64,000 nt of DNA from assembly GCF_027980145.1 (NCBI RefSeq), contig NZ_JAMZNK010000010.1, positions 62,001-126,000 on the forward strand, written 5' to 3'. Every line of letters starts with the position of its first letter. The first letter of the stretch is position 1. The notes under the pieces were generated by a model. That model saw only the letters and a program-made list of their open reading frames with translations. It did not search any database and was not told the DNA's origin. The translations under genes and the position numbers were made by a program. The DNA is from Flavobacterium azizsancarii (lineage in GTDB: Bacteria; Bacteroidota; Bacteroidia; Flavobacteriales; Flavobacteriaceae). Positions 1-64,000 of the stretch are shown here, one piece after another.

Positions 1-1
1 T

Positions 2-418
2 TTCTTCTTAGCAAAAGTAAACGTAGTAAAACAAACAACTTCAACAGTTTTCGCCGGAGTCGATAGTGGTTTCAACCACTTAATTCGTCCTATGTTTTAC
101 GGTTCACAACACCATATCGAAAATATCTCTAACCCAAAAGGAAAAGAGCGTTTTTACTCTGTAGTAGGATACATTTGTGAGACTGATACGTTTGCCAACA
201 ACCGTAGAATTTCAGAAATTACTGAGGGTGATATTCTTGCTTTCAGAAATGCCGGTGCATACTGTTTCTCCATGGCATCAAACTACAATTCAAGATACAA
301 ACCAGCCGAAGTTTTATGGATGGACGGAAAAGGAATCTTAATTCGCCAACACGAAACATTCGAAGATTTGCTTAAAAATCAAATTCCGTTGCCACAAGAA
401 GTTGCTGCAACAGTTTAA
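2..418 (+). CDS. lysA: Diaminopimelate decarboxylase, C-terminal part (5' end outside window)
   Basis: LysA is the PLP-dependent cytosolic enzyme that decarboxylates meso-diaminopimelate to L-lysine, the last step of lysine synthesis. The reading frame is open from base 2, so the start and the PLP-lysine domain lie upstream of the window. The visible part is the C-terminal beta-barrel domain: it starts with FFLAKVNVVKQ, continues with GVDSGFNHLIRPMFYGS, and carries YICETDTFANNR, where the cysteine and the acidic residue belong to the substrate-binding signature of the family. The frame ends with TAA and is followed at once by a strong terminator, so it is the last gene of its transcript. Residues up to the stop look intact. 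Identification rests on these family motifs and is secure. Confidence 0.93.
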   Translation, partial: FFLAKVNVVKQTTSTVFAGVDSGFNHLIRPMFYGSQHHIENISNPKGKERFYSVVGYICETDTFANNRRISEITEGDILAFRNAGAYCFSMASNYNSRYKPAEVLWMDGKGILIRQHETFEDLLKNQIPLPQEVAATV

Positions 419-446
419 AATAAAAAAAAGAGAATATCAATTGTAG

Positions 447-479
447 AAATCCCGTTTCATTTTGAAGCGGGATTTTTTT
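447..479 (+). terminator. Rho-independent terminator of lysA
   Basis: A 12-bp stem (AAATCCCGTTTC pairing with GAAGCGGGATTT, one G-T wobble) with a 5-base loop is followed by a run of T. It lies about 30 bases after the lysA stop. Confidence 0.85.
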
Positions 480-653
480 ATTTTAGATTGCTGCTTTTAT
501 ATTTTAGATTGGCAAACGCATGTCAGGCTGAGCGAAGTCGAAGCCCCGCCAAGCAAATCGCCAATACTGAACGCAGATGACGCGGATTTGCTTTGCAAAA
601 ACGCGGATTAAAAAGGATTTTTATCATGATATTCCAGACTCAACTTTATCAGA

Positions 654-752
654 CTGGACTGAAGTCCAGCCTTACAAAATAATACGTTCCTCCGGAACTT
701 TTTTAGAGAACCGGAGGTTCGGGACATATTGAAGCGAGGGATTTTAATCCCT
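654..752. repeat. Cluster of short intergenic palindromes
   Basis: The stretch after lysA has no credible gene. It holds a hairpin CTGGACT-GAA-GTCCAG (654-669), a pair of CCGGA-containing blocks (around 687-720) and a hairpin AGGGATT-TT-AATCCCT (737-752). Such palindromes are typical filler of flavobacterial intergenic DNA; no function can be given. Confidence 0.5.
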
Positions 753-778
753 TGAAGCGCAAAGTAACCCCAAAGTTT

Positions 779-894
779 GTCATTTCGACCGAAGGGAGAA
801 ATCACATCCAATATCCCGTAATCAGAATCCTCAATCTTTGTCAAGTTTCTTGTGTGATCTCTCCTTCGTCGAGATGACAAGATTGCGGATTCTG
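779..894. repeat. Nested inverted repeat (dispersed flavobacterial type)
   Basis: The left arm GTCATTTCGACCGAAGGGAG (779 onward, continuing through AAATCACA to 806) pairs with the right arm at 853-878, which reads TGTGATCTCTCCTTCGTCGA then GATGAC. A second pair is nested with it: CAGAATCCTCAATCTTTGTC near 824-844 matches TGACAAGATTGCGGATTCTG at 875-894. The open frame on the minus strand here is only repeat sequence. A related element with different arms lies at 36665-36766. Confidence 0.7.
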
Positions 895-940
895 ATAGAA
901 TTATTGATACAGAAATAGTTAATCCTCATTCAAAAATCTC

Positions 941-958
941 TTAACTTAATGACATTGC
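941..958. repeat. Solo copy of the 18-bp end of the 46.8-kb MITE-like element
   Basis: CTTAACTTAATGACATTG is identical over all 18 bases to the right terminal inverted repeat of the element at 46813-46965. No matching left end is found at the expected distance. It is directly followed by a small hairpin, GCAGG-CTAA-CCTGC. Confidence 0.6.
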
Positions 959-1041
959 AGGCTAACCTGCTAATATTTTTTTTCTCTACAAAAACTCAAA
1001 TAAAAAAACTATTTTAGCAAGCCCAACTAAACCTTAAACCC

Positions 1042-1491
1042 ATGAAAATTACGATTCCCCTATCGCTATTATTTCTGTTACTTACTACCAATATATTCAG
1101 TCAAACCATTGCTGATCTAAAACTAAAACCAAAAGAAATCCCTAAAACATATACTTCAAACGACGGTAATATTTGTGTTACTCCTGCCGCTTGTAATTTT
1201 TATACTGATATTGAAACCTATAGCACCATTGTTGGAACTTTAAAAAGTAAAGCGATTCAAAGTTTTAAAAGTAAAACCGATCGTGGATCTATCATGTATT
1301 TTGAATTTGAACACACTTTTAAAGGGGATAGATTTCTGCAAGGTTTGCTTTGGGGAAAAGACGGTCAGCCAACAGATGAACATCCCGAAGAATATCTTGC
1401 AAAAGGAAGATTTCTCGTAATCTGGAGTTTTCATCCGGACAGTGTTCTTAAAGAAAAATCAGAAACTAAAATAGAGACGATTTTAAAATAA
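1042..1491 (+). CDS. Small secreted protein of unknown function
   Basis: The 149-residue product begins with a clear signal peptide (MKITIPLSLLFLLLTTNIFSQ, cleavage likely before or after the Q near residue 21), so it should be exported to the periplasm or beyond. The mature part has two cysteines close together (NICVTPAACNFY, near residues 44-51) that could form a disulfide, and a C-terminal half with several aromatic residues (RFLQGLLWGKDGQP). I do not recognise the family. A TAnnTTT-like box (CTATTTTAG, about 1010-1018) 25-30 bases before the start is a plausible flavobacterial promoter element. The gene lies 18 bases upstream of the broken RDD gene, on the same strand, so the two may once have been one transcript. 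Confidence 0.75.
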   Translation: MKITIPLSLLFLLLTTNIFSQTIADLKLKPKEIPKTYTSNDGNICVTPAACNFYTDIETYSTIVGTLKSKAIQSFKSKTDRGSIMYFEFEHTFKGDRFLQGLLWGKDGQPTDEHPEEYLAKGRFLVIWSFHPDSVLKEKSETKIETILK

Positions 1492-1509
1492 CTAAATACT
1501 ACACAACAA

Positions 1510-1965
1510 ATGGAAAAAATTGCTACGAAACCAAATCTTCGAAAAAGAATATTTGCGGGATTAATTGACTATTCGCTAATGTCTGGAATGCTATATATTA
1601 TGTTCGTCTATTATGGAGAAAAAACTTTAACAGGATACAAACTAGAAGGATTTCCTGCATTAACAACATAATTAATTTGGGGTTTTTATATGATTGGATT
1701 CGAATTAAAATTTGGAGGCACTCTTGGTAATCTGGTATTTGATTTAAAAGTTGTTTCCATACGGGATAACAACACTTCAAGTTTAACTTTTGGACAATCC
1801 TTTAAAAGACATTTGGTAGATATATTAGACATTTGGTTTTTTGGACTACTGGGAATATTATTGATAAAAAACACAAAATACAATCAAAGACTTGGAGATT
1901 TGTGGGCGAAAACAATTGTCATTGATTCTACAGATAGTGAGCAATTTTATAAACGTTTTGTTTAA
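1510..1965 (+). pseudogene. RDD-family membrane protein interrupted by an in-frame TAA
   Basis: Read in one frame from the ATG at 1510, the sequence encodes an RDD protein of about 151 residues. The first hydrophobic helix begins with the RKRIFAGLIDYSL motif (R and D typical of RDD). Then come a second hydrophobic part, FGGTLGNLVFDLKVV, and the closing NQRLGDLWAKT motif. A TAA codon at 1669-1671 interrupts it after TT, and the frame resumes without shift as LIWGFYMIGFELKF. A single base change, for example CAA to TAA, explains the lesion. The downstream half could start at an internal ATG (1690) but would lack the first helix and motif. RDD proteins are small inner-membrane proteins with a proposed transport role. 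Most likely a nonsense-mutated gene; a sequencing error is the alternative. Confidence 0.8.
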
Positions 1966-2070
1966 ACTCGAATTTATATCATTTAAATAACAAAAACCGT
2001 TTTTTAAATCTACCTTAATTACAGCTTCATTTTTAATTCGTAATTTCGTCAAATTAAAAAAAACATCAAA

Positions 2071-2439
2071 ATGAAACCACAAATAAGAATCCTAATTTAC
2101 TCCATTCTATTTTTTCTATACCTTTCTACAACTTCACTTTTACTTTCGTTAGGCGAAGTATTAAAAACAGATCCGTATATCACTTTAGGCTGTGGTTTTG
2201 CAGTTCTGAACCTGATGTATACTTTCTTCGCCCTCAAGTGGACACTGTTCCTAAATATAATTTGTTCTATTGCTATTGCTGCTTTAAGTTTATTTTTGGC
2301 TGTACAATTTGCAAATTTACATCTGCTTGTCAATTATGATCCTTATTTAGTAAAAACAGCAATATTTACAAATGCTATTTTATCTATTTTGTTTTGGGAA
2401 ATTGTATATCAGATAAAAAGTAGACTAGAATTAAAGTAA
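2071..2439 (+). CDS. Small integral membrane protein of unknown function
   Basis: The 122-residue product is almost wholly hydrophobic and should span the inner membrane four times (about residues 5-30, 38-56, 57-78 and 92-114), with short charged ends (MKPQIR at the start and KSRLELK at the end). No catalytic or ligand motif is visible and I do not recognise the family. It follows the broken RDD gene by about 105 bases and precedes a lipoprotein gene by 23 bases. It may therefore share a transcript with the downstream lipoprotein. Confidence 0.7.
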   Translation: MKPQIRILIYSILFFLYLSTTSLLLSLGEVLKTDPYITLGCGFAVLNLMYTFFALKWTLFLNIICSIAIAALSLFLAVQFANLHLLVNYDPYLVKTAIFTNAILSILFWEIVYQIKSRLELK

Positions 2440-2462
2440 AAGCGCTTTATAAATCAATTTCA

Positions 2463-3251
2463 ATGAAGCAAATTCTTCTATCGTTTATATTCCTTTCGTT
2501 TATTTCCTGTATCAAGCAAAAGAAGAATGATGCAAATATAAAAACAGCATCTAAAACCGAAATAACATCCGAAAACAAAGCTTCTAAAACAGAAAAAACG
2601 GTTCTCGATACTACCAAAAAAATAGATCTTGGCTACGCTGACAAGTACGAAAAACTTCCGAGATTAGCTGTAGACACTATTACCGAAACAGAATTTAACC
2701 AACTTAAATCATTTGCTTCTTTAGAAAAAGTCAAAACTGAAAAAAATGGCAATTTTTTCTATATTCAAACTGAACATACAAAACACCAATTTAAAAAATA
2801 CAAAGATTACGGCGGAGAAGAAAGCTGGAGCGGCTATGATTTATTAGGATATTATACAAACTTGAAATTGTTTGCGATTACCAACAGCTCCACATCTGAA
2901 TCTCTGGGATTTGGAGAACTCTTTTTATTAGATGATACTAATGATTATGAATACAATATTGTTTCATTTGGCGATAGAAGGGTAGAGTTACCAATTCCGT
3001 CTGTAAATAATAAATATCTAGTTTATTATTACAACTCTGCTTACGAAAGTCAAAATTGTGATATTGGAATATTAAAAATAAATGATAAAAAAAATCCAAA
3101 AACGTATCTAACAGAGACTGCGACTTATCACTCAGATGAATTTAAAATAGAAAAAATCATCTGGAAAACAGACCATGTTTTCTATATAAAAGGTTACAAA
3201 GAAGTTGATCGTCAAAAGTTATATTCCTACCATAAATTAGCTATTAAATAA
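2463..3251 (+). CDS. Lipoprotein of unknown function
   Basis: The 262-residue protein has a lipoprotein signal peptide ending in the lipobox FISC (Cys16), followed by a lysine-, threonine- and serine-rich linker to about residue 60 and then a globular domain. The domain contains aromatic and acidic stretches such as GGEESWSGYDLLGYY and LFLLDDTNDYEYNIVSFGDR, which suggests a beta-rich fold. I do not recognise the family. It probably sits in the outer or inner membrane facing the periplasm. It lies 23 bases after the small membrane protein and 144 bases before another lipoprotein, as part of a run of poorly conserved envelope proteins. Confidence 0.72.
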   Translation: MKQILLSFIFLSFISCIKQKKNDANIKTASKTEITSENKASKTEKTVLDTTKKIDLGYADKYEKLPRLAVDTITETEFNQLKSFASLEKVKTEKNGNFFYIQTEHTKHQFKKYKDYGGEESWSGYDLLGYYTNLKLFAITNSSTSESLGFGELFLLDDTNDYEYNIVSFGDRRVELPIPSVNNKYLVYYYNSAYESQNCDIGILKINDKKNPKTYLTETATYHSDEFKIEKIIWKTDHVFYIKGYKEVDRQKLYSYHKLAIK

Positions 3252-3395
3252 TAATTTAAAGTTCTGTTTAAAAGCTGTTCTGACGTAAGTTTATTTTTAT
3301 ATTTTAGCAAAACAAAGTTTCGTTAATAAAAAATTTTCGAACGACAGCGAATACTCTTTTTGTAGAGATAAATTCTAACCAACCCACTCTTAGAA

Positions 3396-4115
3396 ATGAA
3401 ACAATTAATGCTATCACTTTTAGTCCTGATTTTGTTTTCATGTAAAAAAAATGAGGAAACGTCAGATTCTAAAATTTCAAATAAAAAAGAGAAGGATAGT
3501 TCAGAAAGAGAAAATGATGGCATTAAAAAGTTAGATACTCTAAAAATCAGTTACTACGAACATAAAAACCTCTTTGATATTCTTACTATTTTGCCAGACA
3601 GTACGATGGCAAGCTGGCGATGGAATAAAAATGAGAGAATAGAATTTGTAAAGCAAATACAGAAACTTAGTTATACAACTACACCAGCAGAACATTTTTC
3701 TAAAATTTCACTGACACAACCCAATACAATTGAAATTCAAGTTGTTGACGGATATTGGGTCTTATCAATTTATAAAATAAAAACCAATAACTATATCGTA
3801 ATTACAAATGATGTTGTTGGCGATGGAAAAGATCTTCACGCCTATGAATACTTAAATGGTGAGTTAAAATACATCCCGTTCAAAAGCTTATTTGACAATT
3901 TAACAGCATTTTTAATTGACAAAAACGATAAAAACTGTATGGAATTCCTTGAGGACAATCAGATTTTATTTGATTATAACTTCATTGGAACAAAAAAAAT
4001 ACAGATTAGTGATTCTGATTTATTAGAAGACTCAAAAGATTGTTTTAAAGGCAATATTTTGAATTATGAATTTAATCCGGAGCTTAAGAAATTTAATTTA
4101 ATCAATATAGAATAA
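3396..4115 (+). CDS. Lipoprotein of unknown function
   Basis: A lipobox (LFSC, Cys16) follows a short hydrophobic signal, and a very polar linker (CKKNEETSDSKISNKKEKD) leads to a globular domain of about 190 residues. The domain shows no recognisable enzyme motif; it has a block VDGYWVLSIYKIKTNNYIV that looks like a beta hairpin. It is followed after only 8 bases by the secreted protein at 4124, so the two are almost certainly co-transcribed. A TATATTTTAG box near 3297-3306 upstream resembles the flavobacterial TAnnTTTG promoter element. Family unknown to me. Confidence 0.72.
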   Translation: MKQLMLSLLVLILFSCKKNEETSDSKISNKKEKDSSERENDGIKKLDTLKISYYEHKNLFDILTILPDSTMASWRWNKNERIEFVKQIQKLSYTTTPAEHFSKISLTQPNTIEIQVVDGYWVLSIYKIKTNNYIVITNDVVGDGKDLHAYEYLNGELKYIPFKSLFDNLTAFLIDKNDKNCMEFLEDNQILFDYNFIGTKKIQISDSDLLEDSKDCFKGNILNYEFNPELKKFNLINIE

Positions 4116-4123
4116 GCAAAACA

Positions 4124-4843
4124 ATGAAAAAATGTTTCCTTGCCTTACTATTTTGTTTTCAACTTTCGTTTTCACAACAGGTTGATCATTTAGATACTGT
4201 ACTCAAACAGCTTAACTTAAAAGAAAGTGACATAAATCAAAATCTTTTTACTCAAAAAATACTACCATACGACAAGGACAAAAGTGTTTTGGTGATCCCT
4301 AAATATATTGTCAATGAAGAAGACAATGAAGGTCATTTTTACTTTGAATTAGATGCTTATATCGTGGTAATCGATAATGCAACAGGAAAAATAATCTGCA
4401 AATTTATTGAACCCAACGCCTGGACATCTGATGCTTTTGTATTAACCGATATTTCGATTGATACCGGATTGTACCTTCTTAATAAAACTACGAGAGCCTT
4501 TGGAGTAAGAGTAGACTTTAATGCCAGCAGTAAACCTAATCCGTTTAGCGAAACCAATTTGTCATTGTACATTATAGAAAAAGGATCTTTGAAGCAAGTG
4601 CTGAAGAATTATAAAATTTCACAATCTCATGGAGAATGGGATACTAATTGTGCAGGAGAATTTGAATACAGTAATTCGACCTTCGACATGGGCAAAGTGC
4701 AAAACAATAATTTTAGCAATATTATAGTCAAAACTAAAATTGTACAAACAATAAGTACGCCCACAAAAGATGATTGTATCTCTAAGGATACGATTAAAAC
4801 CGAAACATCGAAATTAGTTTTTAATGGAAAAGAGTATAAATAA
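4124..4843 (+). CDS. Secreted protein of unknown function
   Basis: The 239-residue product has a type I signal peptide (MKKCFLALLFCFQLSFSQQ, cleavage near residue 18). The mature domain opens with a leucine-rich helix (LDTVLKQLNLKESDI) and then alternates polar and hydrophobic residues, as in a beta-rich domain; the stretch FYFELDAYIVVIDNATGKII resembles a beta hairpin with a turn. A pair of cysteines (TNCAGEFEY and DDCISKD) could form a disulfide. No family is recognised. It starts 8 bases after the lipoprotein gene at 3396-4115 and is followed 37 bases later by a membrane protein gene, so the three probably form an operon. Confidence 0.72.
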   Translation: MKKCFLALLFCFQLSFSQQVDHLDTVLKQLNLKESDINQNLFTQKILPYDKDKSVLVIPKYIVNEEDNEGHFYFELDAYIVVIDNATGKIICKFIEPNAWTSDAFVLTDISIDTGLYLLNKTTRAFGVRVDFNASSKPNPFSETNLSLYIIEKGSLKQVLKNYKISQSHGEWDTNCAGEFEYSNSTFDMGKVQNNNFSNIIVKTKIVQTISTPTKDDCISKDTIKTETSKLVFNGKEYK

Positions 4844-4880
4844 AACACCTCTCTAAAAACGAATAAATTCAAAATTATAT

Positions 4881-5966
4881 ATGATTTTTTTTTATGCCGG
4901 ATTAGCCTTTATAGCTATAGTTAGTATTGTGGTTATTATTTTAAAAAAAATTAAAAAGAACATTTCAATTTTAGAGTTGATTGTAACAAACATCTATGTT
5001 TTTTCACTCCTTTTTATGTTCGTTGGGTTAGAATCTCATGGCAACGATTACCATATCGCTATTGATCCTGTCGATGGGCAATGTTATATTCCTTTTGGGG
5101 GCAAGCATATTCTTAGTTTACTCTTTTATTTTATAGCCTTTATTATTTCAGTTTTATTAATTTGGCTAAAAGGCAATAAATTACCTCCCTTAACACAGGT
5201 TTTATCCTTGAGTTTTCTTGTAATTGGCAGTATTCTCTCTTTTGTAATTTTACTACAAGTATCACAACACAATACCGAAAGTATTGATATGTATGACAAT
5301 TCAGAACATATGTATTTTTTTATAGGTGTTCCAATTATAAGTCTGATAATCGCAGTAAGCCTTGTCATTGGCATCCTAAAAACCAAAATGAGGATTGCAA
5401 ATGAAAAAAGATATTCCAATAATTTTTTGAATAAAATCAACCAGTTTTTCGCTCAAAAAAGCAACTTACCTTTGTGGAGTATTATTCTAATAATTCCGCT
5501 ATTATTGATCATTACGCTTATCCTAGTCTTATTTGGTCAGGATTCTAATTCATTGATAAAAGTTTTTACAGACACAACAACCTGGAGATTTTCGCAACAA
5601 ATGCATCCGCCAATCCTGGATCATAAAGGACATTATTTATGTACGGTTGCTGCCTCCGGAAATCCTAAAATTGTAAAACCTCTAAGATTAGGAAAAAGAA
5701 ATGGCAGAACAATAATAGTAAACCGTCAATTGCTTATTGCAAATGCTTTTGAAGAAATGGTACAGGATTTCTCTCCTAAATTACATCATTTTATACGCAC
5801 CAATTATGATAAATACGGATATAATTTATCTCAGAAAATCAATACTAAACCATTATCCAGCTTTACCTATTTAGTAATGAAACCAATAGAATGGGCGTTT
5901 TTACTTTGCTTGTATTTGTTTTGCGAAAAACCGGAGGAAAAAATCAATAAACAATATCAAATCTAA
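4881..5966 (+). CDS. Multispanning membrane protein, DUF6688-like
   Basis: The 361-residue protein has an N-terminal membrane domain with about five helices in residues 1-165 and another near residue 195-215. A soluble segment (about 220-320) contains HPPILDHKGHYLCTVAASG and RLGKRNGRTIIVNRQLLIAN, and a last hydrophobic helix lies near 335-352. This layout, and the HYLCTVAASG..IVKPLR..R.G..I.VNRQL pattern, recalls the uncharacterised DUF6688 family, but I make that assignment from memory and only tentatively. No catalytic motif is evident. It is the last gene of a likely operon with the two genes upstream and is followed by a strong terminator. Confidence 0.7.
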   Translation: MIFFYAGLAFIAIVSIVVIILKKIKKNISILELIVTNIYVFSLLFMFVGLESHGNDYHIAIDPVDGQCYIPFGGKHILSLLFYFIAFIISVLLIWLKGNKLPPLTQVLSLSFLVIGSILSFVILLQVSQHNTESIDMYDNSEHMYFFIGVPIISLIIAVSLVIGILKTKMRIANEKRYSNNFLNKINQFFAQKSNLPLWSIILIIPLLLIITLILVLFGQDSNSLIKVFTDTTTWRFSQQMHPPILDHKGHYLCTVAASGNPKIVKPLRLGKRNGRTIIVNRQLLIANAFEEMVQDFSPKLHHFIRTNYDKYGYNLSQKINTKPLSSFTYLVMKPIEWAFLLCLYLFCEKPEEKINKQYQI

Positions 5967-5984
5967 TCAGCATATGCAAAAAAG

Positions 5985-6026
5985 AAAAAATGCACAAATA
6001 TCACTTTTGATCTTTGTGCATTTTTT
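5985..6026 (+). terminator. Rho-independent terminator
   Basis: AAAAAATGCACAAA (5985-5998) pairs with TTTGTGCATTTTTT (6013-6026). The symmetric A and T flanks mean that it could work on both strands, ending the gene at 4881-5966. Confidence 0.8.
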
Positions 6027-6084
6027 GCTGTAATTCAGTCGAGTTGTTGTGCGTCTCTACAATCAATAAAACTCTAATATAAAT

Positions 6085-6390
6085 CTATTTCAGGTACGAA
6101 AACCATTTATCTTCCATAGCCTTCTCTACATCAATATTGTGATAATTGGCAAATAATAAAATTTGCCCAAGCACATCAGCGACTTCATTCGCAATGTTCT
6201 TTTTTAATTCTTCTTGTGTCAGATTTCTGCTTCTTCCTCTCCCTGTATACGAAAGATAATTTTGGGTCAACTCTCCTATTTCTTCCTGCAATTTCAAAAT
6301 ATACCAATCGGCGTCCCTTTTTATATTGCAGTTTTTCTCGTACTGATCAGAAACCATTTCCACTTTTTTTGTTACTGTATTTAAATCCAT
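6085..6390 (-). CDS. MazG-like nucleotide pyrophosphohydrolase
   Basis: The 101-residue protein is a single all-alpha NTP-PPase domain of the MazG superfamily, which hydrolyses nucleoside triphosphates to monophosphates and pyrophosphate and is thought to clean up non-canonical nucleotides. The metal-binding motifs are present: LQEEIGEL with Glu36, Glu37 and Glu40, and ANEVADVLG with Glu69 and Asp72. A basic loop RGRSRN separates the helices. The size fits the short single-domain members rather than the two-domain E. coli MazG. It is transcribed alone on the minus strand, convergent with the membrane protein gene. Substrate cannot be told from the sequence. Confidence 0.85.
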   Translation of the reverse strand: MDLNTVTKKVEMVSDQYEKNCNIKRDADWYILKLQEEIGELTQNYLSYTGRGRSRNLTQEELKKNIANEVADVLGQILLFANYHNIDVEKAMEDKWFSYLK

Positions 6391-6722
6391 TAGATTGTAC
6401 TATGGTTAAGTTTTTAATTGATTGTTCGTCTGTTTTTTTCTTTTCTTAGGTCAGAATTGAAAACAATATCGATTAGCAAAGATATTGCTATTATAATATT
6501 TTGTAAATAAAAATTTACAAAATTAAAATTTTTATTACTTTTCAGATTTTGACGATTTATACTTTAATTGTAAGATCTGTAAAAAAAAATAAATAAAATA
6601 ACAATCTTTGTCTGAACAATTATATTTGTGTTTTGAAATTAGCTGAGTCAAATCTCGACAATAAAGTTTTCAAAATTGCTAACGAAATTATTAATTAATA
6701 CTTTAACCCTTTTTTATAAATC
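6391..6722. other. AT-rich divergent intergenic region, possible promoter box
   Basis: The 330 bases between the MazG-like gene and the lipoprotein gene are very AT-rich and hold no credible gene. A perfect match to the flavobacterial -7 consensus TAnnTTTG (TATATTTG, 6621-6628) lies about 95 bases before the lipoprotein ATG. No well-spaced TTG -33 box was found, so the promoter is only possible. Confidence 0.35.
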
Positions 6723-7280
6723 ATGAAAACCACAATTCTAATTCTATCTGCCTTCATACTTATTTCCTGTAAAAAAGATCAAAAAACAGAAACCGAAAAA
6801 ATACAAGTTTCTGTGCAAGATACTGTGCAAATACCTGAGGAAAAAGAAATTGTAAAAAACAGTTCAGATACTATTGTAATTTCGGCCAAACATAAAAAAA
6901 ACAAAATTCTATGTGATTTAGATGGCGACGGGAAAAATGAAACTGTCGAAATTGTCAGAAGTACCAATAATAACAAAAGTGGTCTAAGGATCATATTCGG
7001 TAACGGAAAACGAACCGATTATCTGGGAATGGGAAATACTGTTTTGAAACAAGGTTTTGACGAAATTGACTGGGTGGGAATTTTCGAAAAAGCGCCAAAA
7101 AATGAAGTTTACTGGAATAACATAAGTGACGAAGGCGAAATAATGGGCGATGAAGAAATAAAGGACGAAGATAAAATCAAACTTCCCAATGACGGTATAT
7201 TTATTCACGCCGAAGAAAGCTGCGGAGGTGGTATCATTTACCTAAAAAACAACAAATACGAATGGATTCAGCGGGAATAA
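6723..7280 (+). CDS. Lipoprotein with one FG-GAP/VCBS-like DxDxDG motif
   Basis: The 185-residue protein has a lipobox (LISC, Cys16) after a short signal peptide and a charged linker to about residue 60. The globular part begins with LCDLDGDGKNETVEIV, a DxDxDG loop followed by a beta strand, as seen in FG-GAP/VCBS-type calcium-binding repeats. A conserved-looking end has two close motifs, FIHAEESCGGGIIYLKNN and KYEWIQRE. The single copy of the repeat makes it unlike a complete propeller. Function unknown; the loop suggests calcium binding. It stands alone, with over 100 bases on each side. The proteins at 9848-10558 and in the broken gene near 51.5 kb share a related acidic motif. Confidence 0.72.
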   Translation: MKTTILILSAFILISCKKDQKTETEKIQVSVQDTVQIPEEKEIVKNSSDTIVISAKHKKNKILCDLDGDGKNETVEIVRSTNNNKSGLRIIFGNGKRTDYLGMGNTVLKQGFDEIDWVGIFEKAPKNEVYWNNISDEGEIMGDEEIKDEDKIKLPNDGIFIHAEESCGGGIIYLKNNKYEWIQRE

Positions 7281-7409
7281 TTTTATCACACGTTAGACAA
7301 ACCGCTGTATATCAACGTTTCTATAATTATTAATTTAAAAATTCATAAATTTATTGTTCGATTATTATTTAATGGTCGAAACTAAGTTCTAATTTTTTAA
7401 ATCATTATT

Positions 7410-7799
7410 ATGAAAACTAAAAAAATATGGGCCAATTTGGGTGTAGAAGATCTGGCGCGAACAACCAAATTCTACAGCGAACTAGGTTTTAAACCCAATG
7501 GTACCAATACAGAATTGACCAGTTTTACTTTTGGACAGGATGATTTTATAATTCATTTTTTTATAAAAGAAAAGTTTAAGTGGGCTATTAGTAGTGAAGC
7601 TGCCGACTTAAAAGTGGGTAATGAAGTTATTTTCTCTCTTTCGGCCGAAAGCGTAGACGAAGTACATCAATGGTTACTGAATGTTAAAAATGCAGGTGGA
7701 AAGATTTTCGCTGAACCTCAAAGTATTGAAAAAGGATATTTCTTTGGATTCTCTGATCCGGATGGACACAAATTTAATATTTTGTTCTGGCCTAAATAA
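7410..7799 (+). CDS. VOC-family (glyoxalase/bleomycin-resistance fold) protein
   Basis: The 129-residue protein is a single vicinal-oxygen-chelate domain made of two beta-alpha-beta-beta-beta modules. The N-terminal module opens with LGVEDLARTTKFYSELGFK (residues about 10-28). The C-terminal module ends with FFGFSDPDGHKFNILFWPK, which is the usual closing signature. The family includes glyoxalases, dioxygenases and antibiotic-binding proteins; which of these applies is not shown. Of the usual metal ligands, the His in FIIHFFIK and an acidic residue near the end could serve, but they are not certain. The gene is monocistronic, and no signal peptide is present, so the protein is cytosolic. Confidence 0.87.
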   Translation: MKTKKIWANLGVEDLARTTKFYSELGFKPNGTNTELTSFTFGQDDFIIHFFIKEKFKWAISSEAADLKVGNEVIFSLSAESVDEVHQWLLNVKNAGGKIFAEPQSIEKGYFFGFSDPDGHKFNILFWPK

Positions 7800-7873
7800 A
7801 AGGATCTTCAGGTAAATACATAAAGGCGCATCCTATTGCGTCTCAACCCTTATAAAAAACTAAAATTCTAATC

Positions 7874-7946
7874 TAGCCCCAATAGAGCCCGTATCCTCGA
7901 ATTCCCGATAATTATCGGTACCAAGCGATAAAGGCGAAAGCGGGAC
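7874..7946. repeat. Hairpin-containing dispersed element, copy 1 (degenerate)
   Basis: The stretch starts TAGCCCCAATAG, contains ATCCTC, a hairpin CCGATAATTATCGG, then GATAAAGGCGAAAGCGGGAC. It shares order and end sequences with copies at 15670-15760 and 37468-37536. It could be transcribed as a structured RNA or be a mobile palindrome. Confidence 0.45.
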
Positions 7947-8057
7947 AATTGTTCCTTTTGTGAACTAAAATTCCTGCTCCTGAAATTTAAAATTTACACT
8001 ATTTGAATTCATCTAAAAACCGATATATTTACACCTTTAAAATCAATCGCCTTTAGA

Positions 8058-9245
8058 ATGAAAAAATTCGGATTACTATTCTCCATATTATTTTTAGCCC
8101 TTTCGTCATGTGGCGTAAAAACCACGCAATCATTGCTAAGCGATGGTAATTATGATGGTGCCATAGACCGTGCTGTCGAGGCATTGAGAACCAAAAAAGA
8201 CGCTAAAGGAAAACAAGATTATGTCTATTTGCTGGAAGAAGCTTTTGCAAAAGCAAAGGACAGGGATTTGCGTGATCTCGATTTGATGATTAAAGAAGCT
8301 ACACCAACAAATTCTGAACGTGTTTATAATACTTATTTGCAGTTGAATAACCGTCAGGAAAAAATAAGACCGTTATTGCCGTTGCCTTTATTGAAACAGG
8401 GAAAAAATGCTTCTTTTGCATTTGATAATTATTCAGATCAGATTGTGAGCAGTAAAATTGCGCTTACGAAATATTTATATGACAAAGCTTCTGTTCTTTT
8501 AAAATCAAAAAACAAACTGGATTTCAGACTCGCATATGATGATCTTTTCTATCTTGAAAGTCTTAGTCCGGGCTACAAGAACACGAAAAAAATGATGGAT
8601 GACGCCCAGTTCAAAGGAACTGATTTCGTTGATGTATATGCCACAAACGAAACTAATATGGTGATCCCAAAAATGCTTCAGGATGATTTACTGGATTTTA
8701 AAACTTACGGTTTAAATGATAAATGGACGGTTTATCATAGTGCCAGACAAAAAAATATTACTTACGATTATAGCCTGATAATCAACTTTAGACAAATTAA
8801 TATTTCGCCGGAGCAAATCAAGGAGAAAGAATTCATTAAAGAAAGACAAGTCAAAGATGGTATAAAAACTCTTCTTGACAGCCGCGGAAGACCTGTAAAA
8901 GATAGTCTGGGCAAAGAGATAAAGGTCGACAACTACAGATGGCTTAGAGCAAATATCTACGAATTCAGACAGTTTAAATCCTGCCAGATAACGGCAAAAG
9001 TAGATTATGTTGATGTTCGCACAAATGCGCTGTTACAATCATTTCCGGTCACGAGCGAATTTATTTTCGAAAATGTTTACTCTACGTATAAAGGCGACAG
9101 AAGTGCTTGTGAGGATAATTATATGAATTATTTTAATAAACGTGCTGTGCCTTTCCCTAATAATGATCAAATGGTTTATGATACCGGCGAAGATCTAAAA
9201 GCGAGACTTAAAGATATTATTGTCAGAAATAAATTCAGAGGATAA
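8058..9245 (+). CDS. Conserved lipoprotein with helical N-terminal half
   Basis: The 395-residue protein has a lipobox (LSSC, Cys18). The N-terminal half (about 25-190) is rich in alpha-helical, TPR-like segments, such as LLSDGNYDGAIDRAVEALR and YDKASVLLKSKNKLDFRLAYDD. The C-terminal half (about 190-395) is beta-rich, with repeated aromatic and basic positions (NYRWLRANIYEFRQFKSCQI, then AKVDYVDVRTNALLQSFPV). Cysteines at SCQI and SACED could pair. I know proteins of this layout as conserved flavobacterial lipoproteins without a defined role. A helical-repeat protein on the membrane would suit a scaffold or envelope-assembly role, but this is inference. The gene is 38 bases upstream of a DUF2314 lipoprotein gene. 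Confidence 0.8.
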   Translation: MKKFGLLFSILFLALSSCGVKTTQSLLSDGNYDGAIDRAVEALRTKKDAKGKQDYVYLLEEAFAKAKDRDLRDLDLMIKEATPTNSERVYNTYLQLNNRQEKIRPLLPLPLLKQGKNASFAFDNYSDQIVSSKIALTKYLYDKASVLLKSKNKLDFRLAYDDLFYLESLSPGYKNTKKMMDDAQFKGTDFVDVYATNETNMVIPKMLQDDLLDFKTYGLNDKWTVYHSARQKNITYDYSLIINFRQINISPEQIKEKEFIKERQVKDGIKTLLDSRGRPVKDSLGKEIKVDNYRWLRANIYEFRQFKSCQITAKVDYVDVRTNALLQSFPVTSEFIFENVYSTYKGDRSACEDNYMNYFNKRAVPFPNNDQMVYDTGEDLKARLKDIIVRNKFRG

Positions 9246-9283
9246 AATTTCTGACCAAAAAAACAATTTAATACAATCAAAAA

Positions 9284-9772
9284 ATGAAAACCAAAATCCT
9301 GATTACTTTAATTCTGTTTTGTTTTATCAGCTGTAAAAATTCTGATAAGGTCGAAAGAAAAGACCAGCCGGATATCTACAATGTTAAAGGCAGTGATACA
9401 AATATGAATGAAGCAATAGAAAAAGCGAACCAAACCTTAGCAGCTTTTAATACTGCTTTACTTAATCCGGAAATTGAAGTTAAATCTTTGAAAGTTAAAT
9501 TTCAAAATGAAACCGATGCTGAGCATATCTGGTTAACTAATGTTGAGTTTAAAGATGGCAAATATTCCGGAATTTTAGATAATGAACCTGAATATATTAC
9601 AGATTATAAAATTGGGGATACCATAAACGTCGACAGTAAAAACATTAGCGACTGGATGTATATTGAAAACGGAAAACTGTTTGGCGGTTACACGATAAAA
9701 GTACTAAGAAACAAAATGTCTGAAAGCGAAAGAAAACAATTTGATGCCGAAAGCGGTATGCAAATAGAATAA
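9284..9772 (+). CDS. DUF2314 (YegJ-like) lipoprotein
   Basis: The 162-residue product has a lipobox (FISC, Cys17) and then a DUF2314 domain. The domain markers are all present: EHIWLTNVEFKDGKYSGIL, DNEPEYITDYKIGDTINVD, and ISDWMYIENGKLFGGYTIK followed by VLR. DUF2314 is a small beta-rich domain found in the YegJ family; its role is not established. The leader places it at the membrane facing the periplasm. It lies 38 bases after the lipoprotein at 8058 and 75 bases before another lipoprotein gene, so the three may be one transcript. The family assignment is firm, the function is not. Confidence 0.88.
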   Translation: MKTKILITLILFCFISCKNSDKVERKDQPDIYNVKGSDTNMNEAIEKANQTLAAFNTALLNPEIEVKSLKVKFQNETDAEHIWLTNVEFKDGKYSGILDNEPEYITDYKIGDTINVDSKNISDWMYIENGKLFGGYTIKVLRNKMSESERKQFDAESGMQIE

Positions 9773-9847
9773 GCAAAAACATATTACTTTTTAAGCGTAT
9801 TGTATCAAAATCCTATATCCTTTAAAAAAATGTTGATGAATGAACAC

Positions 9848-10558
9848 ATGAGAAAAATTGCAATTTTATTAATACTTATTATAGCATTTTCAGGTTGTAA
9901 AGAGGAGAAAAAAGAACAGCCAAAAACATCTGATAATACAACGCTAAACGTTTCAAAAAATCAACCTTTAGTTGTAACAAAAATTGATTCGACACAATTT
10001 CCCCGTTCAATAAAATACGAAGGTTTTATTAAAAATGCTGTTCGCTGGAAAGATAATTCAGGAGATAATATTGTAATCACAACTGAAACGGGTATTTACA
10101 AAAATGAAAAACAGGGACACGAATTTGAAGACAGCAGTGATGCTGAGTTATATGCCTACCATTTTATAATATCGAATAACGAAGCGAAACAAATCTGGAG
10201 AGTAAAGGATTTTATTGCCGATTGTCCGGTAGATATTATAGCGGCTTTTGTCAAAAATACTTTTAAAATTACAGACTTAGATAAAAATGGTATCGCTGAA
10301 ATATGGCTAATGTATAAAACGGTTTGTCATGGAGATGTAAGCCCGTGCGATATGAAGATTATTATGTACGAAGGCAACCAGAAATATGCTATACGAGGAC
10401 GCAACAAAGTTGAATTTGGAACTGATGATAACGGAAAAAGATTATTTGAAGGCGGTGAATTTAAATTTGATGACAATTTTAAGAAAGCTCCAAAAGTCTT
10501 TAGACAGTTTGCCGAAGACTTGTGGAATAAAAACATAATAGAAAATTGGGACAATTAA
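9848..10558 (+). CDS. Lipoprotein, M949_RS01915-like, with DxDxNG motif
   Basis: The frame is open from an ATG at 9800, but the ATG at 9848 gives a proper lipoprotein signal (MRKIAILLILIIAFSGC, Cys17), so that start is preferred; 9830 and 9836 are alternatives. The product is then about 236 residues. After a polar linker comes a beta-rich domain with FKITDLDKNGIAEIWLMYKT, a calcium-loop-like motif, followed by CHGDVSPCDMKIIMYEGNQK and YAIRG. This pattern recalls a family named after Riemerella M949_RS01915, which databases link loosely to surface polysaccharide synthesis; I give that from memory and do not trust the function. A terminator follows. Confidence 0.72.
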   Translation: MRKIAILLILIIAFSGCKEEKKEQPKTSDNTTLNVSKNQPLVVTKIDSTQFPRSIKYEGFIKNAVRWKDNSGDNIVITTETGIYKNEKQGHEFEDSSDAELYAYHFIISNNEAKQIWRVKDFIADCPVDIIAAFVKNTFKITDLDKNGIAEIWLMYKTVCHGDVSPCDMKIIMYEGNQKYAIRGRNKVEFGTDDNGKRLFEGGEFKFDDNFKKAPKVFRQFAEDLWNKNIIENWDN

Positions 10559-10590
10559 TAGGCGGTGAACATAAACCCTGACCTTATTTT

Positions 10591-10630
10591 AATAGAGATG
10601 TACAAAATTGTATGTCTCTATTTTTTTTTT
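10591..10630 (+). terminator. Rho-independent terminator
   Basis: AATAGAGA (10591-10598) pairs with TCTCTATT (10615-10622), with an inner TACA/TGTA pair, and is followed by a run of eight more T. Confidence 0.75.
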
Positions 10631-10679
10631 ACAGAAAATCATAAAATAAAAAAAACATACTACTAATCAAAATGTTATG

Positions 10680-10702
10680 TATATTTGCAACTGATTAGTT
10701 GC
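10680..10702 (+). promoter_or_regulatory. Promoter -7 box overlapping a palindromic operator of the ArsR gene
   Basis: TATATTTG (10680-10687) matches the flavobacterial TAnnTTTG consensus. A palindrome GCAACT-GATT-AGTTGC (10687-10702) starts at its last base, and a further inverted pair ACTAATCA (10662-10669)/TGATTAGT (10692-10699) brackets the box. The position, 20-40 bases before the ArsR-family ATG, suits autorepression. Confidence 0.55.
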
Positions 10703-10721
10703 GTATTTAAATAAATCAAAA

Positions 10722-11048
10722 ATGAAACGAGATATATTTCAGGCTATTGCCGACCCAACCCGTCGGGCCATCTTAGTATTAGTGGCTACTACTGCTTTAA
10801 CCCCAAATGCAATTGCAGAGCAGTTTAATACAACGAGACAAGCCGTTTCGAAACATATTAAAATTCTCAACGAATGCGACTTATTAGACGAAAAAAAAAT
10901 AGGCAGAGAAATCTATTATCAACTTAAAATTGACAAAATGAAAGAAGTTGACAAATGGCTGGAACAGTTTAAGGAAATTTGGGAAAACCGATTCAGTCAA
11001 CTTGATCATGTGTTAATGAACCTAAAATCTAAAGAAAATGAAATCTAA
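10722..11048 (+). CDS. ArsR-family winged-helix transcriptional repressor
   Basis: The 108-residue protein has the ArsR/SmtB layout. It starts with [17 protein letters not shown], the classic DPTRR opening; the recognition helix is [20 protein letters not shown] (about 38-57) and the wing is [10 protein letters not shown]. It lacks the CxC metal-binding motif of ArsR and the acidic/histidine sites of SmtB, so it belongs to the metal-independent group that is typically paired with SRPBCC proteins. Its last codons overlap the start of the first SRPBCC gene (ATGA-type overlap around 11038-11048), showing translational coupling. It probably represses its own operon through the palindrome at 10687-10702. 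Confidence 0.92.
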
Positions 11049-11538
11049 TCTCTTAATGAATTTTTCCGTAAACAAGGAAACTATAACGGTGAACATAAAA
11101 CGTGAGTTCAACGCATCGCTTGCCAATGTTTGGTCAGCATGGACAGAAGCTGAAATTTTAGATCAATGGTGGGCTCCTGCCCCATTTACATCTAAAACAA
11201 AACGCATGGAATTTAGAGCAGGCGGACAAAGATTGTATGCCATGGTTGGTCCTGAAAATCAGGAACGATGGGGACTTATTGATTATACCTCGATTTCTCC
11301 AAAAACCAATTTTAAATATTCTGCTACTTTTTGTGATGCTGAAGGCAATCCTGATTCAACTTTTGGAAGTTCTTATTGGAATGTCAATTTTTCCGAACAA
11401 GGAAATTCCGTAATTGTTGCTATTGAAATTAAACGAGATAGCTTATCTGATTTAGAAAAAATAATTGAAATGGGCTTTAAAGAAGGATTTACAAGCACTA
11501 TGGAAACGTTGGATAAAATCCTTGAAGTACAAAAGTAA
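11038..11538 (+). CDS. SRPBCC (AHSA1-like) protein, first of a tandem pair
   Basis: The 166-residue protein has the START-like SRPBCC fold, a helix-grip that holds hydrophobic ligands or contacts partner proteins. Key features are the opening [20 protein letters not shown], the tryptophan pair DQWWAPAPF, the strand [14 protein letters not shown], and the long C-terminal helix [19 protein letters not shown]. The first ATG (11038) overlaps the end of the ArsR gene; an ATG at 11056 ([12 protein letters not shown]) is an alternative start. The next gene is a paralogue. In many bacteria ArsR-SRPBCC pairs respond to small molecules or stress, but the ligand cannot be told here. Confidence 0.9.
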
Positions 11539-11567
11539 AATAGTAATGAATTTAAAATTTTAAGAAA

Positions 11568-12089
11568 ATGAAATCTAATCTCTTAATGAATTTTACTGTA
11601 GACAAAGAAACAAGTACGGTAAATGTAAAACGTGAGTTCAATGCATCTCTTGCCAATGTTTGGTCAGCATGGACAGAACCTGAAATTTTAGATCAATGGT
11701 GGGCACCTGCCCCATGGAAATCTAAAACAAAACGTATGGAATTTAAGGAAGGCGGACAAAGACTTTATGCCATGGTTGGTCCTGCTGGAGAAGAACATTG
11801 GGCTGTAGCCGATTTTACTTCTATAACTCCAAAGACTAATTTTAAATATCTGGATGCTTTTTCTGACAGCGAAGGAAATTTGAATGCAGCTTTTCCACGC
11901 TCTGACTGGAATGTGAGTTTTGCAGAACAAGGAGACAGCACTATTGTTGACATCGCTATTAAGCATGAAAATCTTTCTGATCTGGAAAAAATAATCAAAA
12001 TGGGATTCAAAGAAGGCTTTACAATTGCCCTGGAAGGCTTGGATGCTGTTTTTACTTCAAATTCATCTAAAAATAAAAAAGATGCGTAA
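11568..12089 (+). CDS. SRPBCC (AHSA1-like) protein, second of a tandem pair
   Basis: The 173-residue protein is a close paralogue of the preceding gene: both start MKSNLLMNF from an identical DNA stretch of about 27 bases, and both contain [26 protein letters not shown] and [11 protein letters not shown]. The copies diverge more in the second half (AFPRSDWNVSFAEQ here against [11 protein letters not shown]). The pattern shows a tandem gene duplication, with the very 5' end either recently copied or under strong constraint. It lies 29 bases after the first copy in the ArsR operon. No terminator is obvious behind it. Confidence 0.9.
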   Translation: MKSNLLMNFTVDKETSTVNVKREFNASLANVWSAWTEPEILDQWWAPAPWKSKTKRMEFKEGGQRLYAMVGPAGEEHWAVADFTSITPKTNFKYLDAFSDSEGNLNAAFPRSDWNVSFAEQGDSTIVDIAIKHENLSDLEKIIKMGFKEGFTIALEGLDAVFTSNSSKNKKDA

Positions 12090-12206
12090 ATTTCTTGTGT
12101 GTCCTTTTTGCATAAATTAAAACAATTTTTACGGTTTCCCGTAATGAAAACAAATTTTTACCTATTACTTTTGGGCTTTAAGCTATAATTACAATCCCAA
12201 ATCTTA

Positions 12207-13436
12207 ATGAAAAAACAAATTCTATTCCTTGTTCTTACCCTTGTTCTTAGTATAAATTCTTATTCGCAAATAACTTACGAAAATGGATATTTCATTGATC
12301 AAAATAATAAAAAAACAGATTGCCTAATTGAAAATTTAGACTGGAAAAACATACCAACTAGTTTCAAATACAAACTACCTGAAAGTCAAGACATCATTAT
12401 TGCGGATATTAAGACTATAAAAGAATTTGCAATCTCAGGCGAAAGTAAATACATTAGAACTTCATTAAAAATAGACCGATCTTCAAAATTCATAGAAAAT
12501 ATGAGTACGGATAAAGATCCGGTTTTTAAGGAAGAGACTTTATTGCTAAAAGTACTTATTGAAGGAAAAGCATCTCTTTATATGTATGACGAAGGAAGCT
12601 TAACTCGTTTCTTTTATAAAGTTAATGATGCAGAAATAAAACAATTGGTCTACAAACCTTATCTTATAAACGGAAATTCTTCTATTGCCAAAAATAATTA
12701 TTTCAGAGAACAACTTTTTATTGACCTGAAGTGCGATAATATACTTCAAAGAGATTATGAAAATTTGAGCTACGATCGCCGTGCCTTGCTCAAATTTTTT
12801 ATAAAATATAATAAATGCAGTGATACAAATTTTACCGAATTTGAGAAAAAAGAAAAAAAAGATTTATTTAATTTAACAGTTAGACCAAGATTAAACAATA
12901 GTTCATTATCTATCAGCAATTCAAATACAGATCTTTATAATTTTGAATTTGATTCTAAATCAAGTTTAAGTTTGGGCGTTGAAGCAGAGTTTATTTTGCC
13001 ATTCAATAGAAATAAATGGTCATTAATCGTAGAGCCTACTTATCAATTTTATAAAGCAGAAAAAACAAACGAAACTACTTCTTTAGTAGGTGGAGAAATT
13101 ACCGCAAAAGTTGATTACAAGTCTGTTGAATTACCAATAGGTGTCAGACATTACTTTTTTCTAAAAAATGATTCTAAAATATTTATAAATGCATCTTATC
13201 TCATTGATTTTGGCTCAAATTCAAAAATCGAATTTTCGCGAAAAGATGGGTCGATAATAAATTCTCTTGATATTAAATCCGGTAGTACTTTCGCTTTAGG
13301 AATTGGAGGAAAACTCCACGACAAATACAGCATAGAATTCAGATACTTAATAAACAGAACTATTCTAAAAAATTATCTATTCCTGGATTCTTCTTATTCA
13401 ACAGCATCCTTAATATTGGGATATTCCTTTTTTTAA
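12207..13436 (+). CDS. Outer-membrane beta-barrel protein of porin-like type
   Basis: The 409-residue protein begins with a signal peptide (MKKQILFLVLTLVLSINSYSQ). The first half (about 22-215) is soluble and contains NKKTDCLIENLDWKNIPTSF, a motif I recall from flavobacterial outer-membrane proteins of unknown role. The second half (about 225-409) has alternating hydrophobic and polar strands (SLSLGVEAEFILPFNRNKWS, LPIGVRHYFFLKN, FALGIGGKLHDKYSIEFRYL) and ends in the typical barrel C-terminus ILGYSFF with a terminal phenylalanine. An eight-strand barrel attached to a periplasmic domain is likely. It is monocistronic and is closed by a strong terminator. Confidence 0.82.
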   Translation: MKKQILFLVLTLVLSINSYSQITYENGYFIDQNNKKTDCLIENLDWKNIPTSFKYKLPESQDIIIADIKTIKEFAISGESKYIRTSLKIDRSSKFIENMSTDKDPVFKEETLLLKVLIEGKASLYMYDEGSLTRFFYKVNDAEIKQLVYKPYLINGNSSIAKNNYFREQLFIDLKCDNILQRDYENLSYDRRALLKFFIKYNKCSDTNFTEFEKKEKKDLFNLTVRPRLNNSSLSISNSNTDLYNFEFDSKSSLSLGVEAEFILPFNRNKWSLIVEPTYQFYKAEKTNETTSLVGGEITAKVDYKSVELPIGVRHYFFLKNDSKIFINASYLIDFGSNSKIEFSRKDGSIINSLDIKSGSTFALGIGGKLHDKYSIEFRYLINRTILKNYLFLDSSYSTASLILGYSFF

Positions 13437-13460
13437 AACATTTCATGCCTTTAAACTTCA

Positions 13461-13499
13461 CAAATCCCTATCATTAATTAATGATAGGGATTTGTTTTA
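13461..13499 (+). terminator. Rho-independent terminator
   Basis: A perfect palindrome (CAAATCCCTATCATTAA meeting TTAATGATAGGGATTTG, 13461-13494) is followed by TTTTAT. Confidence 0.85.
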
Positions 13500-13620
13500 T
13501 AACTTGTTTTAAAATTTCAATTTGATGTTTGTAAAAATTTAGAATGTCTTAAATTTGTATTTTAGTCCACGAATACTCTCATAAAAAGTTCAAAATTCTG
13601 AACGATTTAAATACCACCCA

Positions 13621-14490
13621 ATGAACAAAATTATTTCCCTTGCCTTTTTCCTTTTCACCTCAACATTACTTTTTAGTCAAACTACCAAATCTAAATCTAC
13701 AGATACCAGCAAACCTTTTGTTTTAGGCGTTATAGACGAAATACAATCGAAAGAACTGGGCGAAAAAAGAATCCTGAACATTTATCTTCCCGAAGGTTAT
13801 AAAGCAGAACACACAACAAAATATCCTGTAATTTATTTATTGGATGGCTCGGCTGACGAAGACTTTATACATATTGCAGGATTAGTACAGTTCAATAGTT
13901 TTGAATGGATCAATCAGGTTCCAAAATCAATTGTTGTGGGAATTGCAACTGTAGACAGAAGAAGAGATTTTACTTATCCAACGAATATCGAAAAAGATAA
14001 AAAGCGTTTTGCTACTTCAGGACATTCGGATAAATTTATTGCTTTTATCGAAAAAGAATTACAGCCGTTTATTGACAAAAAATACAAAACAACCCATTCT
14101 AAAACTATTATTGGCCAATCATTAGGCGGATTATTAGAAACGGAAATTTTATTAAAGAAACCAACTCTTTTTAATAAATATGTTATTGTGAGTCCTAGTA
14201 TCTGGTGGGATAATGGTTCTTTATTAAACCAGGAAAGCACAATTTTTCAGGAAAATTTTAATCAGCAAACTGATATTTATATCGCTGTTGGTAAAGAAGG
14301 ACTTACACCAACAGAAATCCCGAGAGTGATGGAAGTAGATGCTAATCTACTGGCTGAAAAAATTAAAGCTACTAAAAGTAAAAACATAAAAGTGTACTTT
14401 GATTATTTCCCACAGGAGAATCATGCTACTATTTTGCATCCCGCTGCTTCAAATTCATTTAAATTCTTTTATCCGCAGACAAAAGAATAG
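13621..14490 (+). CDS. Secreted alpha/beta-hydrolase of the esterase-D/IroE-like family
   Basis: The 289-residue protein carries a signal peptide (MNKIISLAFFLFTSTLLFSQ) and an alpha/beta-hydrolase domain of the putative esterase family (Fes/IroE/YbbA-like). The nucleophile elbow is IIGQSLGGLL with Ser167, the strand before the oxyanion region is YPVIYLLDGS (about 69-77), and the catalytic histidine is in ENHATILHPA (His268). The acid of the triad is probably an Asp or Glu in the region 223-240. Members hydrolyse esters or siderophore amides; no TonB-linked siderophore gene lies nearby, so a siderophore role is not supported. It should act in the periplasm. The GNAT gene starts 38 bases downstream. 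Confidence 0.88.
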   Translation: MNKIISLAFFLFTSTLLFSQTTKSKSTDTSKPFVLGVIDEIQSKELGEKRILNIYLPEGYKAEHTTKYPVIYLLDGSADEDFIHIAGLVQFNSFEWINQVPKSIVVGIATVDRRRDFTYPTNIEKDKKRFATSGHSDKFIAFIEKELQPFIDKKYKTTHSKTIIGQSLGGLLETEILLKKPTLFNKYVIVSPSIWWDNGSLLNQESTIFQENFNQQTDIYIAVGKEGLTPTEIPRVMEVDANLLAEKIKATKSKNIKVYFDYFPQENHATILHPAASNSFKFFYPQTKE

Positions 14491-14528
14491 AAACGAATAT
14501 TTTGAAATGAAAACCAAATTTTACAGAA

Positions 14529-15215
14529 ATGAAAAATACAGAAGAAAACAAATTAGACAATCCCGTTTGGTATTCCTTGTCTGAAAGTCATGCAACATTT
14601 GCAATTGATTATAATTCAACTAAATTTTACAGTCCTGATCATTGCCCGTTTGGAGGTTTTGTAAATCCGGAAAGCACTTTAGAAGCAGCTAATCAATATT
14701 CAGCACTGGCAGAAAGTTTCTTTATTGTTGGAGAAAAACCTAAAATCAGTGACTCTCTAAAAATTGCGAAAGAGTTAGTCTGTCTTCAAATGATTATTTA
14801 CAACAAAATAGAGCTGCCCATAACTACTGAGATTGTAAAAATTACTGAAGAATACAATGACGAATTAGTTCAATTGGTTAACCTGGTTCAGCCAGGATAT
14901 TTCAAAAATAAAACAGCTGAATTAGGCAATTATTATGGGATTTTCAAAGACAATCAATTAATAGCTATTACTGGTGAACGAATGAAAATGAACGACTTTA
15001 CAGAAGTAAGCGCTATTATTACTTATCCTGACCACACCGGAAAAGGTTATGCAAAACAATTGATTGCACATGTTGTGAATAGAATTTTTAATGAGAATAA
15101 AACGCCTTACCTTCATGTAGTTGAAAGTAATATTGGAGCAATAGCTTTATACAAAAAACTAGGTTTTGTGACGAGAAGAAAAATGAGTTTTTGGAATATT
15201 TCTAAAAATCAGTAA
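14529..15215 (+). CDS. GNAT-family N-acetyltransferase
   Basis: The 228-residue protein has a GNAT domain in its C-terminal half (about 120-225). The acetyl-CoA loop reads YPDHTGKGYAKQLIAHVV (motif A, R/Q-x-x-G-x-A/G like, here HTGKGYA), the preceding strand is EVSAIITYP, and motif B is HVVESNIGAIALYKKLGFVT. The N-terminal 110 residues form a separate region, with FYSPDHCPFGGF as a noticeable block, as in FR47-type GNAT proteins. The substrate is not known. It follows the secreted esterase gene by 38 bases, which may be one transcript, but the two activities have no evident link. Confidence 0.88.
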   Translation: MKNTEENKLDNPVWYSLSESHATFAIDYNSTKFYSPDHCPFGGFVNPESTLEAANQYSALAESFFIVGEKPKISDSLKIAKELVCLQMIIYNKIELPITTEIVKITEEYNDELVQLVNLVQPGYFKNKTAELGNYYGIFKDNQLIAITGERMKMNDFTEVSAIITYPDHTGKGYAKQLIAHVVNRIFNENKTPYLHVVESNIGAIALYKKLGFVTRRKMSFWNISKNQ

Positions 15216-15247
15216 ATTTACTTTACAGTACTAATATCATTATCATT

Positions 15248-15613
15248 ATGAAAAAAATATTTTTAATCTTCATTTGTTTAGTTGGTTTCTCTGTAAATGC
15301 TCAAACCTCTAAAGAACTTATTGGTAAATGGCAATTGGTAAAGTGGGTAAAGAAAGGCAAGGAAAAAGATATAAAAGACTATTATAAAACGGATCAGGTT
15401 TTCCAGGTTTTCAAAGAAAATGGAGATTTTGAAAGTATTGTTGGCGATGAATCACATAAAGCAAAATAGAAATTATCTAAAGATAATTCTGAGCTTACTA
15501 TTACTCTGGCTATGATGCCCGTAAAGTTTTCAATAGACTATTTTTATGCCAACAAACGTATCATTACAACTCCGCAAATAGGAACTTTTGAATACAAAAA
15601 GGTTACGGAATAG
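15248..15613 (+). pseudogene. Small secreted lipocalin-like protein cut by an in-frame TAG
   Basis: The sequence begins with a signal peptide (MKKIFLIFICLVGFSVNAQ) and a lipocalin-like opening, LIGKWQLVKWVKKGKEKD. TAG at 15467-15469 stops it after 73 codons (DESHKAK). The same frame then continues for 47 more codons without another stop: KLSKDNSELTITLAMMPVKF and, near the end, IGTFEYKKVTE. A single TGG-to-TAG change (giving KWKLS when restored) explains the break and matches the G.W.l...n.LTI pattern of small lipocalin-like proteins. Full length would be about 121 residues. The truncated form lacks half of its beta strands and is unlikely to fold. A sequencing error remains possible. Confidence 0.8.
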
Positions 15614-15669
15614 CTTAAATGGTTTCGCATCTTATATTAAAGATGTAACTTTTTATTCTTATAAAAAAT

Positions 15670-15760
15670 AAACCTCTCACTTAGCCCCGATGGAAACGAC
15701 ATCCTTTTTCTGGCTTCTTTAGACAGAAAAAGATATAGTGTACAACGAGACTGGAGGTTT
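15670..15760. repeat. Hairpin-containing dispersed element, copy 2
   Basis: An outer stem AAACCTC (15670-15676)/GAGGTTT (15754-15760) encloses TTAGCCCCGATGGAAACGAC, ATCCTTTTTCTG, a short loop region, CAGAAAAAGATATAGTG and the final ACGAGACTGG. The arms TTTTTCTG and CAGAAAAA form the central hairpin. It shares its design with the copies at 7874-7946 and 37468-37536. Confidence 0.55.
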
Positions 15761-15824
15761 TATGAAAATTGATTTTCTGCTACTGAGGGTTCAAAATCCA
15801 ACAATTCAAAATCTGAAATCTATA

Positions 15825-16917
15825 TTACCCCAACCAGCCATCACGATCCAGACTTCTATATTGAATGGCTTCGGCAATGTGTTGCGAAATTACAATTGCC
15901 GTGGCATCAAGATCTGCTATTGTTCTCGCCACTTTGAGGATTCTATCGTAGGCACGGGCAGAAAGATTCAATCGTTCCATAGCAGTTTTTAATAATTCTT
16001 TTGACTGGTCGTCAAGAGCACAATATTCCCGAATTAGTTTACTGCTCATTTGGGCATTATAATGTATGTTTTCCATTGCTTCGAATCGCTTGGTTTGATT
16101 TCGCGCGCTGCTGTAACCCGCTTTCTGATTTCGACACTGCTTTCGGATTTTCGATCATCGGCTAATTTTTCAAAAGGAACAGGAGTTACCTCTATATGAA
16201 TATCGATTCTGTCTAATAAAGGTCCGGAAATCTTACTCAGATAACGCTGCATTTCGTGCGGAGATGAGGTATTTGGCATATTGGGATCATTAAAAAAACC
16301 ACTGGGACTTGGGTTCATACTTGCTACCAACATAAACGAAGAAGGATAAGTCACGGTAAATTTAGCACGCGAAATTGTGACCTCACGATCTTCAAGTGGC
16401 TGGCGCATTACTTCTAAAACATCACGTTTGAATTCCGGTAATTCGTCTAAAAACAAAACACCATTGTGCGCCATCAAAATTTCGCCGGGCTGCGGATAAC
16501 TTCCTCCACCAACAAGCGCTCCATTTGTTGCGTATGTAAAATGTGTGGTATATATTTGACCTATATAATTAAACAAAAGAAATGGGAAAAGTTGCAATAT
16601 ACGCTAGAGACATATTGTGCAATTTCTGGTGCTTTTATTTGATCAGAGGCAACTAAAATTCCCATTGCCAGAGGTAAATCGTAGGCAGAACCTTCTTTTC
16701 GCAAATCAGCCGGCGCCATATTGATTGTTATTTTTTTGCCGGGCAAACTATATCCGTTATTTTTAAGAGCAGCAGCAATTCTGTAACTGCTTTCTTTTAT
16801 TGCATTGTCAGGCAATCCAACTAAGTGATAACCAATCCCTTTATCCATATGAACTTCTACTGTAATGGTAGTAGCTTCAACTCCAAAAACGGCACTTCCA
16901 TAAACTTTTACTAACAT
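15825..16917 (-). pseudogene. YifB/ComM-type Mg-chelatase-like ATPase, disrupted
   Basis: YifB/ComM proteins are AAA+ ATPases of about 510 residues; ComM helps branch migration during natural transformation. The N-terminal part is intact (MLVKVYGSAVFGVEATTITV to QIKAPEI, about 98 residues). It then runs into unrelated sequence and a stop. Coding resumes near 16540 with [20 protein letters not shown], the Walker B-like LFLDELPEF and the sensor region. The missing middle, about 130 residues, includes the Walker A loop. A second lesion, a one-base loss at about 16097/16098, shifts the frame within [19 protein letters not shown]; the last part runs to LDRDGWLG and a TAA. Two independent lesions make the gene non-functional. 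It is transcribed alone on the minus strand. Confidence 0.9.
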
Positions 16918-17076
16918 AAGATCCTTTCATTAAATGTTTTTAAATCTAATGAAACTAATTTAATTTAACAATCAAATTATTACAAATAAATACTTTTAGA
17001 AATACATATTATAAGGCTTCAGTATTGAAAAAACCAAAAAGGCCTGTTTTAACTGCAATAAAACCATTATTTATGC

Positions 17077-17190
17077 CTATCTTGCGAAAATATCATCGAT
17101 TTCTATCGATAATTTCGATTTCTTAATTCTAAGAATCTTACCTGCAATTGACTTTGCATCTTTTACATCTGCTGAAAATTTTCTATCAGC
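17077..17190 (-). pseudogene. Possible remnant of a lost gene
   Basis: In this gap upstream of the broken yifB a 37-codon open stretch on the minus strand reads like the helical C-terminus of a protein (DAKSIAGKILRIKKSKLSIE, ending IDDIFAR and TAG). It has no start codon and is preceded by a stop. It may be the tail of a gene lost with the rest of this decayed area, or chance. Confidence 0.25.
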
Positions 17191-17213
17191 CTAAATAATC
17201 TAAAATTTAAAAC

Positions 17214-17648
17214 ATGGAATTTAAATTACTTAATCCAACTATTGGATACGACGCTATCTATACACCTGAAATAATTGCTGCTTTTTTACATACGCATTTA
17301 GAACAATATGGAGACACTACCCAAGACATACTAAAATCTATTGCTTATGCAATGAATCCTGACAAAGGCGGCAATATTGTCATTGGTCTGGACTACCAAA
17401 AAATTGTTGGAGTCGTAATTCTGAATAATACGGGAATGAAAGATTATATTCCGGAAAACATCCTGGTTTATATAGCTGTCGACAATGCTGAAAGAGGAAA
17501 AGGTTATGGAAAAAAACTTATGGAAAAAGCCATTTCTGTCGCCGAAGGAAACATTGCTCTTCACGTAGAACCGGACAATCCTGCTAAAAAGCTTTATGAA
17601 AAACTGGGTTTTACTAATAAGTATCTTGAAATGCGTCTGATTAAATAA
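17214..17648 (+). CDS. GNAT-family N-acetyltransferase
   Basis: The 144-residue protein is one complete GNAT domain. Strand beta4 is ENILVYIAVDNAERGKGYGK, which includes the acetyl-CoA-binding motif A loop (RGKGYGKKL), and motif B is HVEPDNPAKKLYEKLGF. The N-terminal part has IAYAMNPDKGGNIVIGLDYQ before the beta-bulge strand KIVGVVILNN. The substrate is not known. It is followed after 36 bases by the racemase-like PLP enzyme gene on the same strand. The two are likely co-transcribed, which hints that the acetyl acceptor or a product may be an amino acid. Confidence 0.88.
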   Translation: MEFKLLNPTIGYDAIYTPEIIAAFLHTHLEQYGDTTQDILKSIAYAMNPDKGGNIVIGLDYQKIVGVVILNNTGMKDYIPENILVYIAVDNAERGKGYGKKLMEKAISVAEGNIALHVEPDNPAKKLYEKLGFTNKYLEMRLIK

Positions 17649-17684
17649 ACGCAAATTAATTAATTCAATAAAAAACAAAGCCTA

Positions 17685-18758
17685 ATGGCATTTATAAAAT
17701 TATATCGAAAAAAATTAAAAGAAAACTATACTTTTCTGAATTCACTTTTCGAATCAAAAAACATTCAATGGGGAGTTGTATCGAAACTTTTATGCGGTAA
17801 CAAACTGTACTTAAAAGAAATTATCTCGCTGGGAGTCAAAGAAATTCATGATTCGCGTGTGAGTAATCTAAAAAAGATAAAATCGCTTGATCCCACTATT
17901 CAAACTGTCTATATAAAACCGCCTGCTAAGCGAAGTATTGTCAATATTGTAAAATATGCCGATGTCAGTTTTAATACTGAATTGTACACGATTCAAATGT
18001 TATCTGAAGAGGCAAAAAAGCAAAACAAGATCCATAAAATCATCATTATGATCGAAATGGGAGATTTACGTGAAGGCGTGATGGGCGAAGATTTAATCGA
18101 ATTTTACGGCACTGTTATTAGTATGCCTAATATTGAGATTCGTGGAATTGGTACAAACTTAAATTGTTTAAGCGGGGTTATGCCAACACAGGATAAACTG
18201 ATACAATTGAGCTTGTATAAACAACTTATCGAAGCTAAATTCAATATTACAATTCCGTGGGTTTCCGGCGGAACTTCTGTTGCAATCCCGTTACTTCTAA
18301 AAAATGCCCGACCAATGGCTGTAAACCACTTTAGAATTGGTGAAGCTTTATTTTTTGGAAAAGATTTGTTTACAGGAGAAACAATTAAAGGCATGCGCAA
18401 TGACGTCTTTAAACTTTTTGCAGAAGTCATTGAAATAACCGAAAAACCGGATATCCCAATAGGAGAACTAGGCGAAAATGTAGCCGGAAATACTTTTTCT
18501 ATGCAGGATACCGAGGATTTTAGCGGAACTTCTTTAAGAGCTATTCTAGATATTGGCTTACTCGACATGCAACCTCAATATTTAGAAGCTGTCGATGAAG
18601 AAATCACAATTGTAGATGCCAGCTCTGATATGTTGGTAATTGACATTACGAGTTCAACCCAAAAATACAAAGTGGGCGATTTAGTTTCTTTCAATATTAA
18701 ATATATGGGCGCCTTGTATTTATTAAATTCGAATTATATCGAAAAAAATATAGAGTAG
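17685..18758 (+). CDS. Alanine/ornithine racemase-family PLP enzyme
   Basis: The 357-residue protein has the fold-type III (alanine racemase-like) barrel and a C-terminal beta domain. The PLP lysine is in GVVSKLLCGN (Lys34). Later barrel motifs are IIMIEMGDLREGVM, GIGTNLNCLSG and WVSGGTSVA, where the SGG loop should bind the phosphate. NHFRIGEALFFG fits the family pattern HxRxGEa, in which the arginine or glutamate contacts the cofactor or active site. The closest described relatives I recall are the clostridial ornithine racemase Orr and related YhfX-type enzymes; it is clearly not the classical cell-wall Alr/DadX. It would racemise an amino acid such as ornithine or arginine in the cytosol. 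It follows the GNAT gene in a likely two-gene operon. Confidence 0.85.
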   Translation: MAFIKLYRKKLKENYTFLNSLFESKNIQWGVVSKLLCGNKLYLKEIISLGVKEIHDSRVSNLKKIKSLDPTIQTVYIKPPAKRSIVNIVKYADVSFNTELYTIQMLSEEAKKQNKIHKIIIMIEMGDLREGVMGEDLIEFYGTVISMPNIEIRGIGTNLNCLSGVMPTQDKLIQLSLYKQLIEAKFNITIPWVSGGTSVAIPLLLKNARPMAVNHFRIGEALFFGKDLFTGETIKGMRNDVFKLFAEVIEITEKPDIPIGELGENVAGNTFSMQDTEDFSGTSLRAILDIGLLDMQPQYLEAVDEEITIVDASSDMLVIDITSSTQKYKVGDLVSFNIKYMGALYLLNSNYIEKNIE

Positions 18759-18892
18759 AAAATCAGTATTTTAAGTATAAAAATCTATTCATTTACGATT
18801 GCCCATATCTAATCATGAAAAAGGATAAATTTATAACGTTATTATTATAACTATTAAATCTATTTTTAATTCTAGTTTTATAAACTAATACG

Positions 18893-19588
18893 ATGAATGA
18901 AGCGCAAATAAAATCAGCACTTGCAAAAAAAGCAACTCAATTTACAACAGGAGGTCTTAAACCAACAAATTCATTTACTGAAAGTTGGATTGGAAGAGTC
19001 TATTTATATCACGAAAATGAAGAAATTCCTTTGGATAATGATGGTGAATTGATGCTTCCTCTGTTTCAATTGTGTCTTAATCAATTACCTTTTGTGCCTG
19101 AAATTTTAGAACAATCTAAGATTATTACCGTTTTTATTTCTAAAAAATTCCCGATGGACTTAACGCCTAATGAAAATAATTGGGTTCTGCGTGAATATAA
19201 AAACTTAGATAATATTGTAATTAAGGATTTAAAAAATGATGCTTCATTTATAAAACCTTTTCCGTTATCCAATACACTAATTGAAAAAGATTATCCGGTT
19301 TGGGAAGACCCTGAAATACCAAATGATATATCCAATAATATTAATCAACTTGAGGATTCAGGAATTATTGATTCTTATTACGATATTATCGAAAACAATT
19401 ATGGTCACAAAATTGGTGGCTATGCAACATATTGCCAATCCGGAATTGATTTTGGAGATGATTTTGAATTTGTTTTTCAGATTGCTTCTGATGAAAAAGC
19501 GAATTTAAATATCGTTGACGGTGGAAATATTTATTTAGCAAAAAACAGAACGACTGAAGATTGGGTTTATTATTGTGATTTTTATTAA
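18893..19588 (+). CDS. DUF1963 (YwqG-like) family protein
   Basis: The 231-residue cytosolic protein has the DUF1963 architecture. The central region is IGRVYLYHENEEIPLDNDG and MLPLFQLCLNQLPFVPEIL. The C-terminal signature runs HKIGGYATYCQSG, FEFVFQIASDEKANLNIVDG, GNIYLAKN and closes with VYYCDFY. DUF1963 proteins are widespread and uncharacterised; some occur near polymorphic toxin loci and have been thought of as immunity-like, but no toxin is seen here. The gene ends 13 bases before the end of the convergent oxidoreductase gene. Confidence 0.88.
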   Translation: MNEAQIKSALAKKATQFTTGGLKPTNSFTESWIGRVYLYHENEEIPLDNDGELMLPLFQLCLNQLPFVPEILEQSKIITVFISKKFPMDLTPNENNWVLREYKNLDNIVIKDLKNDASFIKPFPLSNTLIEKDYPVWEDPEIPNDISNNINQLEDSGIIDSYYDIIENNYGHKIGGYATYCQSGIDFGDDFEFVFQIASDEKANLNIVDGGNIYLAKNRTTEDWVYYCDFY

Positions 19589-19601
19589 AATCTAAATCGG
19601 A

Positions 19602-20579
19602 TTAAGAAAAACTTAATCCAATTTGTTTTTTTATATCCTCCACCATCTTACTCAAATCCAAACTATTTTGCTGCGACCAAAACTCACTTTCGATTTGACT
19701 GTTTCTAATACAATGATGACATTCTAGAATTTCGTACGTATATCCTTTTCCTAGATTAGGCAAACTGTAATTGGTTTCCTTTTGGTCTCTAAATACAGAA
19801 TATCCGTCAGCTACAAACCACGGAGAATTAAGTTTAATATAGCCTTCTGTTCCACTTATTGTTGCTTTCATATCAGATTCTGAAATTATAGAAGCCTGCA
19901 AAACGGCCTGAGCATTTTCATATTGCAAAATCATTGAAGTCTGAAGATCGATTCCGTTTTTATGAAGAATAGATTTTGCAATTATTTCTTTAGGAATTCC
20001 CAGAAATATATAGGCGAGAAATAAAGGATAAACGCCAATATCAAAAAGTGCTCCTCCGCCAAGATCCTTATCAAAAAGTCTTCCTCCATTCTTTTCATCA
20101 GCATAAAAAGCAAAGTCAGCATTCACGCTTTTTATATCACCAATTATTCCTTCATTTACTTTTGTTAGAACTTCCTGAACCGACGGAATAAAGCGGGTCC
20201 AGAAAGCTTCCATAAAAAATTTATTGTACTTTACTGAAGCTTCAGTCATTCGAATGGCATCTTTATAAGACAATGCAATTGGTTTTTCGCATAAGACATG
20301 TTTACCATTTTCTAATGCCTTGATCGATAATTCGGCATGCGAATTATGCGGCGTTGCGATGTAAATAATATCAATCTCATCATCCTTACAAAGTGCCTCA
20401 TAAGAATCATAAACTTTTGGGCAATTGTACTTTTCAGCAAAGTCAATCGCATTATCTCTATTTCTGGAAGCAACCGCAAATAGCGTTGCATCGTTTAGTA
20501 GTAATAAATCTGCAGCAAATTGATTTGCAATATTTCCTAAGCCAATAACTCCCCATTTTATTTTATTGTTATTTTTCAT
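19602..20579 (-). CDS. Gfo/Idh/MocA-family oxidoreductase
   Basis: The 325-residue protein has an N-terminal NAD(P)-binding Rossmann domain (WGVIGLGNIANQFA, residues 9-22) with the family's IIYIATPHNSHAELSIKALE segment and the hallmark CEKPIAL (Lys99 in the EKP triad, residues 98-100). The C-terminal substrate domain has GGRLFDKDLGGGALFDIGVY, where the DIGVY motif carries a usual catalytic-region residue. The family oxidises sugars, inositols or dihydrodiols; this one most resembles the trans-1,2-dihydrobenzenediol dehydrogenase-like branch, judged from the EAFWTRF motif. The natural substrate is not clear. It is transcribed alone, convergent with DUF1963 and divergent from the amidohydrolase operon. 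Confidence 0.9.
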   Translation of the reverse strand: MKNNNKIKWGVIGLGNIANQFAADLLLLNDATLFAVASRNRDNAIDFAEKYNCPKVYDSYEALCKDDEIDIIYIATPHNSHAELSIKALENGKHVLCEKPIALSYKDAIRMTEASVKYNKFFMEAFWTRFIPSVQEVLTKVNEGIIGDIKSVNADFAFYADEKNGGRLFDKDLGGGALFDIGVYPLFLAYIFLGIPKEIIAKSILHKNGIDLQTSMILQYENAQAVLQASIISESDMKATISGTEGYIKLNSPWFVADGYSVFRDQKETNYSLPNLGKGYTYEILECHHCIRNSQIESEFWSQQNSLDLSKMVEDIKKQIGLSFS

Positions 20580-20708
20580 ACGTTTCTATAAACGCTACTT
20601 ATCAGGCGTTTAATTAAATTATTATCTAAATAAAGAAAAAACATTTAAAAAAATCAATTTTAAACAACATATATTTCATATTTTTAGCAACAAAATTGCA
20701 GATACACT

Positions 20709-23705
20709 ATGAAAAAAGCCCTACTCCTACTCTTTTTGAGCGTTTTTTTAACAAAAACGTATGCTCAAGACTATTTCCCTGTTAATGAAAGTGTGCAGAA
20801 TAAAAACAAAAATTATACTGTTTTTATGAATGCCACTATTTATGTTACTCCAACCCAAAAAATCGAAAAAGGAACTTTACTGATTCAGGATGGTAAAGTC
20901 GTTTCGGTTGGTAATACTGTGGCTATTCCTAAAAATAGCATTATTATCGATCTTGAAGGAAAAACAATCTATCCTTCATTTATTGATATTTATACTAGTT
21001 TTGGAGTTGAAAAACCAAAAAGTAACCTCTCTCGCGGGCGTGATCGTAACCCATTATACGATACGAAAAGAGTGGGATATTACTGGAACGAAAGTGTGAA
21101 ACCGGAAGTAAACACTTATGAGACTTTTAAATACGATCAACCTAAAGCCGAAGAATTGCTAAAAGCAGGTTTTGGTGTTGTAGGTACTCATATTCCTGAC
21201 GGAATTGCACAGGGAACCGGAATTTTAGTCGCATTAAACAATACTGAAAACAGTAAACAAATTATTGCCAATAAAATCACCAACCACTTTGCATTTACAA
21301 AAAGCGCCTTGACAAAACAGGCTTATCCAAGCTCATTAATGGGTATGATGGCATTGTTACGCCAAATGTATCTGGATCTGGATTGGTACAAAAAAGGAAA
21401 TTCTGAAACTAAAGATTTATCATTAGAAGCACTGGCAAACAATGAAAAACTAATTCAGATTTTTGCCTCCGAAGACAAACTGAATAGTTTAAGAGCTGCA
21501 AAAATCGCCAAAGAATTTGGCTTGAACTATATTCTGAAAGGCAGTGGAAATGAGTTTGAAAGAATCGAAGAGATTAAAAGTACAAATGCTAAATATATTA
21601 TTCCGATCAGTTTCCCGGAAGCATACGATGTCTCAAATCCGTATTTATCAAACCAGATCGAATTGACTGATATGCGTTTCTGGAATCAGGCACCTACCAA
21701 CTTAAAAGTGCTATCAGAGAACGGAATTGTTTTTGCCCTGACAACGGACAAGTTAAAAAAGACAGAAGATTTTAAACCTAACTTACTGAAAGCCATTAAA
21801 TATGGTTTTAACAAAACAAAAGCTCTAGAAGCTTTGACTACAATTCCGGCAGCGATTCTAGGGAAAAGCAACGAAATTGGAAGTTTAAAAACGGGCAGTT
21901 ATGCCAATTTTGTCATTACTTCAGGAGAAATCTTCGATGAGAAAACAGTTTTATACGAAAACTGGGTTCAGGGAAGCAAATATGTGGTGAACGATATTAA
22001 TGCAAAAGATATTCGTGGAAACTATAACTTAACTGTTGGAAAAGACACTTATAAATGGAAAATTGACGGAACTGTCGATGCACCAAAATCTGAAATTACT
22101 ACTGCTGATGCCAAAAAATTAAAAACTACTTTTTCAGTTTCTAAAAATTGGATTTCACTCTTGATTAAACCTGCAGATACTATTAAATCTAATTATAGCC
22201 GTTTAACAGGATTTATCGAAAAACCGGAAAGTTTATCCGGAAAAGCAGTATTATCAAACGGAGATGAATTGGTTTGGACAGCTTTGAAAACCAGTGCATT
22301 TGTTGCTGTTAAAGATACTGTCAAAGCAGATAAACCAAATCCTGTTATTCCTACAACATACCCTAACATTGCTTTTGGTGATACTAAAAAATTGACGGCT
22401 CAGACTTTACTATTCAAAAATGCTACGGTTTGGACAAATGAAAAAGAAGGTGTTTTGACTGAAACAGATGTTTTAATTAAAAACGGAAAAATTGCTGCCG
22501 TTGGTAAAAACCTTTCGGATGCAACTGCTACTGTTATTGATGCAAAAGGCAAACATATCACAAGCGGAATTATTGATGAACATTCCCATATCGCTATATC
22601 AAAAGGGGTTAATGAAATGGGACATAACTCAACTGCCGAAGTTACCATTCAGGATGTAGTAAACTCTGAAGACATTAATATCTACAGAGATCTTGCCGGT
22701 GGTGTAACCATTTCTCAGTTATTACACGGATCTGCCAACCCTATTGGTGGCCGTTCTGCGATTGTAAAATGGAAATGGGGTTCGTCTCCAGACGAAATGT
22801 TATACAAAAACCAACCTAAGTTTATCAAATTTGCTTTAGGAGAAAATGTAAAACAAGCCAATTGGGGAATTGATAATCCTACTCGTTTTCCGCAAACCAG
22901 AATGGGAGTTGAACAAGTTTTTACCGATTATTTTCAGCGTGCAAAAGAGTATGATGAAAGCTGGAAAAAATTCAATGCAAATTCAAAAAAAGGAAAAGCG
23001 CCAAGAGTTGACTTAGAATTACAAACTATTGCTGAAATTATCAATAAAGAGCGTTTTATTACCTGCCACTCTTATGTAGAATCAGAGATTTTGATGTTGA
23101 TGAATGTTACTGAAAAATTTAATTTTAGAGTAAACACTTTCACCCACATTCTTGAAGGTTATAAGGTTGCTGACAAAATGAAAGAACACGGAGCTGGTGC
23201 TTCGACCTTCTCTGATTGGTGGGCTTATAAGTTTGAAGTAAATGACGCAATCCCGTTCAACGGACCAATCATGCACAACGAAGGATTAATAGTTGCCTAT
23301 AATTCTGATGATGCAGAAATGTCAAGAAGATTGAATCAGGAAGCTGCAAAAGCGGTCAAATACGGAAATATTTCTGAAGAAGATGCCTGGAAATTTGTAA
23401 CCCTGAATCCTGCTAAATTATTGCATATTGATGATAAAGTAGGAAGTCTTAAAGTGGGCAAAGATGCTGACGTTGTCCTATGGAGCGATAATCCTTTGTC
23501 TATTTATGCTAAAGCCGAAAAAACAATTATTGATGGTGTGGTTTATTTTGACATTGAAAAAGATGCTGAAAAACAATTGTCTATTTCTAAAGAAAGAAGT
23601 GTACTAATTGGACAAATGTTGCAGGAAAAAAACAAGGGAATGAGCATGCAACAGCCTACCAGAAAAGAGAAAACAGAATACCACTGTGATACTTTAGAAC
23701 AATAA
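20709..23705 (+). CDS. Secreted double-domain amidohydrolase (imidazolonepropionase-like)
   Basis: The 998-residue protein has a signal peptide (MKKALLLLFLSVFLTKTYAQ) and two amidohydrolase-like halves. The first half (about 35-430) lacks the metal-binding HxH: the strand reads YPSFIDIYTSFG where PGxIDxHxH would be expected. The second half (about 560-970) is intact: GIIDEHSHIAI carries HxH, and ITCHSYVES, THILEG and YNSDDAEMSRRL supply later metal ligands and the catalytic aspartate region; it ends with LHIDDKVGSLKVGKDADVVL, the standard closing strand. It thus looks like one pseudo-domain fused to one active metal hydrolase. It is likely periplasmic. The second amidohydrolase gene follows 40 bases downstream. 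The substrate may be a peptide or cyclic amide, but this is not shown. Confidence 0.9.
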   Translation: MKKALLLLFLSVFLTKTYAQDYFPVNESVQNKNKNYTVFMNATIYVTPTQKIEKGTLLIQDGKVVSVGNTVAIPKNSIIIDLEGKTIYPSFIDIYTSFGVEKPKSNLSRGRDRNPLYDTKRVGYYWNESVKPEVNTYETFKYDQPKAEELLKAGFGVVGTHIPDGIAQGTGILVALNNTENSKQIIANKITNHFAFTKSALTKQAYPSSLMGMMALLRQMYLDLDWYKKGNSETKDLSLEALANNEKLIQIFASEDKLNSLRAAKIAKEFGLNYILKGSGNEFERIEEIKSTNAKYIIPISFPEAYDVSNPYLSNQIELTDMRFWNQAPTNLKVLSENGIVFALTTDKLKKTEDFKPNLLKAIKYGFNKTKALEALTTIPAAILGKSNEIGSLKTGSYANFVITSGEIFDEKTVLYENWVQGSKYVVNDINAKDIRGNYNLTVGKDTYKWKIDGTVDAPKSEITTADAKKLKTTFSVSKNWISLLIKPADTIKSNYSRLTGFIEKPESLSGKAVLSNGDELVWTALKTSAFVAVKDTVKADKPNPVIPTTYPNIAFGDTKKLTAQTLLFKNATVWTNEKEGVLTETDVLIKNGKIAAVGKNLSDATATVIDAKGKHITSGIIDEHSHIAISKGVNEMGHNSTAEVTIQDVVNSEDINIYRDLAGGVTISQLLHGSANPIGGRSAIVKWKWGSSPDEMLYKNQPKFIKFALGENVKQANWGIDNPTRFPQTRMGVEQVFTDYFQRAKEYDESWKKFNANSKKGKAPRVDLELQTIAEIINKERFITCHSYVESEILMLMNVTEKFNFRVNTFTHILEGYKVADKMKEHGAGASTFSDWWAYKFEVNDAIPFNGPIMHNEGLIVAYNSDDAEMSRRLNQEAAKAVKYGNISEEDAWKFVTLNPAKLLHIDDKVGSLKVGKDADVVLWSDNPLSIYAKAEKTIIDGVVYFDIEKDAEKQLSISKERSVLIGQMLQEKNKGMSMQQPTRKEKTEYHCDTLEQ

Positions 23706-23745
23706 TAACGGCTTTAGAAAATTCGTAAAGATAAAAACAGATAAT

Positions 23746-25053
23746 ATGATACATAAAAACATATATATAATGTTGATCGCTTTTTGTGCTTCGCTGCAAA
23801 TAAAAGCGCAACAAATACCGGCACCAAAACAAACCAAATCCATTTTGATTTTAAATGCCACAGCCCATTTAGGCAACGGAACGGTGATTCAGAATAGTGC
23901 GATTGGTTTTAAAGACGGAAAAATTACTCTGGTAGCTGATGCAACAACAATCAGACTTGCCGCCAATGCATATGATACGACTATAGATGCCAGCGGAAAA
24001 CACGTTTATCCCGGATTTATTGTTCCTAACGCAACATTAGGTCTGGTAGAAATTGATGCTGTAAAATCATCAAATGACGAGGAAGAAATAGGAAGTTTTA
24101 ATCCGAATGTAAGAAGTATTATTGCATACAATTCTGAATCGAAAGTAGTAGAAACAGTTCGTCCAAATGGTGTTTTAATTGCTCAGATAACACCTCGTGG
24201 TGGTCGCATCTCAGGAACATCCTCAGTGGTTCAGCTCGATGCCTGGAGTTGGGAAGATGCCATTATAAAAGAGAATGACGGAATTCATCTTAATTTTCCA
24301 TCTAATTTTAAAAGATCGGGATCCTGGTTTGAACCTGGAATAATTGAAGCTAATAAAGAATATCCTAAACAAGTTGAGGAAATAACTGCTTTTTTAGTCA
24401 ATGCAAAGGCTTACAACCAAACTGCTTCAAAAGACAGAAACATTGTCCTGGAAGCTACAAAAGGACTTTTTGATGGTACCCAAACGCTTTATGTACACGC
24501 AGATGAGGAAAAACAAATTGTAGACGCCATACAATTAGCAGTTGATAACCAGATCAAAAAGATTGTGATTGTAGGAGGATTTGAAGCTTATAAATCAGCT
24601 GATGTTTTGCAAAAATACAATGTGGGTGTTTTACTAAGACGTGTTCATGATATGCCAACCAGTGATGACGAAGATGTAAACCTGCCTTATAAAATGGCAA
24701 AAATACTTACTGATAAAGGTATTGTGGTTGGTCTTGAAAACAGTGGGGATCACGAACGTATGAGTGTAAGAAACCTGCCTTTTTTAGCAGGAACTTGTGC
24801 CGCTTTTGGCTTAGACAAAGAAAAAGCTTTACAGCTTATTACTTCTAATACAGCAAAATTGCTAGGAATAGATGCGACCTGCGGTACATTAGAAACCGGT
24901 AAAGATGCCACACTCTTTATCTCTGAAGGTGATGCGCTGGATATGCGAACAAACAAATTAACATCAGCTTTTATTCAGGGAAGAACAATTAATTTAGAGA
25001 CTTTCCAAACCAAGCTGAGCGATAAATTCAAAGCAAAATACAATCAGAAATAG
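23746..25053 (+). CDS. Secreted amidohydrolase-like protein lacking the HxH motif
   Basis: The 435-residue protein has a signal peptide (about MIHKNIYIMLIAFCASLQIKA) and the amidohydrolase fold with its composite beta-sandwich: ILILNATAHLGNGTVIQNSA at the front and LLGIDATCGTLETGKDATLF at the end. The metal-binding strand reads YPGFIVPNATLGLVEI, without the usual HxH, and the later THxxxG histidine is not obvious, although VHADEEKQIVDA and LENSGDHERM offer histidines and acids. It is therefore probably a non-catalytic or altered paralogue acting with the larger protein upstream, for example as a complex partner. It is the last gene of the operon and has its own terminator. Confidence 0.87.
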   Translation: MIHKNIYIMLIAFCASLQIKAQQIPAPKQTKSILILNATAHLGNGTVIQNSAIGFKDGKITLVADATTIRLAANAYDTTIDASGKHVYPGFIVPNATLGLVEIDAVKSSNDEEEIGSFNPNVRSIIAYNSESKVVETVRPNGVLIAQITPRGGRISGTSSVVQLDAWSWEDAIIKENDGIHLNFPSNFKRSGSWFEPGIIEANKEYPKQVEEITAFLVNAKAYNQTASKDRNIVLEATKGLFDGTQTLYVHADEEKQIVDAIQLAVDNQIKKIVIVGGFEAYKSADVLQKYNVGVLLRRVHDMPTSDDEDVNLPYKMAKILTDKGIVVGLENSGDHERMSVRNLPFLAGTCAAFGLDKEKALQLITSNTAKLLGIDATCGTLETGKDATLFISEGDALDMRTNKLTSAFIQGRTINLETFQTKLSDKFKAKYNQK

Positions 25054-25070
25054 TTAAAAACTCTTTTTAT

Positions 25071-25114
25071 AAAAAAGGCATCATTTGAGAAATCATCTGA
25101 TGCCTTTTTTATTT
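25071..25114 (+). terminator. Rho-independent terminator of the amidohydrolase operon
   Basis: AAAAAAGGCATCA (25071-25083) pairs with TGATGCCTTTTTT (25098-25110), followed by ATTT. Confidence 0.85.
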
Positions 25115-25392
25115 AAAATTGGTAACGTTTTATTCTTTTAAGCAACAATTCAACCATAATTACTCTTAAAACATAAAATATTATCTCTGCTTTTTGTTAA
25201 CACAGCTCCAAAAAGGCAAATATTTCGAATTTTAGATTGACAAATTACAAATTTTAAGTTCTTTTTAACAAATACACGCAAAATACAGGGGGTTAAATTT
25301 TAAAATTAACAAAAATTAAGCATTAGCCCCTATTTTTTATAGGGATGTCGATTGATTTTATACTTTTATAAAAAATTTAAAACTAAATAACT

Positions 25393-26709
25393 ATGCGAAA
25401 AATTATTTTAAGTGTGATTCTTATCACTATTTTGGTACTAACCTTTATATCGAATTTTATCTTAACAGATAACCCTATTCCGGCAGAAGCTGTTAAGTTT
25501 GATACAGGAGATACAGCTTGGATGATCGTAGCAACTGCATTTGTATTGCTTATGACACCAGGACTAGGATTTTTCTACGGAGGAATGGTAGGTAAGAAAA
25601 ATGTTATCAGTACTATGCTGCAAAGTTTTATGGCAATGGTAATTGTAACTATTTTATGGGTTGTTGTTGCTTTTGGATTAGCATTTGGCCCTACTATTGG
25701 AGGCATCATTGGAGATCCAACTTCTAACTTGTTTTTTCAGGGTGTTGGTACTAATACCGCATGGAGTCTTGCCCCAACTATTCCGTTTATGTTATTCGCA
25801 TTATTTCAGGCTAAGTTTGCCATCATTACACCTGCATTAATCACTGGTGCATTTGCAGAGCGTGTACGTTTCTGGGCTTATTTATTATTCATGGTTTTAT
25901 TTATCTTACTTATATATGCTCCTTTGGCACACATGACGTGGCATCCTGATGGAGTTTTCTTTAAAATGGGAGTATTAGACTTCGCCGGAGGAACTGTGGT
26001 ACACATGAGTGCTGGTTGGGCTGCGTTAGCCGGAGCGATCTTCTTAGGAAAAAGAAAAATCCAGAAAGTGAATCCTGCCAGAATTACTTATGTATTACTA
26101 GGTACAGGTTTACTATGGTTTGGATGGTTTGGTTTCAATGCAGGTTCTGCACTTGGAGCAAACGGATTAGCCGTTCAGGCTTTAGGAACTACAACTGTTG
26201 CTGCTGCCGCTGCTGCAATGGCATGGGTTTTCCTTGATAAAATAATTGGACACAAATTATCTGCACTTGGTGCATGTATCGGAGCTGTGGTAGGCCTTGT
26301 TGCTATTACACCTGCCGCAGGCTTCGTTAGCATTCCGCATGCAATATTTATAGGCGCTTTTTCTGCCATCGTAAGTAATCTTGTAGTGAGCAAATTCCCT
26401 AAAGGAAAAATCGATGATGCTCTTGATGTTTTTGCCTGTCACGGTGTTGGTGGTATGGTAGGAATGTTATTAACTGGTGTTTTTGCTTCTAAAGCAATCA
26501 ACCCGGCTGTTGGAGATAATCAAGGTTTGATTTTCGGAAGTCCAACTTTATTCATCAACCAATTAACTGCCATGATCATCGTTTCTATCTTCGCTTTTGT
26601 AGGTTCATATATCCTATTCTTCGTTGTAAATAAAATTACACCACTAAGAGTTACTGAAGAAAAAGAAGAATTAGGTCTTGACATTTCTCAACACGGAGAA
26701 TTTTTATAA
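25393..26709 (+). CDS. amt: Ammonium transporter Amt
   Basis: The 438-residue inner-membrane protein has an N-terminal signal-like helix and about eleven transmembrane helices, as in AmtB, the trimeric channel for ammonium uptake. Conserved features are the entry segment LLMTPGLGFFYGGMV, AERVRFWAYLLF, the first pore histidine in LAHMTWHPDG or HMSAGWAAL, the WFGWFGFNAGSALG segment with the gate phenylalanine, and FACHGVGGMVGMLL, which holds the second pore histidine. The C-terminus is short (ELGLDISQHGEFL). No glnB/glnK gene, the usual PII partner, follows; instead there are two tandem terminators. The 280-base upstream region is AT-rich and has a small hairpin CCCTAT/ATAGGG at 25328-25344. 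Identification is very safe. Confidence 0.95.
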   Translation: MRKIILSVILITILVLTFISNFILTDNPIPAEAVKFDTGDTAWMIVATAFVLLMTPGLGFFYGGMVGKKNVISTMLQSFMAMVIVTILWVVVAFGLAFGPTIGGIIGDPTSNLFFQGVGTNTAWSLAPTIPFMLFALFQAKFAIITPALITGAFAERVRFWAYLLFMVLFILLIYAPLAHMTWHPDGVFFKMGVLDFAGGTVVHMSAGWAALAGAIFLGKRKIQKVNPARITYVLLGTGLLWFGWFGFNAGSALGANGLAVQALGTTTVAAAAAAMAWVFLDKIIGHKLSALGACIGAVVGLVAITPAAGFVSIPHAIFIGAFSAIVSNLVVSKFPKGKIDDALDVFACHGVGGMVGMLLTGVFASKAINPAVGDNQGLIFGSPTLFINQLTAMIIVSIFAFVGSYILFFVVNKITPLRVTEEKEELGLDISQHGEFL

Positions 26710-26742
26710 AAAAACAAACCAAAACCAAATAAACCAAAATTA

Positions 26743-26777
26743 AAAAAGCACTCTGAGTCTGACTTAGAGTGCTTTTT
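26743..26777 (+). terminator. Rho-independent terminator of amt
   Basis: AAAAAGCACTCT (26743-26754) pairs with AGAGTGCTTTTT (26766-26777). Confidence 0.8.
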
Positions 26778-27081
26778 GCTTTGAAGATTTTAAGAGGGAA
26801 GAGAATATAGAGTAAAGAGTCAAGAACAAAGAGTCAAGAGAGTAGATTTAGACGAAAGATTTTTTCTAAATTTTAGGCTGTGGGTAAACCAAATAAAAAA
26901 GCACTTTAAGTTATTACCTAAAGTGCTTTTTACTTTGAATTAATTTCAACCTTATTATTGTAATTTGAGAATGCAAATTCTAAATTTATTCTCTATATTT
27001 TCTTGTTAGATTGCCCTTATTCTATTCTATCAATTCGACAATCTCTCTCATCTATAATTTTTATTCTATTCTCTTTATTCT
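26778..27081. other. Low-complexity gap between amt and dsbD
   Basis: No gene is visible. The left part is purine-rich with repeats of AGAGTCAAGA, and the right part is pyrimidine-rich with repeats of TATTCTATTCTC, so that the two sides are roughly complementary. The second terminator hairpin lies in the middle. Confidence 0.5.
26896..26931. terminator. Second terminator-like hairpin, near-copy of the first
   Basis: AAAAAGCACTTTA (26896-26908) pairs with TAAAGTGCTTTTT (26919-26931). Flanking AACCAAATAAA and the trailing CTTTGAA are shared with the amt terminator, which suggests duplication. The symmetric A/T flanks would allow it to serve dsbD on the minus strand too. Confidence 0.65.
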
Positions 27082-29181
27082 CTACTTAAAATTCCCAATT
27101 CCTTCTTTTAGCCAATGTAAGTATTCTTCAGCATTTACATAACTAATAGTAGGTTTTGAACTGTTTAAATTATTTCCTTCTAAATCTGTTATGATATACA
27201 AAGGCTGTGTATTGGTTTTATATTTTGAAATCATAAAATCAGTCCATTTATCACCAACCGTTATGATTTTATCTCCTGCAGCTGTTACAAATTGTTGCTC
27301 TTCTGGCAACTCACGTTTATCATCTACATAAAGAGAAATCAGAACAACATCATTTTTTAAGATTGGCAATATCATTGGTTCAGACCAAACGTTGTTTTCC
27401 ATTTTTCTGCAATTCACACAAGCATAACCTGTAAAATCAAGCATAATTGGTTTGTTGATTGATTTTGCATAGGCAACACCATCTTCGTAATCATGAAAAA
27501 CCATAATACCATGAGGACCTAGTTCTGCTCCGTCAGGAAAACCTTTTATAGATTCTGCACTAACATTTGAATTAGACGAACCTCCTACTCCAAACGGGCT
27601 TTCGCTATATTGTGGCGGTGGCGGAAAAGCACTAATTAACTTCAATGGTGCTCCCCAAAGTCCCGGAATTAAATATACTGTAAACACAAGAGTAAGTAAT
27701 CCTAAATACAATCTGCCTACAGAAATATGCTGTAACGGACTATCATGCGGCAATGAAATTTTCCCGAATAAGTACAACGTCAATGCTCCAAAAATGGCGA
27801 TCCAGATTGCTAGGAAAACTTCTCTCTCTAATAAATGCAATTGTAAAACTAAATCAGCATTTGATAAAAATTTAAATGCTAAAGCCAATTCCAGGAACCC
27901 TAAAACTACTTTGACAGTATTCAGCCATCCTCCTGATTTTGGCAGCGAATTCAACCAGCCCGGAAACATAGCAAACAACATAAAAGGCAATGCTAATGCT
28001 AACGAAAATCCTAACATTCCAACAACCGGAGCAATTCCACCGTTTGAAGCAGCTTCAACCAATAAAGTCCCAACGATTGGTCCTGTACAAGAGAATGACA
28101 CAATTGCCAAAGCCAAAGCCATGAACAATATTCCGATTATTCCGCCTCTGTCAGCTTGCTGATCTACTTTATTTCCCCATGAATTTGGAAGCATAATTTC
28201 GAAGGCACCCAAAAATGAAGTTGCAAAAATGATCAATATCACAAAGAAGATCAAGTTAAACCAAACATCTGTAGACAACGCATTCAATGCATCTGCACCA
28301 AATATTTTAGTAACAACTAATCCTAAAATAACATAAATAGCAATAATAGAGAAACCGTAAATTACAGCATTACGAATTCCTTTTGCCCTGCTTTTACTTT
28401 GTTTCGTGAAGAAACTTACCGTCATTGGGATCATCGGGAAAACGCAAGGTGTTAACAACGCTGCAAATCCTGAAATAAAAGCGATAAAAAAGATCGTCCA
28501 TAAACTTCTTGCAGGAGCCTGCTCAGGCATATCTTCTTTTGCAGGAGTTTCAGTAACTGCTGCTTTTCCTGTTTCAGTTTTAGCATTATTTACGACAGTT
28601 TTTGCTGTATCCACAACTAAAGCCGGAACTTTTGTTTCGTCTAATTTCGATTCAGTTACGGCAGCAACCGCATCCATTTTAAAAGTTGATGGAATAGCAA
28701 GTGAGAACTTTTTATTTGAATTGATACAAACTTCTTTACAAACCTGAAAATCAAATTCAACATCAACCGTTTTTAAATTAGGATTGATAATAGTAATTTC
28801 CTGTTCGATATGTGCCTTACCTTCAAAAAAAGTTTCATTAACCCCAAAAACATCATTAAAAGCGGTTCTTGTTTTTCTTTCTTTAGCTTTTCCAACTAAA
28901 TTATAATTTCCTTTTTGATTTTGAAATGTAATTTCTAACGCAAGCGGTCCACCATCAGGTGTAAATTGCGAATACATATGCCAGTCTTTTTCAATCGTTC
29001 CGTCGAAAATTAAAACAGCATTATTACCTGCTTTCTTTTCAATTTTTGAAGTCCATTTTACCGGCTCCAGGATTTGAGCATTACCTTTTGAAAAAGCGAA
29101 CAAAAAAAACAAGAAAAACACAATAGTTTTATTCCAGATATTTTTTGACATTATTGCTTGATGATGTTGATTAAAGTTCAT
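27082..29181 (-). CDS. dsbD: Thiol:disulfide interchange protein DsbD
   Basis: DsbD passes electrons from cytosolic thioredoxin across the inner membrane to periplasmic thiol reductases and cytochrome c maturation. All three parts are present in the 699 residues. The periplasmic alpha domain has the pair QVCKEVC (Cys148, Cys152). The membrane domain has about eight helices with ALLTPCVFPMIP and FSCTGPIVGTLL, each with one redox cysteine. The C-terminal thioredoxin-like gamma domain has the active site YACVNCRKME. The ATG at 29181 overlaps the tilS stop by four bases (ATGA), which supports translational coupling; an internal ATG at 29151 would give a cleaner signal peptide (MSKNIWNKTIVFFLFFLFAF). 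An Ala/Val/Thr-rich linker lies between the alpha domain and the first helix. Confidence 0.95.
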   Translation of the reverse strand: MNFNQHHQAIMSKNIWNKTIVFFLFFLFAFSKGNAQILEPVKWTSKIEKKAGNNAVLIFDGTIEKDWHMYSQFTPDGGPLALEITFQNQKGNYNLVGKAKERKTRTAFNDVFGVNETFFEGKAHIEQEITIINPNLKTVDVEFDFQVCKEVCINSNKKFSLAIPSTFKMDAVAAVTESKLDETKVPALVVDTAKTVVNNAKTETGKAAVTETPAKEDMPEQAPARSLWTIFFIAFISGFAALLTPCVFPMIPMTVSFFTKQSKSRAKGIRNAVIYGFSIIAIYVILGLVVTKIFGADALNALSTDVWFNLIFFVILIIFATSFLGAFEIMLPNSWGNKVDQQADRGGIIGILFMALALAIVSFSCTGPIVGTLLVEAASNGGIAPVVGMLGFSLALALPFMLFAMFPGWLNSLPKSGGWLNTVKVVLGFLELALAFKFLSNADLVLQLHLLEREVFLAIWIAIFGALTLYLFGKISLPHDSPLQHISVGRLYLGLLTLVFTVYLIPGLWGAPLKLISAFPPPPQYSESPFGVGGSSNSNVSAESIKGFPDGAELGPHGIMVFHDYEDGVAYAKSINKPIMLDFTGYACVNCRKMENNVWSEPMILPILKNDVVLISLYVDDKRELPEEQQFVTAAGDKIITVGDKWTDFMISKYKTNTQPLYIITDLEGNNLNSSKPTISYVNAEEYLHWLKEGIGNFK

Positions 29182-30491
29182 GATTCTAATTCTATTTTAA
29201 GTATTCGATTTGTGGCATTTTCAATTCTAAAACGATCGTCCTGTCTGATTCCAATAACCCATACAATCTGATTATCAGAACACAGAATCCATATTTTTTC
29301 TTTTTCGATCAGGGATAATTTTTCATCTTTAAAAAGTTTACTCACTTTTTTAGACTTCCCCTCCATTCCAAAAGGATAAAAAACATCCCCCTCCTTCCAT
29401 TTACGTAAAATCAAGGGAAATTGGATTTTTTCAGCGTCGACAAATATAGCTTTATTTGCATCTATTGCTATGTGACTTACGTTACAAAGCTTTAATTTTA
29501 AGGGAAAATTAACTTCTTTATCGTTTGCAGTAATTTCAAATTCTTCCTTTTCTGACATTTCAGAAATTGGGCTTAAAATCAAAGTATTTCTATTTTTTAA
29601 TAAGCGAAATTCAGATGAAAGCACTTGTTTACCTGATTGTCCGTCGACCAAATCATAAATATCGTTCCATGCCAAAAAACCAAATTCATTCAGCCATTGG
29701 TACAAATACGATTTATAATTGGGTAATTTTTTAAGCTGCTTCAAGTCGAAATGAATATCATCCCCTTCTTCTTTAGCTACTTGCTGGTAAATCATAATCG
29801 AAGCATCTTCGACCATTACCTGCGATTCCTGCAAATACGATTGTGTTTTCTGAAAAGCATTCAAAAAGTTAGGATTGATTTCTTTCAGCATTGGAACCAA
29901 ATCATGACGAATCTTATTTCTAAGATATTTATTCGACGCATTACTGCTGTCTTCTCGCCACTCAATACCATTCTCTTCAGCATATTTCAGGATTTCATCT
30001 CTGGAAAATGGCAATAACGGACGAATAATCCGATCGTTCTCTTCCGGAATCCCTATCAATCCTTCCAATCCTGTTCCACGGGTTAAGTTAATGATAAAAG
30101 TTTCGAGATTATCGTCAGCATGATGTGCAGTTAAGATATAATCGAAATTTTCGGTTTCTAAAAGTTCATAAAACCAACTATAACGTAATTCACGTGCTGC
30201 AACTTGTGTCGACAATTTATAATCTTTCGCAAAAGCTTCAGTATCAAATTGAGTAATAAATACAGAAATATTATTCTGATCACAATAATCCTGAATAAAA
30301 CTTTGATCACCAAAACTTTCTAATCCGCGCAGTTGAAAATTGCAATGCAAGACGGCAATTTCATACGGCAATTGCTTTATTAAATGCAATAGGACCATAC
30401 TGTCTAAACCTCCGCTAACGGCCAGAAATAGTTTTTTATCTTCCAAAAATGGAAACCTTGAAACGATATGATTTTGAAATTTTGAAAACAT
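29178..30491 (-). CDS. tilS: tRNA(Ile)-lysidine synthase
   Basis: TilS uses ATP to join lysine to cytidine-34 of the minor tRNA-Ile(CAU), so that it reads AUA codons; it is essential in most bacteria. The 437-residue protein has the PP-loop ATPase motif AVSGGLDSMVLLHL (residues about 24-37). Family segments follow: HCNFQLRGLES, AARELRYSWFYELLE, LTAHHADDNLETFIINLTRG and REDSSNASNKYLRNKIRHDL. The C-terminal half holds the tRNA-binding domains with RKWKEGDVFYPFGM. Its stop overlaps the dsbD start, so both are co-transcribed on the minus strand, with tilS first. About 800 bases of repeat DNA separate it from pabB upstream. Confidence 0.96.
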   Translation of the reverse strand: MFSKFQNHIVSRFPFLEDKKLFLAVSGGLDSMVLLHLIKQLPYEIAVLHCNFQLRGLESFGDQSFIQDYCDQNNISVFITQFDTEAFAKDYKLSTQVAARELRYSWFYELLETENFDYILTAHHADDNLETFIINLTRGTGLEGLIGIPEENDRIIRPLLPFSRDEILKYAEENGIEWREDSSNASNKYLRNKIRHDLVPMLKEINPNFLNAFQKTQSYLQESQVMVEDASIMIYQQVAKEEGDDIHFDLKQLKKLPNYKSYLYQWLNEFGFLAWNDIYDLVDGQSGKQVLSSEFRLLKNRNTLILSPISEMSEKEEFEITANDKEVNFPLKLKLCNVSHIAIDANKAIFVDAEKIQFPLILRKWKEGDVFYPFGMEGKSKKVSKLFKDEKLSLIEKEKIWILCSDNQIVWVIGIRQDDRFRIENATNRILKIELES

Positions 30492-30586
30492 TTGATAAAT
30501 GTAAAAAATTAAATTCGTTCTATTTTTAAATGAAATGTTAAGCGTGTATTTTTTGCCACTAATTTTACTATTGCTCTATTTTTTTT

Positions 30587-31295
30587 GCCATGAATTGCAC
30601 GAATTATTTTTTAACGCAGATTAAAAAAGATTTCAGCAGATTCACGCAAATCAGTTTTAATAAAAATCTTTTCAAATCTGCTTAAATCTGCAGAATCTGC
30701 GTGAAACAAAATCATTATAATCCTTTAATCTGTGGCTGTACTTTTTCGCCACGAATTGCACGAATTAGCACGAATTATTTTTTAATGCAGATTTAAAAAA
30801 GATTTCAGCAGATTAATGCAAATCAATTTTAATAAAAATCATTTTAATCCTTTAATCTGGGGCTATATTTTTTGCCACGAATTGCACGAATTAGCACGAA
30901 TTATTTTTTAATACAGATTAAAAAAAAATCAGCAGATTCACGCAATTAATTTTAATAAAAATCTTTTCAAATCTGCTTTAATCTGCAGGATCTGCGTGAA
31001 ACAAAATCGTTATAATCCTTTAATCTGTGGCTATGATTTTCGCCACGAATTGCGCAAATTAGCACGAATTATTTTTTAACGCAGATTAAAAAGGTTTCAG
31101 CAGATTAATGCAAATCAATTTTAATAAAAATCATTTTAAATCTGCTTTAATCTGCAGAATCTACGTGAAACAAAATCATTATAATCCTTATAATCTGTGG
31201 CTATACTTTTTCGCTACGAATTGCACAAATTTTCACTAATTAAATTACATTAAGCTAATAAAAAATTCGCGCTAATTAGTGTAATTCGTGGCTAA
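30587..31295. repeat. Array of five imperfect tandem repeats (about 126-171 bp each)
   Basis: Units start at 30587, 30748, 30874, 31042 and 31213 with GCCACGAATTGCACGAATTA or close variants. Each unit then runs through GCAGATTAAAAAAGATTTCA, CAAATCTGCTTTAATCTGCA and GAATCTGCGTGAAACAAAAT, ending near AATCTGTGGCTAT. Within a unit, GCAGATT and AATCTGC blocks pair, so each copy can fold. The second unit is about 40 bp shorter and the last is partial and diverged. Together with short flanks this fills the tilS-pabB gap; no gene is present. Confidence 0.85.
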
Positions 31296-31312
31296 CTTTT
31301 TTTTTAAAAAAC

Positions 31313-32623
31313 TTACTGCAAAACTTCATGCATCGCCTTAGCCTTCAGCAAACATTCTTCGTATTCTTTTTCAGGGATTGATTGTGCTGTAATGGCGCTC
31401 CCTACTGAAAACGAAACGTATTTATTTTCCTGATTGTACAAAATACTTCTGATTACGACATTAAAATCAAAATCGCCTTCGGGTGTAAAATAGCCAATAG
31501 CTCCGCTGTATAAACCGCGTTTAGTTTCTTCGAGATTTTCGATAATTTTCATTACCGAAATCTTCGGTGCTCCTGTCATGCTACCCATTGGAAAAGTTGT
31601 TTTTAAAACATCAATAGGCGAATATTGAGGATCTAACTTTGAAGTTATCGTAGAAATCATTTGATGTACCTGCAAAAACGAATAGATTTTGCAAAGCTCA
31701 ACCACTTCTACAGAACCTTTTTGTGCGGTGTGAGACAAATCATTCCGAACCAGGTCTGTAATCATAATATTTTCAGCGCGTTCTTTCGAATCTGATGCTA
31801 AAAATTGTTTTGATTTTTCATCTTCAATTGGGTCAGAAAACCGCTTTGATGTTCCTTTTATGGGTTGTGAAATCAGAGTCTCTCCTACTTTTTTCAGATA
31901 ACGTTCCGGAGACGCTGAAAGCAAAAATTGTTTATTATTTTTAAAAAATGCAGAAAACGGGGCTTGTGAAATTGCATTTAATTTTTGAAATTTCTCCAGC
32001 GGATTTATGATTGCATTTTCTGCAAAAAACTCCATGCAAAAATTGGCTTCATACATATCTCCTTTATGAATATGTCTGAGCATTGCGCTTACTTTTTCGA
32101 CATACGATTCTTTCGAAATTCTTTGCTGTACATCGACTTTACTCAGTGTTTCGAAAGTATTAAATTCATTTTGAACAATCTCATCAAAATCATCTTCGAC
32201 CTCATCATCGCAAAGGAATAAATATTTAATTTCCAGCTGATTTCCTTTCAATACCATTATTTTTTTTGGCTGAAAGAAAAACAAATCAGGAAAATCTAAT
32301 CCATCAAAATTACTTGATTTTAACTCTTCGACATTATTCTTCAAATCATAAGAAAGATAACCAAAAAGCCAGTCTTTAGTCGTTTGCTGATATTGTTTTA
32401 AATCGTCGAAGGCATTATGGAAATCAGTTTTTAACGAAGTAAAAGCATCTACAGCTAACATACAATCAAAACTGGAATATTCTTGCGGATACGAATTGCT
32501 GTCTAAAAAAACTACTTCGCGAAATTGTTGCGACCAGCTTAATAGTTGTTGCTTCAAGTGCTCTGGATTTGCAATATGTTTATGAATGGAAACTCTCAAA
32601 AATAAATAAATTTTAGATTCCAA
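31313..32623 (-). CDS. pabB: Aminodeoxychorismate synthase component I
   Basis: PabB turns chorismate plus ammonia into 4-amino-4-deoxychorismate, the first step to the folate precursor p-aminobenzoate. The 436-residue protein has the chorismate-utilising fold. The PIKGT motif (TLISQPIKGTSKRF) carries the lysine that marks PabB against anthranilate synthase TrpE, which has alanine there. Other motifs are MITDLVRNDLSHTA, TFPMGSMTGAPKI and RGLYSGAIGYF, which line the active site. The N-terminal 150 residues are weakly conserved, as is usual. The glutamine amidotransferase partner PabA is not adjacent. It is transcribed alone on the minus strand. Confidence 0.93.
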   Translation of the reverse strand: MESKIYLFLRVSIHKHIANPEHLKQQLLSWSQQFREVVFLDSNSYPQEYSSFDCMLAVDAFTSLKTDFHNAFDDLKQYQQTTKDWLFGYLSYDLKNNVEELKSSNFDGLDFPDLFFFQPKKIMVLKGNQLEIKYLFLCDDEVEDDFDEIVQNEFNTFETLSKVDVQQRISKESYVEKVSAMLRHIHKGDMYEANFCMEFFAENAIINPLEKFQKLNAISQAPFSAFFKNNKQFLLSASPERYLKKVGETLISQPIKGTSKRFSDPIEDEKSKQFLASDSKERAENIMITDLVRNDLSHTAQKGSVEVVELCKIYSFLQVHQMISTITSKLDPQYSPIDVLKTTFPMGSMTGAPKISVMKIIENLEETKRGLYSGAIGYFTPEGDFDFNVVIRSILYNQENKYVSFSVGSAITAQSIPEKEYEECLLKAKAMHEVLQ

Positions 32624-33002
32624 AATTACGACAAAAAAAATCCCTCGATAAAAGAATAGTCAAAAATTATTAATTGCCTAAAAGTCGCCGTATTTTCCTG
32701 AATCCATCTTTGTATTTCTTATTAATTTATGGCCCTTTATTTTGATTGGCGCAGGTGGATTTATCCTTTACAAGAAATACATAAAGAAATAGCAAAAGTG
32801 TTAAAAAAACAGCAATTTAGTAAGTAAAAATTCGTTATATTTGATATAGCATTGTATTAATCCTAAAATAGGTTGAATAGATTGTAAAATTCTCAATAAA
32901 AAAGCCTTAAAAATCAAATACCATTTCAATTGAGGATTTAGATTATATCACTTTTCAAAAAATAATTATACTTTTTTAACGTATCTAAAAATCCTAAGTA
33001 TT
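32624..33002. other. Intergenic region with a possible membrane-gene fragment
   Basis: In the 380 bases between pabB and the DoxX gene one plus-strand open stretch (about 32682-32792) has no start codon. It reads NLWPFILIGAGGFILYKKYI, similar to the small WP.L.I..G..lL hydrophobic hairpin of DUF5668-type proteins. It may be the tail of a lost gene. The rest is AT-rich and holds the DoxX gene's leader. Confidence 0.3.
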
Positions 33003-33380
33003 ATGAAAATTGCTACTATTATTGTCCGCGTTTTAATTGGCCTTTTATTTCTTTTTGCCTCTATTAGTTTTTTCTTTCATTTGATGCCTGCAGAACCAGC
33101 TACAAATGATGACTTTAAAGCTTTTAATACTGGTTTACTGGCCTCTACTTATTTAATGCCTTTAGCGAAATCAATCGAATTGCTTTGCGGAATTGCTTTT
33201 GTAACTGGCCGCTACGTAACGTTAGCTAATATTTTGATCTTACCGATAACGGTAAATATCTTGTTTATCAATTATTTTCTGACTCCTGAAGGTTTGCCAA
33301 TTGCGGCATTGCTCTTTCTTGCTAATTTATTTTTGATTTACAGATATTGGGATAATTATAAAACTGTTTTTACGAGATAA
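33003..33380 (+). CDS. DoxX-like small membrane protein
   Basis: The 125-residue protein has four predicted transmembrane helices (about 5-25, 45-65, 70-90 and 97-117). The first helix ends in the family pattern VRVLIGLLFLFASISFFFHL. PLAKSIELLCGIAFVTGRYV matches the second and third helix of DoxX-like proteins. The DoxX family includes quinone-linked subunits and proteins that take part in redox defence, but small flavobacterial members have no assigned task. It is monocistronic and followed by a strong terminator. No cofactor motif is visible. Confidence 0.83.
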   Translation: MKIATIIVRVLIGLLFLFASISFFFHLMPAEPATNDDFKAFNTGLLASTYLMPLAKSIELLCGIAFVTGRYVTLANILILPITVNILFINYFLTPEGLPIAALLFLANLFLIYRYWDNYKTVFTR

Positions 33381-33402
33381 CTTATTTGTACTTAAAAATA
33401 CG

Positions 33403-33437
33403 GAAGCCCGATACTTTTTGAGCATCGGGCTTCTTAT
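33403..33437 (+). terminator. Rho-independent terminator
   Basis: GAAGCCCGAT (33403-33412) pairs with ATCGGGCTTC (33424-33433), followed by TTATTT. Confidence 0.8.
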
Positions 33438-33509
33438 TTAATAAAGATTCAACGTTTATAATCTTTATTAATTTATCGTGTCACGGCATTTAACAGTAAT
33501 CCGTTTTCA

Positions 33510-34052
33510 TTAATTTGCTTTATCATGTTTTACCCAAACTAAATCTGAGATTTCATATCCTATTTCTCTGGCTTTAATTAGAAAATCTGCTTTTATACTT
33601 TCGGGGATTGTCGTTTCTCTGGAAAGTATCCACAAGTATTTTAAATTTTCGCCGGCAACAAGTGCATATTTATAGTTGTCTTCAACAGCAATCACATTAT
33701 ATCCGGCATAAAATGGACCAAAGAAGGAAACTTTCAGCATTCCGACATTATCGCTTTTAGCAAACTTAGCTTTACCTATACTTTGCTCCCATTTTTCTTT
33801 TTTTTCGTCATAACCTTTATTATCAACTTTGATTGTTCCGTTATCATTGAGAGAATATTCGGCTGTAACATTATTCAGTCCTTTTTCATATTTAAAATCA
33901 AGTCTGGCAATTTCGTACCACTTTCCTAAATATTTCGATTTGTCAAAATTAGTAACTGCTTTTGCATTTTTGGGAATTGTAGTACCACAAGAATAAAGTG
34001 CGAGAGCTATTCCTGCTCCAACTAAAACGGGAGCTATATATCTATTTTTCAT
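33510..34052 (-). CDS. Bacterial lipocalin (Blc-like) lipoprotein
   Basis: The 180-residue protein has a lipoprotein signal (YSCG, Cys22) and a complete lipocalin barrel. The first strand carries the signature YLGKWYEIARLD (about 42-53, with the GxW). Later strands include GMLKVSFFGPFYAGYNVIAV and YALVAGENLKYLWILSRETT, where the TDYxxY-like and R motifs of Blc appear as NYKYALVAG and SRE. Blc-type lipocalins are outer-membrane lipoproteins that bind fatty acids or lysophospholipids and are induced by envelope stress. The gene is alone on the minus strand and is divergent from the secreted protein gene at 34197. Confidence 0.92.
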   Translation of the reverse strand: MKNRYIAPVLVGAGIALALYSCGTTIPKNAKAVTNFDKSKYLGKWYEIARLDFKYEKGLNNVTAEYSLNDNGTIKVDNKGYDEKKEKWEQSIGKAKFAKSDNVGMLKVSFFGPFYAGYNVIAVEDNYKYALVAGENLKYLWILSRETTIPESIKADFLIKAREIGYEISDLVWVKHDKAN

Positions 34053-34196
34053 AACGATCTATTTTTGTATAAAGCTACAAATACCGTAAAGCATTTATTT
34101 TACACAATTTAAAATAACATTTACAACTTTATTGGTTTTAAGAAAGAAGATTTTCTGCTGAAAATTATATATTTGATCAATCAACAACTCCATTAA

Positions 34197-34850
34197 ATGA
34201 AAAAATATATCTTATTAGCTTTCTTATCTTTTTATTATTTTTCTAACGCTCAATCGATACAATCTGTTGATTCATTAACTACTGAAATATGTAAATCATT
34301 GATTCAGAATAAAAACCTGAATAATGAAATCAGAATCAATACTATAAACAATTCCCACATTACGCCTTATTTAGCAAAGTTTAATGATAGTCTGGTTCAA
34401 AAAAAAGCTTTTGAACTTATATTCTATAGATTACAAAAAAACTGTAATGAATTTGTAGCACTTTTTCCTAATAAGGCAGAAGAAAGGACCTGGTCTATGC
34501 AAGAGGAAAAACCTGTCGAGAAAATAGCGAAGGCAAAGTGTAATCAATTCGACAAGACTTCAAAATATTATTATATCGAGAACGATGGCAATAAGGTAGC
34601 AGTAACTTTAAAGGATAATTTGTGGACTGAGCAATTTTCTGATAATACTTTTTCAAAACTTCATTATCGAAAAAAAGGCAATTGCGAATTTGAACTGGAA
34701 TTCATTGAAAGCAATAATATCTCAAGGGGAAATTTAAGTATTAAAGGCGATAAATACCTCTATAAAATATACGATGAAGAAAATGAAACGTATAGTCTTT
34801 ATACTAAAAACAAAGAAACCTACTATATTTTTAAAATCGTAAAAGAATAA
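34197..34850 (+). CDS. Secreted protein of unknown function
   Basis: The 217-residue product has a signal peptide (MKKYILLAFLSFYYFSNAQ). The first half of the mature chain is helical (SVDSLTTEICKSLIQNKNL and LVQKKAFELIFYRLQKNCNE). The second half is beta-rich with many lysines and aromatics (CQFDKTSKYYY-like segment, NCEFELEFIE, GDKYLYKIYDE). I do not recognise the family. The gene is alone on the plus strand between the lipocalin and lpd genes and ends at a bidirectional terminator. Confidence 0.7.
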   Translation: MKKYILLAFLSFYYFSNAQSIQSVDSLTTEICKSLIQNKNLNNEIRINTINNSHITPYLAKFNDSLVQKKAFELIFYRLQKNCNEFVALFPNKAEERTWSMQEEKPVEKIAKAKCNQFDKTSKYYYIENDGNKVAVTLKDNLWTEQFSDNTFSKLHYRKKGNCEFELEFIESNNISRGNLSIKGDKYLYKIYDEENETYSLYTKNKETYYIFKIVKE

Positions 34851-34893
34851 AAAAACCGCTAATTCCAAAACTTCGGAATTAGAGGTTTTTTAA
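34850..34893. terminator. Bidirectional terminator between convergent genes
   Basis: AAAAAACC-G-CTAATTCC pairs with GGAATTAG-A-GGTTTTTT around an AAAACTTC loop. It serves both the plus-strand gene at 34197 and lpd on the minus strand. Confidence 0.75.
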
Positions 34894-34912
34894 AATTATG
34901 ATTTAACGTAAA

Positions 34913-36316
34913 TTATACGTGTAATGCTCTATTATCTGTAGCCGCTAATGCTGCTTCTTTTACTGCTTCAGCAAAAGTTGGATGTGCATGACTCATTCTT
35001 GAAATATCTTCAGCAGAAGCTTTGAATTCCATAGCAGTAACCGCTTCAGCAATTAAATCTGCAGTACGGGCTCCAATCATGTGAACTCCTAAAACCTCAT
35101 CTGTTTTAGCATCAGCAATGATTTTTACGAATCCGTCTAAATCTCCACTTGCTCTTGCACGACCTAAAGCTTTAAAAGGAAAACTTCCTACTTTGTATTC
35201 AGTTCCAGAAGCTTTAACCTGCTCTTCTGTTTGTCCAACTGCAGCAACTTCCGGCCAGGTATAAACTACACCAGGAATTAAGTTATAATCGATATGTGGT
35301 TTTTGACCTGCTAAGGTTTCAGCAACCATAGTTCCTTCTTCTTCTGCTTTGTGTGCTAACATTGCTCCACGAACAACATCACCAATTGCATAAATATTAG
35401 GAACGTTAGTTTGTAAATGATCGTTTACTTCTACTTGTCCTCTGTCTGAAATTTTAACTCCTGCTTTGTCAGCATTTAATCCGTCTGTGTACGGACGACG
35501 ACCAACAGAAACTAATGAATAATCTCCTTCTAAAGTGATTGTTTCTCCTTTTGCATTTTCAGCCTGAACGACAACAGCATCACCGTTTCTTTCTACTGAT
35601 TTTACTTTGTGAGAAACGTAGAATTTCATTCCTTGTTTTTTCAATACTTTAGTCAATTCCTTAGACAAAGAACTATCCATTCCGGGAATGATTCTGTCCA
35701 TGAATTCTACTACAGAAACTTGTGCTCCTAAACGCAAGTAAACTTGTCCAAGCTCGATTCCGATAACTCCACCACCAATAATTACTAAGTGTTTTGGCAC
35801 TTCTTTTAAAGCCAATGCTTCAGTAGAAGTGATAATTCTTTCTTTATCAATTTTGATAAATGGCAAAGAAGATGGTTTTGAACCTGTAGCGATTACAGCA
35901 TATTTTGTTTCGATAGTTTCAGAAGTTCCGTCAGCTTTTGCAACTGCAATGTGCGTTGCGTCTACGAAAGATCCTAAACCGTTGAAAACAGTAATTTTAT
36001 TTTTATCCATTAGGTAGTTGATTCCACCTACGGTTTGATCTACAACTGCTTGTTTACGAGCAATCATTTTCTCTAAATTGACTTTTACTTCACCCGAAAC
36101 TTCGATTCCGTGATCTGCAAAATGTGCAATTTCTGCATAATGATGAGAAGATGATAATAATGCTTTTGAAGGAATACAACCTACGTTAAGGCAAGTTCCG
36201 CCTAATGAATTATATTTTTCTACAATCGCAGTTTTGAAACCTAATTGTGCGCAACGAATTGCTGATACATATCCTCCAGGACCTGAACCTATAATGACTA
36301 CGTCAAATGAACTCAT
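34913..36316 (-). CDS. lpdA: Dihydrolipoyl dehydrogenase (E3)
   Basis: Lpd re-oxidises the dihydrolipoyl arms of pyruvate and 2-oxoglutarate dehydrogenase and of the glycine cleavage system, passing electrons through FAD and a disulfide to NAD. The 467-residue cytosolic protein has the FAD-binding dinucleotide fold VVIIGSGPGGYVSAI (6-20), the redox disulfide GGTCLNVGCIPSK (Cys42, Cys47), the NAD-binding GGGVIGIELGQVYLRLGAQV, and the catalytic His-Glu pair in HAHPTFAEAVKEA near the C-terminus. It is transcribed alone, with repeat-rich DNA upstream, so the partner E1 and E2 genes lie elsewhere. Confidence 0.96.
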   Translation of the reverse strand: MSSFDVVIIGSGPGGYVSAIRCAQLGFKTAIVEKYNSLGGTCLNVGCIPSKALLSSSHHYAEIAHFADHGIEVSGEVKVNLEKMIARKQAVVDQTVGGINYLMDKNKITVFNGLGSFVDATHIAVAKADGTSETIETKYAVIATGSKPSSLPFIKIDKERIITSTEALALKEVPKHLVIIGGGVIGIELGQVYLRLGAQVSVVEFMDRIIPGMDSSLSKELTKVLKKQGMKFYVSHKVKSVERNGDAVVVQAENAKGETITLEGDYSLVSVGRRPYTDGLNADKAGVKISDRGQVEVNDHLQTNVPNIYAIGDVVRGAMLAHKAEEEGTMVAETLAGQKPHIDYNLIPGVVYTWPEVAAVGQTEEQVKASGTEYKVGSFPFKALGRARASGDLDGFVKIIADAKTDEVLGVHMIGARTADLIAEAVTAMEFKASAEDISRMSHAHPTFAEAVKEAALAATDNRALHV

Positions 36317-36440
36317 AGTTTGTCTATTTTATTTTTAGCGATACAAAATTAAGGAATAAAGTTTTGTTTAAAGTTTAAATCTCAATGTTTTTTGTGTGAA
36401 ATTTTGGGTGGAGGGTTTTGCTAAGAAGTTTTGTTTTTTT

Positions 36441-36516
36441 ACCACGAAGTCTCGAAGGTACAAAGTTTTTTTTACCGCGAAGTTCGCGAAGAGTTACGCG
36501 AAAGCTCGCAAAGTTG
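36441..36516. repeat. CGCGAAG-type short tandem/dispersed repeat
   Basis: The stretch ACCACGAAGTCTCGAAGG through TTTACCGCGAAGTTCGCGAA to CGCGAAAGCTCGCAAAGTTG repeats small GCGAAG/GCAAAG words. Similar words occur inside the element at 46.8 kb and near 50.4 kb. No gene here. Confidence 0.5.
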
Positions 36517-36664
36517 TTGTTTTTTAGTCTCGTGAAGAGACGCAAATTTTTTAAATTTTCTTTTTGATTTTGAAAATGAAAAAGAATGTTTCAGGCTGAT
36601 TTTACAGATAAAGCAGTTTTAAAAAAACTTAGAAGTCACATAGTCGCAAAGCTTATACATAAAC

Positions 36665-36766
36665 TTGTCATCCAGAGGAACGAAGGATCACATATGGGGC
36701 TCGGCAAAGATTGGCGATTCTGTTTGCGGAATATCTCATGTGATCCTTCGTTCCTCAGGATGACAA
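36665..36766. repeat. Large inverted repeat (29-bp arms)
   Basis: TTGTCATCCAGAGGAACGAA followed by GGATCACAT (36665-36693) is mirrored by ATGTGATCCTTCGTTCCTCA followed by GGATGACAA (36738-36766), with two adjacent mismatched positions. The 44-base centre contains GGCGATTCTGTTTGC. The whole could form a long cruciform or hairpin. The open frame across it is repeat sequence, not a gene. With the element at 36441-36516 this accounts for the lpd-lrp gap. Confidence 0.75.
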
Positions 36767-36811
36767 AAATGATGAGAAAAACCTTCGTCCCTTTGCCTCT
36801 CTGAACCTTCC

Positions 36812-37267
36812 TCAAAAAATCACCGTCGAATTCTTTACCTCGCTAATCATAAACATACTTTGCGTGCTGCCAATATGCTGTAGCGAAGTCAATTTGGTTA
36901 CCAGAAATTCTCTGTATTCTTCCATATCTTTTACTAATACTTTCAGGATATAATCATAATCGCCGCTTACGTGATGGCATTCTAAAACTTCGTTGAGTTT
37001 GATCACTTCGCTTTCGAATTTGGTGAGGAACTCTTTGGTATGCTGAATGAGTTTTAAGTGGCAGAAAACGACAAATCCTTTGTCGATTTTGGTTTTGTCT
37101 ACTAATGCTACGTAGTTTTTGATGATTCCTTCGCGCTCTAGCTTTTTGATGCGTTCGTAAACTGCAGTTACTGACAGATTCAGTTTTAAAGATAATTCTT
37201 TGGTGGTCTTTTTACTGTCGGTCTGTAGTAAGACTAAGAGTTTTTTATCGGTGGCGTCTAAAGTCAT
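36812..37267 (-). CDS. Lrp/AsnC-family transcriptional regulator
   Basis: The 151-residue protein has the two-part Lrp layout. The N-terminal winged helix is DATDKKLLVLLQTDSKKTTK, then ELSLKLNLSVTAVYERIKKL with the recognition helix at about 30-45. The C-terminal RAM domain (about 65-145), which binds amino acids and builds octamers, has FVVFCHLKL and ECHHVSGDYDYILKVLVKDM, the family's G.yDy.l.v motif. The gene is divergent from the methionine-gamma-lyase-type gene at 37689. Lrp proteins commonly control an adjacent amino acid enzyme, so it is the best candidate regulator of that gene. Confidence 0.92.
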   Translation of the reverse strand: MTLDATDKKLLVLLQTDSKKTTKELSLKLNLSVTAVYERIKKLEREGIIKNYVALVDKTKIDKGFVVFCHLKLIQHTKEFLTKFESEVIKLNEVLECHHVSGDYDYILKVLVKDMEEYREFLVTKLTSLQHIGSTQSMFMISEVKNSTVIF

Positions 37268-37467
37268 TATAGTTGATGGTTTTTGGTTGATAGTTTGTTA
37301 CGAAAAGATAGAAAATCTACTGCGTTAGACTTTCTTTATCAAATTTAGATTAAAAATCTTTAAAAATTACTTTTTATAGTTTTAAATTCTAATTATTACT
37401 TACTCAATTGATTAATTTTCTAAATAGTCCTTATTTTGAATAGAATTTCTTTTGAATACGAATGTAT

Positions 37468-37536
37468 TAGCCCTGATAGAAGTGGAAATCCTTTTGTGCC
37501 GGGGTTCGGCACAAAAGATTGAAACGGATAGCAGGA
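37468..37536. repeat. Hairpin-containing dispersed element, copy 3 (best preserved)
   Basis: TAGCCCTGATAGAAGTGGAA is followed by a long hairpin (CTTTTGTGCCG-GGGTT-CGGCACAAAAG, 37491-37517) and GATTGAAACGGATAGCAGGA. The same order of blocks occurs at 7874-7946 and 15670-15760. A fragment of the TTCGACTTCGCTCAGGATGAC repeat follows directly. The rest of the lrp-lyase gap (37268-37688) is AT-rich and carries the promoters of both divergent genes. Confidence 0.6.
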
Positions 37537-37688
37537 ATAGTTCCTTCCTTCGACTTCGCTCAGGATGACAAATCAAATTCCAAATTTTGAATTCCAATGA
37601 AAATGGTTAAAAATTAAAATTTGATAATCAGTTCCAACAACTTGAAACCTAAAACTTAAAACAAATAAAAACTTGAAACTAACTAAAA

Positions 37689-38891
37689 ATGAAAAACTTT
37701 AATCCAGCAGATAAAATTCAGGATTTGCAATACTTTGGTGAATTTGGCGGTGTAAACCCTTCTATTTCTGATTCTTCGACATATACGTTTCTTTCGGCTA
37801 AAACGATGTTCGACACTTTCGAGGGGAATATGGAGGGCTGCTATTTGTATTCACGTCATTCGTCTCCAAGCAATTTATACTTAGATCAGGCTTTGGCGGC
37901 AATGGAAGGAACGGAAACGGCAAATGTTTCGGCTTCGGGAATGGGCGCGATTACACCTACTCTGTTGCAGTTGTGTGGTACGAGCGATCACATTGTTTCG
38001 AGCAGAACAATTTATGGCGGAACTTATGCTTTTTTGAAGAATTTCACTCCTAGATTCGGGATCGAAACAAGCTTTGTAGACATTACAAAACTTGATGTTG
38101 TAGAGGCTGCAATTACGCCAAAAACGAAAGTTTTGTATTGCGAGACGGTGAGTAATCCGTTATTAGAAGTTGCTGATATTGCAGGTTTGTCCAAAATTGC
38201 TAAAAAGCATAATTTGAAATTGGTGGTCGATAATACGTTTTCGCCTTTGTCTGTTTCTCCGGCAAAATTAGGCGCCGATATCGTGATTCATAGTTTGACC
38301 AAATACATCAACGGAAGCAGCGATACAGTTGGCGGCGTGACCTGCGCATCGAAAGAATTCATCAATTCGCTTAAAAATGTAAACTCGGGAGCAAGTATGC
38401 TTTTGGGTCCAACAATGGACAGTTTGCGATCAGCTTCTGTGATGAAAAACCTTCGTACTTTACATATCCGTATCAAACAACACAGTCATAATGCTCATGT
38501 CCTGGCGGATAAATTCGAAAAAGACGGACTCAAAACAGTTTATCCGGGACTGAAAAGTCACCCAAGCCATGAACTTTACAAAACGATGATCAATCCGGAA
38601 TATGGTTTTGGCGGAATGCTGACAATTGATGTTGGAACTCTGGCAAAAGCGAATGAACTAATGGAATTGATGCAAGCCAGAAATCTAGGTTATCTCGCTG
38701 TAAGTTTAGGATTCTACAAAACACTATTTAGTGCTCCCGGAACTTCGACGTCTAGTGAGATTCCGTTAGAAGAACAACACGAAATGGGATTAACGGACGG
38801 TTTGATTCGTTTCTCTATTGGGTTGGATAACGATATTGAGCGTACTTATGAAATGATGAAGGCTTGTATGGTGGAGCTTGGCATATTGTAG
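37689..38891 (+). CDS. Cys/Met-metabolism PLP enzyme, probably methionine gamma-lyase
   Basis: The 400-residue fold-type I enzyme belongs to the trans-sulfuration family (methionine gamma-lyase, cystathionine gamma-synthase or lyase). The cofactor motifs are LYSRHSSPSNLYLDQALAAM (like YSRxxNPT), SASGMGAITPTLL, the aspartate in LVVDNTFSPL (Asp181) that holds the pyridine nitrogen, and SLTKYINGSSDTVGG with the Schiff-base lysine (Lys205). The C-terminal SLGFYKTLFSAPGTSTSSE differs slightly from the usual SLGG.ETLi..PasmTH, which suggests altered substrate choice. It would cleave methionine or a related amino acid to a ketoacid, thiol and ammonia. It is divergent from an Lrp gene, which probably regulates it. 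Confidence 0.88.
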   Translation: MKNFNPADKIQDLQYFGEFGGVNPSISDSSTYTFLSAKTMFDTFEGNMEGCYLYSRHSSPSNLYLDQALAAMEGTETANVSASGMGAITPTLLQLCGTSDHIVSSRTIYGGTYAFLKNFTPRFGIETSFVDITKLDVVEAAITPKTKVLYCETVSNPLLEVADIAGLSKIAKKHNLKLVVDNTFSPLSVSPAKLGADIVIHSLTKYINGSSDTVGGVTCASKEFINSLKNVNSGASMLLGPTMDSLRSASVMKNLRTLHIRIKQHSHNAHVLADKFEKDGLKTVYPGLKSHPSHELYKTMINPEYGFGGMLTIDVGTLAKANELMELMQARNLGYLAVSLGFYKTLFSAPGTSTSSEIPLEEQHEMGLTDGLIRFSIGLDNDIERTYEMMKACMVELGIL

Positions 38892-38930
38892 CCTTGGTTC
38901 ACAGAGGCTCGCAGTGTTGCACTAAAGTTT

Positions 38931-39027
38931 TTTCACGCAGATTTTGAAAGATTTAGGCAGATATAAACAGGTCTTATTTATTACTATCTACATTAAATGT
39001 GCTGAAATCTGCAAGATCTGCGTGAAA
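38931..39027. repeat. Inverted-repeat element of the CACGCAGAT type
   Basis: TTTCACGCAGAT (38931-38942) is the exact inverse of ATCTGCGTGAAA (39016-39027). The inside shows AAAGATTTAGGCAGAT and GCTGAAATCTGC, so it is a solitary relative of the units of the array at 30587-31295. Confidence 0.7.
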
Positions 39028-39055
39028 AAAAAACCTTTTTTATCTGTAGCAAAAC

Positions 39056-39093
39056 AAAAAATCCGTTCTGAAATCTATCAGAACGGATTTTTA
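39056..39093. terminator. Bidirectional terminator
   Basis: AAATCCGTTCTGA (39059-39071) pairs with TCAGAACGGATTT (39078-39090) with A and T flanks. It ends the DUF695 gene and could end the lyase gene on the other strand. Confidence 0.8.
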
Positions 39094-39095
39094 CT

Positions 39096-40190
39096 TTATT
39101 TTGGTTCGTAATGCCTAAAGGATTTCCAATATTTATCTTTATAAATTTCGTAATTTATTTCAAACGTTTTATTGTGTTTTTTTATTAATGCATCTAAAAC
39201 TTTAGGAGGTTTTCGAAAATCTTTACAGGCAAAAAAGATCTCTCGTTTGTTATTTGCTGTTTCGCGTCCAACATTTAGATAGCCATCTGCATCAGTTAAA
39301 CTTAACGTTATTTCATCTTCAATTTCATCCAATCGTTTGTAAGTTTCATTATCCGGCAAACCACTTTCGTCAGTTTCCTCATACGGAATTCCAACTATCA
39401 AAATCCAGGGATGGGATGCTTTTTTATCCCATTGCAAAAGAGTTGTATTGATTACTGCCAAAACAATTCCACCCTCTTTTGTTTTCCCTTCAAAACTTGC
39501 GTAACCATCATGTTCTGTATTATGCCTTGTGCCTTCGTATTTTTCGATGAACTCTTTTTCTCTCCAAATTAAATAATCTTTTAATTTTTCGATTGGAATC
39601 AGCTCCTCAGCAACTTCATTGTTGCCAATTACTCTCATATTATCTATCAAAGTAACTGAATGCAATTCGCCCAGGTAATTATCCAGAAAAATATAAATTC
39701 CATTCGCTAGTATTCCTTTTTTTTCTTCTGTAAAATGATCGTAAATAATTGTAAGATCAATTTCGTCCGGATAGTTTTTATCGAGATTAGGATAAAATTT
39801 TAAATTTTCTTTCTTAAATTCATAATCTTCATAATTAATACTAACGTCTTTAATATTTGATGCCGGTTTAAGAGCTGTAAATTTCCAGCCTTTAATTTGC
39901 GGAGCATTATTTACCAACTCTTCAATTACGTAAATATTTTTAATTGCCCCATCCGGTGTTAAAATTAATTCGACAGTCTGATCGTCAAACATACCCGTCA
40001 GGAAATAAATCCCAGAGTGCACTTCATTTAACTTTGGAGCAAGTTTATCAAAGAAATCTGTATTTATGTTTTTACGGCTTTGAACAATTTTAAAAAACTC
40101 TTTTTCATTTTTTAGAAACCAATTCCAAAAATCGCTACTAGAATTTATCGGAGTATCTTTTTTACCCAGAATATTTTTAAGAAAACTCAT
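39096..40190 (-). CDS. DUF695-containing cytosolic protein
   Basis: The 364-residue protein has no signal peptide. It begins with a helix (SSDFWNWFLKNEKEFFKIVQ) typical of proteins of this family, followed by an alpha/beta domain (about 50-210). The C-terminal part (about 225-350) matches DUF695: HPWILIVGIPYEETDESGLP, DNETYKRLDEIEDEI and REIFFACKDFRKPPKVLDAL. DUF695 is an uncharacterised domain that often occurs next to other small domains of unknown function, such as DUF1963 or DUF2314 relatives, which this window also contains. The gene is alone on the minus strand and closes with a bidirectional terminator. Confidence 0.83.
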   Translation of the reverse strand: MSFLKNILGKKDTPINSSSDFWNWFLKNEKEFFKIVQSRKNINTDFFDKLAPKLNEVHSGIYFLTGMFDDQTVELILTPDGAIKNIYVIEELVNNAPQIKGWKFTALKPASNIKDVSINYEDYEFKKENLKFYPNLDKNYPDEIDLTIIYDHFTEEKKGILANGIYIFLDNYLGELHSVTLIDNMRVIGNNEVAEELIPIEKLKDYLIWREKEFIEKYEGTRHNTEHDGYASFEGKTKEGGIVLAVINTTLLQWDKKASHPWILIVGIPYEETDESGLPDNETYKRLDEIEDEITLSLTDADGYLNVGRETANNKREIFFACKDFRKPPKVLDALIKKHNKTFEINYEIYKDKYWKSFRHYEPK

Positions 40191-40469
40191 TCGTTTAGAA
40201 TTTAAAAATTACAATCCTCAAACTTAAGAAAACCTTTTAGAAAAACATAAGAATATATTGATAAAAAAAGTCGTTCTGAACTAATTATGGAAGTATTATA
40301 AATCTGTTATGAACACGAATTTCACGTCTTAGCACCAAGTTTAATTGCGTAAAACTAGTTTGTAAAATTTATTTCACAAACTAGTTAGTACTGACAATTG
40401 ATAAAATTCGTGTTTGTAGCGTTCCGAGATTATTTTCAGAGCGGATTTCTATTTATAATTTATAGTTAA

Positions 40470-42401
40470 TTATATTTCAATCGTATTCAGCTTACTGTTT
40501 TTTCTACTGTACGTAAAGTAAATAATCAATCCTATTAATAACCAGATGGTAAAGTAGATCCAATTCCAGACGCTTAATTCAGCCATCATATACAGACAAC
40601 AGATAAGACCTAATAACGGAATTAAAGACAAGTTTTTTCTGAAGGCCCAAACTGCTAATCCAACTAAAACTACTAAAAATATCCACATTGGGATTTTGTG
40701 TTTGAATAAGCTGAATCCTGATTCGTATTTTAGAGAATCACTGACTGGCAATCCTTTTACAACGGCAGCATATTTAGCATCATCGTCTTGATACTGGCTT
40801 AATAAATGCTCTAAATCTGCGGTTTGTGCAGTTTTATTATGAAGATCGATACTTTCTAAATAATTGAAAACTTTGGTTGATTCTTCTTTATTTAATGATG
40901 TGATAATTGTCGTTGCGTCATAAGTCTGCTCTTCATTATTAATAAAAGCCATTGTTGCTTTAGTATTGAAATTGAAAGCATAATACAGTCCGACAATCAT
41001 AAAAACTGGCAAAATATATTTTGAATTCACATAAGGTGTTTTGAATTTTCCTCTCGGGATATCTTTTTTATCCTGTAAAACCAAAACTCCGGCGCAAACC
41101 AAGACAAAGGCAAATAAAGTTCCGATACTGCATAAATCTGTTACCATTGTCAAATTCAAAAACAAAGCTGGAACTGCCACCACAAAACCTGTTACAACAG
41201 TAGCAAATGATGGTGTTTTGAATTTTGGGTGCACGGTAGAAAATTTCTTTGGCAATAAACCATCACGGCTCATACTCATCCAGATACGGGGCTGACCCAT
41301 CTGGAAAACCAACAAAACGCTTGCCATTGCAACTACAGCACTTACGGCTATAATTCCGGACATCCATTTTAAGTTTAATTTATCGAAAACAAACGCCAGA
41401 GGATCTCCAACATTTAGTTCGTTATAATTTACCATTCCGGTCAGAACCAAGGCTATGGCGATATATAATATAGTACAAATGATAATCGCCCACATCATTC
41501 CGCGTGGTAGATCACGTTGTGGATTTTTACATTCTTCGGCAGTTGTCGAGATTGCATCAAAACCAATATAAGCAAAGAAAACAGCCGAAACTCCTTTTAA
41601 AACTCCACTAACCCCATTTGGTGCAAACGGATCCCAATTTGCTGTATCTACATAAAATACACCCACTGCAATTACTAAAAGCACTACGCAAAGTTTTACT
41701 ACAACCATTAAGTTACTGGCATTACGGGACTCTTTCATTCCTCTGTAAACCAACGCTGTAATCAAAATAATGATAAACAATGCCGGTAAATCAGCAACAA
41801 AATGGAAAGATCCAATCGTTGGTGATGTTGTCCAGGCCGTATAAGCTTCCTGTAATCCCCTGCCTAAATTCTCATATGATTTTCCGCCCTGCATTAAAGC
41901 CGTGGCATCTTTAAATCCGTTTGAAGCCGTTAGATAATCCATCTGGATCCATTGCGGGAGATGAATTCCGCCACTCTGGAGCAGTCCTGTAAAATAATCA
42001 CTCCACGATATGGCAACGGTTATATTTCCTACAGCATATTCCATGATTAAAGCCCAACCAATTATCCAGGCAACTATTTCTCCAAAAGCTACATAAGAGT
42101 ACGTATAAGCACTTCCTGAAACCGGAACCATTGAGGCAAATTCGGCGTAAGCAAAAGCAGCAAAACTACAGGCTAAAGCAGTAAATAAAAACAAGAAAAT
42201 TACCGCCGGTCCACCATCAGCACTGGCTTTTCCGATGGTACTAAAAATTCCTGCTCCCACAATTGCAGCAATTCCAAACGCAGTTAAATCTCTCGTGGTT
42301 AAATGTTTTCCTAATGCATTATGACCATCTGCTTCGTTTTTTGCAACTTGCTTCAGAATATCTTGTACCGTTTTTTTACGGAATAAACCTGATAATGCCA
42401 T
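40470..42401 (-). CDS. APC-superfamily amino acid permease (cationic-type)
   Basis: The 643-residue inner-membrane protein has about fourteen transmembrane helices, as in the cationic amino acid transporter (CAT/YfnA) branch. The first helix has GIAAIVGAGIFSTIG, the substrate-binding G-A-G motif, and helix 6 has VFFAYIGFDAISTTAEE. QRDLPRGMMWAIIICTILYI and MSRDGLLPKKFSTVHPKFKT are typical loops. A large periplasmic or cytosolic insertion of about 90 residues (about 490-570, EQTYDATTIITSLNKEESTK) between late helices is unusual and makes it longer than common members (about 480 residues). It is alone on the minus strand and divergent from gnd. Confidence 0.92.
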   Translation of the reverse strand: MALSGLFRKKTVQDILKQVAKNEADGHNALGKHLTTRDLTAFGIAAIVGAGIFSTIGKASADGGPAVIFLFLFTALACSFAAFAYAEFASMVPVSGSAYTYSYVAFGEIVAWIIGWALIMEYAVGNITVAISWSDYFTGLLQSGGIHLPQWIQMDYLTASNGFKDATALMQGGKSYENLGRGLQEAYTAWTTSPTIGSFHFVADLPALFIIILITALVYRGMKESRNASNLMVVVKLCVVLLVIAVGVFYVDTANWDPFAPNGVSGVLKGVSAVFFAYIGFDAISTTAEECKNPQRDLPRGMMWAIIICTILYIAIALVLTGMVNYNELNVGDPLAFVFDKLNLKWMSGIIAVSAVVAMASVLLVFQMGQPRIWMSMSRDGLLPKKFSTVHPKFKTPSFATVVTGFVVAVPALFLNLTMVTDLCSIGTLFAFVLVCAGVLVLQDKKDIPRGKFKTPYVNSKYILPVFMIVGLYYAFNFNTKATMAFINNEEQTYDATTIITSLNKEESTKVFNYLESIDLHNKTAQTADLEHLLSQYQDDDAKYAAVVKGLPVSDSLKYESGFSLFKHKIPMWIFLVVLVGLAVWAFRKNLSLIPLLGLICCLYMMAELSVWNWIYFTIWLLIGLIIYFTYSRKNSKLNTIEI

Positions 42402-42683
42402 ATATGGTTTTGCTTTTAAATTAATTTAAATCGGTGTTTGCTGTTTTATTTTGCAAATAATGCAAAAATTATCCTGATTTCAAATATATAAAACCATTTT
42501 GTTTTCTCTTTAGTTATTCTGATAAAATTAAATTTAAACAACATAATTAAGGATTTTTCTTTATAACTTAATTTATCTGAATAACCTCAAAGCTAAAATA
42601 CCGGATCCTTAATTCGAAATCAGGACTAATCCTTAATAATATAAATTTTAAACCTTATTTTTGATGTTCTAAATGTATAAAAA

Positions 42684-44090
42684 ATGGCAAATAACGATTC
42701 TAAAAAATATAAATTAGGAATGATTGGATTAGGCACAATGGGCCGAAACCTTTTATTGAATATGGCAGACAAAGGTTTTTCTGTTACAGGGTATGATAAA
42801 GACCAAAAAATGATTACGAAACTTGAAGAGGAAGGTAAGAATCATAACTTGGAAGGATTTGATAATATCGAAAACTTTATTGACAGTCTGCAAACACCCC
42901 GCACGCTAATTTTATTAGTGCCTGCCGGACCAATTGTTGATAGTGTTATAGCTGAACTTAAACCGCTTTTGAGCAAAGGCGATATCATTATCGATAGTGG
43001 GAACTCTCATTTTAGCGATACGAACCGAAGAGTTGCAGAACTAGAAAATGATGGTTTACATTTCTTTGGTATGGGTATTTCCGGTGGTGAAGAAGGTGCG
43101 CGATTTGGTCCTAGTATGATGCCTGGCGGAGACAAAAATGCCTACAATGTCATGAAAGATATTTTTGAAGCCATTGCTGCAAAAGTAAACAACGATCCGT
43201 GTGTAACTTATATTGGTCCTGGTGCATCCGGACATTTTGTAAAAATGGTGCATAATGGAATTGAATATGCTATCATGCAGCTTCTTGCCGAAACGTACGG
43301 AATTCTTAAAAATGGTTTGGGATACTCGAATCAGGAAATTCACAATGTATTTAAGAAATGGAATGAAGGAAGGCTTCAATCTTTTTTATTAGAAATTACA
43401 ACAGATATTTTCCCTGTTAAAGATACCGAAACACCAAACGACCTTCTGGACATGATAAAAGATGAAGCGAGATCAAAAGGTACTGGAAAATGGACTTCAG
43501 AGGTTTCGATGGAACTGCAATTGCCTGTCCCTACCATTAATGAAGCTGTTACCAATCGTGATTTATCTAAATACAAGGCACTGAGAGTTTCTCTGGAAGA
43601 TGCTTTTGGCAAAAAAGATTCTAAAATTGATATTTCGCTTGAGGATCTTGAAAATGCATTCTATTTTTCGATGATTTCTGCTTATGCACAAGGTTTGCAT
43701 TTGCTTGTACAAGCTTCTAAAGAATACAAGTACGAATTGAAATTAAACGAAATTGCTAAAATTTGGCGTGGAGGATGTATCATTAGAGCCAAATTCTTAG
43801 AAAATATTTATCAGGCTTATGATAAAAACAACACATTAGAACATTTGTTTGGAGATGCCGGTATTCAGGAAATCATCAAATCTACTTTGGCAGGTACTCG
43901 CAAAACAGTTGCTGCTTGTGTAACTTCTGGTGTTGGTATTCCTGCTTTTGCTTCGACTCTTACTTATTTTGACACTATTACAAGTGCCCGAATGCCTTCG
44001 AACTTAATTCAGGCACAGAGAGATTTCTTTGGAGCTCATACTTTTGAACGCATTGATAAAGAAGGTGTTTTTCATGCGAAATGGAATTAA
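42684..44090 (+). CDS. gnd: 6-phosphogluconate dehydrogenase, decarboxylating
   Basis: Gnd oxidises and decarboxylates 6-phosphogluconate to ribulose-5-phosphate with NADP, the third step of the oxidative pentose phosphate pathway. The 468-residue protein has the N-terminal Rossmann motif GMIGLGTMGRNLLLNMADKG (about 12-31), the substrate loop FGMGISGGEEGARFGPSMMP, the catalytic lysine and histidine in GHFVKMVHNGIEYAIMQLLA, and the C-terminal all-helical dimer domain with SARMPSNLIQAQRDFFGAHT. The length matches the long dimeric form. It is the first gene of a gnd-zwf-pgl operon; zwf starts 39 bases downstream. Confidence 0.96.
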   Translation: MANNDSKKYKLGMIGLGTMGRNLLLNMADKGFSVTGYDKDQKMITKLEEEGKNHNLEGFDNIENFIDSLQTPRTLILLVPAGPIVDSVIAELKPLLSKGDIIIDSGNSHFSDTNRRVAELENDGLHFFGMGISGGEEGARFGPSMMPGGDKNAYNVMKDIFEAIAAKVNNDPCVTYIGPGASGHFVKMVHNGIEYAIMQLLAETYGILKNGLGYSNQEIHNVFKKWNEGRLQSFLLEITTDIFPVKDTETPNDLLDMIKDEARSKGTGKWTSEVSMELQLPVPTINEAVTNRDLSKYKALRVSLEDAFGKKDSKIDISLEDLENAFYFSMISAYAQGLHLLVQASKEYKYELKLNEIAKIWRGGCIIRAKFLENIYQAYDKNNTLEHLFGDAGIQEIIKSTLAGTRKTVAACVTSGVGIPAFASTLTYFDTITSARMPSNLIQAQRDFFGAHTFERIDKEGVFHAKWN

Positions 44091-44129
44091 CCAGCATCAA
44101 TGTTTTAATACACGAATCACAATATAAAT

Positions 44130-45641
44130 ATGAAAACTAAAGCCAAGTTAAACCCCACTATTTTTGTAATTTTTGGAGGAACAGGTGATTTAAATAAAAG
44201 AAAATTAGCGCCGGCACTTTATAATTTGTTTATCGAAGGTTATATGCCTGATCAATTTGCTATCATTGGCACAGGGAGAACAGAATATACTGATCAAGGC
44301 TATAAAGATGCACTGGAAGACGCTGTTTGCGCATTCTCGCGCACCGGAAAAGTCAAGGAAAAATGGGATCGTTTTGGTAATACCTTACATTATTGTGCAA
44401 CGGATTTTGATCAGCCTCAAACTTTTGAAAATTTAAAAGCCTGTATCGAAAAATACCAACAGGAATATGGAGAAGATACACAGGTAATTTTTTACTTAGC
44501 TGTAGCACCTAGTTTTTTTCCTGTAATTGCCGAAAGCTTAAAAAAATACAAATTAACTGAAGACGAAGATAATAGCCGAATTATAATCGAAAAGCCTTTT
44601 GGCTACGATTTAGAAACTGCAAAAGATTTAAACTCGCTGTTAAGCAGCATTTTTACTGAAAAGCAAATCTATCGTATCGATCACTATTTAGGAAAAGAAA
44701 CAGTGCAAAACATGATGGCCTTCCGTTTTGCAAATGCTATGTTTGAGCCTTTATGGAACAGGCAATATATTGATCATGTCCAAATTTCGGTAACGGAACA
44801 ATTGGGCGTACAAGATCGCGGTGGCTATTATGAAGGAGCCGGAGCATTAAGAGACATGATTCAAAATCACCTTTTGCAATTGCTTTGTTTAGTTGGAATG
44901 GAAGCTCCTATAAGTTTTGATGCGACTGAAATTAGAAATCGTAAAGTAGAAGTTCTAAAAGCTGTTCGTCCGTTTTCTCAGGAATACATTCGTTTTAACA
45001 CCGTAAGAGGACAATATAGCAAAGGTTGGGTCGAGGGCAAAGAAGTACTTGGATATCGCCAGGAAAAAAGTGTTGACCCGGAATCTAATACAGAAACTTT
45101 TGCAGCGGCTAAATTTCATATCGACAACTGGAGATGGCAAGGCGTTCCTTTCTATTTAAGAACAGGAAAACGTTTAAACCAAACTTCGTCTTTAATCACT
45201 ATTCAATTTAAGGACGTACCTCATCAGATTTTTTCCGGAAGCGCGACCGAAAACTGGCAGCAAAACCGATTAATAATCAGTATTCAGCCAGAGATGAGTA
45301 TTCGAATGCAAGTATTGGCTAAAAGACCGGGGCTGAATATGGTCCTAAATCCTGTAGACATGATTTTTGATTATAAAGGCACTTATAAAAATGACAGTCC
45401 GGAAGCTTACGAAACATTGCTGCTAGATGCCATAATGGGCGATCAAACGTTATTTATGCGTGGCGATCAGGTAGAAGCTGCCTGGGAATTGGTGATGCCA
45501 ATCCTGAACTCGTGGGAAGGCAAAAAATCGATTAACTTCCCTAATTATCAAGCTGACAGCTGGGGACCTGAAAAAGCTGAAGCATTGATTGCCAGAGATG
45601 GTTTTCATTGGTTTAATCTACCATTAAAAGAAAAAGAATAA
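44130..45641 (+). CDS. zwf: Glucose-6-phosphate 1-dehydrogenase
   Basis: Zwf commits glucose-6-phosphate to the oxidative pentose phosphate pathway and makes NADPH. The 503-residue protein has the coenzyme motif IFVIFGGTGDLNKRKLAPAL (11-30), IIIEKPFGYD and the active-site RIDHYLGKE (182-190, with the catalytic histidine). Downstream motifs such as GYYEGAGALRDMIQNHLLQL and WQGVPFYLRTGKRL are also intact. It is the second gene of the operon with gnd before and pgl after, so all three oxidative-branch enzymes are made together. A hairpin in the gap to pgl may lower expression of the last gene. Confidence 0.96.
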   Translation: MKTKAKLNPTIFVIFGGTGDLNKRKLAPALYNLFIEGYMPDQFAIIGTGRTEYTDQGYKDALEDAVCAFSRTGKVKEKWDRFGNTLHYCATDFDQPQTFENLKACIEKYQQEYGEDTQVIFYLAVAPSFFPVIAESLKKYKLTEDEDNSRIIIEKPFGYDLETAKDLNSLLSSIFTEKQIYRIDHYLGKETVQNMMAFRFANAMFEPLWNRQYIDHVQISVTEQLGVQDRGGYYEGAGALRDMIQNHLLQLLCLVGMEAPISFDATEIRNRKVEVLKAVRPFSQEYIRFNTVRGQYSKGWVEGKEVLGYRQEKSVDPESNTETFAAAKFHIDNWRWQGVPFYLRTGKRLNQTSSLITIQFKDVPHQIFSGSATENWQQNRLIISIQPEMSIRMQVLAKRPGLNMVLNPVDMIFDYKGTYKNDSPEAYETLLLDAIMGDQTLFMRGDQVEAAWELVMPILNSWEGKKSINFPNYQADSWGPEKAEALIARDGFHWFNLPLKEKE

Positions 45642-45655
45642 TACAAACGTAATTG

Positions 45656-45696
45656 AACGAAGTACAAATCAATTAAAAAATTATTTGTGCTTCGTT
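45656..45696 (+). other. Hairpin between zwf and pgl
   Basis: AACGAAGTACAAAT (45656-45669) pairs with ATTTGTGCTTCGTT (45683-45696) with one wobble. The downstream T tract is weak, so this could be a leaky terminator or an mRNA processing or stability element. It overlaps the upstream ATG at 45687 and so argues for the pgl start at 45720. Confidence 0.6.
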
Positions 45697-45719
45697 ATTA
45701 CTTATTTAGAATAAAAAAC

Positions 45720-46439
45720 ATGAACTTACGTATATACAAAACAACCGAAGAATTAACGCTGGATTTAGCCAATTACATTATTGAGATTGCACAAACAGCA
45801 ATAGAAAAAAACGACCGTTTTAATTTTGTGCTTACCGGAGGAAATTCACCTAAAGCACTTTATACTTTTCTAGCTACTGAATACAGAAACAAAATCGACT
45901 GGAACAAGGTATTTTTCTTTTTTGGCGACGAACGTACTGTTCCTGCAAACGATGAAAACTATAACGGCTTAATGGCTAAAAGATCTTTTTTTGATATCTT
46001 AGAAACATCCGAAAATCATATTTTTTATGTCAATACTACTTTAGATCCTGAAGCCGCAGCCGCTGATTATAAAAGCAGAATCGACAAACATTTTGACAAC
46101 AATGATCTTGTTTTTGATTTAATTCTTTTAGGCATGGGAGATGATGCACACACAGCTTCTATTTTCCCGCATACTACTTTGGTTGCTGATACAGAAGCTA
46201 CTGTAGCATCAGTATTTGTAGAAAAATTAAACACACATCGTATTAGCTTAACAGCTCCGTTAATCAATAAAGCGCTAAATGTGGCATTTTTAGTTTTTGG
46301 AGCAAACAAAGCCGAAGCACTAAAACACGTAATTAAAGACGAGCAAAAAGAGGTGAACAACTACCCTTCTCAATTGATACAGCCTATCGACGGAAAATTG
46401 ACCTGGTTTGTTGATGAAGCAGCTTCCAGCTTGCTATAA
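45720..46439 (+). CDS. pgl: 6-phosphogluconolactonase
   Basis: Pgl hydrolyses 6-phosphogluconolactone, the product of Zwf, to 6-phosphogluconate, the substrate of Gnd, which completes the three-gene oxidative pentose phosphate operon. The frame is open from an ATG at 45687, but that start lies inside a hairpin, and the ATG at 45720 (MNLRIYKTTEEL) gives the normal length of 239 residues. Family motifs are NFVLTGGNSPKALY, the phosphate-binding FFFGDERTVPANDENYNG, LILLGMGDDAHTASIFP with the catalytic histidine, and HRISLTAPLINKA. This is the NagB-like (DevB/SOL) type, not the YbhE beta-propeller type. Confidence 0.95.
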   Translation: MNLRIYKTTEELTLDLANYIIEIAQTAIEKNDRFNFVLTGGNSPKALYTFLATEYRNKIDWNKVFFFFGDERTVPANDENYNGLMAKRSFFDILETSENHIFYVNTTLDPEAAAADYKSRIDKHFDNNDLVFDLILLGMGDDAHTASIFPHTTLVADTEATVASVFVEKLNTHRISLTAPLINKALNVAFLVFGANKAEALKHVIKDEQKEVNNYPSQLIQPIDGKLTWFVDEAASSLL

Positions 46440-46673
46440 GGCGAGGTATCTCACAGAGATTCCCGGAGAGCTTTTTTGCCCACGGATTTTACGGACAAAA
46501 CAGATTGACGCCGGTTTCTTTTTAATCTTTGTCAAAAAAAATCTGATAAATCTGCGAGAGAAAAAATTAGCCATAGATTCTTTTAATAAAAATTTCTCGC
46601 AGATTTAAAAAGATTTAAGCAGATAAGCGCAGATTATTTAATAAAAATCTAAAATTAAATCTGCTATAATCTG

Positions 46674-47108
46674 CTCCCGATAGCTATCGGGACTGCGCGC
46701 AACAAAATCATTTTAATATTAATAGTCTTTGGCTGAACATTTCTTTACTTAGATTTTTTTGCCACAAATTTCACAAATTAGCACAAATTATTTTCTCACG
46801 CTCCCGATAGCTCAATGTCATTAAGTTAAGTTTTTTAAGGACAATTATGGCTAAAAAAATTCGCAAAGGCGCAAAGAAAACGGATGTAAACTTGGCGGCT
46901 TTGCGACTTTGCGCGAGATCAATTAGACAAAAGCATCATAGCTTTTCCTTAACTTAATGACATTGCCCGATAGCTATCGGGACTACGTGAAACAAAATCA
47001 TTTTAATCTTAATAGTCTTTGGCTGAACATTTCTTTACTTAGATTTTTTTGCCACAAATTTCACAAATTAGCACAAATTATTTCTCACGCTCCCTATAGC
47101 TATCGGGA
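46674..47108. repeat. Tandem repeat of 126-127 bp, one copy interrupted by an inserted element
   Basis: A unit starting CTCCCGATAGCTATCGGGAC (palindromic core) and running through AACAAAATCATTTTAAT, AATAGTCTTTGGCTGAACAT and GCCACAAATTTCACAAATTA begins at 46674 and 46801, and the next copy starts at 47090. The first spacing is 127 bp. The second is 289 bp, but falls to 126 bp when the 153-bp inserted element and its 10-bp duplicated target are removed. Flanking DNA (46440-46673 and 47109-47220) has GCAGATT/AATCTGC inverted repeats like those at 30.6-31.3 kb. There is no gene in this 780-base gap. Confidence 0.8.
46813..46965. mobile_element. MITE-like element, 153 bp, with 18-bp terminal inverted repeats
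   Basis: The ends are perfect inverted repeats: CAATGTCATTAAGTTAAG (46813-46830) and CTTAACTTAATGACATTG (46948-46965). The flanks carry a 10-bp direct repeat CCCGATAGCT (46803-46812 and 46966-46975), which is present once in the uninterrupted tandem copies, so it is a target-site duplication. An inner inverted repeat CGCAAAGGCGCAAAG/CTTTGCGACTTTGCG (46862-46876 and 46899-46913, 14 of 15 matching) adds structure. A 36-codon open frame (46847-46957, starting MAKKIRKGAKKTDVN) runs across it, but is probably a by-product of the repeat. It has no transposase and would need to be moved in trans. Confidence 0.75.
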
Positions 47109-47220
47109 CTGCGTGAAAGAATCTTTTTAATGAGTGGCTAAAACTTAAGATAAAACATAAAAATCCGCGCTTATCCGCGTTTTCACGTAGTGAATCCGTA
47201 TCATCCGTGGGCATACTATC

Positions 47221-50127
47221 TCAACGCAAGCAATTCCTTAAAATGCTTACCGGATGCTGTGCTTCCCTACTCGTTCCGTCAAAAATTTGATGGCGGCAGC
47301 TCGTTCCTGCGGCGGCGATTTTTACGTTTTCGGCAGTAGCACGGACTTTAGGGAATAAGGCATCCTCTCCCATTTGCATACTTACCTGATAATGTTCTTT
47401 TTCGTAGCCAAATGATCCTGCCATTCCGCAACAGCCCGAATTATAGATAGTAACCGTATTATTCGTTGGCAAATTCAGCATTGCGAAAGTCGCTTCTACC
47501 GAACTCAACGATTTCTGATGGCAATGCCCGTGAATTTTGATTTCCTTCTTTTCTTCTGAAAAAGAATCAGGTTTGATCTTACCGTCTATAATTTCTTTTT
47601 TAAAGAATTCTTCGATCGTAAAAGCACTTTGTGCTACTTTCTGAGCGCTTTCTTTATCATCTGCCAAACGTAAATATTCGTCCCTAAAAGTCAAAATTGC
47701 CGATGGTTCTATACCTATCAAAGGTGCTTTCGCAGAAATTAAATCCTTGAAAATATTGACATTGATATTCGCGATCTTCTTTGCTTCTTCCAGAAATCCT
47801 TTCGACAAATAGGTTCTTCCGCTTTCTTCGTGATTTACAACCAGAACTTCGTAACCCAATTTGGTTAATAATTCGAAAGCATCGATTCCGATATTGACAT
47901 CGTAATAATTCGTAAATTCATCATTAAACAAATACACTTGTCCGTTCGGGAAATTATTTTGTTGTGGCTTATGGTTTTCATACCATTTTTTAAACGTCTT
48001 TTTGGCTAGCAACGGAACTTGTCTTTCCGGTGCAATTCCCATACTTTTCTTCACCAGGGATTGATTCGAAATAAAATTCGTAATCGACGGAAACAAACTT
48101 CCCATTTTATTCAGTTTTGCATTGTGTGCAAAAATCTTATTTCGGGTCGAAAATCCGTTTGCTTTTTGATATTGGTATAAAAATTCTGCTTTTAAGGTTG
48201 CAACATCCACATTACTAGGACATTCACTTGCGCAAGCTTTACAGCTCACACACAACTCAAAAACTTCGTATAACTCCTTCTGATCGAATTTGTTTTCTTT
48301 CTCAGAATACGTTAAATATTCACGCAACGCATTCGCTCTCGCACGCGTTGTTTCTTTTTCGTTTTTTGTCGCACGATAACTCGGACACATTGATCCTCCT
48401 GCCGATGGTAATTTTCTGCAATCTCCTGATCCGTTACATTTTTCGGCAGCACGCAAAATCCCTAAACTGTCTGAGAAATCCTGAAACGTCTTTATATCCG
48501 GTTCTGTCCTGCCTGAAATCACACGATGGTTTTCGTCCATCTTTAAAGCGTTGACAATCTTCCCGATATTCAAAACCGAATTCGGATCAAACGTCAATTT
48601 GATTCTTTTCAGCAACTCATAATTGGTTTCGCCAATCATAAACGGAATAAATTCTCCGCGCACAATTCCGTCGCCGTGTTCACCGCTTAGCGAACCTCTG
48701 TATTTCTTTACCAAAATGGCCACATCGGTCGCAATGGTTCTAAAGAGTTTTAAATCTGATGTTTTCTTTAAATTCAAAACCGGACGCAAGTGCAGTTCTC
48801 CCGCTCCGGCATGTGCGTAATAAATAGCGTCTTGTCCGTGGCGTAGCATCATGGCCGAAAACTCTGCAATATAAGCAGGTAAATCACTCAATTGAACTGC
48901 CGTATCCTCAATAGAATCAGCTGCTTTGTCATCGCCAACAATACTTCCTAAAAGTCCGAGACCGGCTTTTCTAAGTTCGTTTACTTTATCAATATCAGCA
49001 CCGTATATTTTTACGAGCGCGTAACCAAAGTTATTTTTTTCTAAATCGGCCACTAAAGCATTTGCTTGATTTTCGGCATCTGCCGCATCATGTGAAGCGA
49101 CTTCAAACATCATAATCGCTTTAGGTTCTCCAACCAGAAAAAATCTGTTTTTAATGTGTTCGCGACTTGTTTTTGTACAATCTAAAATTGTATCGTCGAT
49201 CATTTCGCAAGTATACAAATGATGTTTCATTGCTACTACGACAGATTCCAGCGATTCCTGAATACTATGATAATGCGCCACGACCATAATATTATTCGCT
49301 GGCGGTAAATCATCAACTTTTAAAGTAATTTCGGTTGTAAAAACCAGCGTTCCCTCGCTTCCGCAAAGTAATTTCCCTACGTTTATTGTGGGTTCAGTTC
49401 CGCCAAACAAATCCGATTTTAATAGAATATCAACGGCATAACCTGTATTTCGTCTGTGAATTTCCGGTTTTGGAAACTCCTTGATAATTTCGTCCTGCGT
49501 TGCTTTTACCGAAAGTTCCTCATAAAGACTTTTATATATTTTATTTTCTAAAGTATCTCCTTTGGTTTTTGCAATAAATTCCGCCGAAGTCAACTCGTTA
49601 AAAACCACCTGAGAACCATCGCTTAAAAGTCCTTTGATTTCGACAATTTTATCGCGCGTCACACCATAACGAATCGAAGTCGTTCCCGAAGAATTATTGC
49701 CCACCATTCCGCCAATCATACAACGGTTTGTGGTTGAAGTGTTAGGTCCGAAAAAAACGCCATGTGGTTTCAGAAATAAATTCAGTTCATCACGAATTAC
49801 ACCGGGCTGAACTGTAACCGTTTTTTTAATGGGGTCGAAATTCAGGATTTTGGTAAAGTTTTTCGAAACATCGACCACAATTCCGTCACCAACCGTTTGT
49901 CCGGCAAGTGAAGTTCCTGCCGTTCTGGGCGTAATCGAAATATGATGCTGCGCCGCAAACCGAATCACTTTACTGATATCTTCGATAGTTTTAGGAACAG
50001 AAACCGCTTTTGGTCGAATTCTGTACACCGAAGCATCGGTCGAATAAAGCGTTTTATGAAGATCATCGTATAAAAGTGTTCCTTCTAATGACGTTGCTAA
50101 TTGTTCTAACTCCTTATTTATTGACAT
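47221..50127 (-). CDS. FAD-linked oxidase fused to Fe-S domain (YdiJ/D-2-hydroxyacid dehydrogenase type)
   Basis: The 968-residue cytosolic protein joins two parts. The N-terminal half is a VAO-type FAD oxidase: ITPRTAGTSLAGQTVGDGIV (FAD phosphate loop), GGMVGNNSSGTTSIRYG, and the C-terminal cap with YYAHAGAGELHLRP and SLSGEHGDGIVRG, whose histidines are active-site or metal residues. The second half has ferredoxin-like clusters, CNGSGDCRKLPSAGGSMCPS and CVSCKACASECPSNVD. It ends with two CCG-type motifs of the GlpC/LutA heterodisulfide-reductase kind (HGHCHQKS and NSGCCGMAGSFGYE). This is the layout of YdiJ, a D-2-hydroxyglutarate dehydrogenase, and of large D-lactate dehydrogenases. The exact hydroxyacid cannot be fixed from sequence. 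It is alone on the minus strand between repeat regions. Confidence 0.9.
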   Translation of the reverse strand: MSINKELEQLATSLEGTLLYDDLHKTLYSTDASVYRIRPKAVSVPKTIEDISKVIRFAAQHHISITPRTAGTSLAGQTVGDGIVVDVSKNFTKILNFDPIKKTVTVQPGVIRDELNLFLKPHGVFFGPNTSTTNRCMIGGMVGNNSSGTTSIRYGVTRDKIVEIKGLLSDGSQVVFNELTSAEFIAKTKGDTLENKIYKSLYEELSVKATQDEIIKEFPKPEIHRRNTGYAVDILLKSDLFGGTEPTINVGKLLCGSEGTLVFTTEITLKVDDLPPANNIMVVAHYHSIQESLESVVVAMKHHLYTCEMIDDTILDCTKTSREHIKNRFFLVGEPKAIMMFEVASHDAADAENQANALVADLEKNNFGYALVKIYGADIDKVNELRKAGLGLLGSIVGDDKAADSIEDTAVQLSDLPAYIAEFSAMMLRHGQDAIYYAHAGAGELHLRPVLNLKKTSDLKLFRTIATDVAILVKKYRGSLSGEHGDGIVRGEFIPFMIGETNYELLKRIKLTFDPNSVLNIGKIVNALKMDENHRVISGRTEPDIKTFQDFSDSLGILRAAEKCNGSGDCRKLPSAGGSMCPSYRATKNEKETTRARANALREYLTYSEKENKFDQKELYEVFELCVSCKACASECPSNVDVATLKAEFLYQYQKANGFSTRNKIFAHNAKLNKMGSLFPSITNFISNQSLVKKSMGIAPERQVPLLAKKTFKKWYENHKPQQNNFPNGQVYLFNDEFTNYYDVNIGIDAFELLTKLGYEVLVVNHEESGRTYLSKGFLEEAKKIANINVNIFKDLISAKAPLIGIEPSAILTFRDEYLRLADDKESAQKVAQSAFTIEEFFKKEIIDGKIKPDSFSEEKKEIKIHGHCHQKSLSSVEATFAMLNLPTNNTVTIYNSGCCGMAGSFGYEKEHYQVSMQMGEDALFPKVRATAENVKIAAAGTSCRHQIFDGTSREAQHPVSILRNCLR

Positions 50128-50504
50128 TATCGCTGAATTTATGGCTTTCTTTCAGTTACAAAAATAGTTATTTTTTAAGGTTCAGAGGTGCAAAGTGCCA
50201 AAGGTTCAGAGGTTTTCTTTTCTTTGGCTTTCCTGAGTTGGAATTTATTATTTATTATTTAGAATTTATACACTCAATTGTGACCCTGAGCGAATTCGAA
50301 GGCTAATGAAAACTACATTAAATCCTTACCAAAAATTGGAATGTAGAATTAAAAAAAAATAATTTACCGCTAAGGACGCTAAGGTTTACGCAAAGTTCAC
50401 AAAGACTTTGTCGTTATTTCGCTTTGCTTTAAGATCGCTAAGGGATTGTGGAAATAAGGCATGCAGAAAATTAGAATTTGTAATTTATCAGCGCGACTAT
50501 TAAT
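50128..50504. other. Intergenic repeat remnants
   Basis: No gene is seen. The region holds short imperfect repeats (GGTTCAGAGG twice near 50178-50212), a fragment TGACCCTGAGCGAATTCGAA and a block of GCTAAGG/GCAAAG words (50363-50450) like those inside the element at 46.8 kb. Confidence 0.5.
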
Positions 50505-50948
50505 TTAAAAATTTTCACAAACATAAGGCGCTTCAAGAATAACTCTATATGACATAAAAACACATCCAAAAGAAGTTCCTTCTATTCCCTCAATAATTAA
50601 CCAGCTTAGAATTCCTTTACTTATAAGCTGATATAGTTCATATTCAATAAATTCAGGACTATAATTTAATTTTCGATATTCAGGATGGGTTCTAATAAAT
50701 TCTGAAAATTTCCATTGTGAAAACTCAATTTCATTTCCTCCAATATCATAAGCATAAATGACTCCGTCTTTTTCAGCTGTACAGCCACTTCCGTGAAACC
50801 AATATTCAATTCCGTCAATCGATCCTATTCTCTCAAAAAAAGTATGAGAAAATGAACATGGATTTATGTCTTGTTTGTATTTGTCCTTTAGTAAAACTTC
50901 AAAATTCCTAATGAACTTGATGTAATCTGTTAAGATTTGTTCTATCAT
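50505..50948 (-). CDS. Small cytosolic protein of unknown function
   Basis: The frame is open from 50996, but the ATG at 50948 (MIEQILTDYIKFIRNFEVLL) fits the start of a soluble protein of 147 residues better; this is the preferred start. It opens with an amphipathic helix, and the middle has a compact motif RIGSIDGIEYWFHGSGCTAE with an adjacent Gly-Ser-Gly-Cys, followed by YAYDIGGNEIEFSQWKFSEF. I do not recognise the family with certainty. Proteins of this size and style are common among immunity proteins of polymorphic toxin loci, but no toxin gene is present, so that idea rests on context only. Confidence 0.68.
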   Translation of the reverse strand: MIEQILTDYIKFIRNFEVLLKDKYKQDINPCSFSHTFFERIGSIDGIEYWFHGSGCTAEKDGVIYAYDIGGNEIEFSQWKFSEFIRTHPEYRKLNYSPEFIEYELYQLISKGILSWLIIEGIEGTSFGCVFMSYRVILEAPYVCENF

Positions 50949-51206
50949 AATTACTCCAAAATTAAATGGAAAATATTGGATTCGCAACTCTGTCAAATTT
51001 TTAATAAAACATTTTTAAATATATTATTTTTCTTACTTATTGATTATGTTCCTTTTTTGATATCTTTGCTATTCTTAAATCTTCACATTGAGAATTAAAT
51101 AAATTTGCCCTTGCGGTATGATGGTATATTGTAATCAACAATAATGTTCTTAAAGACATATAACATCTTATTTACATGGGTTTTACATTCAAAAAAATGT
51201 CAAGTT

Positions 51207-51801
51207 ATGAGTACAAAAAACCTTTCGAAAGAAGCCGAATTCAGGCTTATGTCTTTTTTCAACAACACCATCGCGCCAGATCAAATGGCGAAAGCACTAA
51301 GGCAGGTAAATTTTAGTTATTTACATTTCACTAAAAATGATTTTATTTTGATAGGGTTAGAAAATAGAAATTTTAATATGAATGGGAACTATCTTTAGTT
51401 ATCTTCTAATTAAGATGGATCAAAATCAACTAATAGGTTTCTGGCTTTTTTATAATAGCTTCTATGACGCAAGAGTTTTTGCAGATTTTGATAGTGATGG
51501 TGAATTAGATTATTTAGATTGGGGTGTCAGAAAAATAAGATAAGTCTTTATAATATCGAAAAAGATTCATTAAAAGAGAGTACGAATAAACTTATATTTG
51601 TTTTACCAACTAAAGGACAGACTGAATATGAAGATACTCATGGTATAAGTAATGAATGGTATTCTATAGTTGACAAAAGTAGATCAAACTGGTTTTTTAA
51701 ATTTTGATCACAATAAATCGTTATCCGAAATAATAAAATTTGATGATAGCACAAAGAAAAGCATGAGAGAAATTAAGAATGAACAGAACAAAAAAAAATG
51801 A
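51207..51801 (+). pseudogene. Unknown gene broken by several frameshifts
   Basis: Read with frame changes, the stretch gives one coherent protein of roughly 195 residues. It starts MSTKNLSKEAEFRLMSFFNN (51207, frame A) and shifts near 51370-51395 to a segment with LIGFWLFYNSFYDARVFADF directly followed by DSDGELDYLDWG. It then shifts near 51515-51545 to SLYNIEKDSLKESTNKLIFV, and again near 51690-51705 (in T-rich runs) to HNKSLSEIIKFDDSTKKSM, ending with TGA at 51799-51801. Each break leaves an early stop. The acidic FADFDSDGELDYL resembles a calcium-binding FG-GAP-like loop. At least three lesions make it a decayed gene, unless homopolymer sequencing errors are responsible. The region is especially AT-rich. 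Confidence 0.65.
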
Positions 51802-51889
51802 GTTGATAAATTGCTTAGATCTTTTGAAGTCTGGTAAAACTATTCATAAAAAACAGAGATAAAATAAAAAAACATTAACATTAAAACAA

Positions 51890-52342
51890 ATGAATAATTT
51901 AAAAAATAATACAACTCTTGCTATTTGCTCATTAGTAATTATCATTGTTATGAATGCTTGCTCTTCAAAGTATATTAAACTTGTAAGTCCAGATACAAAA
52001 ACTGAGTTCGGTATTACTCTAACCTCACCTTCAAGAGGTGTTTTTTTTGTAGAAAATCAGAAAATTCCAGCTTCAAAAAACAAAATTGAAATCCATACGA
52101 AAGTAGCAAACTCTCTTTACAATAATTATGGCCCAGCAACTGATAATAGATTCATAGGAAGAACAAATGCCCGACAATTAAAATTTGTAACTAACAATAA
52201 AACCTATCTAATAGATATTACAAAGCTTCAGAAAAGAACAGCAATGGTTATTTTTGATGGAAAAAATAAACCTATTATAGAATACAATAGTAAAAGATAC
52301 AATGCCAGCATCGAAAAGTATTTCATTGGTAAATCCAAATAA
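51890..52342 (+). CDS. Lipoprotein of unknown function
   Basis: The 150-residue protein has a long n-region and then a lipoprotein signal (MNAC, Cys24). The mature part is basic and beta-rich, with RGVFFVENQKIPASKNKIEI, FIGRTNARQLKFVTNNKTYL and TAMVIFDGKNKPIIEYNSKR. I do not recognise the family. It follows the broken gene by 88 bases and precedes the gene at 52421 by 78 bases, all on the plus strand. No catalytic motif can be seen. Confidence 0.7.
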   Translation: MNNLKNNTTLAICSLVIIIVMNACSSKYIKLVSPDTKTEFGITLTSPSRGVFFVENQKIPASKNKIEIHTKVANSLYNNYGPATDNRFIGRTNARQLKFVTNNKTYLIDITKLQKRTAMVIFDGKNKPIIEYNSKRYNASIEKYFIGKSK

Positions 52343-52420
52343 AACAAGGAAAACATTTAAATTTCACATAAACACACGCACTATATTAGCTTACAATTTT
52401 TAAATATTTATTGAAATAAA

Positions 52421-53317
52421 ATGGCAACAGACGGAATAAAAATAATTGACGGAGACTTAGCACGAGATACCTACGAGCAAATAATGGATTTATATGATAG
52501 TGATGCAAGTACTGAAACCATTAAAAAAGAAATTCCTTTTATTAAAGAAGATTACGGAAAGGAAACCGATTTTTATCACGAAATATTTGTGACTTCTTAC
52601 GCACTTGCATTTTGGGAAATTGGAGAAATGACAGAAGATATTATTGAAGAAGTAAAACGAGTGATTGAATTAAAAGCCGGCGTTAAAGTATGGACAGAGG
52701 AATGTGATATAAACGAAGGTAAAAAAAGACAAAAAGAACTTGATAAACTTATAAAGAAGATTAGTCAACCCAATTTGAAAATTAGGAAAAGAAAAAAATA
52801 CAGATTAATTAAAAACCTTTATTTTCAACCTGACGACTTATTAACGTTTCAACTTTCAGACCAAAATTATTATGCCATAATCTGTGCAAAAATAACGCAA
52901 CATAGAGGACAATGCACGTATGATTTAGTTGCTACAACCTATAAAGGAAAAAATAAACCAACTGTTGAGGATTTGAAATCTTGCTTTATTGCAGGACAGA
53001 AAATTGGATCTGGTTATGACTGGAAAACAACTTTACTACAACAGCCAAACGTTGATGAAATTTGGGAATATGTGAATCGAGACAATTTTTTCTTCGGACT
53101 TTCTTATAGTTTGGTTACTCATAGAGATATGATTTCGTTCAAAGATAAGTTTGAAATTGTTGGTAAACTCAAAATAAAAGAGAGTTTTAAAAGAGATGCC
53201 GGATACGGATACGAATCTTCTTTTGATCGATTTGAAAAAATTTTTATAGACCTTGACAATCATATTACCATATTCAGAGAACAAAAATATCCCGTGTCTT
53301 TACTTTGTGAATTTTGA
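52421..53317 (+). CDS. Cytosolic protein of unknown function, acidic helical N-terminal domain
   Basis: The 298-residue protein has no signal peptide. The N-terminal part (1-110) is acidic and helical: MATDGIKIIDGDLARDTYEQ, then FYHEIFVTSYALAFWEIGEM. This recalls the small DUF4259-like domains, in which a G-I-k/x-D.d.A..... start is common, but the match is loose. A basic linker (KKISQPNLKIRKRKKYRLIK, about 110-130) is followed by a beta-rich C-terminal domain that contains PDDLLTFQLSDQNYYAIICA and LVATTYKGKNKPTVEDLK. The fold of the second part looks like a ligand- or protein-binding beta domain. It may be an immunity-like protein; no toxin is adjacent. It is convergent with the DUF3137 gene, with only 15 bases between the stops. 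Confidence 0.7.
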   Translation: MATDGIKIIDGDLARDTYEQIMDLYDSDASTETIKKEIPFIKEDYGKETDFYHEIFVTSYALAFWEIGEMTEDIIEEVKRVIELKAGVKVWTEECDINEGKKRQKELDKLIKKISQPNLKIRKRKKYRLIKNLYFQPDDLLTFQLSDQNYYAIICAKITQHRGQCTYDLVATTYKGKNKPTVEDLKSCFIAGQKIGSGYDWKTTLLQQPNVDEIWEYVNRDNFFFGLSYSLVTHRDMISFKDKFEIVGKLKIKESFKRDAGYGYESSFDRFEKIFIDLDNHITIFREQKYPVSLLCEF

Positions 53318-53332
53318 TTTTTATAAATTACC

Positions 53333-54289
53333 CTACTCCTTCCCCCAAATCCTGGTATTCAAATCCAGCTCATGAACAATATCATGCATAAACTGAACAA
53401 TCGAAAGATCATCTGTAAGTAAATCAGGAACTAAAAGCGAAGTATGAATAGGCGCTTCGAAGTAATTAGTGCTTAACGGGAAAGCGATATACATTTTTGA
53501 ACTTATAAACGAGATCGAAATTGTTTCCTTGGATTTGTTGTTTAGGTTCAGAATTCTTTCCATCATGGCGGGCGTTAAGATATATCTTGCCTCGATTTGA
53601 TTTCTCGAATACGTAACAAACTGATTATCAAAATCGGAATTTTCTAACTGTACAATTTCGGTATTTCCAAAACTAAAAACATTTTTAGAGAACCATGCGC
53701 CAACCGTATTCCCAAAACTTTTTGGACGAACGACTGTAGAAACCGTAAAATTTTTATTAAAATCAGCTACAAAAATAATTCCTTTAAAGATGTTATGCCA
53801 TTCCGTGCGTGTTCCATTTTTGGTTTGTGTTTCGGTTTTATATTCGGCATGCACTTCGGCAAATGAGAAAGAAGTTTTATCGACAGTTCCGGTTATTAAA
53901 TCCTGCGTTTTATAGCGATCCGGTTCTGTTGTAAAAAGATCCGAATTTATAAATTCATTTTCAGGAAGTCCGCTTTGAGGTATAAAAGTGAGGCTTTCGT
54001 TGATGTTTTTTAATGCCGTTGCCACAACATTCGTTTTATAAGATACTTTGTATTTTCGCGCATCACCATCGATCTGAAAAAGCATTACAATCCCAACAAT
54101 TATAGGAATCAAACTTAATATAAAAGCAACACTAGCAGCTCCCACAAGTAGGCCGCCCACGATAAGTACTACCGCAATCCCAAATACAGTATAACAAACA
54201 GTATAAGTCGACGCGATTTTTTTTCTGTCGACCTCTAATGTATTCAAAATCTCTTGTAAGGCTGGATTATTAGTGATTTCTGAATCCAT
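53333..54289 (-). CDS. DUF3137 membrane protein
   Basis: The 318-residue protein has two adjacent transmembrane helices near the N-terminus (about 28-50 and 53-70, YTVFGIAVVLIVGGLLVGAA onward) after a short helical start, and then a soluble C-terminal region with YKTNVVATALKNI, SFAEVHAEYKTETQTKNGTR, FKGIIFVADFNKNFTVSTVV and IEARYILTPAMMERILNL, all characteristic of DUF3137. DUF3137 has no assigned function. It is the second gene of a pair with LemA, as in other Bacteroidota; the LemA stop and this start share one base (TAATG), which indicates translational coupling. Confidence 0.9.
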   Translation of the reverse strand: MDSEITNNPALQEILNTLEVDRKKIASTYTVCYTVFGIAVVLIVGGLLVGAASVAFILSLIPIIVGIVMLFQIDGDARKYKVSYKTNVVATALKNINESLTFIPQSGLPENEFINSDLFTTEPDRYKTQDLITGTVDKTSFSFAEVHAEYKTETQTKNGTRTEWHNIFKGIIFVADFNKNFTVSTVVRPKSFGNTVGAWFSKNVFSFGNTEIVQLENSDFDNQFVTYSRNQIEARYILTPAMMERILNLNNKSKETISISFISSKMYIAFPLSTNYFEAPIHTSLLVPDLLTDDLSIVQFMHDIVHELDLNTRIWGKE

Positions 54290-54846
54290 TAATTATTAAA
54301 AAGTTCTTTTGCACTAATATTTTTACGTTCTTCTTCTGCCGTTGCCAAAACTTGAATTGGAGTATAACTCAGCATTCCTGCAAATAAATTGCCTGGAAAC
54401 ATCATAATAGCGTTATTAAAATCTGTAACTACAGCATTGTAAGTTCTTCTGGCTGCCGCAATTTGTTCTTCGCTTTCTGTCCAGGTCGTTTGCAAATTAG
54501 TAAAGCTTGAGTTCGCCTTTAGATCGGGATAATTCTCAACATTTACCATTAAACCTCTTACAGTAGTACTCAATTCAGCATCAAGACTGGCTTTTTCTGT
54601 ATCGCTAATCGCTCCGGAAGTTGCTTTGGCACGAAGCTCCACAATTTTAGTCAATGTACTTTGTTCGTAATTGGTATATTGTTTTACAATTTCAACCAAA
54701 TTCGGGATTAGATCAAAACGTTTTTTCAGCATTACATCGATTGCCGAAAAAGCATTCGTTACCTGATTTCTTTTTCCGATAAGTGAATTGTAATAAAATA
54801 TCCACAAAAATATAAAGATGATAATAATTGGTAATATGACAAACAT
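54289..54846 (-). CDS. lemA: LemA-family protein
   Basis: The 185-residue protein has one N-terminal transmembrane helix (residues about 2-20, FVILPIIIIFIFLWIFYYNS) followed by the LemA helical bundle. Family motifs are GKRNQVTNAFSAIDVMLKKR, FDLIPNLVEIVKQYTNYEQS, ENYPDLKANSSFTNLQTTW and ARRTYNAVVTDFNNAIMMFP. It ends with FAGMLSYTPIQVLATAEEER. LemA proteins are membrane-anchored coiled-coil proteins of unclear role, often encoded beside TPM-domain or DUF3137 proteins. Here LemA is the first gene of a two-gene operon with DUF3137. The identification is secure. Confidence 0.95.
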   Translation of the reverse strand: MFVILPIIIIFIFLWIFYYNSLIGKRNQVTNAFSAIDVMLKKRFDLIPNLVEIVKQYTNYEQSTLTKIVELRAKATSGAISDTEKASLDAELSTTVRGLMVNVENYPDLKANSSFTNLQTTWTESEEQIAAARRTYNAVVTDFNNAIMMFPGNLFAGMLSYTPIQVLATAEEERKNISAKELFNN

Positions 54847-55025
54847 GAATTTAGTTTTATTAGTTTGGTCAAATATAAATAAAAACGAAATAATACTACG
54901 TTTAATTTTGTAAACTAAATCTCACTTTTGAGAAATCTATAAATTTTCCTGAAACAAGAGCTGAAATTTACAACCTTAAGTTTTGGAAACCACGAAATTA
55001 CCTTAAAAAAATAAGAGGGCTCCTA

Positions 55026-55484
55026 TTAATCCTCTTCCACAAAATCTAATTCCCTATTTTTCCTGTTTCTAAAATAATTGATCAGAAATACGATAAAACC
55101 CGAAAAGAGATTCAATAAAATCATAAACAAAAAAAGCTGAAAACCTAATAAATTCCTACCTATAATCAGGTCTAATTTGGTAGATATTATCTGCTGATGA
55201 TTGTAAAATTGCCAATTCTCATAATCACTATAGTCATTAGAATTTCTATTTATTACTTTGAGAAACCAAGCGCATAGTACAAAAATGAATACCGATAGGA
55301 ATATCGATACTTTATGGTTTATATAATAAATAATACCAGAAAAAGTTGCGTTTGTAACAATACAAATAAGTAATACCGGCACAAAAAACATAGCAAACAT
55401 AACGGGAGAGCTAAAAAAAGCGATTATAGCCAGCATCACAATGACACTATTTGAAATTATAAATTGAATACCAAACTGTTTCAT
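55026..55484 (-). CDS. Small membrane protein of unknown function
   Basis: The 152-residue protein is hydrophobic with four likely transmembrane helices (about 10-30, 35-55, 57-76 and 112-135) and a polar loop of about 30 residues between the third and fourth helix (KVINRNSNDYSDYENWQFYN). The C-terminus is charged and acidic (RNRKNRELDFVEED). No family is recognised. It is on the minus strand between lemA and the DeoR-type regulator, with about 115-180 bases on each side, so it is probably its own transcript. Confidence 0.7.
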   Translation of the reverse strand: MKQFGIQFIISNSVIVMLAIIAFFSSPVMFAMFFVPVLLICIVTNATFSGIIYYINHKVSIFLSVFIFVLCAWFLKVINRNSNDYSDYENWQFYNHQQIISTKLDLIIGRNLLGFQLFLFMILLNLFSGFIVFLINYFRNRKNRELDFVEED

Positions 55485-55599
55485 TCTTTTTTAGCTGTAA
55501 TGGTTATACTGTTTCCCCGAAAATAAACTTCAAATATATCATTCTTTATTAAACTCAGGAATAGGATTGATTATTACCGCTGCAAAAAAACATATTTAG

Positions 55600-56349
55600 T
55601 TAAAACAAACGAGCACCGGCATCTGCAAAGTTTTTAATTCGGGGGCTTGTAGGACTCAACTCTGTTACTATGGCATCTATTCTATCAAGTCCGCAAACTT
55701 TATGAGGCATTTTGCCGTTGATCTTGTCTGAAGTTGCTAAAACAATAATCTTGTCTGAGGCGTTGATCATTTCTTTTTTGATGATCGAAACTTCATAACC
55801 CATTTCTGTAAGTCCCTGATTGACATCTAAACTACTTACGCCTATAAAACAAACATCAGCTTTGATTTTCGACAAAACCTGAACCACATCGATACCAACA
55901 GTTACCATTGCATTTTTTTGCAGTTTTCCACCTATAAAAATCAATTCAATATTAGGATGTTGTGACAATTGCATCGCGATAGGCAAACTATAGGTATATA
56001 TTGTAGCAGAGAAATCAATTGGAATGAGTTTACAAAACGACAAATTGGTGGTACCTCCTGTCATAATAATTACTTGACCTTCGCGTAAAAACGACAACGC
56101 TTTTTGGCCTACAATTATTTTTTTATCTTCATTGACGATATTGATATCAAATATATTACGCGACTTATCCTTTACCAGAAAGGCACCTCCATATACTTTT
56201 TCAATAAGTCCTTTGTTGTGCAATTCATTGAAATCCCTGCGAATTGTATCCTCAGAGATCTCTAATTCGAGAGCGAGATCGATCGTATTTACTTTATCGG
56301 CCTCTTTGAATTTATCCATGATAAATTGATGCCTTTCTTTTTTCAACAT
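55600..56349 (-). CDS. DeoR/GlpR-family sugar-phosphate-responsive regulator
   Basis: The 249-residue protein has an N-terminal DeoR-type winged helix, MLKKERHQFIMDKFKEADKV then TIDLALELEISEDTIRRDFN with the recognition helix SEDTIRRDFNELHNKGLIEK, and the family VYGGA turn. The C-terminal domain is the isomerase-like sensor with GQVIIMTGGTTNLSFCKLIP, ELIFIGGKLQKNAMVTVGID, DVCFIGVSSLDVNQGLTEMG and DKIIVLATSDKINGKM. Such regulators respond to phosphorylated sugars. Divergent to susC, it is the likely controller of the MurNAc-type locus, and a probable effector is MurNAc-6-phosphate or GlcNAc-6-phosphate. Two inverted-repeat sites lie between the two genes. Confidence 0.92.
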   Translation of the reverse strand: MLKKERHQFIMDKFKEADKVNTIDLALELEISEDTIRRDFNELHNKGLIEKVYGGAFLVKDKSRNIFDINIVNEDKKIIVGQKALSFLREGQVIIMTGGTTNLSFCKLIPIDFSATIYTYSLPIAMQLSQHPNIELIFIGGKLQKNAMVTVGIDVVQVLSKIKADVCFIGVSSLDVNQGLTEMGYEVSIIKKEMINASDKIIVLATSDKINGKMPHKVCGLDRIDAIVTELSPTSPRIKNFADAGARLF

Positions 56350-56379
56350 TTTCTTTTTTTAAACAAATATAAAAGATAA

Positions 56380-56393
56380 TGCATTATTATGCA
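56380..56393. promoter_or_regulatory. Probable DeoR-type operator, site 1
   Basis: TGCATTATTATGCA is an inverted repeat (TGCAT/ATGCA, 4-base spacer), flanked by GATAA on the left. It lies about 30 bases upstream of the regulator start, where binding would repress the regulator gene. Confidence 0.65.
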
Positions 56394-56463
56394 CGTTTTA
56401 ATTGAACAAATTTAAAAAATAGGAGTTTTATTATGAAATTTTTTTGATTTAAAACGATTATAA

Positions 56464-56477
56464 TGCGTTATTATGCA
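56464..56477. promoter_or_regulatory. Probable DeoR-type operator, site 2, and susC promoter region
   Basis: TGCGTTATTATGCA repeats site 1 with one change; it is preceded by ATAA and followed by TTATC, giving a longer near-palindrome than site 1. The distance from site 1 is 84 bp. A possible -7 box TATATTTC (56538-56545) and the susC ATG follow downstream. Confidence 0.65.
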
Positions 56478-56573
56478 TTATCAAACATTTTATTTTAAAA
56501 TATCGCACAAAATCGCATTAATTAAAAAAAATGTTTATATATTTCGGTTCTCTAACTAAACAAAAATTATAAA

Positions 56574-59500
56574 ATGAAAAAACTATTATTTATTTTATTT
56601 GGAATTATTTTGTTTGCGCAACCCATATTTGCCCAATCAAAAACCGTAACCGGTACAATTACAAGTGAATCTGACGGACTTTCTCTACCAGGAGTATCTG
56701 TTCTTATTGAAGGAACATCTAAAAGTACGGTAACAGATTTAGATGGAAAATTTAGCATCGCTGTAAACCAGAATGAAACACTGGTTTTTAGCTTCGTTGG
56801 ATTTGCTTCTAAAAAAGTTAAAATTTCAGCTAACTCCAGTGTAGTCAATCTTAAAATGGCAGAAGAGACGAACACACTTTCTGAAGTTGTTGTATTAGGA
56901 TCTACTGTGCGTGCTACTCGTAAAGAGTTAGGAAACGCAGTGACAAGCTTAAAAGGTGAAGATTTAGTAAAGGCGCAACCAGGCGGACTTTCTACAGCTT
57001 TGCAAGGTAAGATTGCCGGAGCTCAGGTTTCTCAAAACTCAGGTGATCCAGCAGGTGGTTTCAGCATCAAACTTAGAGGAACTTCTTCTATATTAGGTTC
57101 TTCTGACCCATTATATGTTATTGATGGTGTTGTTTTGAATAATGCAACTACAAACGTTACCAACCTGAATGTAACTTCCGGAAACTCTAATATGCAAATT
57201 GGTCAAAACAGATCGTCTGATATTAATCCTAACGACATCCAGAGTGTTGAAGTATTAAACGGAGGAGCCGCTGCAGCGATTTATGGCTCAAGAGCTGCAA
57301 ATGGTGTTGTTTTGATTACTACTAAAAAAGGTGTTGCAGGCGAAACTAAATATACTTTCTCTACTAGTGTAACCTCAAATCAAATTAGAAAAAAATTAGA
57401 CATGAATATGTCTGACAAACAATTTGTGAGTACTTCGCCAGCTTTGTTTCCTATCCAGGGCAATCCTGCAAGCGCAACTACTGTAAATGTATTGGGAAGA
57501 GATCTTGAAACCAGAACTACAAACGTTCAGCGATATGATTATCAAGATGATATTTTTACTACAGGTGTAGGAACTGACACTTACTTCTCTCTACAAGGCG
57601 GAGACGAAAAAACAAAATATTTTGCTTCGCTTGGTTATTTAGTAAACGAAGGAATTATAAAAAATACAGATTTTAAAAGAGCCGGTGCAAAAGTAAGATT
57701 GAAACATGACTTCAATTCGAAATTATCTGCTACTGTAGGATTGAATTATATTAATTCAGGCTCAAATGAAAAACCGGATGGAAACGTTTTCTGGAGTCCA
57801 ATAAACTCTATAAACATTACCAACAATACTTATGATATCAAACAAAAAGATGCCAACGGTAATTATTTAGCTGTTGATCCTAACAGGATTAATCCGCTTT
57901 CTATCATAGACGATTTTAAAATCAAACAAAATACAGACCGTATTATTACAGATTTACAATTGAACTATGTTCCGTTTAAAAACTTCAATGCCGATATGAT
58001 TTTTGGTTTAGACAATTACAACCAAAGAGGAAATGTATTTATCCCAAGATATACCTACACCGTTAACCCTGCTTATTATAATGATGGATATGTTTCTGAA
58101 GCAACTAACAGAGTAGTGCAATTCAATAATGATTTAAATTTAAGATACCTTTATAATATCAACTCAAACTGGAAAGCAACAACTTACGCGGGTTATAATG
58201 TACAAACTTACCGTGATAATTTCGTAGCGATTGAAGGACGTAACTTAAAACCATTTATCGAGACTATAAATGCTTTTAATACTTTAATTCCGGGTTCACC
58301 AAGTTCAAGCCAGTCAAAATACAATTTATGGGGTTACTACCTTCAGGAAACGATTGGTTATAAAGATAAATTATATCTGACTGTTGCCGGAAGACAAGAT
58401 GCTTCGACCATTTTCTCAAGCGATAACAGATCTCAGTTTTATCCAAAAGCAAGTTTGAGTTATGTACTTTCTGATGAAACATTCATGGAAAGCATTCATG
58501 ATGTAGTAAGCTCTGTAAGACTTAGAGGATCATGGGGTAAATCAGGAAGTTTAACAGCTATTAAACCTTATGCACGTTTTACCAATTATTCTACAGGAAC
58601 ACTTTTAGGAAACAGTACTTTTACTATCGAAGGTTTCAAACAAGGAAATTTAGATTTAAGACCAGAACAAAGTGTTACTTATGAAGTTGGTGGTGATTTT
58701 GGATTCATAAAAGATCGTTTAAACTTATCATTCAGTTATTATAATGCTGACATTGACGACTTATTGTTACCTGTTCAGTTAGCAGCTTCTGAAGGTGCTA
58801 CAAACACTATTAAAAACATTGGACAAATGAACAATAAAGGATTCGAATTGAATCTTAAATATGCGCTTATCCAAAAAGAAAACCTGCATCTTGATGTTTT
58901 TGTAAACTATAGCAGCAACAGAAATAAAGTAACAGGATTACCACAGCAACGTTTTAAATTAGACAGCAATTTAGCAGGAGCTCCTGTTTTTGTTGAAATG
59001 GATAAACCAGTTGGAATTTACTACGGTACTTATTTTGCAAGAAACACTGATGGAAGTTTATTGTTGACTGCTAACGGATATCCTCAAACTGAAAAAGGAG
59101 ACGTAAATACCGGAGTAGCACAAAGAGATGCTAACGGACAACCAACAGGAACGATTTTGAACAAACAAATTGGAAATCCAAATCCGGATTATATCATTTC
59201 GTTTGGGGCGAATTTAAACTACAAAAAATTCAGTTTATCTGTATTATTTGATGGTGTTCAGGGCGTAGATGTTTTTGATGCTGATTACAGAACAAGACAA
59301 GGTGTTGGTTCAGGAGCATTGGTTCAAAAAGAACTTAACGGAGAATTGCCTCGTGGATATATCTGGTCTGTTTATAATGTTGAAGAATTTAGAGTTGTTG
59401 ACGGAAGTTACCTGAAATTAAGAGAAGTTTCTTTGAGTTATTCTTTTGGAAAATTAAACAATTTCTTTAATGATTTAAGCATTACCGGAAGTGGTAGAAA

Positions 59501-59636
59501 CCTGATTTCATGGGATAAATTTACCAGTTTTGATCCTGAAACAAATTCAGGCGGACAATCTTCAGTTGCGAAATACAATTTTGGAACAGTGCCAATTCCT
59601 AGTTCATATTCATTGGCCGTTAAAGTTCAATTTTAA
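56574..59636 (+). CDS. SusC/RagA-family TonB-linked outer-membrane transporter
   Basis: The 1020-residue protein is the SusC-like partner of a nutrient uptake complex. It has a signal peptide (MKKLLFILFGIILFAQPIFA), a carboxypeptidase-like regulatory domain (about 22-100: VTGTITSESDGLSLPGVSVL, KSTVTDLDGKFSIAV, TLVFSFVGFASKKVKI), a plug domain (about 110-245, with SLKGEDLVKAQPGGLSTALQ, GTSSILGSSDPLYVIDGVVL and IYGSRAANGVVLITTKKG, the SusC hallmark), and a 22-strand barrel to a terminal LAVKVQF. With the SusD lipoprotein it should take muropeptides or sugars across the outer membrane, using TonB. It is the first gene of susC-susD-murQ-SSS-anmK and is divergent from the DeoR-type regulator. Confidence 0.95.
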   Translation: MKKLLFILFGIILFAQPIFAQSKTVTGTITSESDGLSLPGVSVLIEGTSKSTVTDLDGKFSIAVNQNETLVFSFVGFASKKVKISANSSVVNLKMAEETNTLSEVVVLGSTVRATRKELGNAVTSLKGEDLVKAQPGGLSTALQGKIAGAQVSQNSGDPAGGFSIKLRGTSSILGSSDPLYVIDGVVLNNATTNVTNLNVTSGNSNMQIGQNRSSDINPNDIQSVEVLNGGAAAAIYGSRAANGVVLITTKKGVAGETKYTFSTSVTSNQIRKKLDMNMSDKQFVSTSPALFPIQGNPASATTVNVLGRDLETRTTNVQRYDYQDDIFTTGVGTDTYFSLQGGDEKTKYFASLGYLVNEGIIKNTDFKRAGAKVRLKHDFNSKLSATVGLNYINSGSNEKPDGNVFWSPINSINITNNTYDIKQKDANGNYLAVDPNRINPLSIIDDFKIKQNTDRIITDLQLNYVPFKNFNADMIFGLDNYNQRGNVFIPRYTYTVNPAYYNDGYVSEATNRVVQFNNDLNLRYLYNINSNWKATTYAGYNVQTYRDNFVAIEGRNLKPFIETINAFNTLIPGSPSSSQSKYNLWGYYLQETIGYKDKLYLTVAGRQDASTIFSSDNRSQFYPKASLSYVLSDETFMESIHDVVSSVRLRGSWGKSGSLTAIKPYARFTNYSTGTLLGNSTFTIEGFKQGNLDLRPEQSVTYEVGGDFGFIKDRLNLSFSYYNADIDDLLLPVQLAASEGATNTIKNIGQMNNKGFELNLKYALIQKENLHLDVFVNYSSNRNKVTGLPQQRFKLDSNLAGAPVFVEMDKPVGIYYGTYFARNTDGSLLLTANGYPQTEKGDVNTGVAQRDANGQPTGTILNKQIGNPNPDYIISFGANLNYKKFSLSVLFDGVQGVDVFDADYRTRQGVGSGALVQKELNGELPRGYIWSVYNVEEFRVVDGSYLKLREVSLSYSFGKLNNFFNDLSITGSGRNLISWDKFTSFDPETNSGGQSSVAKYNFGTVPIPSSYSLAVKVQF

Positions 59637-59651
59637 TCAAATAAAAACATC

Positions 59652-60929
59652 ATGAAAAAAATATTCATCCCTATAGTTGCTTTTGCATCCCTTTTTGTTA
59701 GCTGCAACGAAGATTATTTAGACCCAACAAAACCGTCTCAGGAATTAGTTTTTGGATCCAGAGAAGGTATTATTGGTGCGGCAAACGGATTGCAACAGCT
59801 TTGGTCTGTAGACAGAACAAGCCCTGTTTACAATACCATTACCGGTAACGGATTTACAACAAAAGAACTCCGACTTATAAATGCAGGAAATGTTGACGAA
59901 GGTGAACTTTCTGTTGGTGGCGAGGTTCTTTCTACCAAAAATGCCGTAGTAAACAATCTATGGTCGCAATGTTTGGTGATTAAATCTGAATCTCAAAAAG
60001 TAATCGATCATATTGATGTTCTAACAGCCGAAACTGAAAGATCAAGTGTTCTTGTTCATGCTACTATTTTTAAGGCAATGGCGCTTACTACTCTTGTACA
60101 ATATTTTCAGAGTGTTCCGCTAAAAACGGCAAAAAATGCTACTTTCGATTCAAGAACTGATGTATTAAATGAGGCTATTAAGATATTAAAAGCAACAGAG
60201 CCTTTGCTGGATAAAGCAACTGGTGCACCAGGTTTAGTTAGCACACTTAATTATAAAAACACAGTTTATGCTCTTTTAGCCAGAACGTATTTAATGGTGG
60301 GAGACTATGATAACGCCATTGCTTATGCCGCTAAAGTTGATCTTGCTGCAAAATCAGTATTTGCTTTTGATCAAATAAGCCCTAACCCAATTGCTTATGT
60401 TTCGATCACGACTAATAACGTATTCCAACCAATAGATTTAACATTGGGATTACCAGCATCTTTAGCTCCTGCAAGTACTGACGGAAGATTGAATTTTTAC
60501 ATCAAACCGGGTTCAAACCCTACACTTGCAACTGGATTTTTTGATTCTAACATAAAACCAATCCCTGCTTATTTACCGGGAGAAATGACATTAATTACAG
60601 CGGAATCATATGCCCGAAAAGATAATTTACCTCAGGCAGTTATTGAATTAAATAAAGTTTTGACTAAAACTGCAGCGGCTGATGCTTACGGAATTGGAGC
60701 AAACCTTGCACCATATACCGGAGCAGTTACCAAACCTGCTATTTTGACTGAAATTTACAGAAACCGTTGTATCGAAATGTACATGTCCAGTTTAAAATTC
60801 GAAGACAGCAGAAGATTTGAGCGTCCTGCCGCCGGAACAACCGGAGCTGAGAGAAACCGTAACTGGTATCCTTATCCGGACTCTGAAAGAAACAACAATT
60901 CTAATACTCCGGCTGACCCAAAAATTTAA
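59652..60929 (+). CDS. SusD/RagB-family surface lipoprotein
   Basis: The 425-residue protein has a lipobox (FVSC, Cys18) followed directly by an acidic stretch (CNEDYLDPTKPSQELVFGSR), the type of signal that directs lipoproteins to the surface in Flavobacteria. The helical, TPR-like scaffold has FKAMALTTLVQYFQSVPLKT, TVYALLARTYLMVGDYDNAI and ILTEIYRNRCIEMYMSSLKF-EDSRRFERP, the classic SusD C-terminal signature. It is shorter than common members (about 500 residues), so its binding face may be reduced. It is 15 bases after susC, and the pair should form a lid-and-barrel complex. A terminator follows before murQ. Confidence 0.93.
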   Translation: MKKIFIPIVAFASLFVSCNEDYLDPTKPSQELVFGSREGIIGAANGLQQLWSVDRTSPVYNTITGNGFTTKELRLINAGNVDEGELSVGGEVLSTKNAVVNNLWSQCLVIKSESQKVIDHIDVLTAETERSSVLVHATIFKAMALTTLVQYFQSVPLKTAKNATFDSRTDVLNEAIKILKATEPLLDKATGAPGLVSTLNYKNTVYALLARTYLMVGDYDNAIAYAAKVDLAAKSVFAFDQISPNPIAYVSITTNNVFQPIDLTLGLPASLAPASTDGRLNFYIKPGSNPTLATGFFDSNIKPIPAYLPGEMTLITAESYARKDNLPQAVIELNKVLTKTAAADAYGIGANLAPYTGAVTKPAILTEIYRNRCIEMYMSSLKFEDSRRFERPAAGTTGAERNRNWYPYPDSERNNNSNTPADPKI

Positions 60930-60938
60930 GACCCTCCT

Positions 60939-60973
60939 AAAATCGGGGCATCCTGTTATGCCCCGATTTTTTA
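60939..60973 (+). terminator. Terminator hairpin inside the operon, between susD and murQ
   Basis: AAAATCGGGGCAT (60939-60951) pairs with ATGCCCCGATTTT (60958-60970), loop CCTGTT, followed by TT. It should stop part of the transcription from susCD. Confidence 0.8.
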
Positions 60974-60997
60974 TACTATAACCCCAATTTATTTGTT

Positions 60998-61819
60998 ATG
61001 AAAAATAAAAATCCAGAAACTGAGCAAGAATCTTTATATAAAGATCTAGATCAAATGACCGTTAAAGAGCTTCTTAAAAACATCAATACAGAAGACAAAA
61101 AGGTACCGCACATTATCGAACAGCAAATTCCCAAAATTGAAAAACTGGTAAAAGCGATCGTAAAAAAGATGCAGCTCGGTGGAAGATTGTTTTATATTGG
61201 TGCCGGAACTTCAGGACGTATCGGAATTCTGGATGCTTCTGAGTGCCCTCCTACTTTTGGAGTGCCACATGATATGATTATTGGTATTATTGCAGGAGGA
61301 GATACCGCTATTAGAAAAGCAGTTGAAAATGCCGAAGATGACACAGAACAAGCCTGGAAAGATTTGGCTCAATATCAAATTTCAAGTTTAGATTTTATCA
61401 TAGGAATCGCAGCTTCCGGAAATACTCCTTATGTTTTGGGCGGACTTGAAAAAGCAAAAGAAAACAATATTAAAACGGGAAGCATTTCCTGTATCAGCAA
61501 TGGCCTTATTGCTCAGGTTGCAGATCACCCGATAGAAGTTGTTGTTGGACCGGAATTTTTAACCGGAAGTACCCGTATGAAAGCCGGAACAGCTCAAAAG
61601 TTAACCTTAAATATGATCTCAACATCGGTGATGATTAAATTAGGAAAAATCAAAGGCAACAAGATGGTAGATATGCAATTATCTAACGAAAAATTAGTAA
61701 AAAGAGCCATTAAAATGATTATGGAAGAACTCAACATCGAATCTGATTTAGCAGCAGAACTTCTTCAAAAACACAAAAGTGTACGAGCCGTTTTATTAGA
61801 CCATAGTGCTAAAAAATAA
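60998..61819 (+). CDS. murQ: N-acetylmuramic acid 6-phosphate etherase
   Basis: MurQ cleaves the D-lactyl ether of MurNAc-6-phosphate to GlcNAc-6-phosphate and D-lactate, a step unique to peptidoglycan sugar use. The 273-residue protein is an SIS-domain enzyme with the diagnostic FYIGAGTSGRIGILDASECP (66-85) followed by PTFG. Other signatures are AGGDTAIRKAVENAEDD (catalytic glutamate region), GIAASGNTPYVLGGLEKAKE and EFLTGSTRMKAGTAQKLTLN. It is slightly shorter than E. coli MurQ (298 residues), mostly at the C-terminus. In the locus it provides the cytosolic cleavage step and is 68 bases after susD and 25 before the symporter gene. Confidence 0.96.
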   Translation: MKNKNPETEQESLYKDLDQMTVKELLKNINTEDKKVPHIIEQQIPKIEKLVKAIVKKMQLGGRLFYIGAGTSGRIGILDASECPPTFGVPHDMIIGIIAGGDTAIRKAVENAEDDTEQAWKDLAQYQISSLDFIIGIAASGNTPYVLGGLEKAKENNIKTGSISCISNGLIAQVADHPIEVVVGPEFLTGSTRMKAGTAQKLTLNMISTSVMIKLGKIKGNKMVDMQLSNEKLVKRAIKMIMEELNIESDLAAELLQKHKSVRAVLLDHSAKK

Positions 61820-61844
61820 TTTCCTCAACTAACCAAAAACCAAA

Positions 61845-63350
61845 ATGTCTTCAAGCACAATATTAATTTTTATAGTCGTCTATTTTGGACTTTTGCTATT
61901 CATTTCTCATGTTATCAGCAAAAAAGGACAAGACAACGATTCGTTTTTTAAAGCCAATAAAAACTCGAAATGGTACTTAGTCGCTTTTGGAATGATTGGT
62001 ACAGCATTATCCGGAGTTACATTTATATCGGTTCCCGGTGAAGTGGGATCTCCAAACGGAGAACAATTCAAGTATTTTCAGTTTGTATTAGGTAACGCAA
62101 TTGGTTTTATTATCATCGCAAAAGTACTGCTTCCTCTCTATTACCGAATGAATCTTACTTCTATTTACAGCTATATAGAACAACGAATGGGTGTGAATAG
62201 TTATAAAACAGCCGCATCTATTTTCCTGGTAAGCAGAACCGTAAGCTCCGCTTTTAGATTGTATCTCGTGATTATTGTCTTGCAGCGCTATGTTTTTGAT
62301 TACTATGGCATTCCGTTTCCAATGACAGTATTTTTAGCCTTAACACTTATTTTTCTGTATACCTACAAAAGCGGTTTAAAAACGATAATTATTACAGATA
62401 CTTTACAAACGTTCTTCTTGGTAACCTCTGTTTTTATCACCATTTATTTTGTGTGCGACAGCCTTAATTTGAGTGTTATAGAATCCATTTCGACCATTAG
62501 AAAAAGTAATTATTCACAAGTTTTTTTCTTTGATGATTTCATGACCAGTAAATATCATTTTGTAAAACAAATTCTGGGGGGAATTTTTGTTACTATTGCA
62601 ATGGTTGGTCTTGATCAGGATTTAATGCAAAAAAACCTAAGCTGTAAAAACATTGGAGAAGCACAAAAAAACATGTTTACCTTTACAGGAGTATTTGTAC
62701 TGATCAATATTATTTTTTTAAGTTTAGGTGCTTTATTGTACATCTATGCAAACAAAAACGGAATATCAGTACCGCTTGATTTAGTGACTAATAAACCAAG
62801 AACTGATCTACTTTTTCCTGAAATTGCGCTCAATCATTTATCACTTGTTCCTGCTTTTATTTTTCTTTTAGGAATTATCGCAGCAACATTTGCAACAACA
62901 GATTCAGCCCTAACTGCTCTGACAACTTCATTTTGTGTAGACTTTCTGGGAATGGACAAAACCGAAAATGCCTCTAATACTAATAATGTAAAAAGAAGAC
63001 ATCTGGTACATTTCGGATTTTCTATATTGCTGTTTCTGGTTATTATTATTTTAAATTCTTTCAACGACAGTTCTGTAGTTACCCTGATTTTCAAAGCTGC
63101 TTCTTATACTTACGGACCACTATTAGGATTATACGCTTTTGGATTATTGCAAAAGTCAAGGCGTGTAAACGATAAATTAGTTCCGGTAATTTGTATCATT
63201 GCTCCAGTTTTGACTTATTTTATCAGCGAACATTCAGCCTCACTTATCGGATATACATTTGATAATGAACTCATCATACTAAACGGCCTTTTTACTTATA
63301 TTGGACTTTATTTTACCAGCAGCACTTCTGAAGAAAAAATATCTTTTTAA
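61845..63350 (+). CDS. Sodium:solute symporter (SSS family), putative MurNAc/anhydro-MurNAc importer
   Basis: The 501-residue inner-membrane protein has about thirteen transmembrane helices, as in SSS-family transporters. Helix 1-2 segments are VVYFGLLLFISHVISKKGQD and WYLVAFGMIGTALSGVTFIS, which carry the conserved unwound, sodium-binding region. IGLDQD-like VGLDQDLMQKNLSCKN and IIAATFATTDSALTALTTSF are typical loops and helices; the latter holds the second Na site serines. Its position between murQ and anmK suggests transport of MurNAc or anhydro-MurNAc, like the MurT transporter proposed for Tannerella forsythia. That role is inferred from context. It starts 25 bases after murQ and 69 before anmK. 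Confidence 0.9.
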   Translation: MSSSTILIFIVVYFGLLLFISHVISKKGQDNDSFFKANKNSKWYLVAFGMIGTALSGVTFISVPGEVGSPNGEQFKYFQFVLGNAIGFIIIAKVLLPLYYRMNLTSIYSYIEQRMGVNSYKTAASIFLVSRTVSSAFRLYLVIIVLQRYVFDYYGIPFPMTVFLALTLIFLYTYKSGLKTIIITDTLQTFFLVTSVFITIYFVCDSLNLSVIESISTIRKSNYSQVFFFDDFMTSKYHFVKQILGGIFVTIAMVGLDQDLMQKNLSCKNIGEAQKNMFTFTGVFVLINIIFLSLGALLYIYANKNGISVPLDLVTNKPRTDLLFPEIALNHLSLVPAFIFLLGIIAATFATTDSALTALTTSFCVDFLGMDKTENASNTNNVKRRHLVHFGFSILLFLVIIILNSFNDSSVVTLIFKAASYTYGPLLGLYAFGLLQKSRRVNDKLVPVICIIAPVLTYFISEHSASLIGYTFDNELIILNGLFTYIGLYFTSSTSEEKISF

Positions 63351-63419
63351 TTAGTTTGTATTTAAAATAATCTGATTTTAGCATTTCAATTGAAACCGTT
63401 TTCATAAAATTCAATTTTC

Positions 63420-64000
63420 ATGAATAAAAATATTAATGCACTTTATAAAATTGCACAAAAAGAAACCCGAAAAATTATTGGGTTAATGTCAGGAACCTCT
63501 CTTGACGGACTTGATATCGCTTTATGCGAAATTTCAGGCTCCGGTGAAAAGACAACCGTTAAATTAAGTCAATTTGAAACGATTGATTATTCCGAAGATA
63601 TCAAAATCGAAATCCGCGAAGTTTTTGCCAAGAAAATTATCGATTTTCAGCACTTGGTTGTTCTCAACGAATGGATTGGTCTTTTGCATGCTGAGATGAT
63701 CAATAATTGTCTTCAAAAGTGGAATATTCCATCACAAGAAGTTGATCTGATCGCCTCACACGGACAAACTGTTTTGCATGCTCCTAAGTTTTTACACCAA
63801 CTTGAAAAATTTCCAAACGCCACATTACAAATCGGAGATGGCGATCATATAGCTGTAAAAACAGGAATTATCACACTATCTGATTTTAGACAAAAACATA
63901 TTGCCGCTGGTGGCGAAGGTGCACCGTTAGCTGTTTATGGGGATTATTTTTTATTTGGAAAAAAAGGCGAAAACCGCATTATGCTTAACATGGGTGGTAT
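63420..64000 (+). CDS. anmK: Anhydro-N-acetylmuramic acid kinase (3' end outside window)
   Basis: AnmK opens the 1,6-anhydro ring of anhydro-MurNAc and phosphorylates it to MurNAc-6-phosphate, the substrate of MurQ. The first 193 codons lie in the window. They show the ATP-binding opening IIGLMSGTSLDGLDIALCEI, the segment VDLIASHGQTVLHAP, the catalytic aspartate region VKTGIITLSDFRQKHIAAGG with EGAPLAVYGDYFLFG, and the start of the next motif, NRIMLNMGG. Full AnmK is about 360-370 residues, so half is missing only because the window ends. It is the last visible gene of the locus; more peptidoglycan-sugar genes may follow. Confidence 0.95.
   Translation, partial: MNKNINALYKIAQKETRKIIGLMSGTSLDGLDIALCEISGSGEKTTVKLSQFETIDYSEDIKIEIREVFAKKIIDFQHLVVLNEWIGLLHAEMINNCLQKWNIPSQEVDLIASHGQTVLHAPKFLHQLEKFPNATLQIGDGDHIAVKTGIITLSDFRQKHIAAGGEGAPLAVYGDYFLFGKKGENRIMLNMGG

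Follow-up and report, generated by a model that had tools for sequence, protein, structure and literature searches.

MIC231 cassettes are moved by the transposase of IS231 and can carry genes. Going by the titles among the references of PMC2266710, they are modular cassettes of an IS4-family insertion sequence (IS) of the Bacillus cereus group; in this they resemble the short Flavobacterium elements described here, which differ from them in belonging to another IS4 subgroup and another host phylum and in being short (74-497 bp). The subgroup concerned is IS4, for which a table in PMC2266710 gives ends of the form -AATR--------WTW, a size of 1400-1650 bp and a target duplication of 10-13 bp. 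An IS4-family element with a taste for palindromes is ISRm22 of Sinorhizobium meliloti, found inserted in REP palindromes (nine copies in the text and 10/10 in the table, in the portion of PMC1525189 drawn on here). Within Bacteroidota, the BrickBuilt and MITEPgRS elements of Porphyromonas gingivalis are MITEs that share terminal inverted repeats (TIRs) with full genomic ISs, as described in parts of PMC4596501; by its title, PMC9769881 concerns a MITE of Cardinium.

We analysed a 64,000-nucleotide stretch of the Flavobacterium azizsancarii genome (hereafter the window; C11:62001-126000 of a 5.84 Mb assembly in 167 contigs) and found in it a 153-bp element which is a MITE of an IS4-subgroup IS: the kind is already known, and this member of it is new. 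Like the P. gingivalis elements it is a Bacteroidota MITE with IS-matching TIRs; unlike it, those have IS5-family ends of about 12 bp and uneven duplication lengths, as far as the consulted parts of PMC4596501 describe them. A search of a library of papers found none with the TIR or hairpin sequence given below, nor one on IS4-family MITEs of Flavobacterium. It is very likely, in our estimate, that the element belongs to a Flavobacterium-resident IS of the IS4 subgroup, whose transposase moves it via shared 18-bp ends into GC-rich, often hairpin-forming repeats, with duplication of 9-10 bp.

The window element and its empty sites

The features on which the argument draws are as follows:

46674..46800, no strand: upstream repeat unit of 127 bp with the intact target hairpin at its start, i.e. 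an empty site (from hairpin spacing)
46803..46812, no strand: left copy of the 10-bp target duplication CCCGATAGCT (flank comparison)
46813..46965, plus strand: the whole MITE (exact 18-bp TIRs at either end, without a transposase frame)
46813..46830, plus strand: left TIR CAATGTCATTAAGTTAAG (exact)
46831..46947, plus strand: MITE interior (matched 18 times, in full or in part, within the source genome; the best eight at 80-100% identity)
46948..46965, minus strand: right TIR, CAATGTCATTAAGTTAAG on the opposite strand (exact)
46966..46975, no strand: right copy of the target duplication CCCGATAGCT, followed by the remaining hairpin ATCGGG (flank comparison)
47090..47108, no strand: third hairpin copy CTCCCTATAGCTATCGGGA, a second empty site (sequence comparison)
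940..957, minus strand: a further exact TIR, one end of a second, decayed element at about 700-957 (TIR match)

The sequence-only reading had proposed a MITE-like element of 153 bp with perfect 18-bp inverted repeats at its ends, a duplicated 10-bp target and no transposase, caught within one copy of a tandem repeat next to an empty site, and each part of this description held up. Both TIRs are exact, the 10-bp direct repeat CCCGATAGCT lies on either side, and the longest stop-free frame inside the element is only 47 aa, so that it encodes no transposase. It is thus short, bounded by TIRs and devoid of a transposase, as MITEs are. TIR matches at ≤3 mismatches number three in the window against 0.15 expected. 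Scanned against Rfam at gathering thresholds, 46500-47250 had no match, and a search of the MITE against phages and plasmids was likewise empty.

The element has gone into one of two repeat units of 126/127 bp, where it cuts a CCCGATAGCT/ATCGGG hairpin in two. Hairpin copies start at 46674, 46801 and 47090, with spacings of 127 and 289, and subtraction of 163 bp (the element and one duplication) from the latter leaves 126; the proposed return of the period from 289 to 126 bp is hence confirmed by the hairpin spacings. With the insert removed, the two units differ by a 1-bp indel and, at a shift of 127, are 90.5% identical in the 116 positions compared without gaps. The empty state of the target can be read on both sides: the hairpin is intact at 46674, as CTCCCGATAGCTATCGGGA, and the variant CTCCCTATAGCTATCGGGA stands at 47090. 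A TRF run did not list this two-copy array around the MITE.

The MITE sits between convergent frames, with a plus-strand end at 46439 and a minus-strand stop at 47221, which we take, from the look of their sequences, to be a 6-phosphogluconolactonase and an FAD-binding/Fe-S oxidoreductase. No orthologous empty site was readable outside this species: of 26 genomes, five matched the neighbor gene, the source genome being one of these, and elsewhere the match came only in pieces.

Two further regions of the window have features of related kind. Tandem repeats of 126, 168 and 295 bp lie nested at 30592-31242, where GCCACGAATTGCACGAATTAGCACGAATT modules resemble those in the MITE-flanking units. 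The second element (L089, about 700-957) includes the TCATCTCGACGAAGGAGAGATCACAC module on the opposite strand in its interior, and no partner end within 5 mismatches was found for it in an 801-bp stretch.

A genome-wide search with the TIR, as the sequence-only reading had advised, recovered 22 exact copies in the source genome versus none for the reversed control, and 64 versus 11 at ≤3 mismatches. Pairing of ends at this limit, with enough flank, gave 18 distinct elements, a count from which C85:71955 and C132:13103 (3 mismatches each), unread beforehand, were left out. A target duplication, defined throughout as at least 9/10 or 8/9 matching bases, is present in five of the 18 and absent from 13: the window copy has a perfect 10-bp one, two others are perfect at 9 bp and two match at 9/10. 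Three copies retain two exact TIRs, namely the window copy (10/10), L013 (9/10) and L018 (G000:C127:22257-22412), whose flanks GGCGCGAGCG and CGCTCGCGCC are inverted rather than direct repeats.

Where matches to the interior were examined for TIRs, 4 of 9 loci had none nearby (L156, L161, L163 and L164); a core module of the MITE interior therefore seems to occur outside such elements too. L161, L163 and L164 match just a core of 29-44 positions; L156, perhaps a decayed element, matches positions 1-80.

The partner insertion sequence and its transposase

IS-length copies bearing the TIRs of the MITE number 15, from 11 genomes; they span 1414-1463 bp and encode a transposase of ~440 aa, in some cases with a broken gene. 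Although the selection limit was 3 mismatches per end, each end lies within 2 mismatches of the TIR. The size falls inside the 1400-1650 bp of the IS4 subgroup, and CAATGTCATTAAGTTAAG conforms to its end pattern. The transposase scores 170 bits against the IS4-family model NCBIfam NF033592 (cut-off 115) and 64.7 bits against PF01609, and in an alignment of 13 transposases with E. coli InsG the IS4 signature Y, R, E and K is invariant with the right spacing, Y-(2)-R-(3)-E-(6)-K. In ends and size the Flavobacterium IS is a counterpart of the IS4 subgroup as tabulated in PMC2266710, and it has the YREK motif. The duplications of 9-10 bp seen across MITEs and ISs are slightly short beside the 10-13 bp of that table, the 9-bp cases among the MITEs falling below the range. 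Of the 18 TIR positions, 13 and 14 are matched ungapped by the respective ends of E. coli IS4 (insG) itself, whereas InsG and the Flavobacterium transposase are just 22% identical; the window MITE further differs from E. coli IS4 in having no transposase of its own.

An IS with the same TIRs, which the sequence-only reading had named as the thing to look for, is found complete in related genomes, and the source genome has truncated right ends of it, giving the MITE the likeness to an autonomous partner that is expected of its kind. Since its ends match complete ISs in related species, the MITE probably borrows the enzyme of another element. The IS transposase would recognize the 18-bp ends common to IS and MITE and mobilize the latter in trans, presumably by the cut-and-paste route ascribed to the IS4 family; it would insert the MITE into repeats that are short, rich in GC, often able to form hairpins and marked by a symmetric C-4-G core, and would duplicate 9-10 bp of target in doing so. 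What is seen directly are the same ends on MITE and IS, the same duplication length class and the adjoining empty site, and from these we infer the movement in trans, which the sequence-only reading had taken to be necessary.

At E <= 1e-30, a search with the full protein has matches in 14 of 398 genus genomes, several of them fragmentary or with stops, and 12 of these 14 genomes contain the exact TIR. A scan of genome contigs confirmed just two loci, in F. foetidum and F. urumqiense. The IS copy of another genome of the genus, G370 (L113), has 30-bp flanks identical to those in the F. foetidum record (L095). Among plasmids, the transposase found 453 matching records, all below 60% identity (the best at 37%), and the right end of the IS found no match.

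The assembly of the source genome contains no full transposase of this type. It does hold two IS right ends of 106 bp each, formed by bases 1-106 of contigs C111 and C167, both of which start 88 bp inside the right end of the IS; the 88 bp encode the C-terminus of the protein, a 26-aa piece for which 7 of 299 genomes of the genus, among them the source genome, gave a match. The bases beyond the TIR differ between C111 and C167, so that the two right ends represent separate insertions, and the common break is probably that of a multi-copy repeat in a draft assembly. Left ends for these right ends were not found: besides these two, none of the 64 TIR matches lies at a contig end, and the left ends and flanks of these ISs are therefore unaccounted for.

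These observations bear on whether the MITE is a fossil, moved long ago by an IS4-type transposase since lost and now inert, a history that would be compatible with the main explanation and that we hold possible, if rather doubtful. The missing full transposase, the decay of many TIRs in the genome (22 exact among 64 at ≤3 mismatches) and the 13 of 18 elements without duplication speak for it; yet the window copy keeps two perfect TIRs along with a perfect duplication, and the same genome has two distinct insertions of an IS right end, with both contigs broken at the same internal place.

The distribution of ends and enzyme across the genus raises a second issue. The exact TIR is present in 88 of 398 genomes (with no match to the reversed control among the genomes listed), and 76 of these 88, the source genome among them, have no full transposase detected at E <= 1e-30, a number that is an upper bound because draft assemblies can collapse ISs and few candidates per genome were scored. 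G154 and G165, with about one contig each, are TIR-bearing genomes without a detected transposase. A different, unseen transposase of the same end specificity might accordingly move the MITEs, now or formerly, all the more as the loci were found via this one protein and other TIR-bounded genes would have been missed. We nevertheless judge this unlikely. Even where identity to the query falls to 46-53%, the TIRs that bound the protein have ≤2 mismatches, and a protein of only 32% identity (L109) has ends with one mismatch; as divergent proteins keep near-identical TIRs, one protein group and one end sequence suffice. Further, ISs can be hidden by repeat collapse in drafts, as seems to be so in the source genome.

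Target duplications and target choice across the genus

Duplications were assessed in 118 distinct elements from 30 genomes, 103 of them below 600 bp (MITEs) and 15 above 1300 bp (ISs). Elements were left out if an end had more than 3 mismatches or the flank was shorter than 14 bp, and the set leans to intact elements because many loci outside the source genome were chosen for closely spaced ends. As a null, left and right flanks were shuffled against each other within each genome 2000 times, genomes with fewer than three elements being pooled. A 9-10-bp duplication at threshold is present in 60 of 118 elements, where the shuffles give 8.4 on average and 19 at most; the other 58 have none. Perfect flank identity peaks sharply in length: 11 bases in one element, 10 in 21, nine in 12 and eight in two, with none at seven or six, one at five and nine at four. 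By class, duplications occur in 54 of the 103 MITEs and in six of the 15 ISs; five ISs have a perfect 10-bp one and nine have none at threshold. Among MITEs, 33 of the 54 with two exact TIRs and 21 of the 49 others have a duplication.

The expectation of target duplications at other copies is borne out, 54 MITE-length elements having one, with two refinements: the length is 9 or 10 and not always 10, and in the source genome just 5 of 18 paired copies have one.

The apparent duplication might conceivably be an accident of insertion beside palindromic repeats, with hairpin copies mimicking it; the flanks are indeed often hairpin repeats, and shuffled flanks yield 8.4 false duplications per 118. 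The excess of the observed 60 over the maximum of 2000 shuffles, the narrow peak at 9-10 bp and, at the window copy, the restoration of the 126-bp unit upon removal of the element and one repeat make this extremely improbable.

Genuine duplication upon insertion being preferred, the elements without one call for comment. Loss of duplications via recombination, adjacent deletion or decay is treated in the portion of PMC11708052 drawn on here. In G403, two oppositely oriented IS copies about 760 kb apart (L099 and L110; C1, about 2.66 and 3.42 Mb) have exactly exchanged 10-bp flanks, the left 10-mer of each being the right 10-mer of the other, which is consistent with IS-IS recombination and an inversion of about 760 kb. 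One of these 10-mers also adjoins a MITE of the same genome (L206) and is a recurrent target, so the exchange could be due to chance. No further pair with exchanged flanks was found at ≤3 mismatches; exchange therefore leaves most of the missing duplications unexplained.

The duplicated sequences have a symmetric core, C-4-G: among those of 10 bp, 28 of 41 have C at position 3 and G at position 8, as against 3.2% of 10-mers in six loci, and among those of 9 bp, 15 of 19 combine C at position 3 with G at position 7. A hairpin score of at least 6 is reached over the empty site in 25 of 60 cases. For positions that lie 60-150 bp away the figure is 179 of 1200 (Fisher 1.2e-6); mononucleotide shuffles reach the score in 68 of 1200, and 11% of 1200 positions taken from other parts of the loci do so. 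Hairpins are favored as targets and not required, since 35 of 60 sites fall below this score. In the insertion of IS4-family elements into extragenic palindromes, the parallel is with ISRm22 as described in parts of PMC1525189; that element is placed in a different subgroup, IS4Sa, in the sections of PMC2266710 drawn on here, and the hairpin preference of the Flavobacterium elements, as judged from 60 sites, is only partial (25/60).

Interior variety and significance

Single-linkage clustering (E <= 1e-5, 60% coverage) divides the 103 MITE interiors into 12 clusters of 38, 17, 13, 9, 8, 8, 3 and 3 members plus four singletons, a rough number because linkage may chain unrelated interiors and the coverage limit may split related ones. 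MITE interiors and the IS have almost nothing in common besides the TIR. An origin of the former by internal deletion of the IS, tried by comparing the 103 MITE interiors with 15 IS interiors, was unsupported, with three short matches (25-32 bp, E near 1e-3). The genome G136 has 130 exact TIRs, and its elements adjoin one another in places (e.g. L175).

A wider proposal would treat one IS4-type 18-bp end as a general packaging signal in Flavobacterium, placed around about a dozen unrelated short modules and spread preferentially into hairpin repeats by a genus-wide, often absent transposase, with the end pair as a main builder of mosaic intergenic repeats. We put this forward tentatively, as a speculation that may well prove too broad.

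The window MITE is a clear but ordinary case of its kind, and a clean natural record of MITE insertion in which the empty site is visible alongside. Through it, repeats scattered over Flavobacterium genomes are linked to a single transposase group. Being so conserved, the 18-bp end offers a simple handle for finding elements, spotting assembly breaks at ISs and studying hairpin targeting of IS4 type, while IS copies with exchanged flanks, like the G403 pair, can flag rearrangements. It is the breadth that is noteworthy: across the genus, one nearly invariant end pair encloses interiors of about a dozen kinds, often where the transposase itself is unseen.
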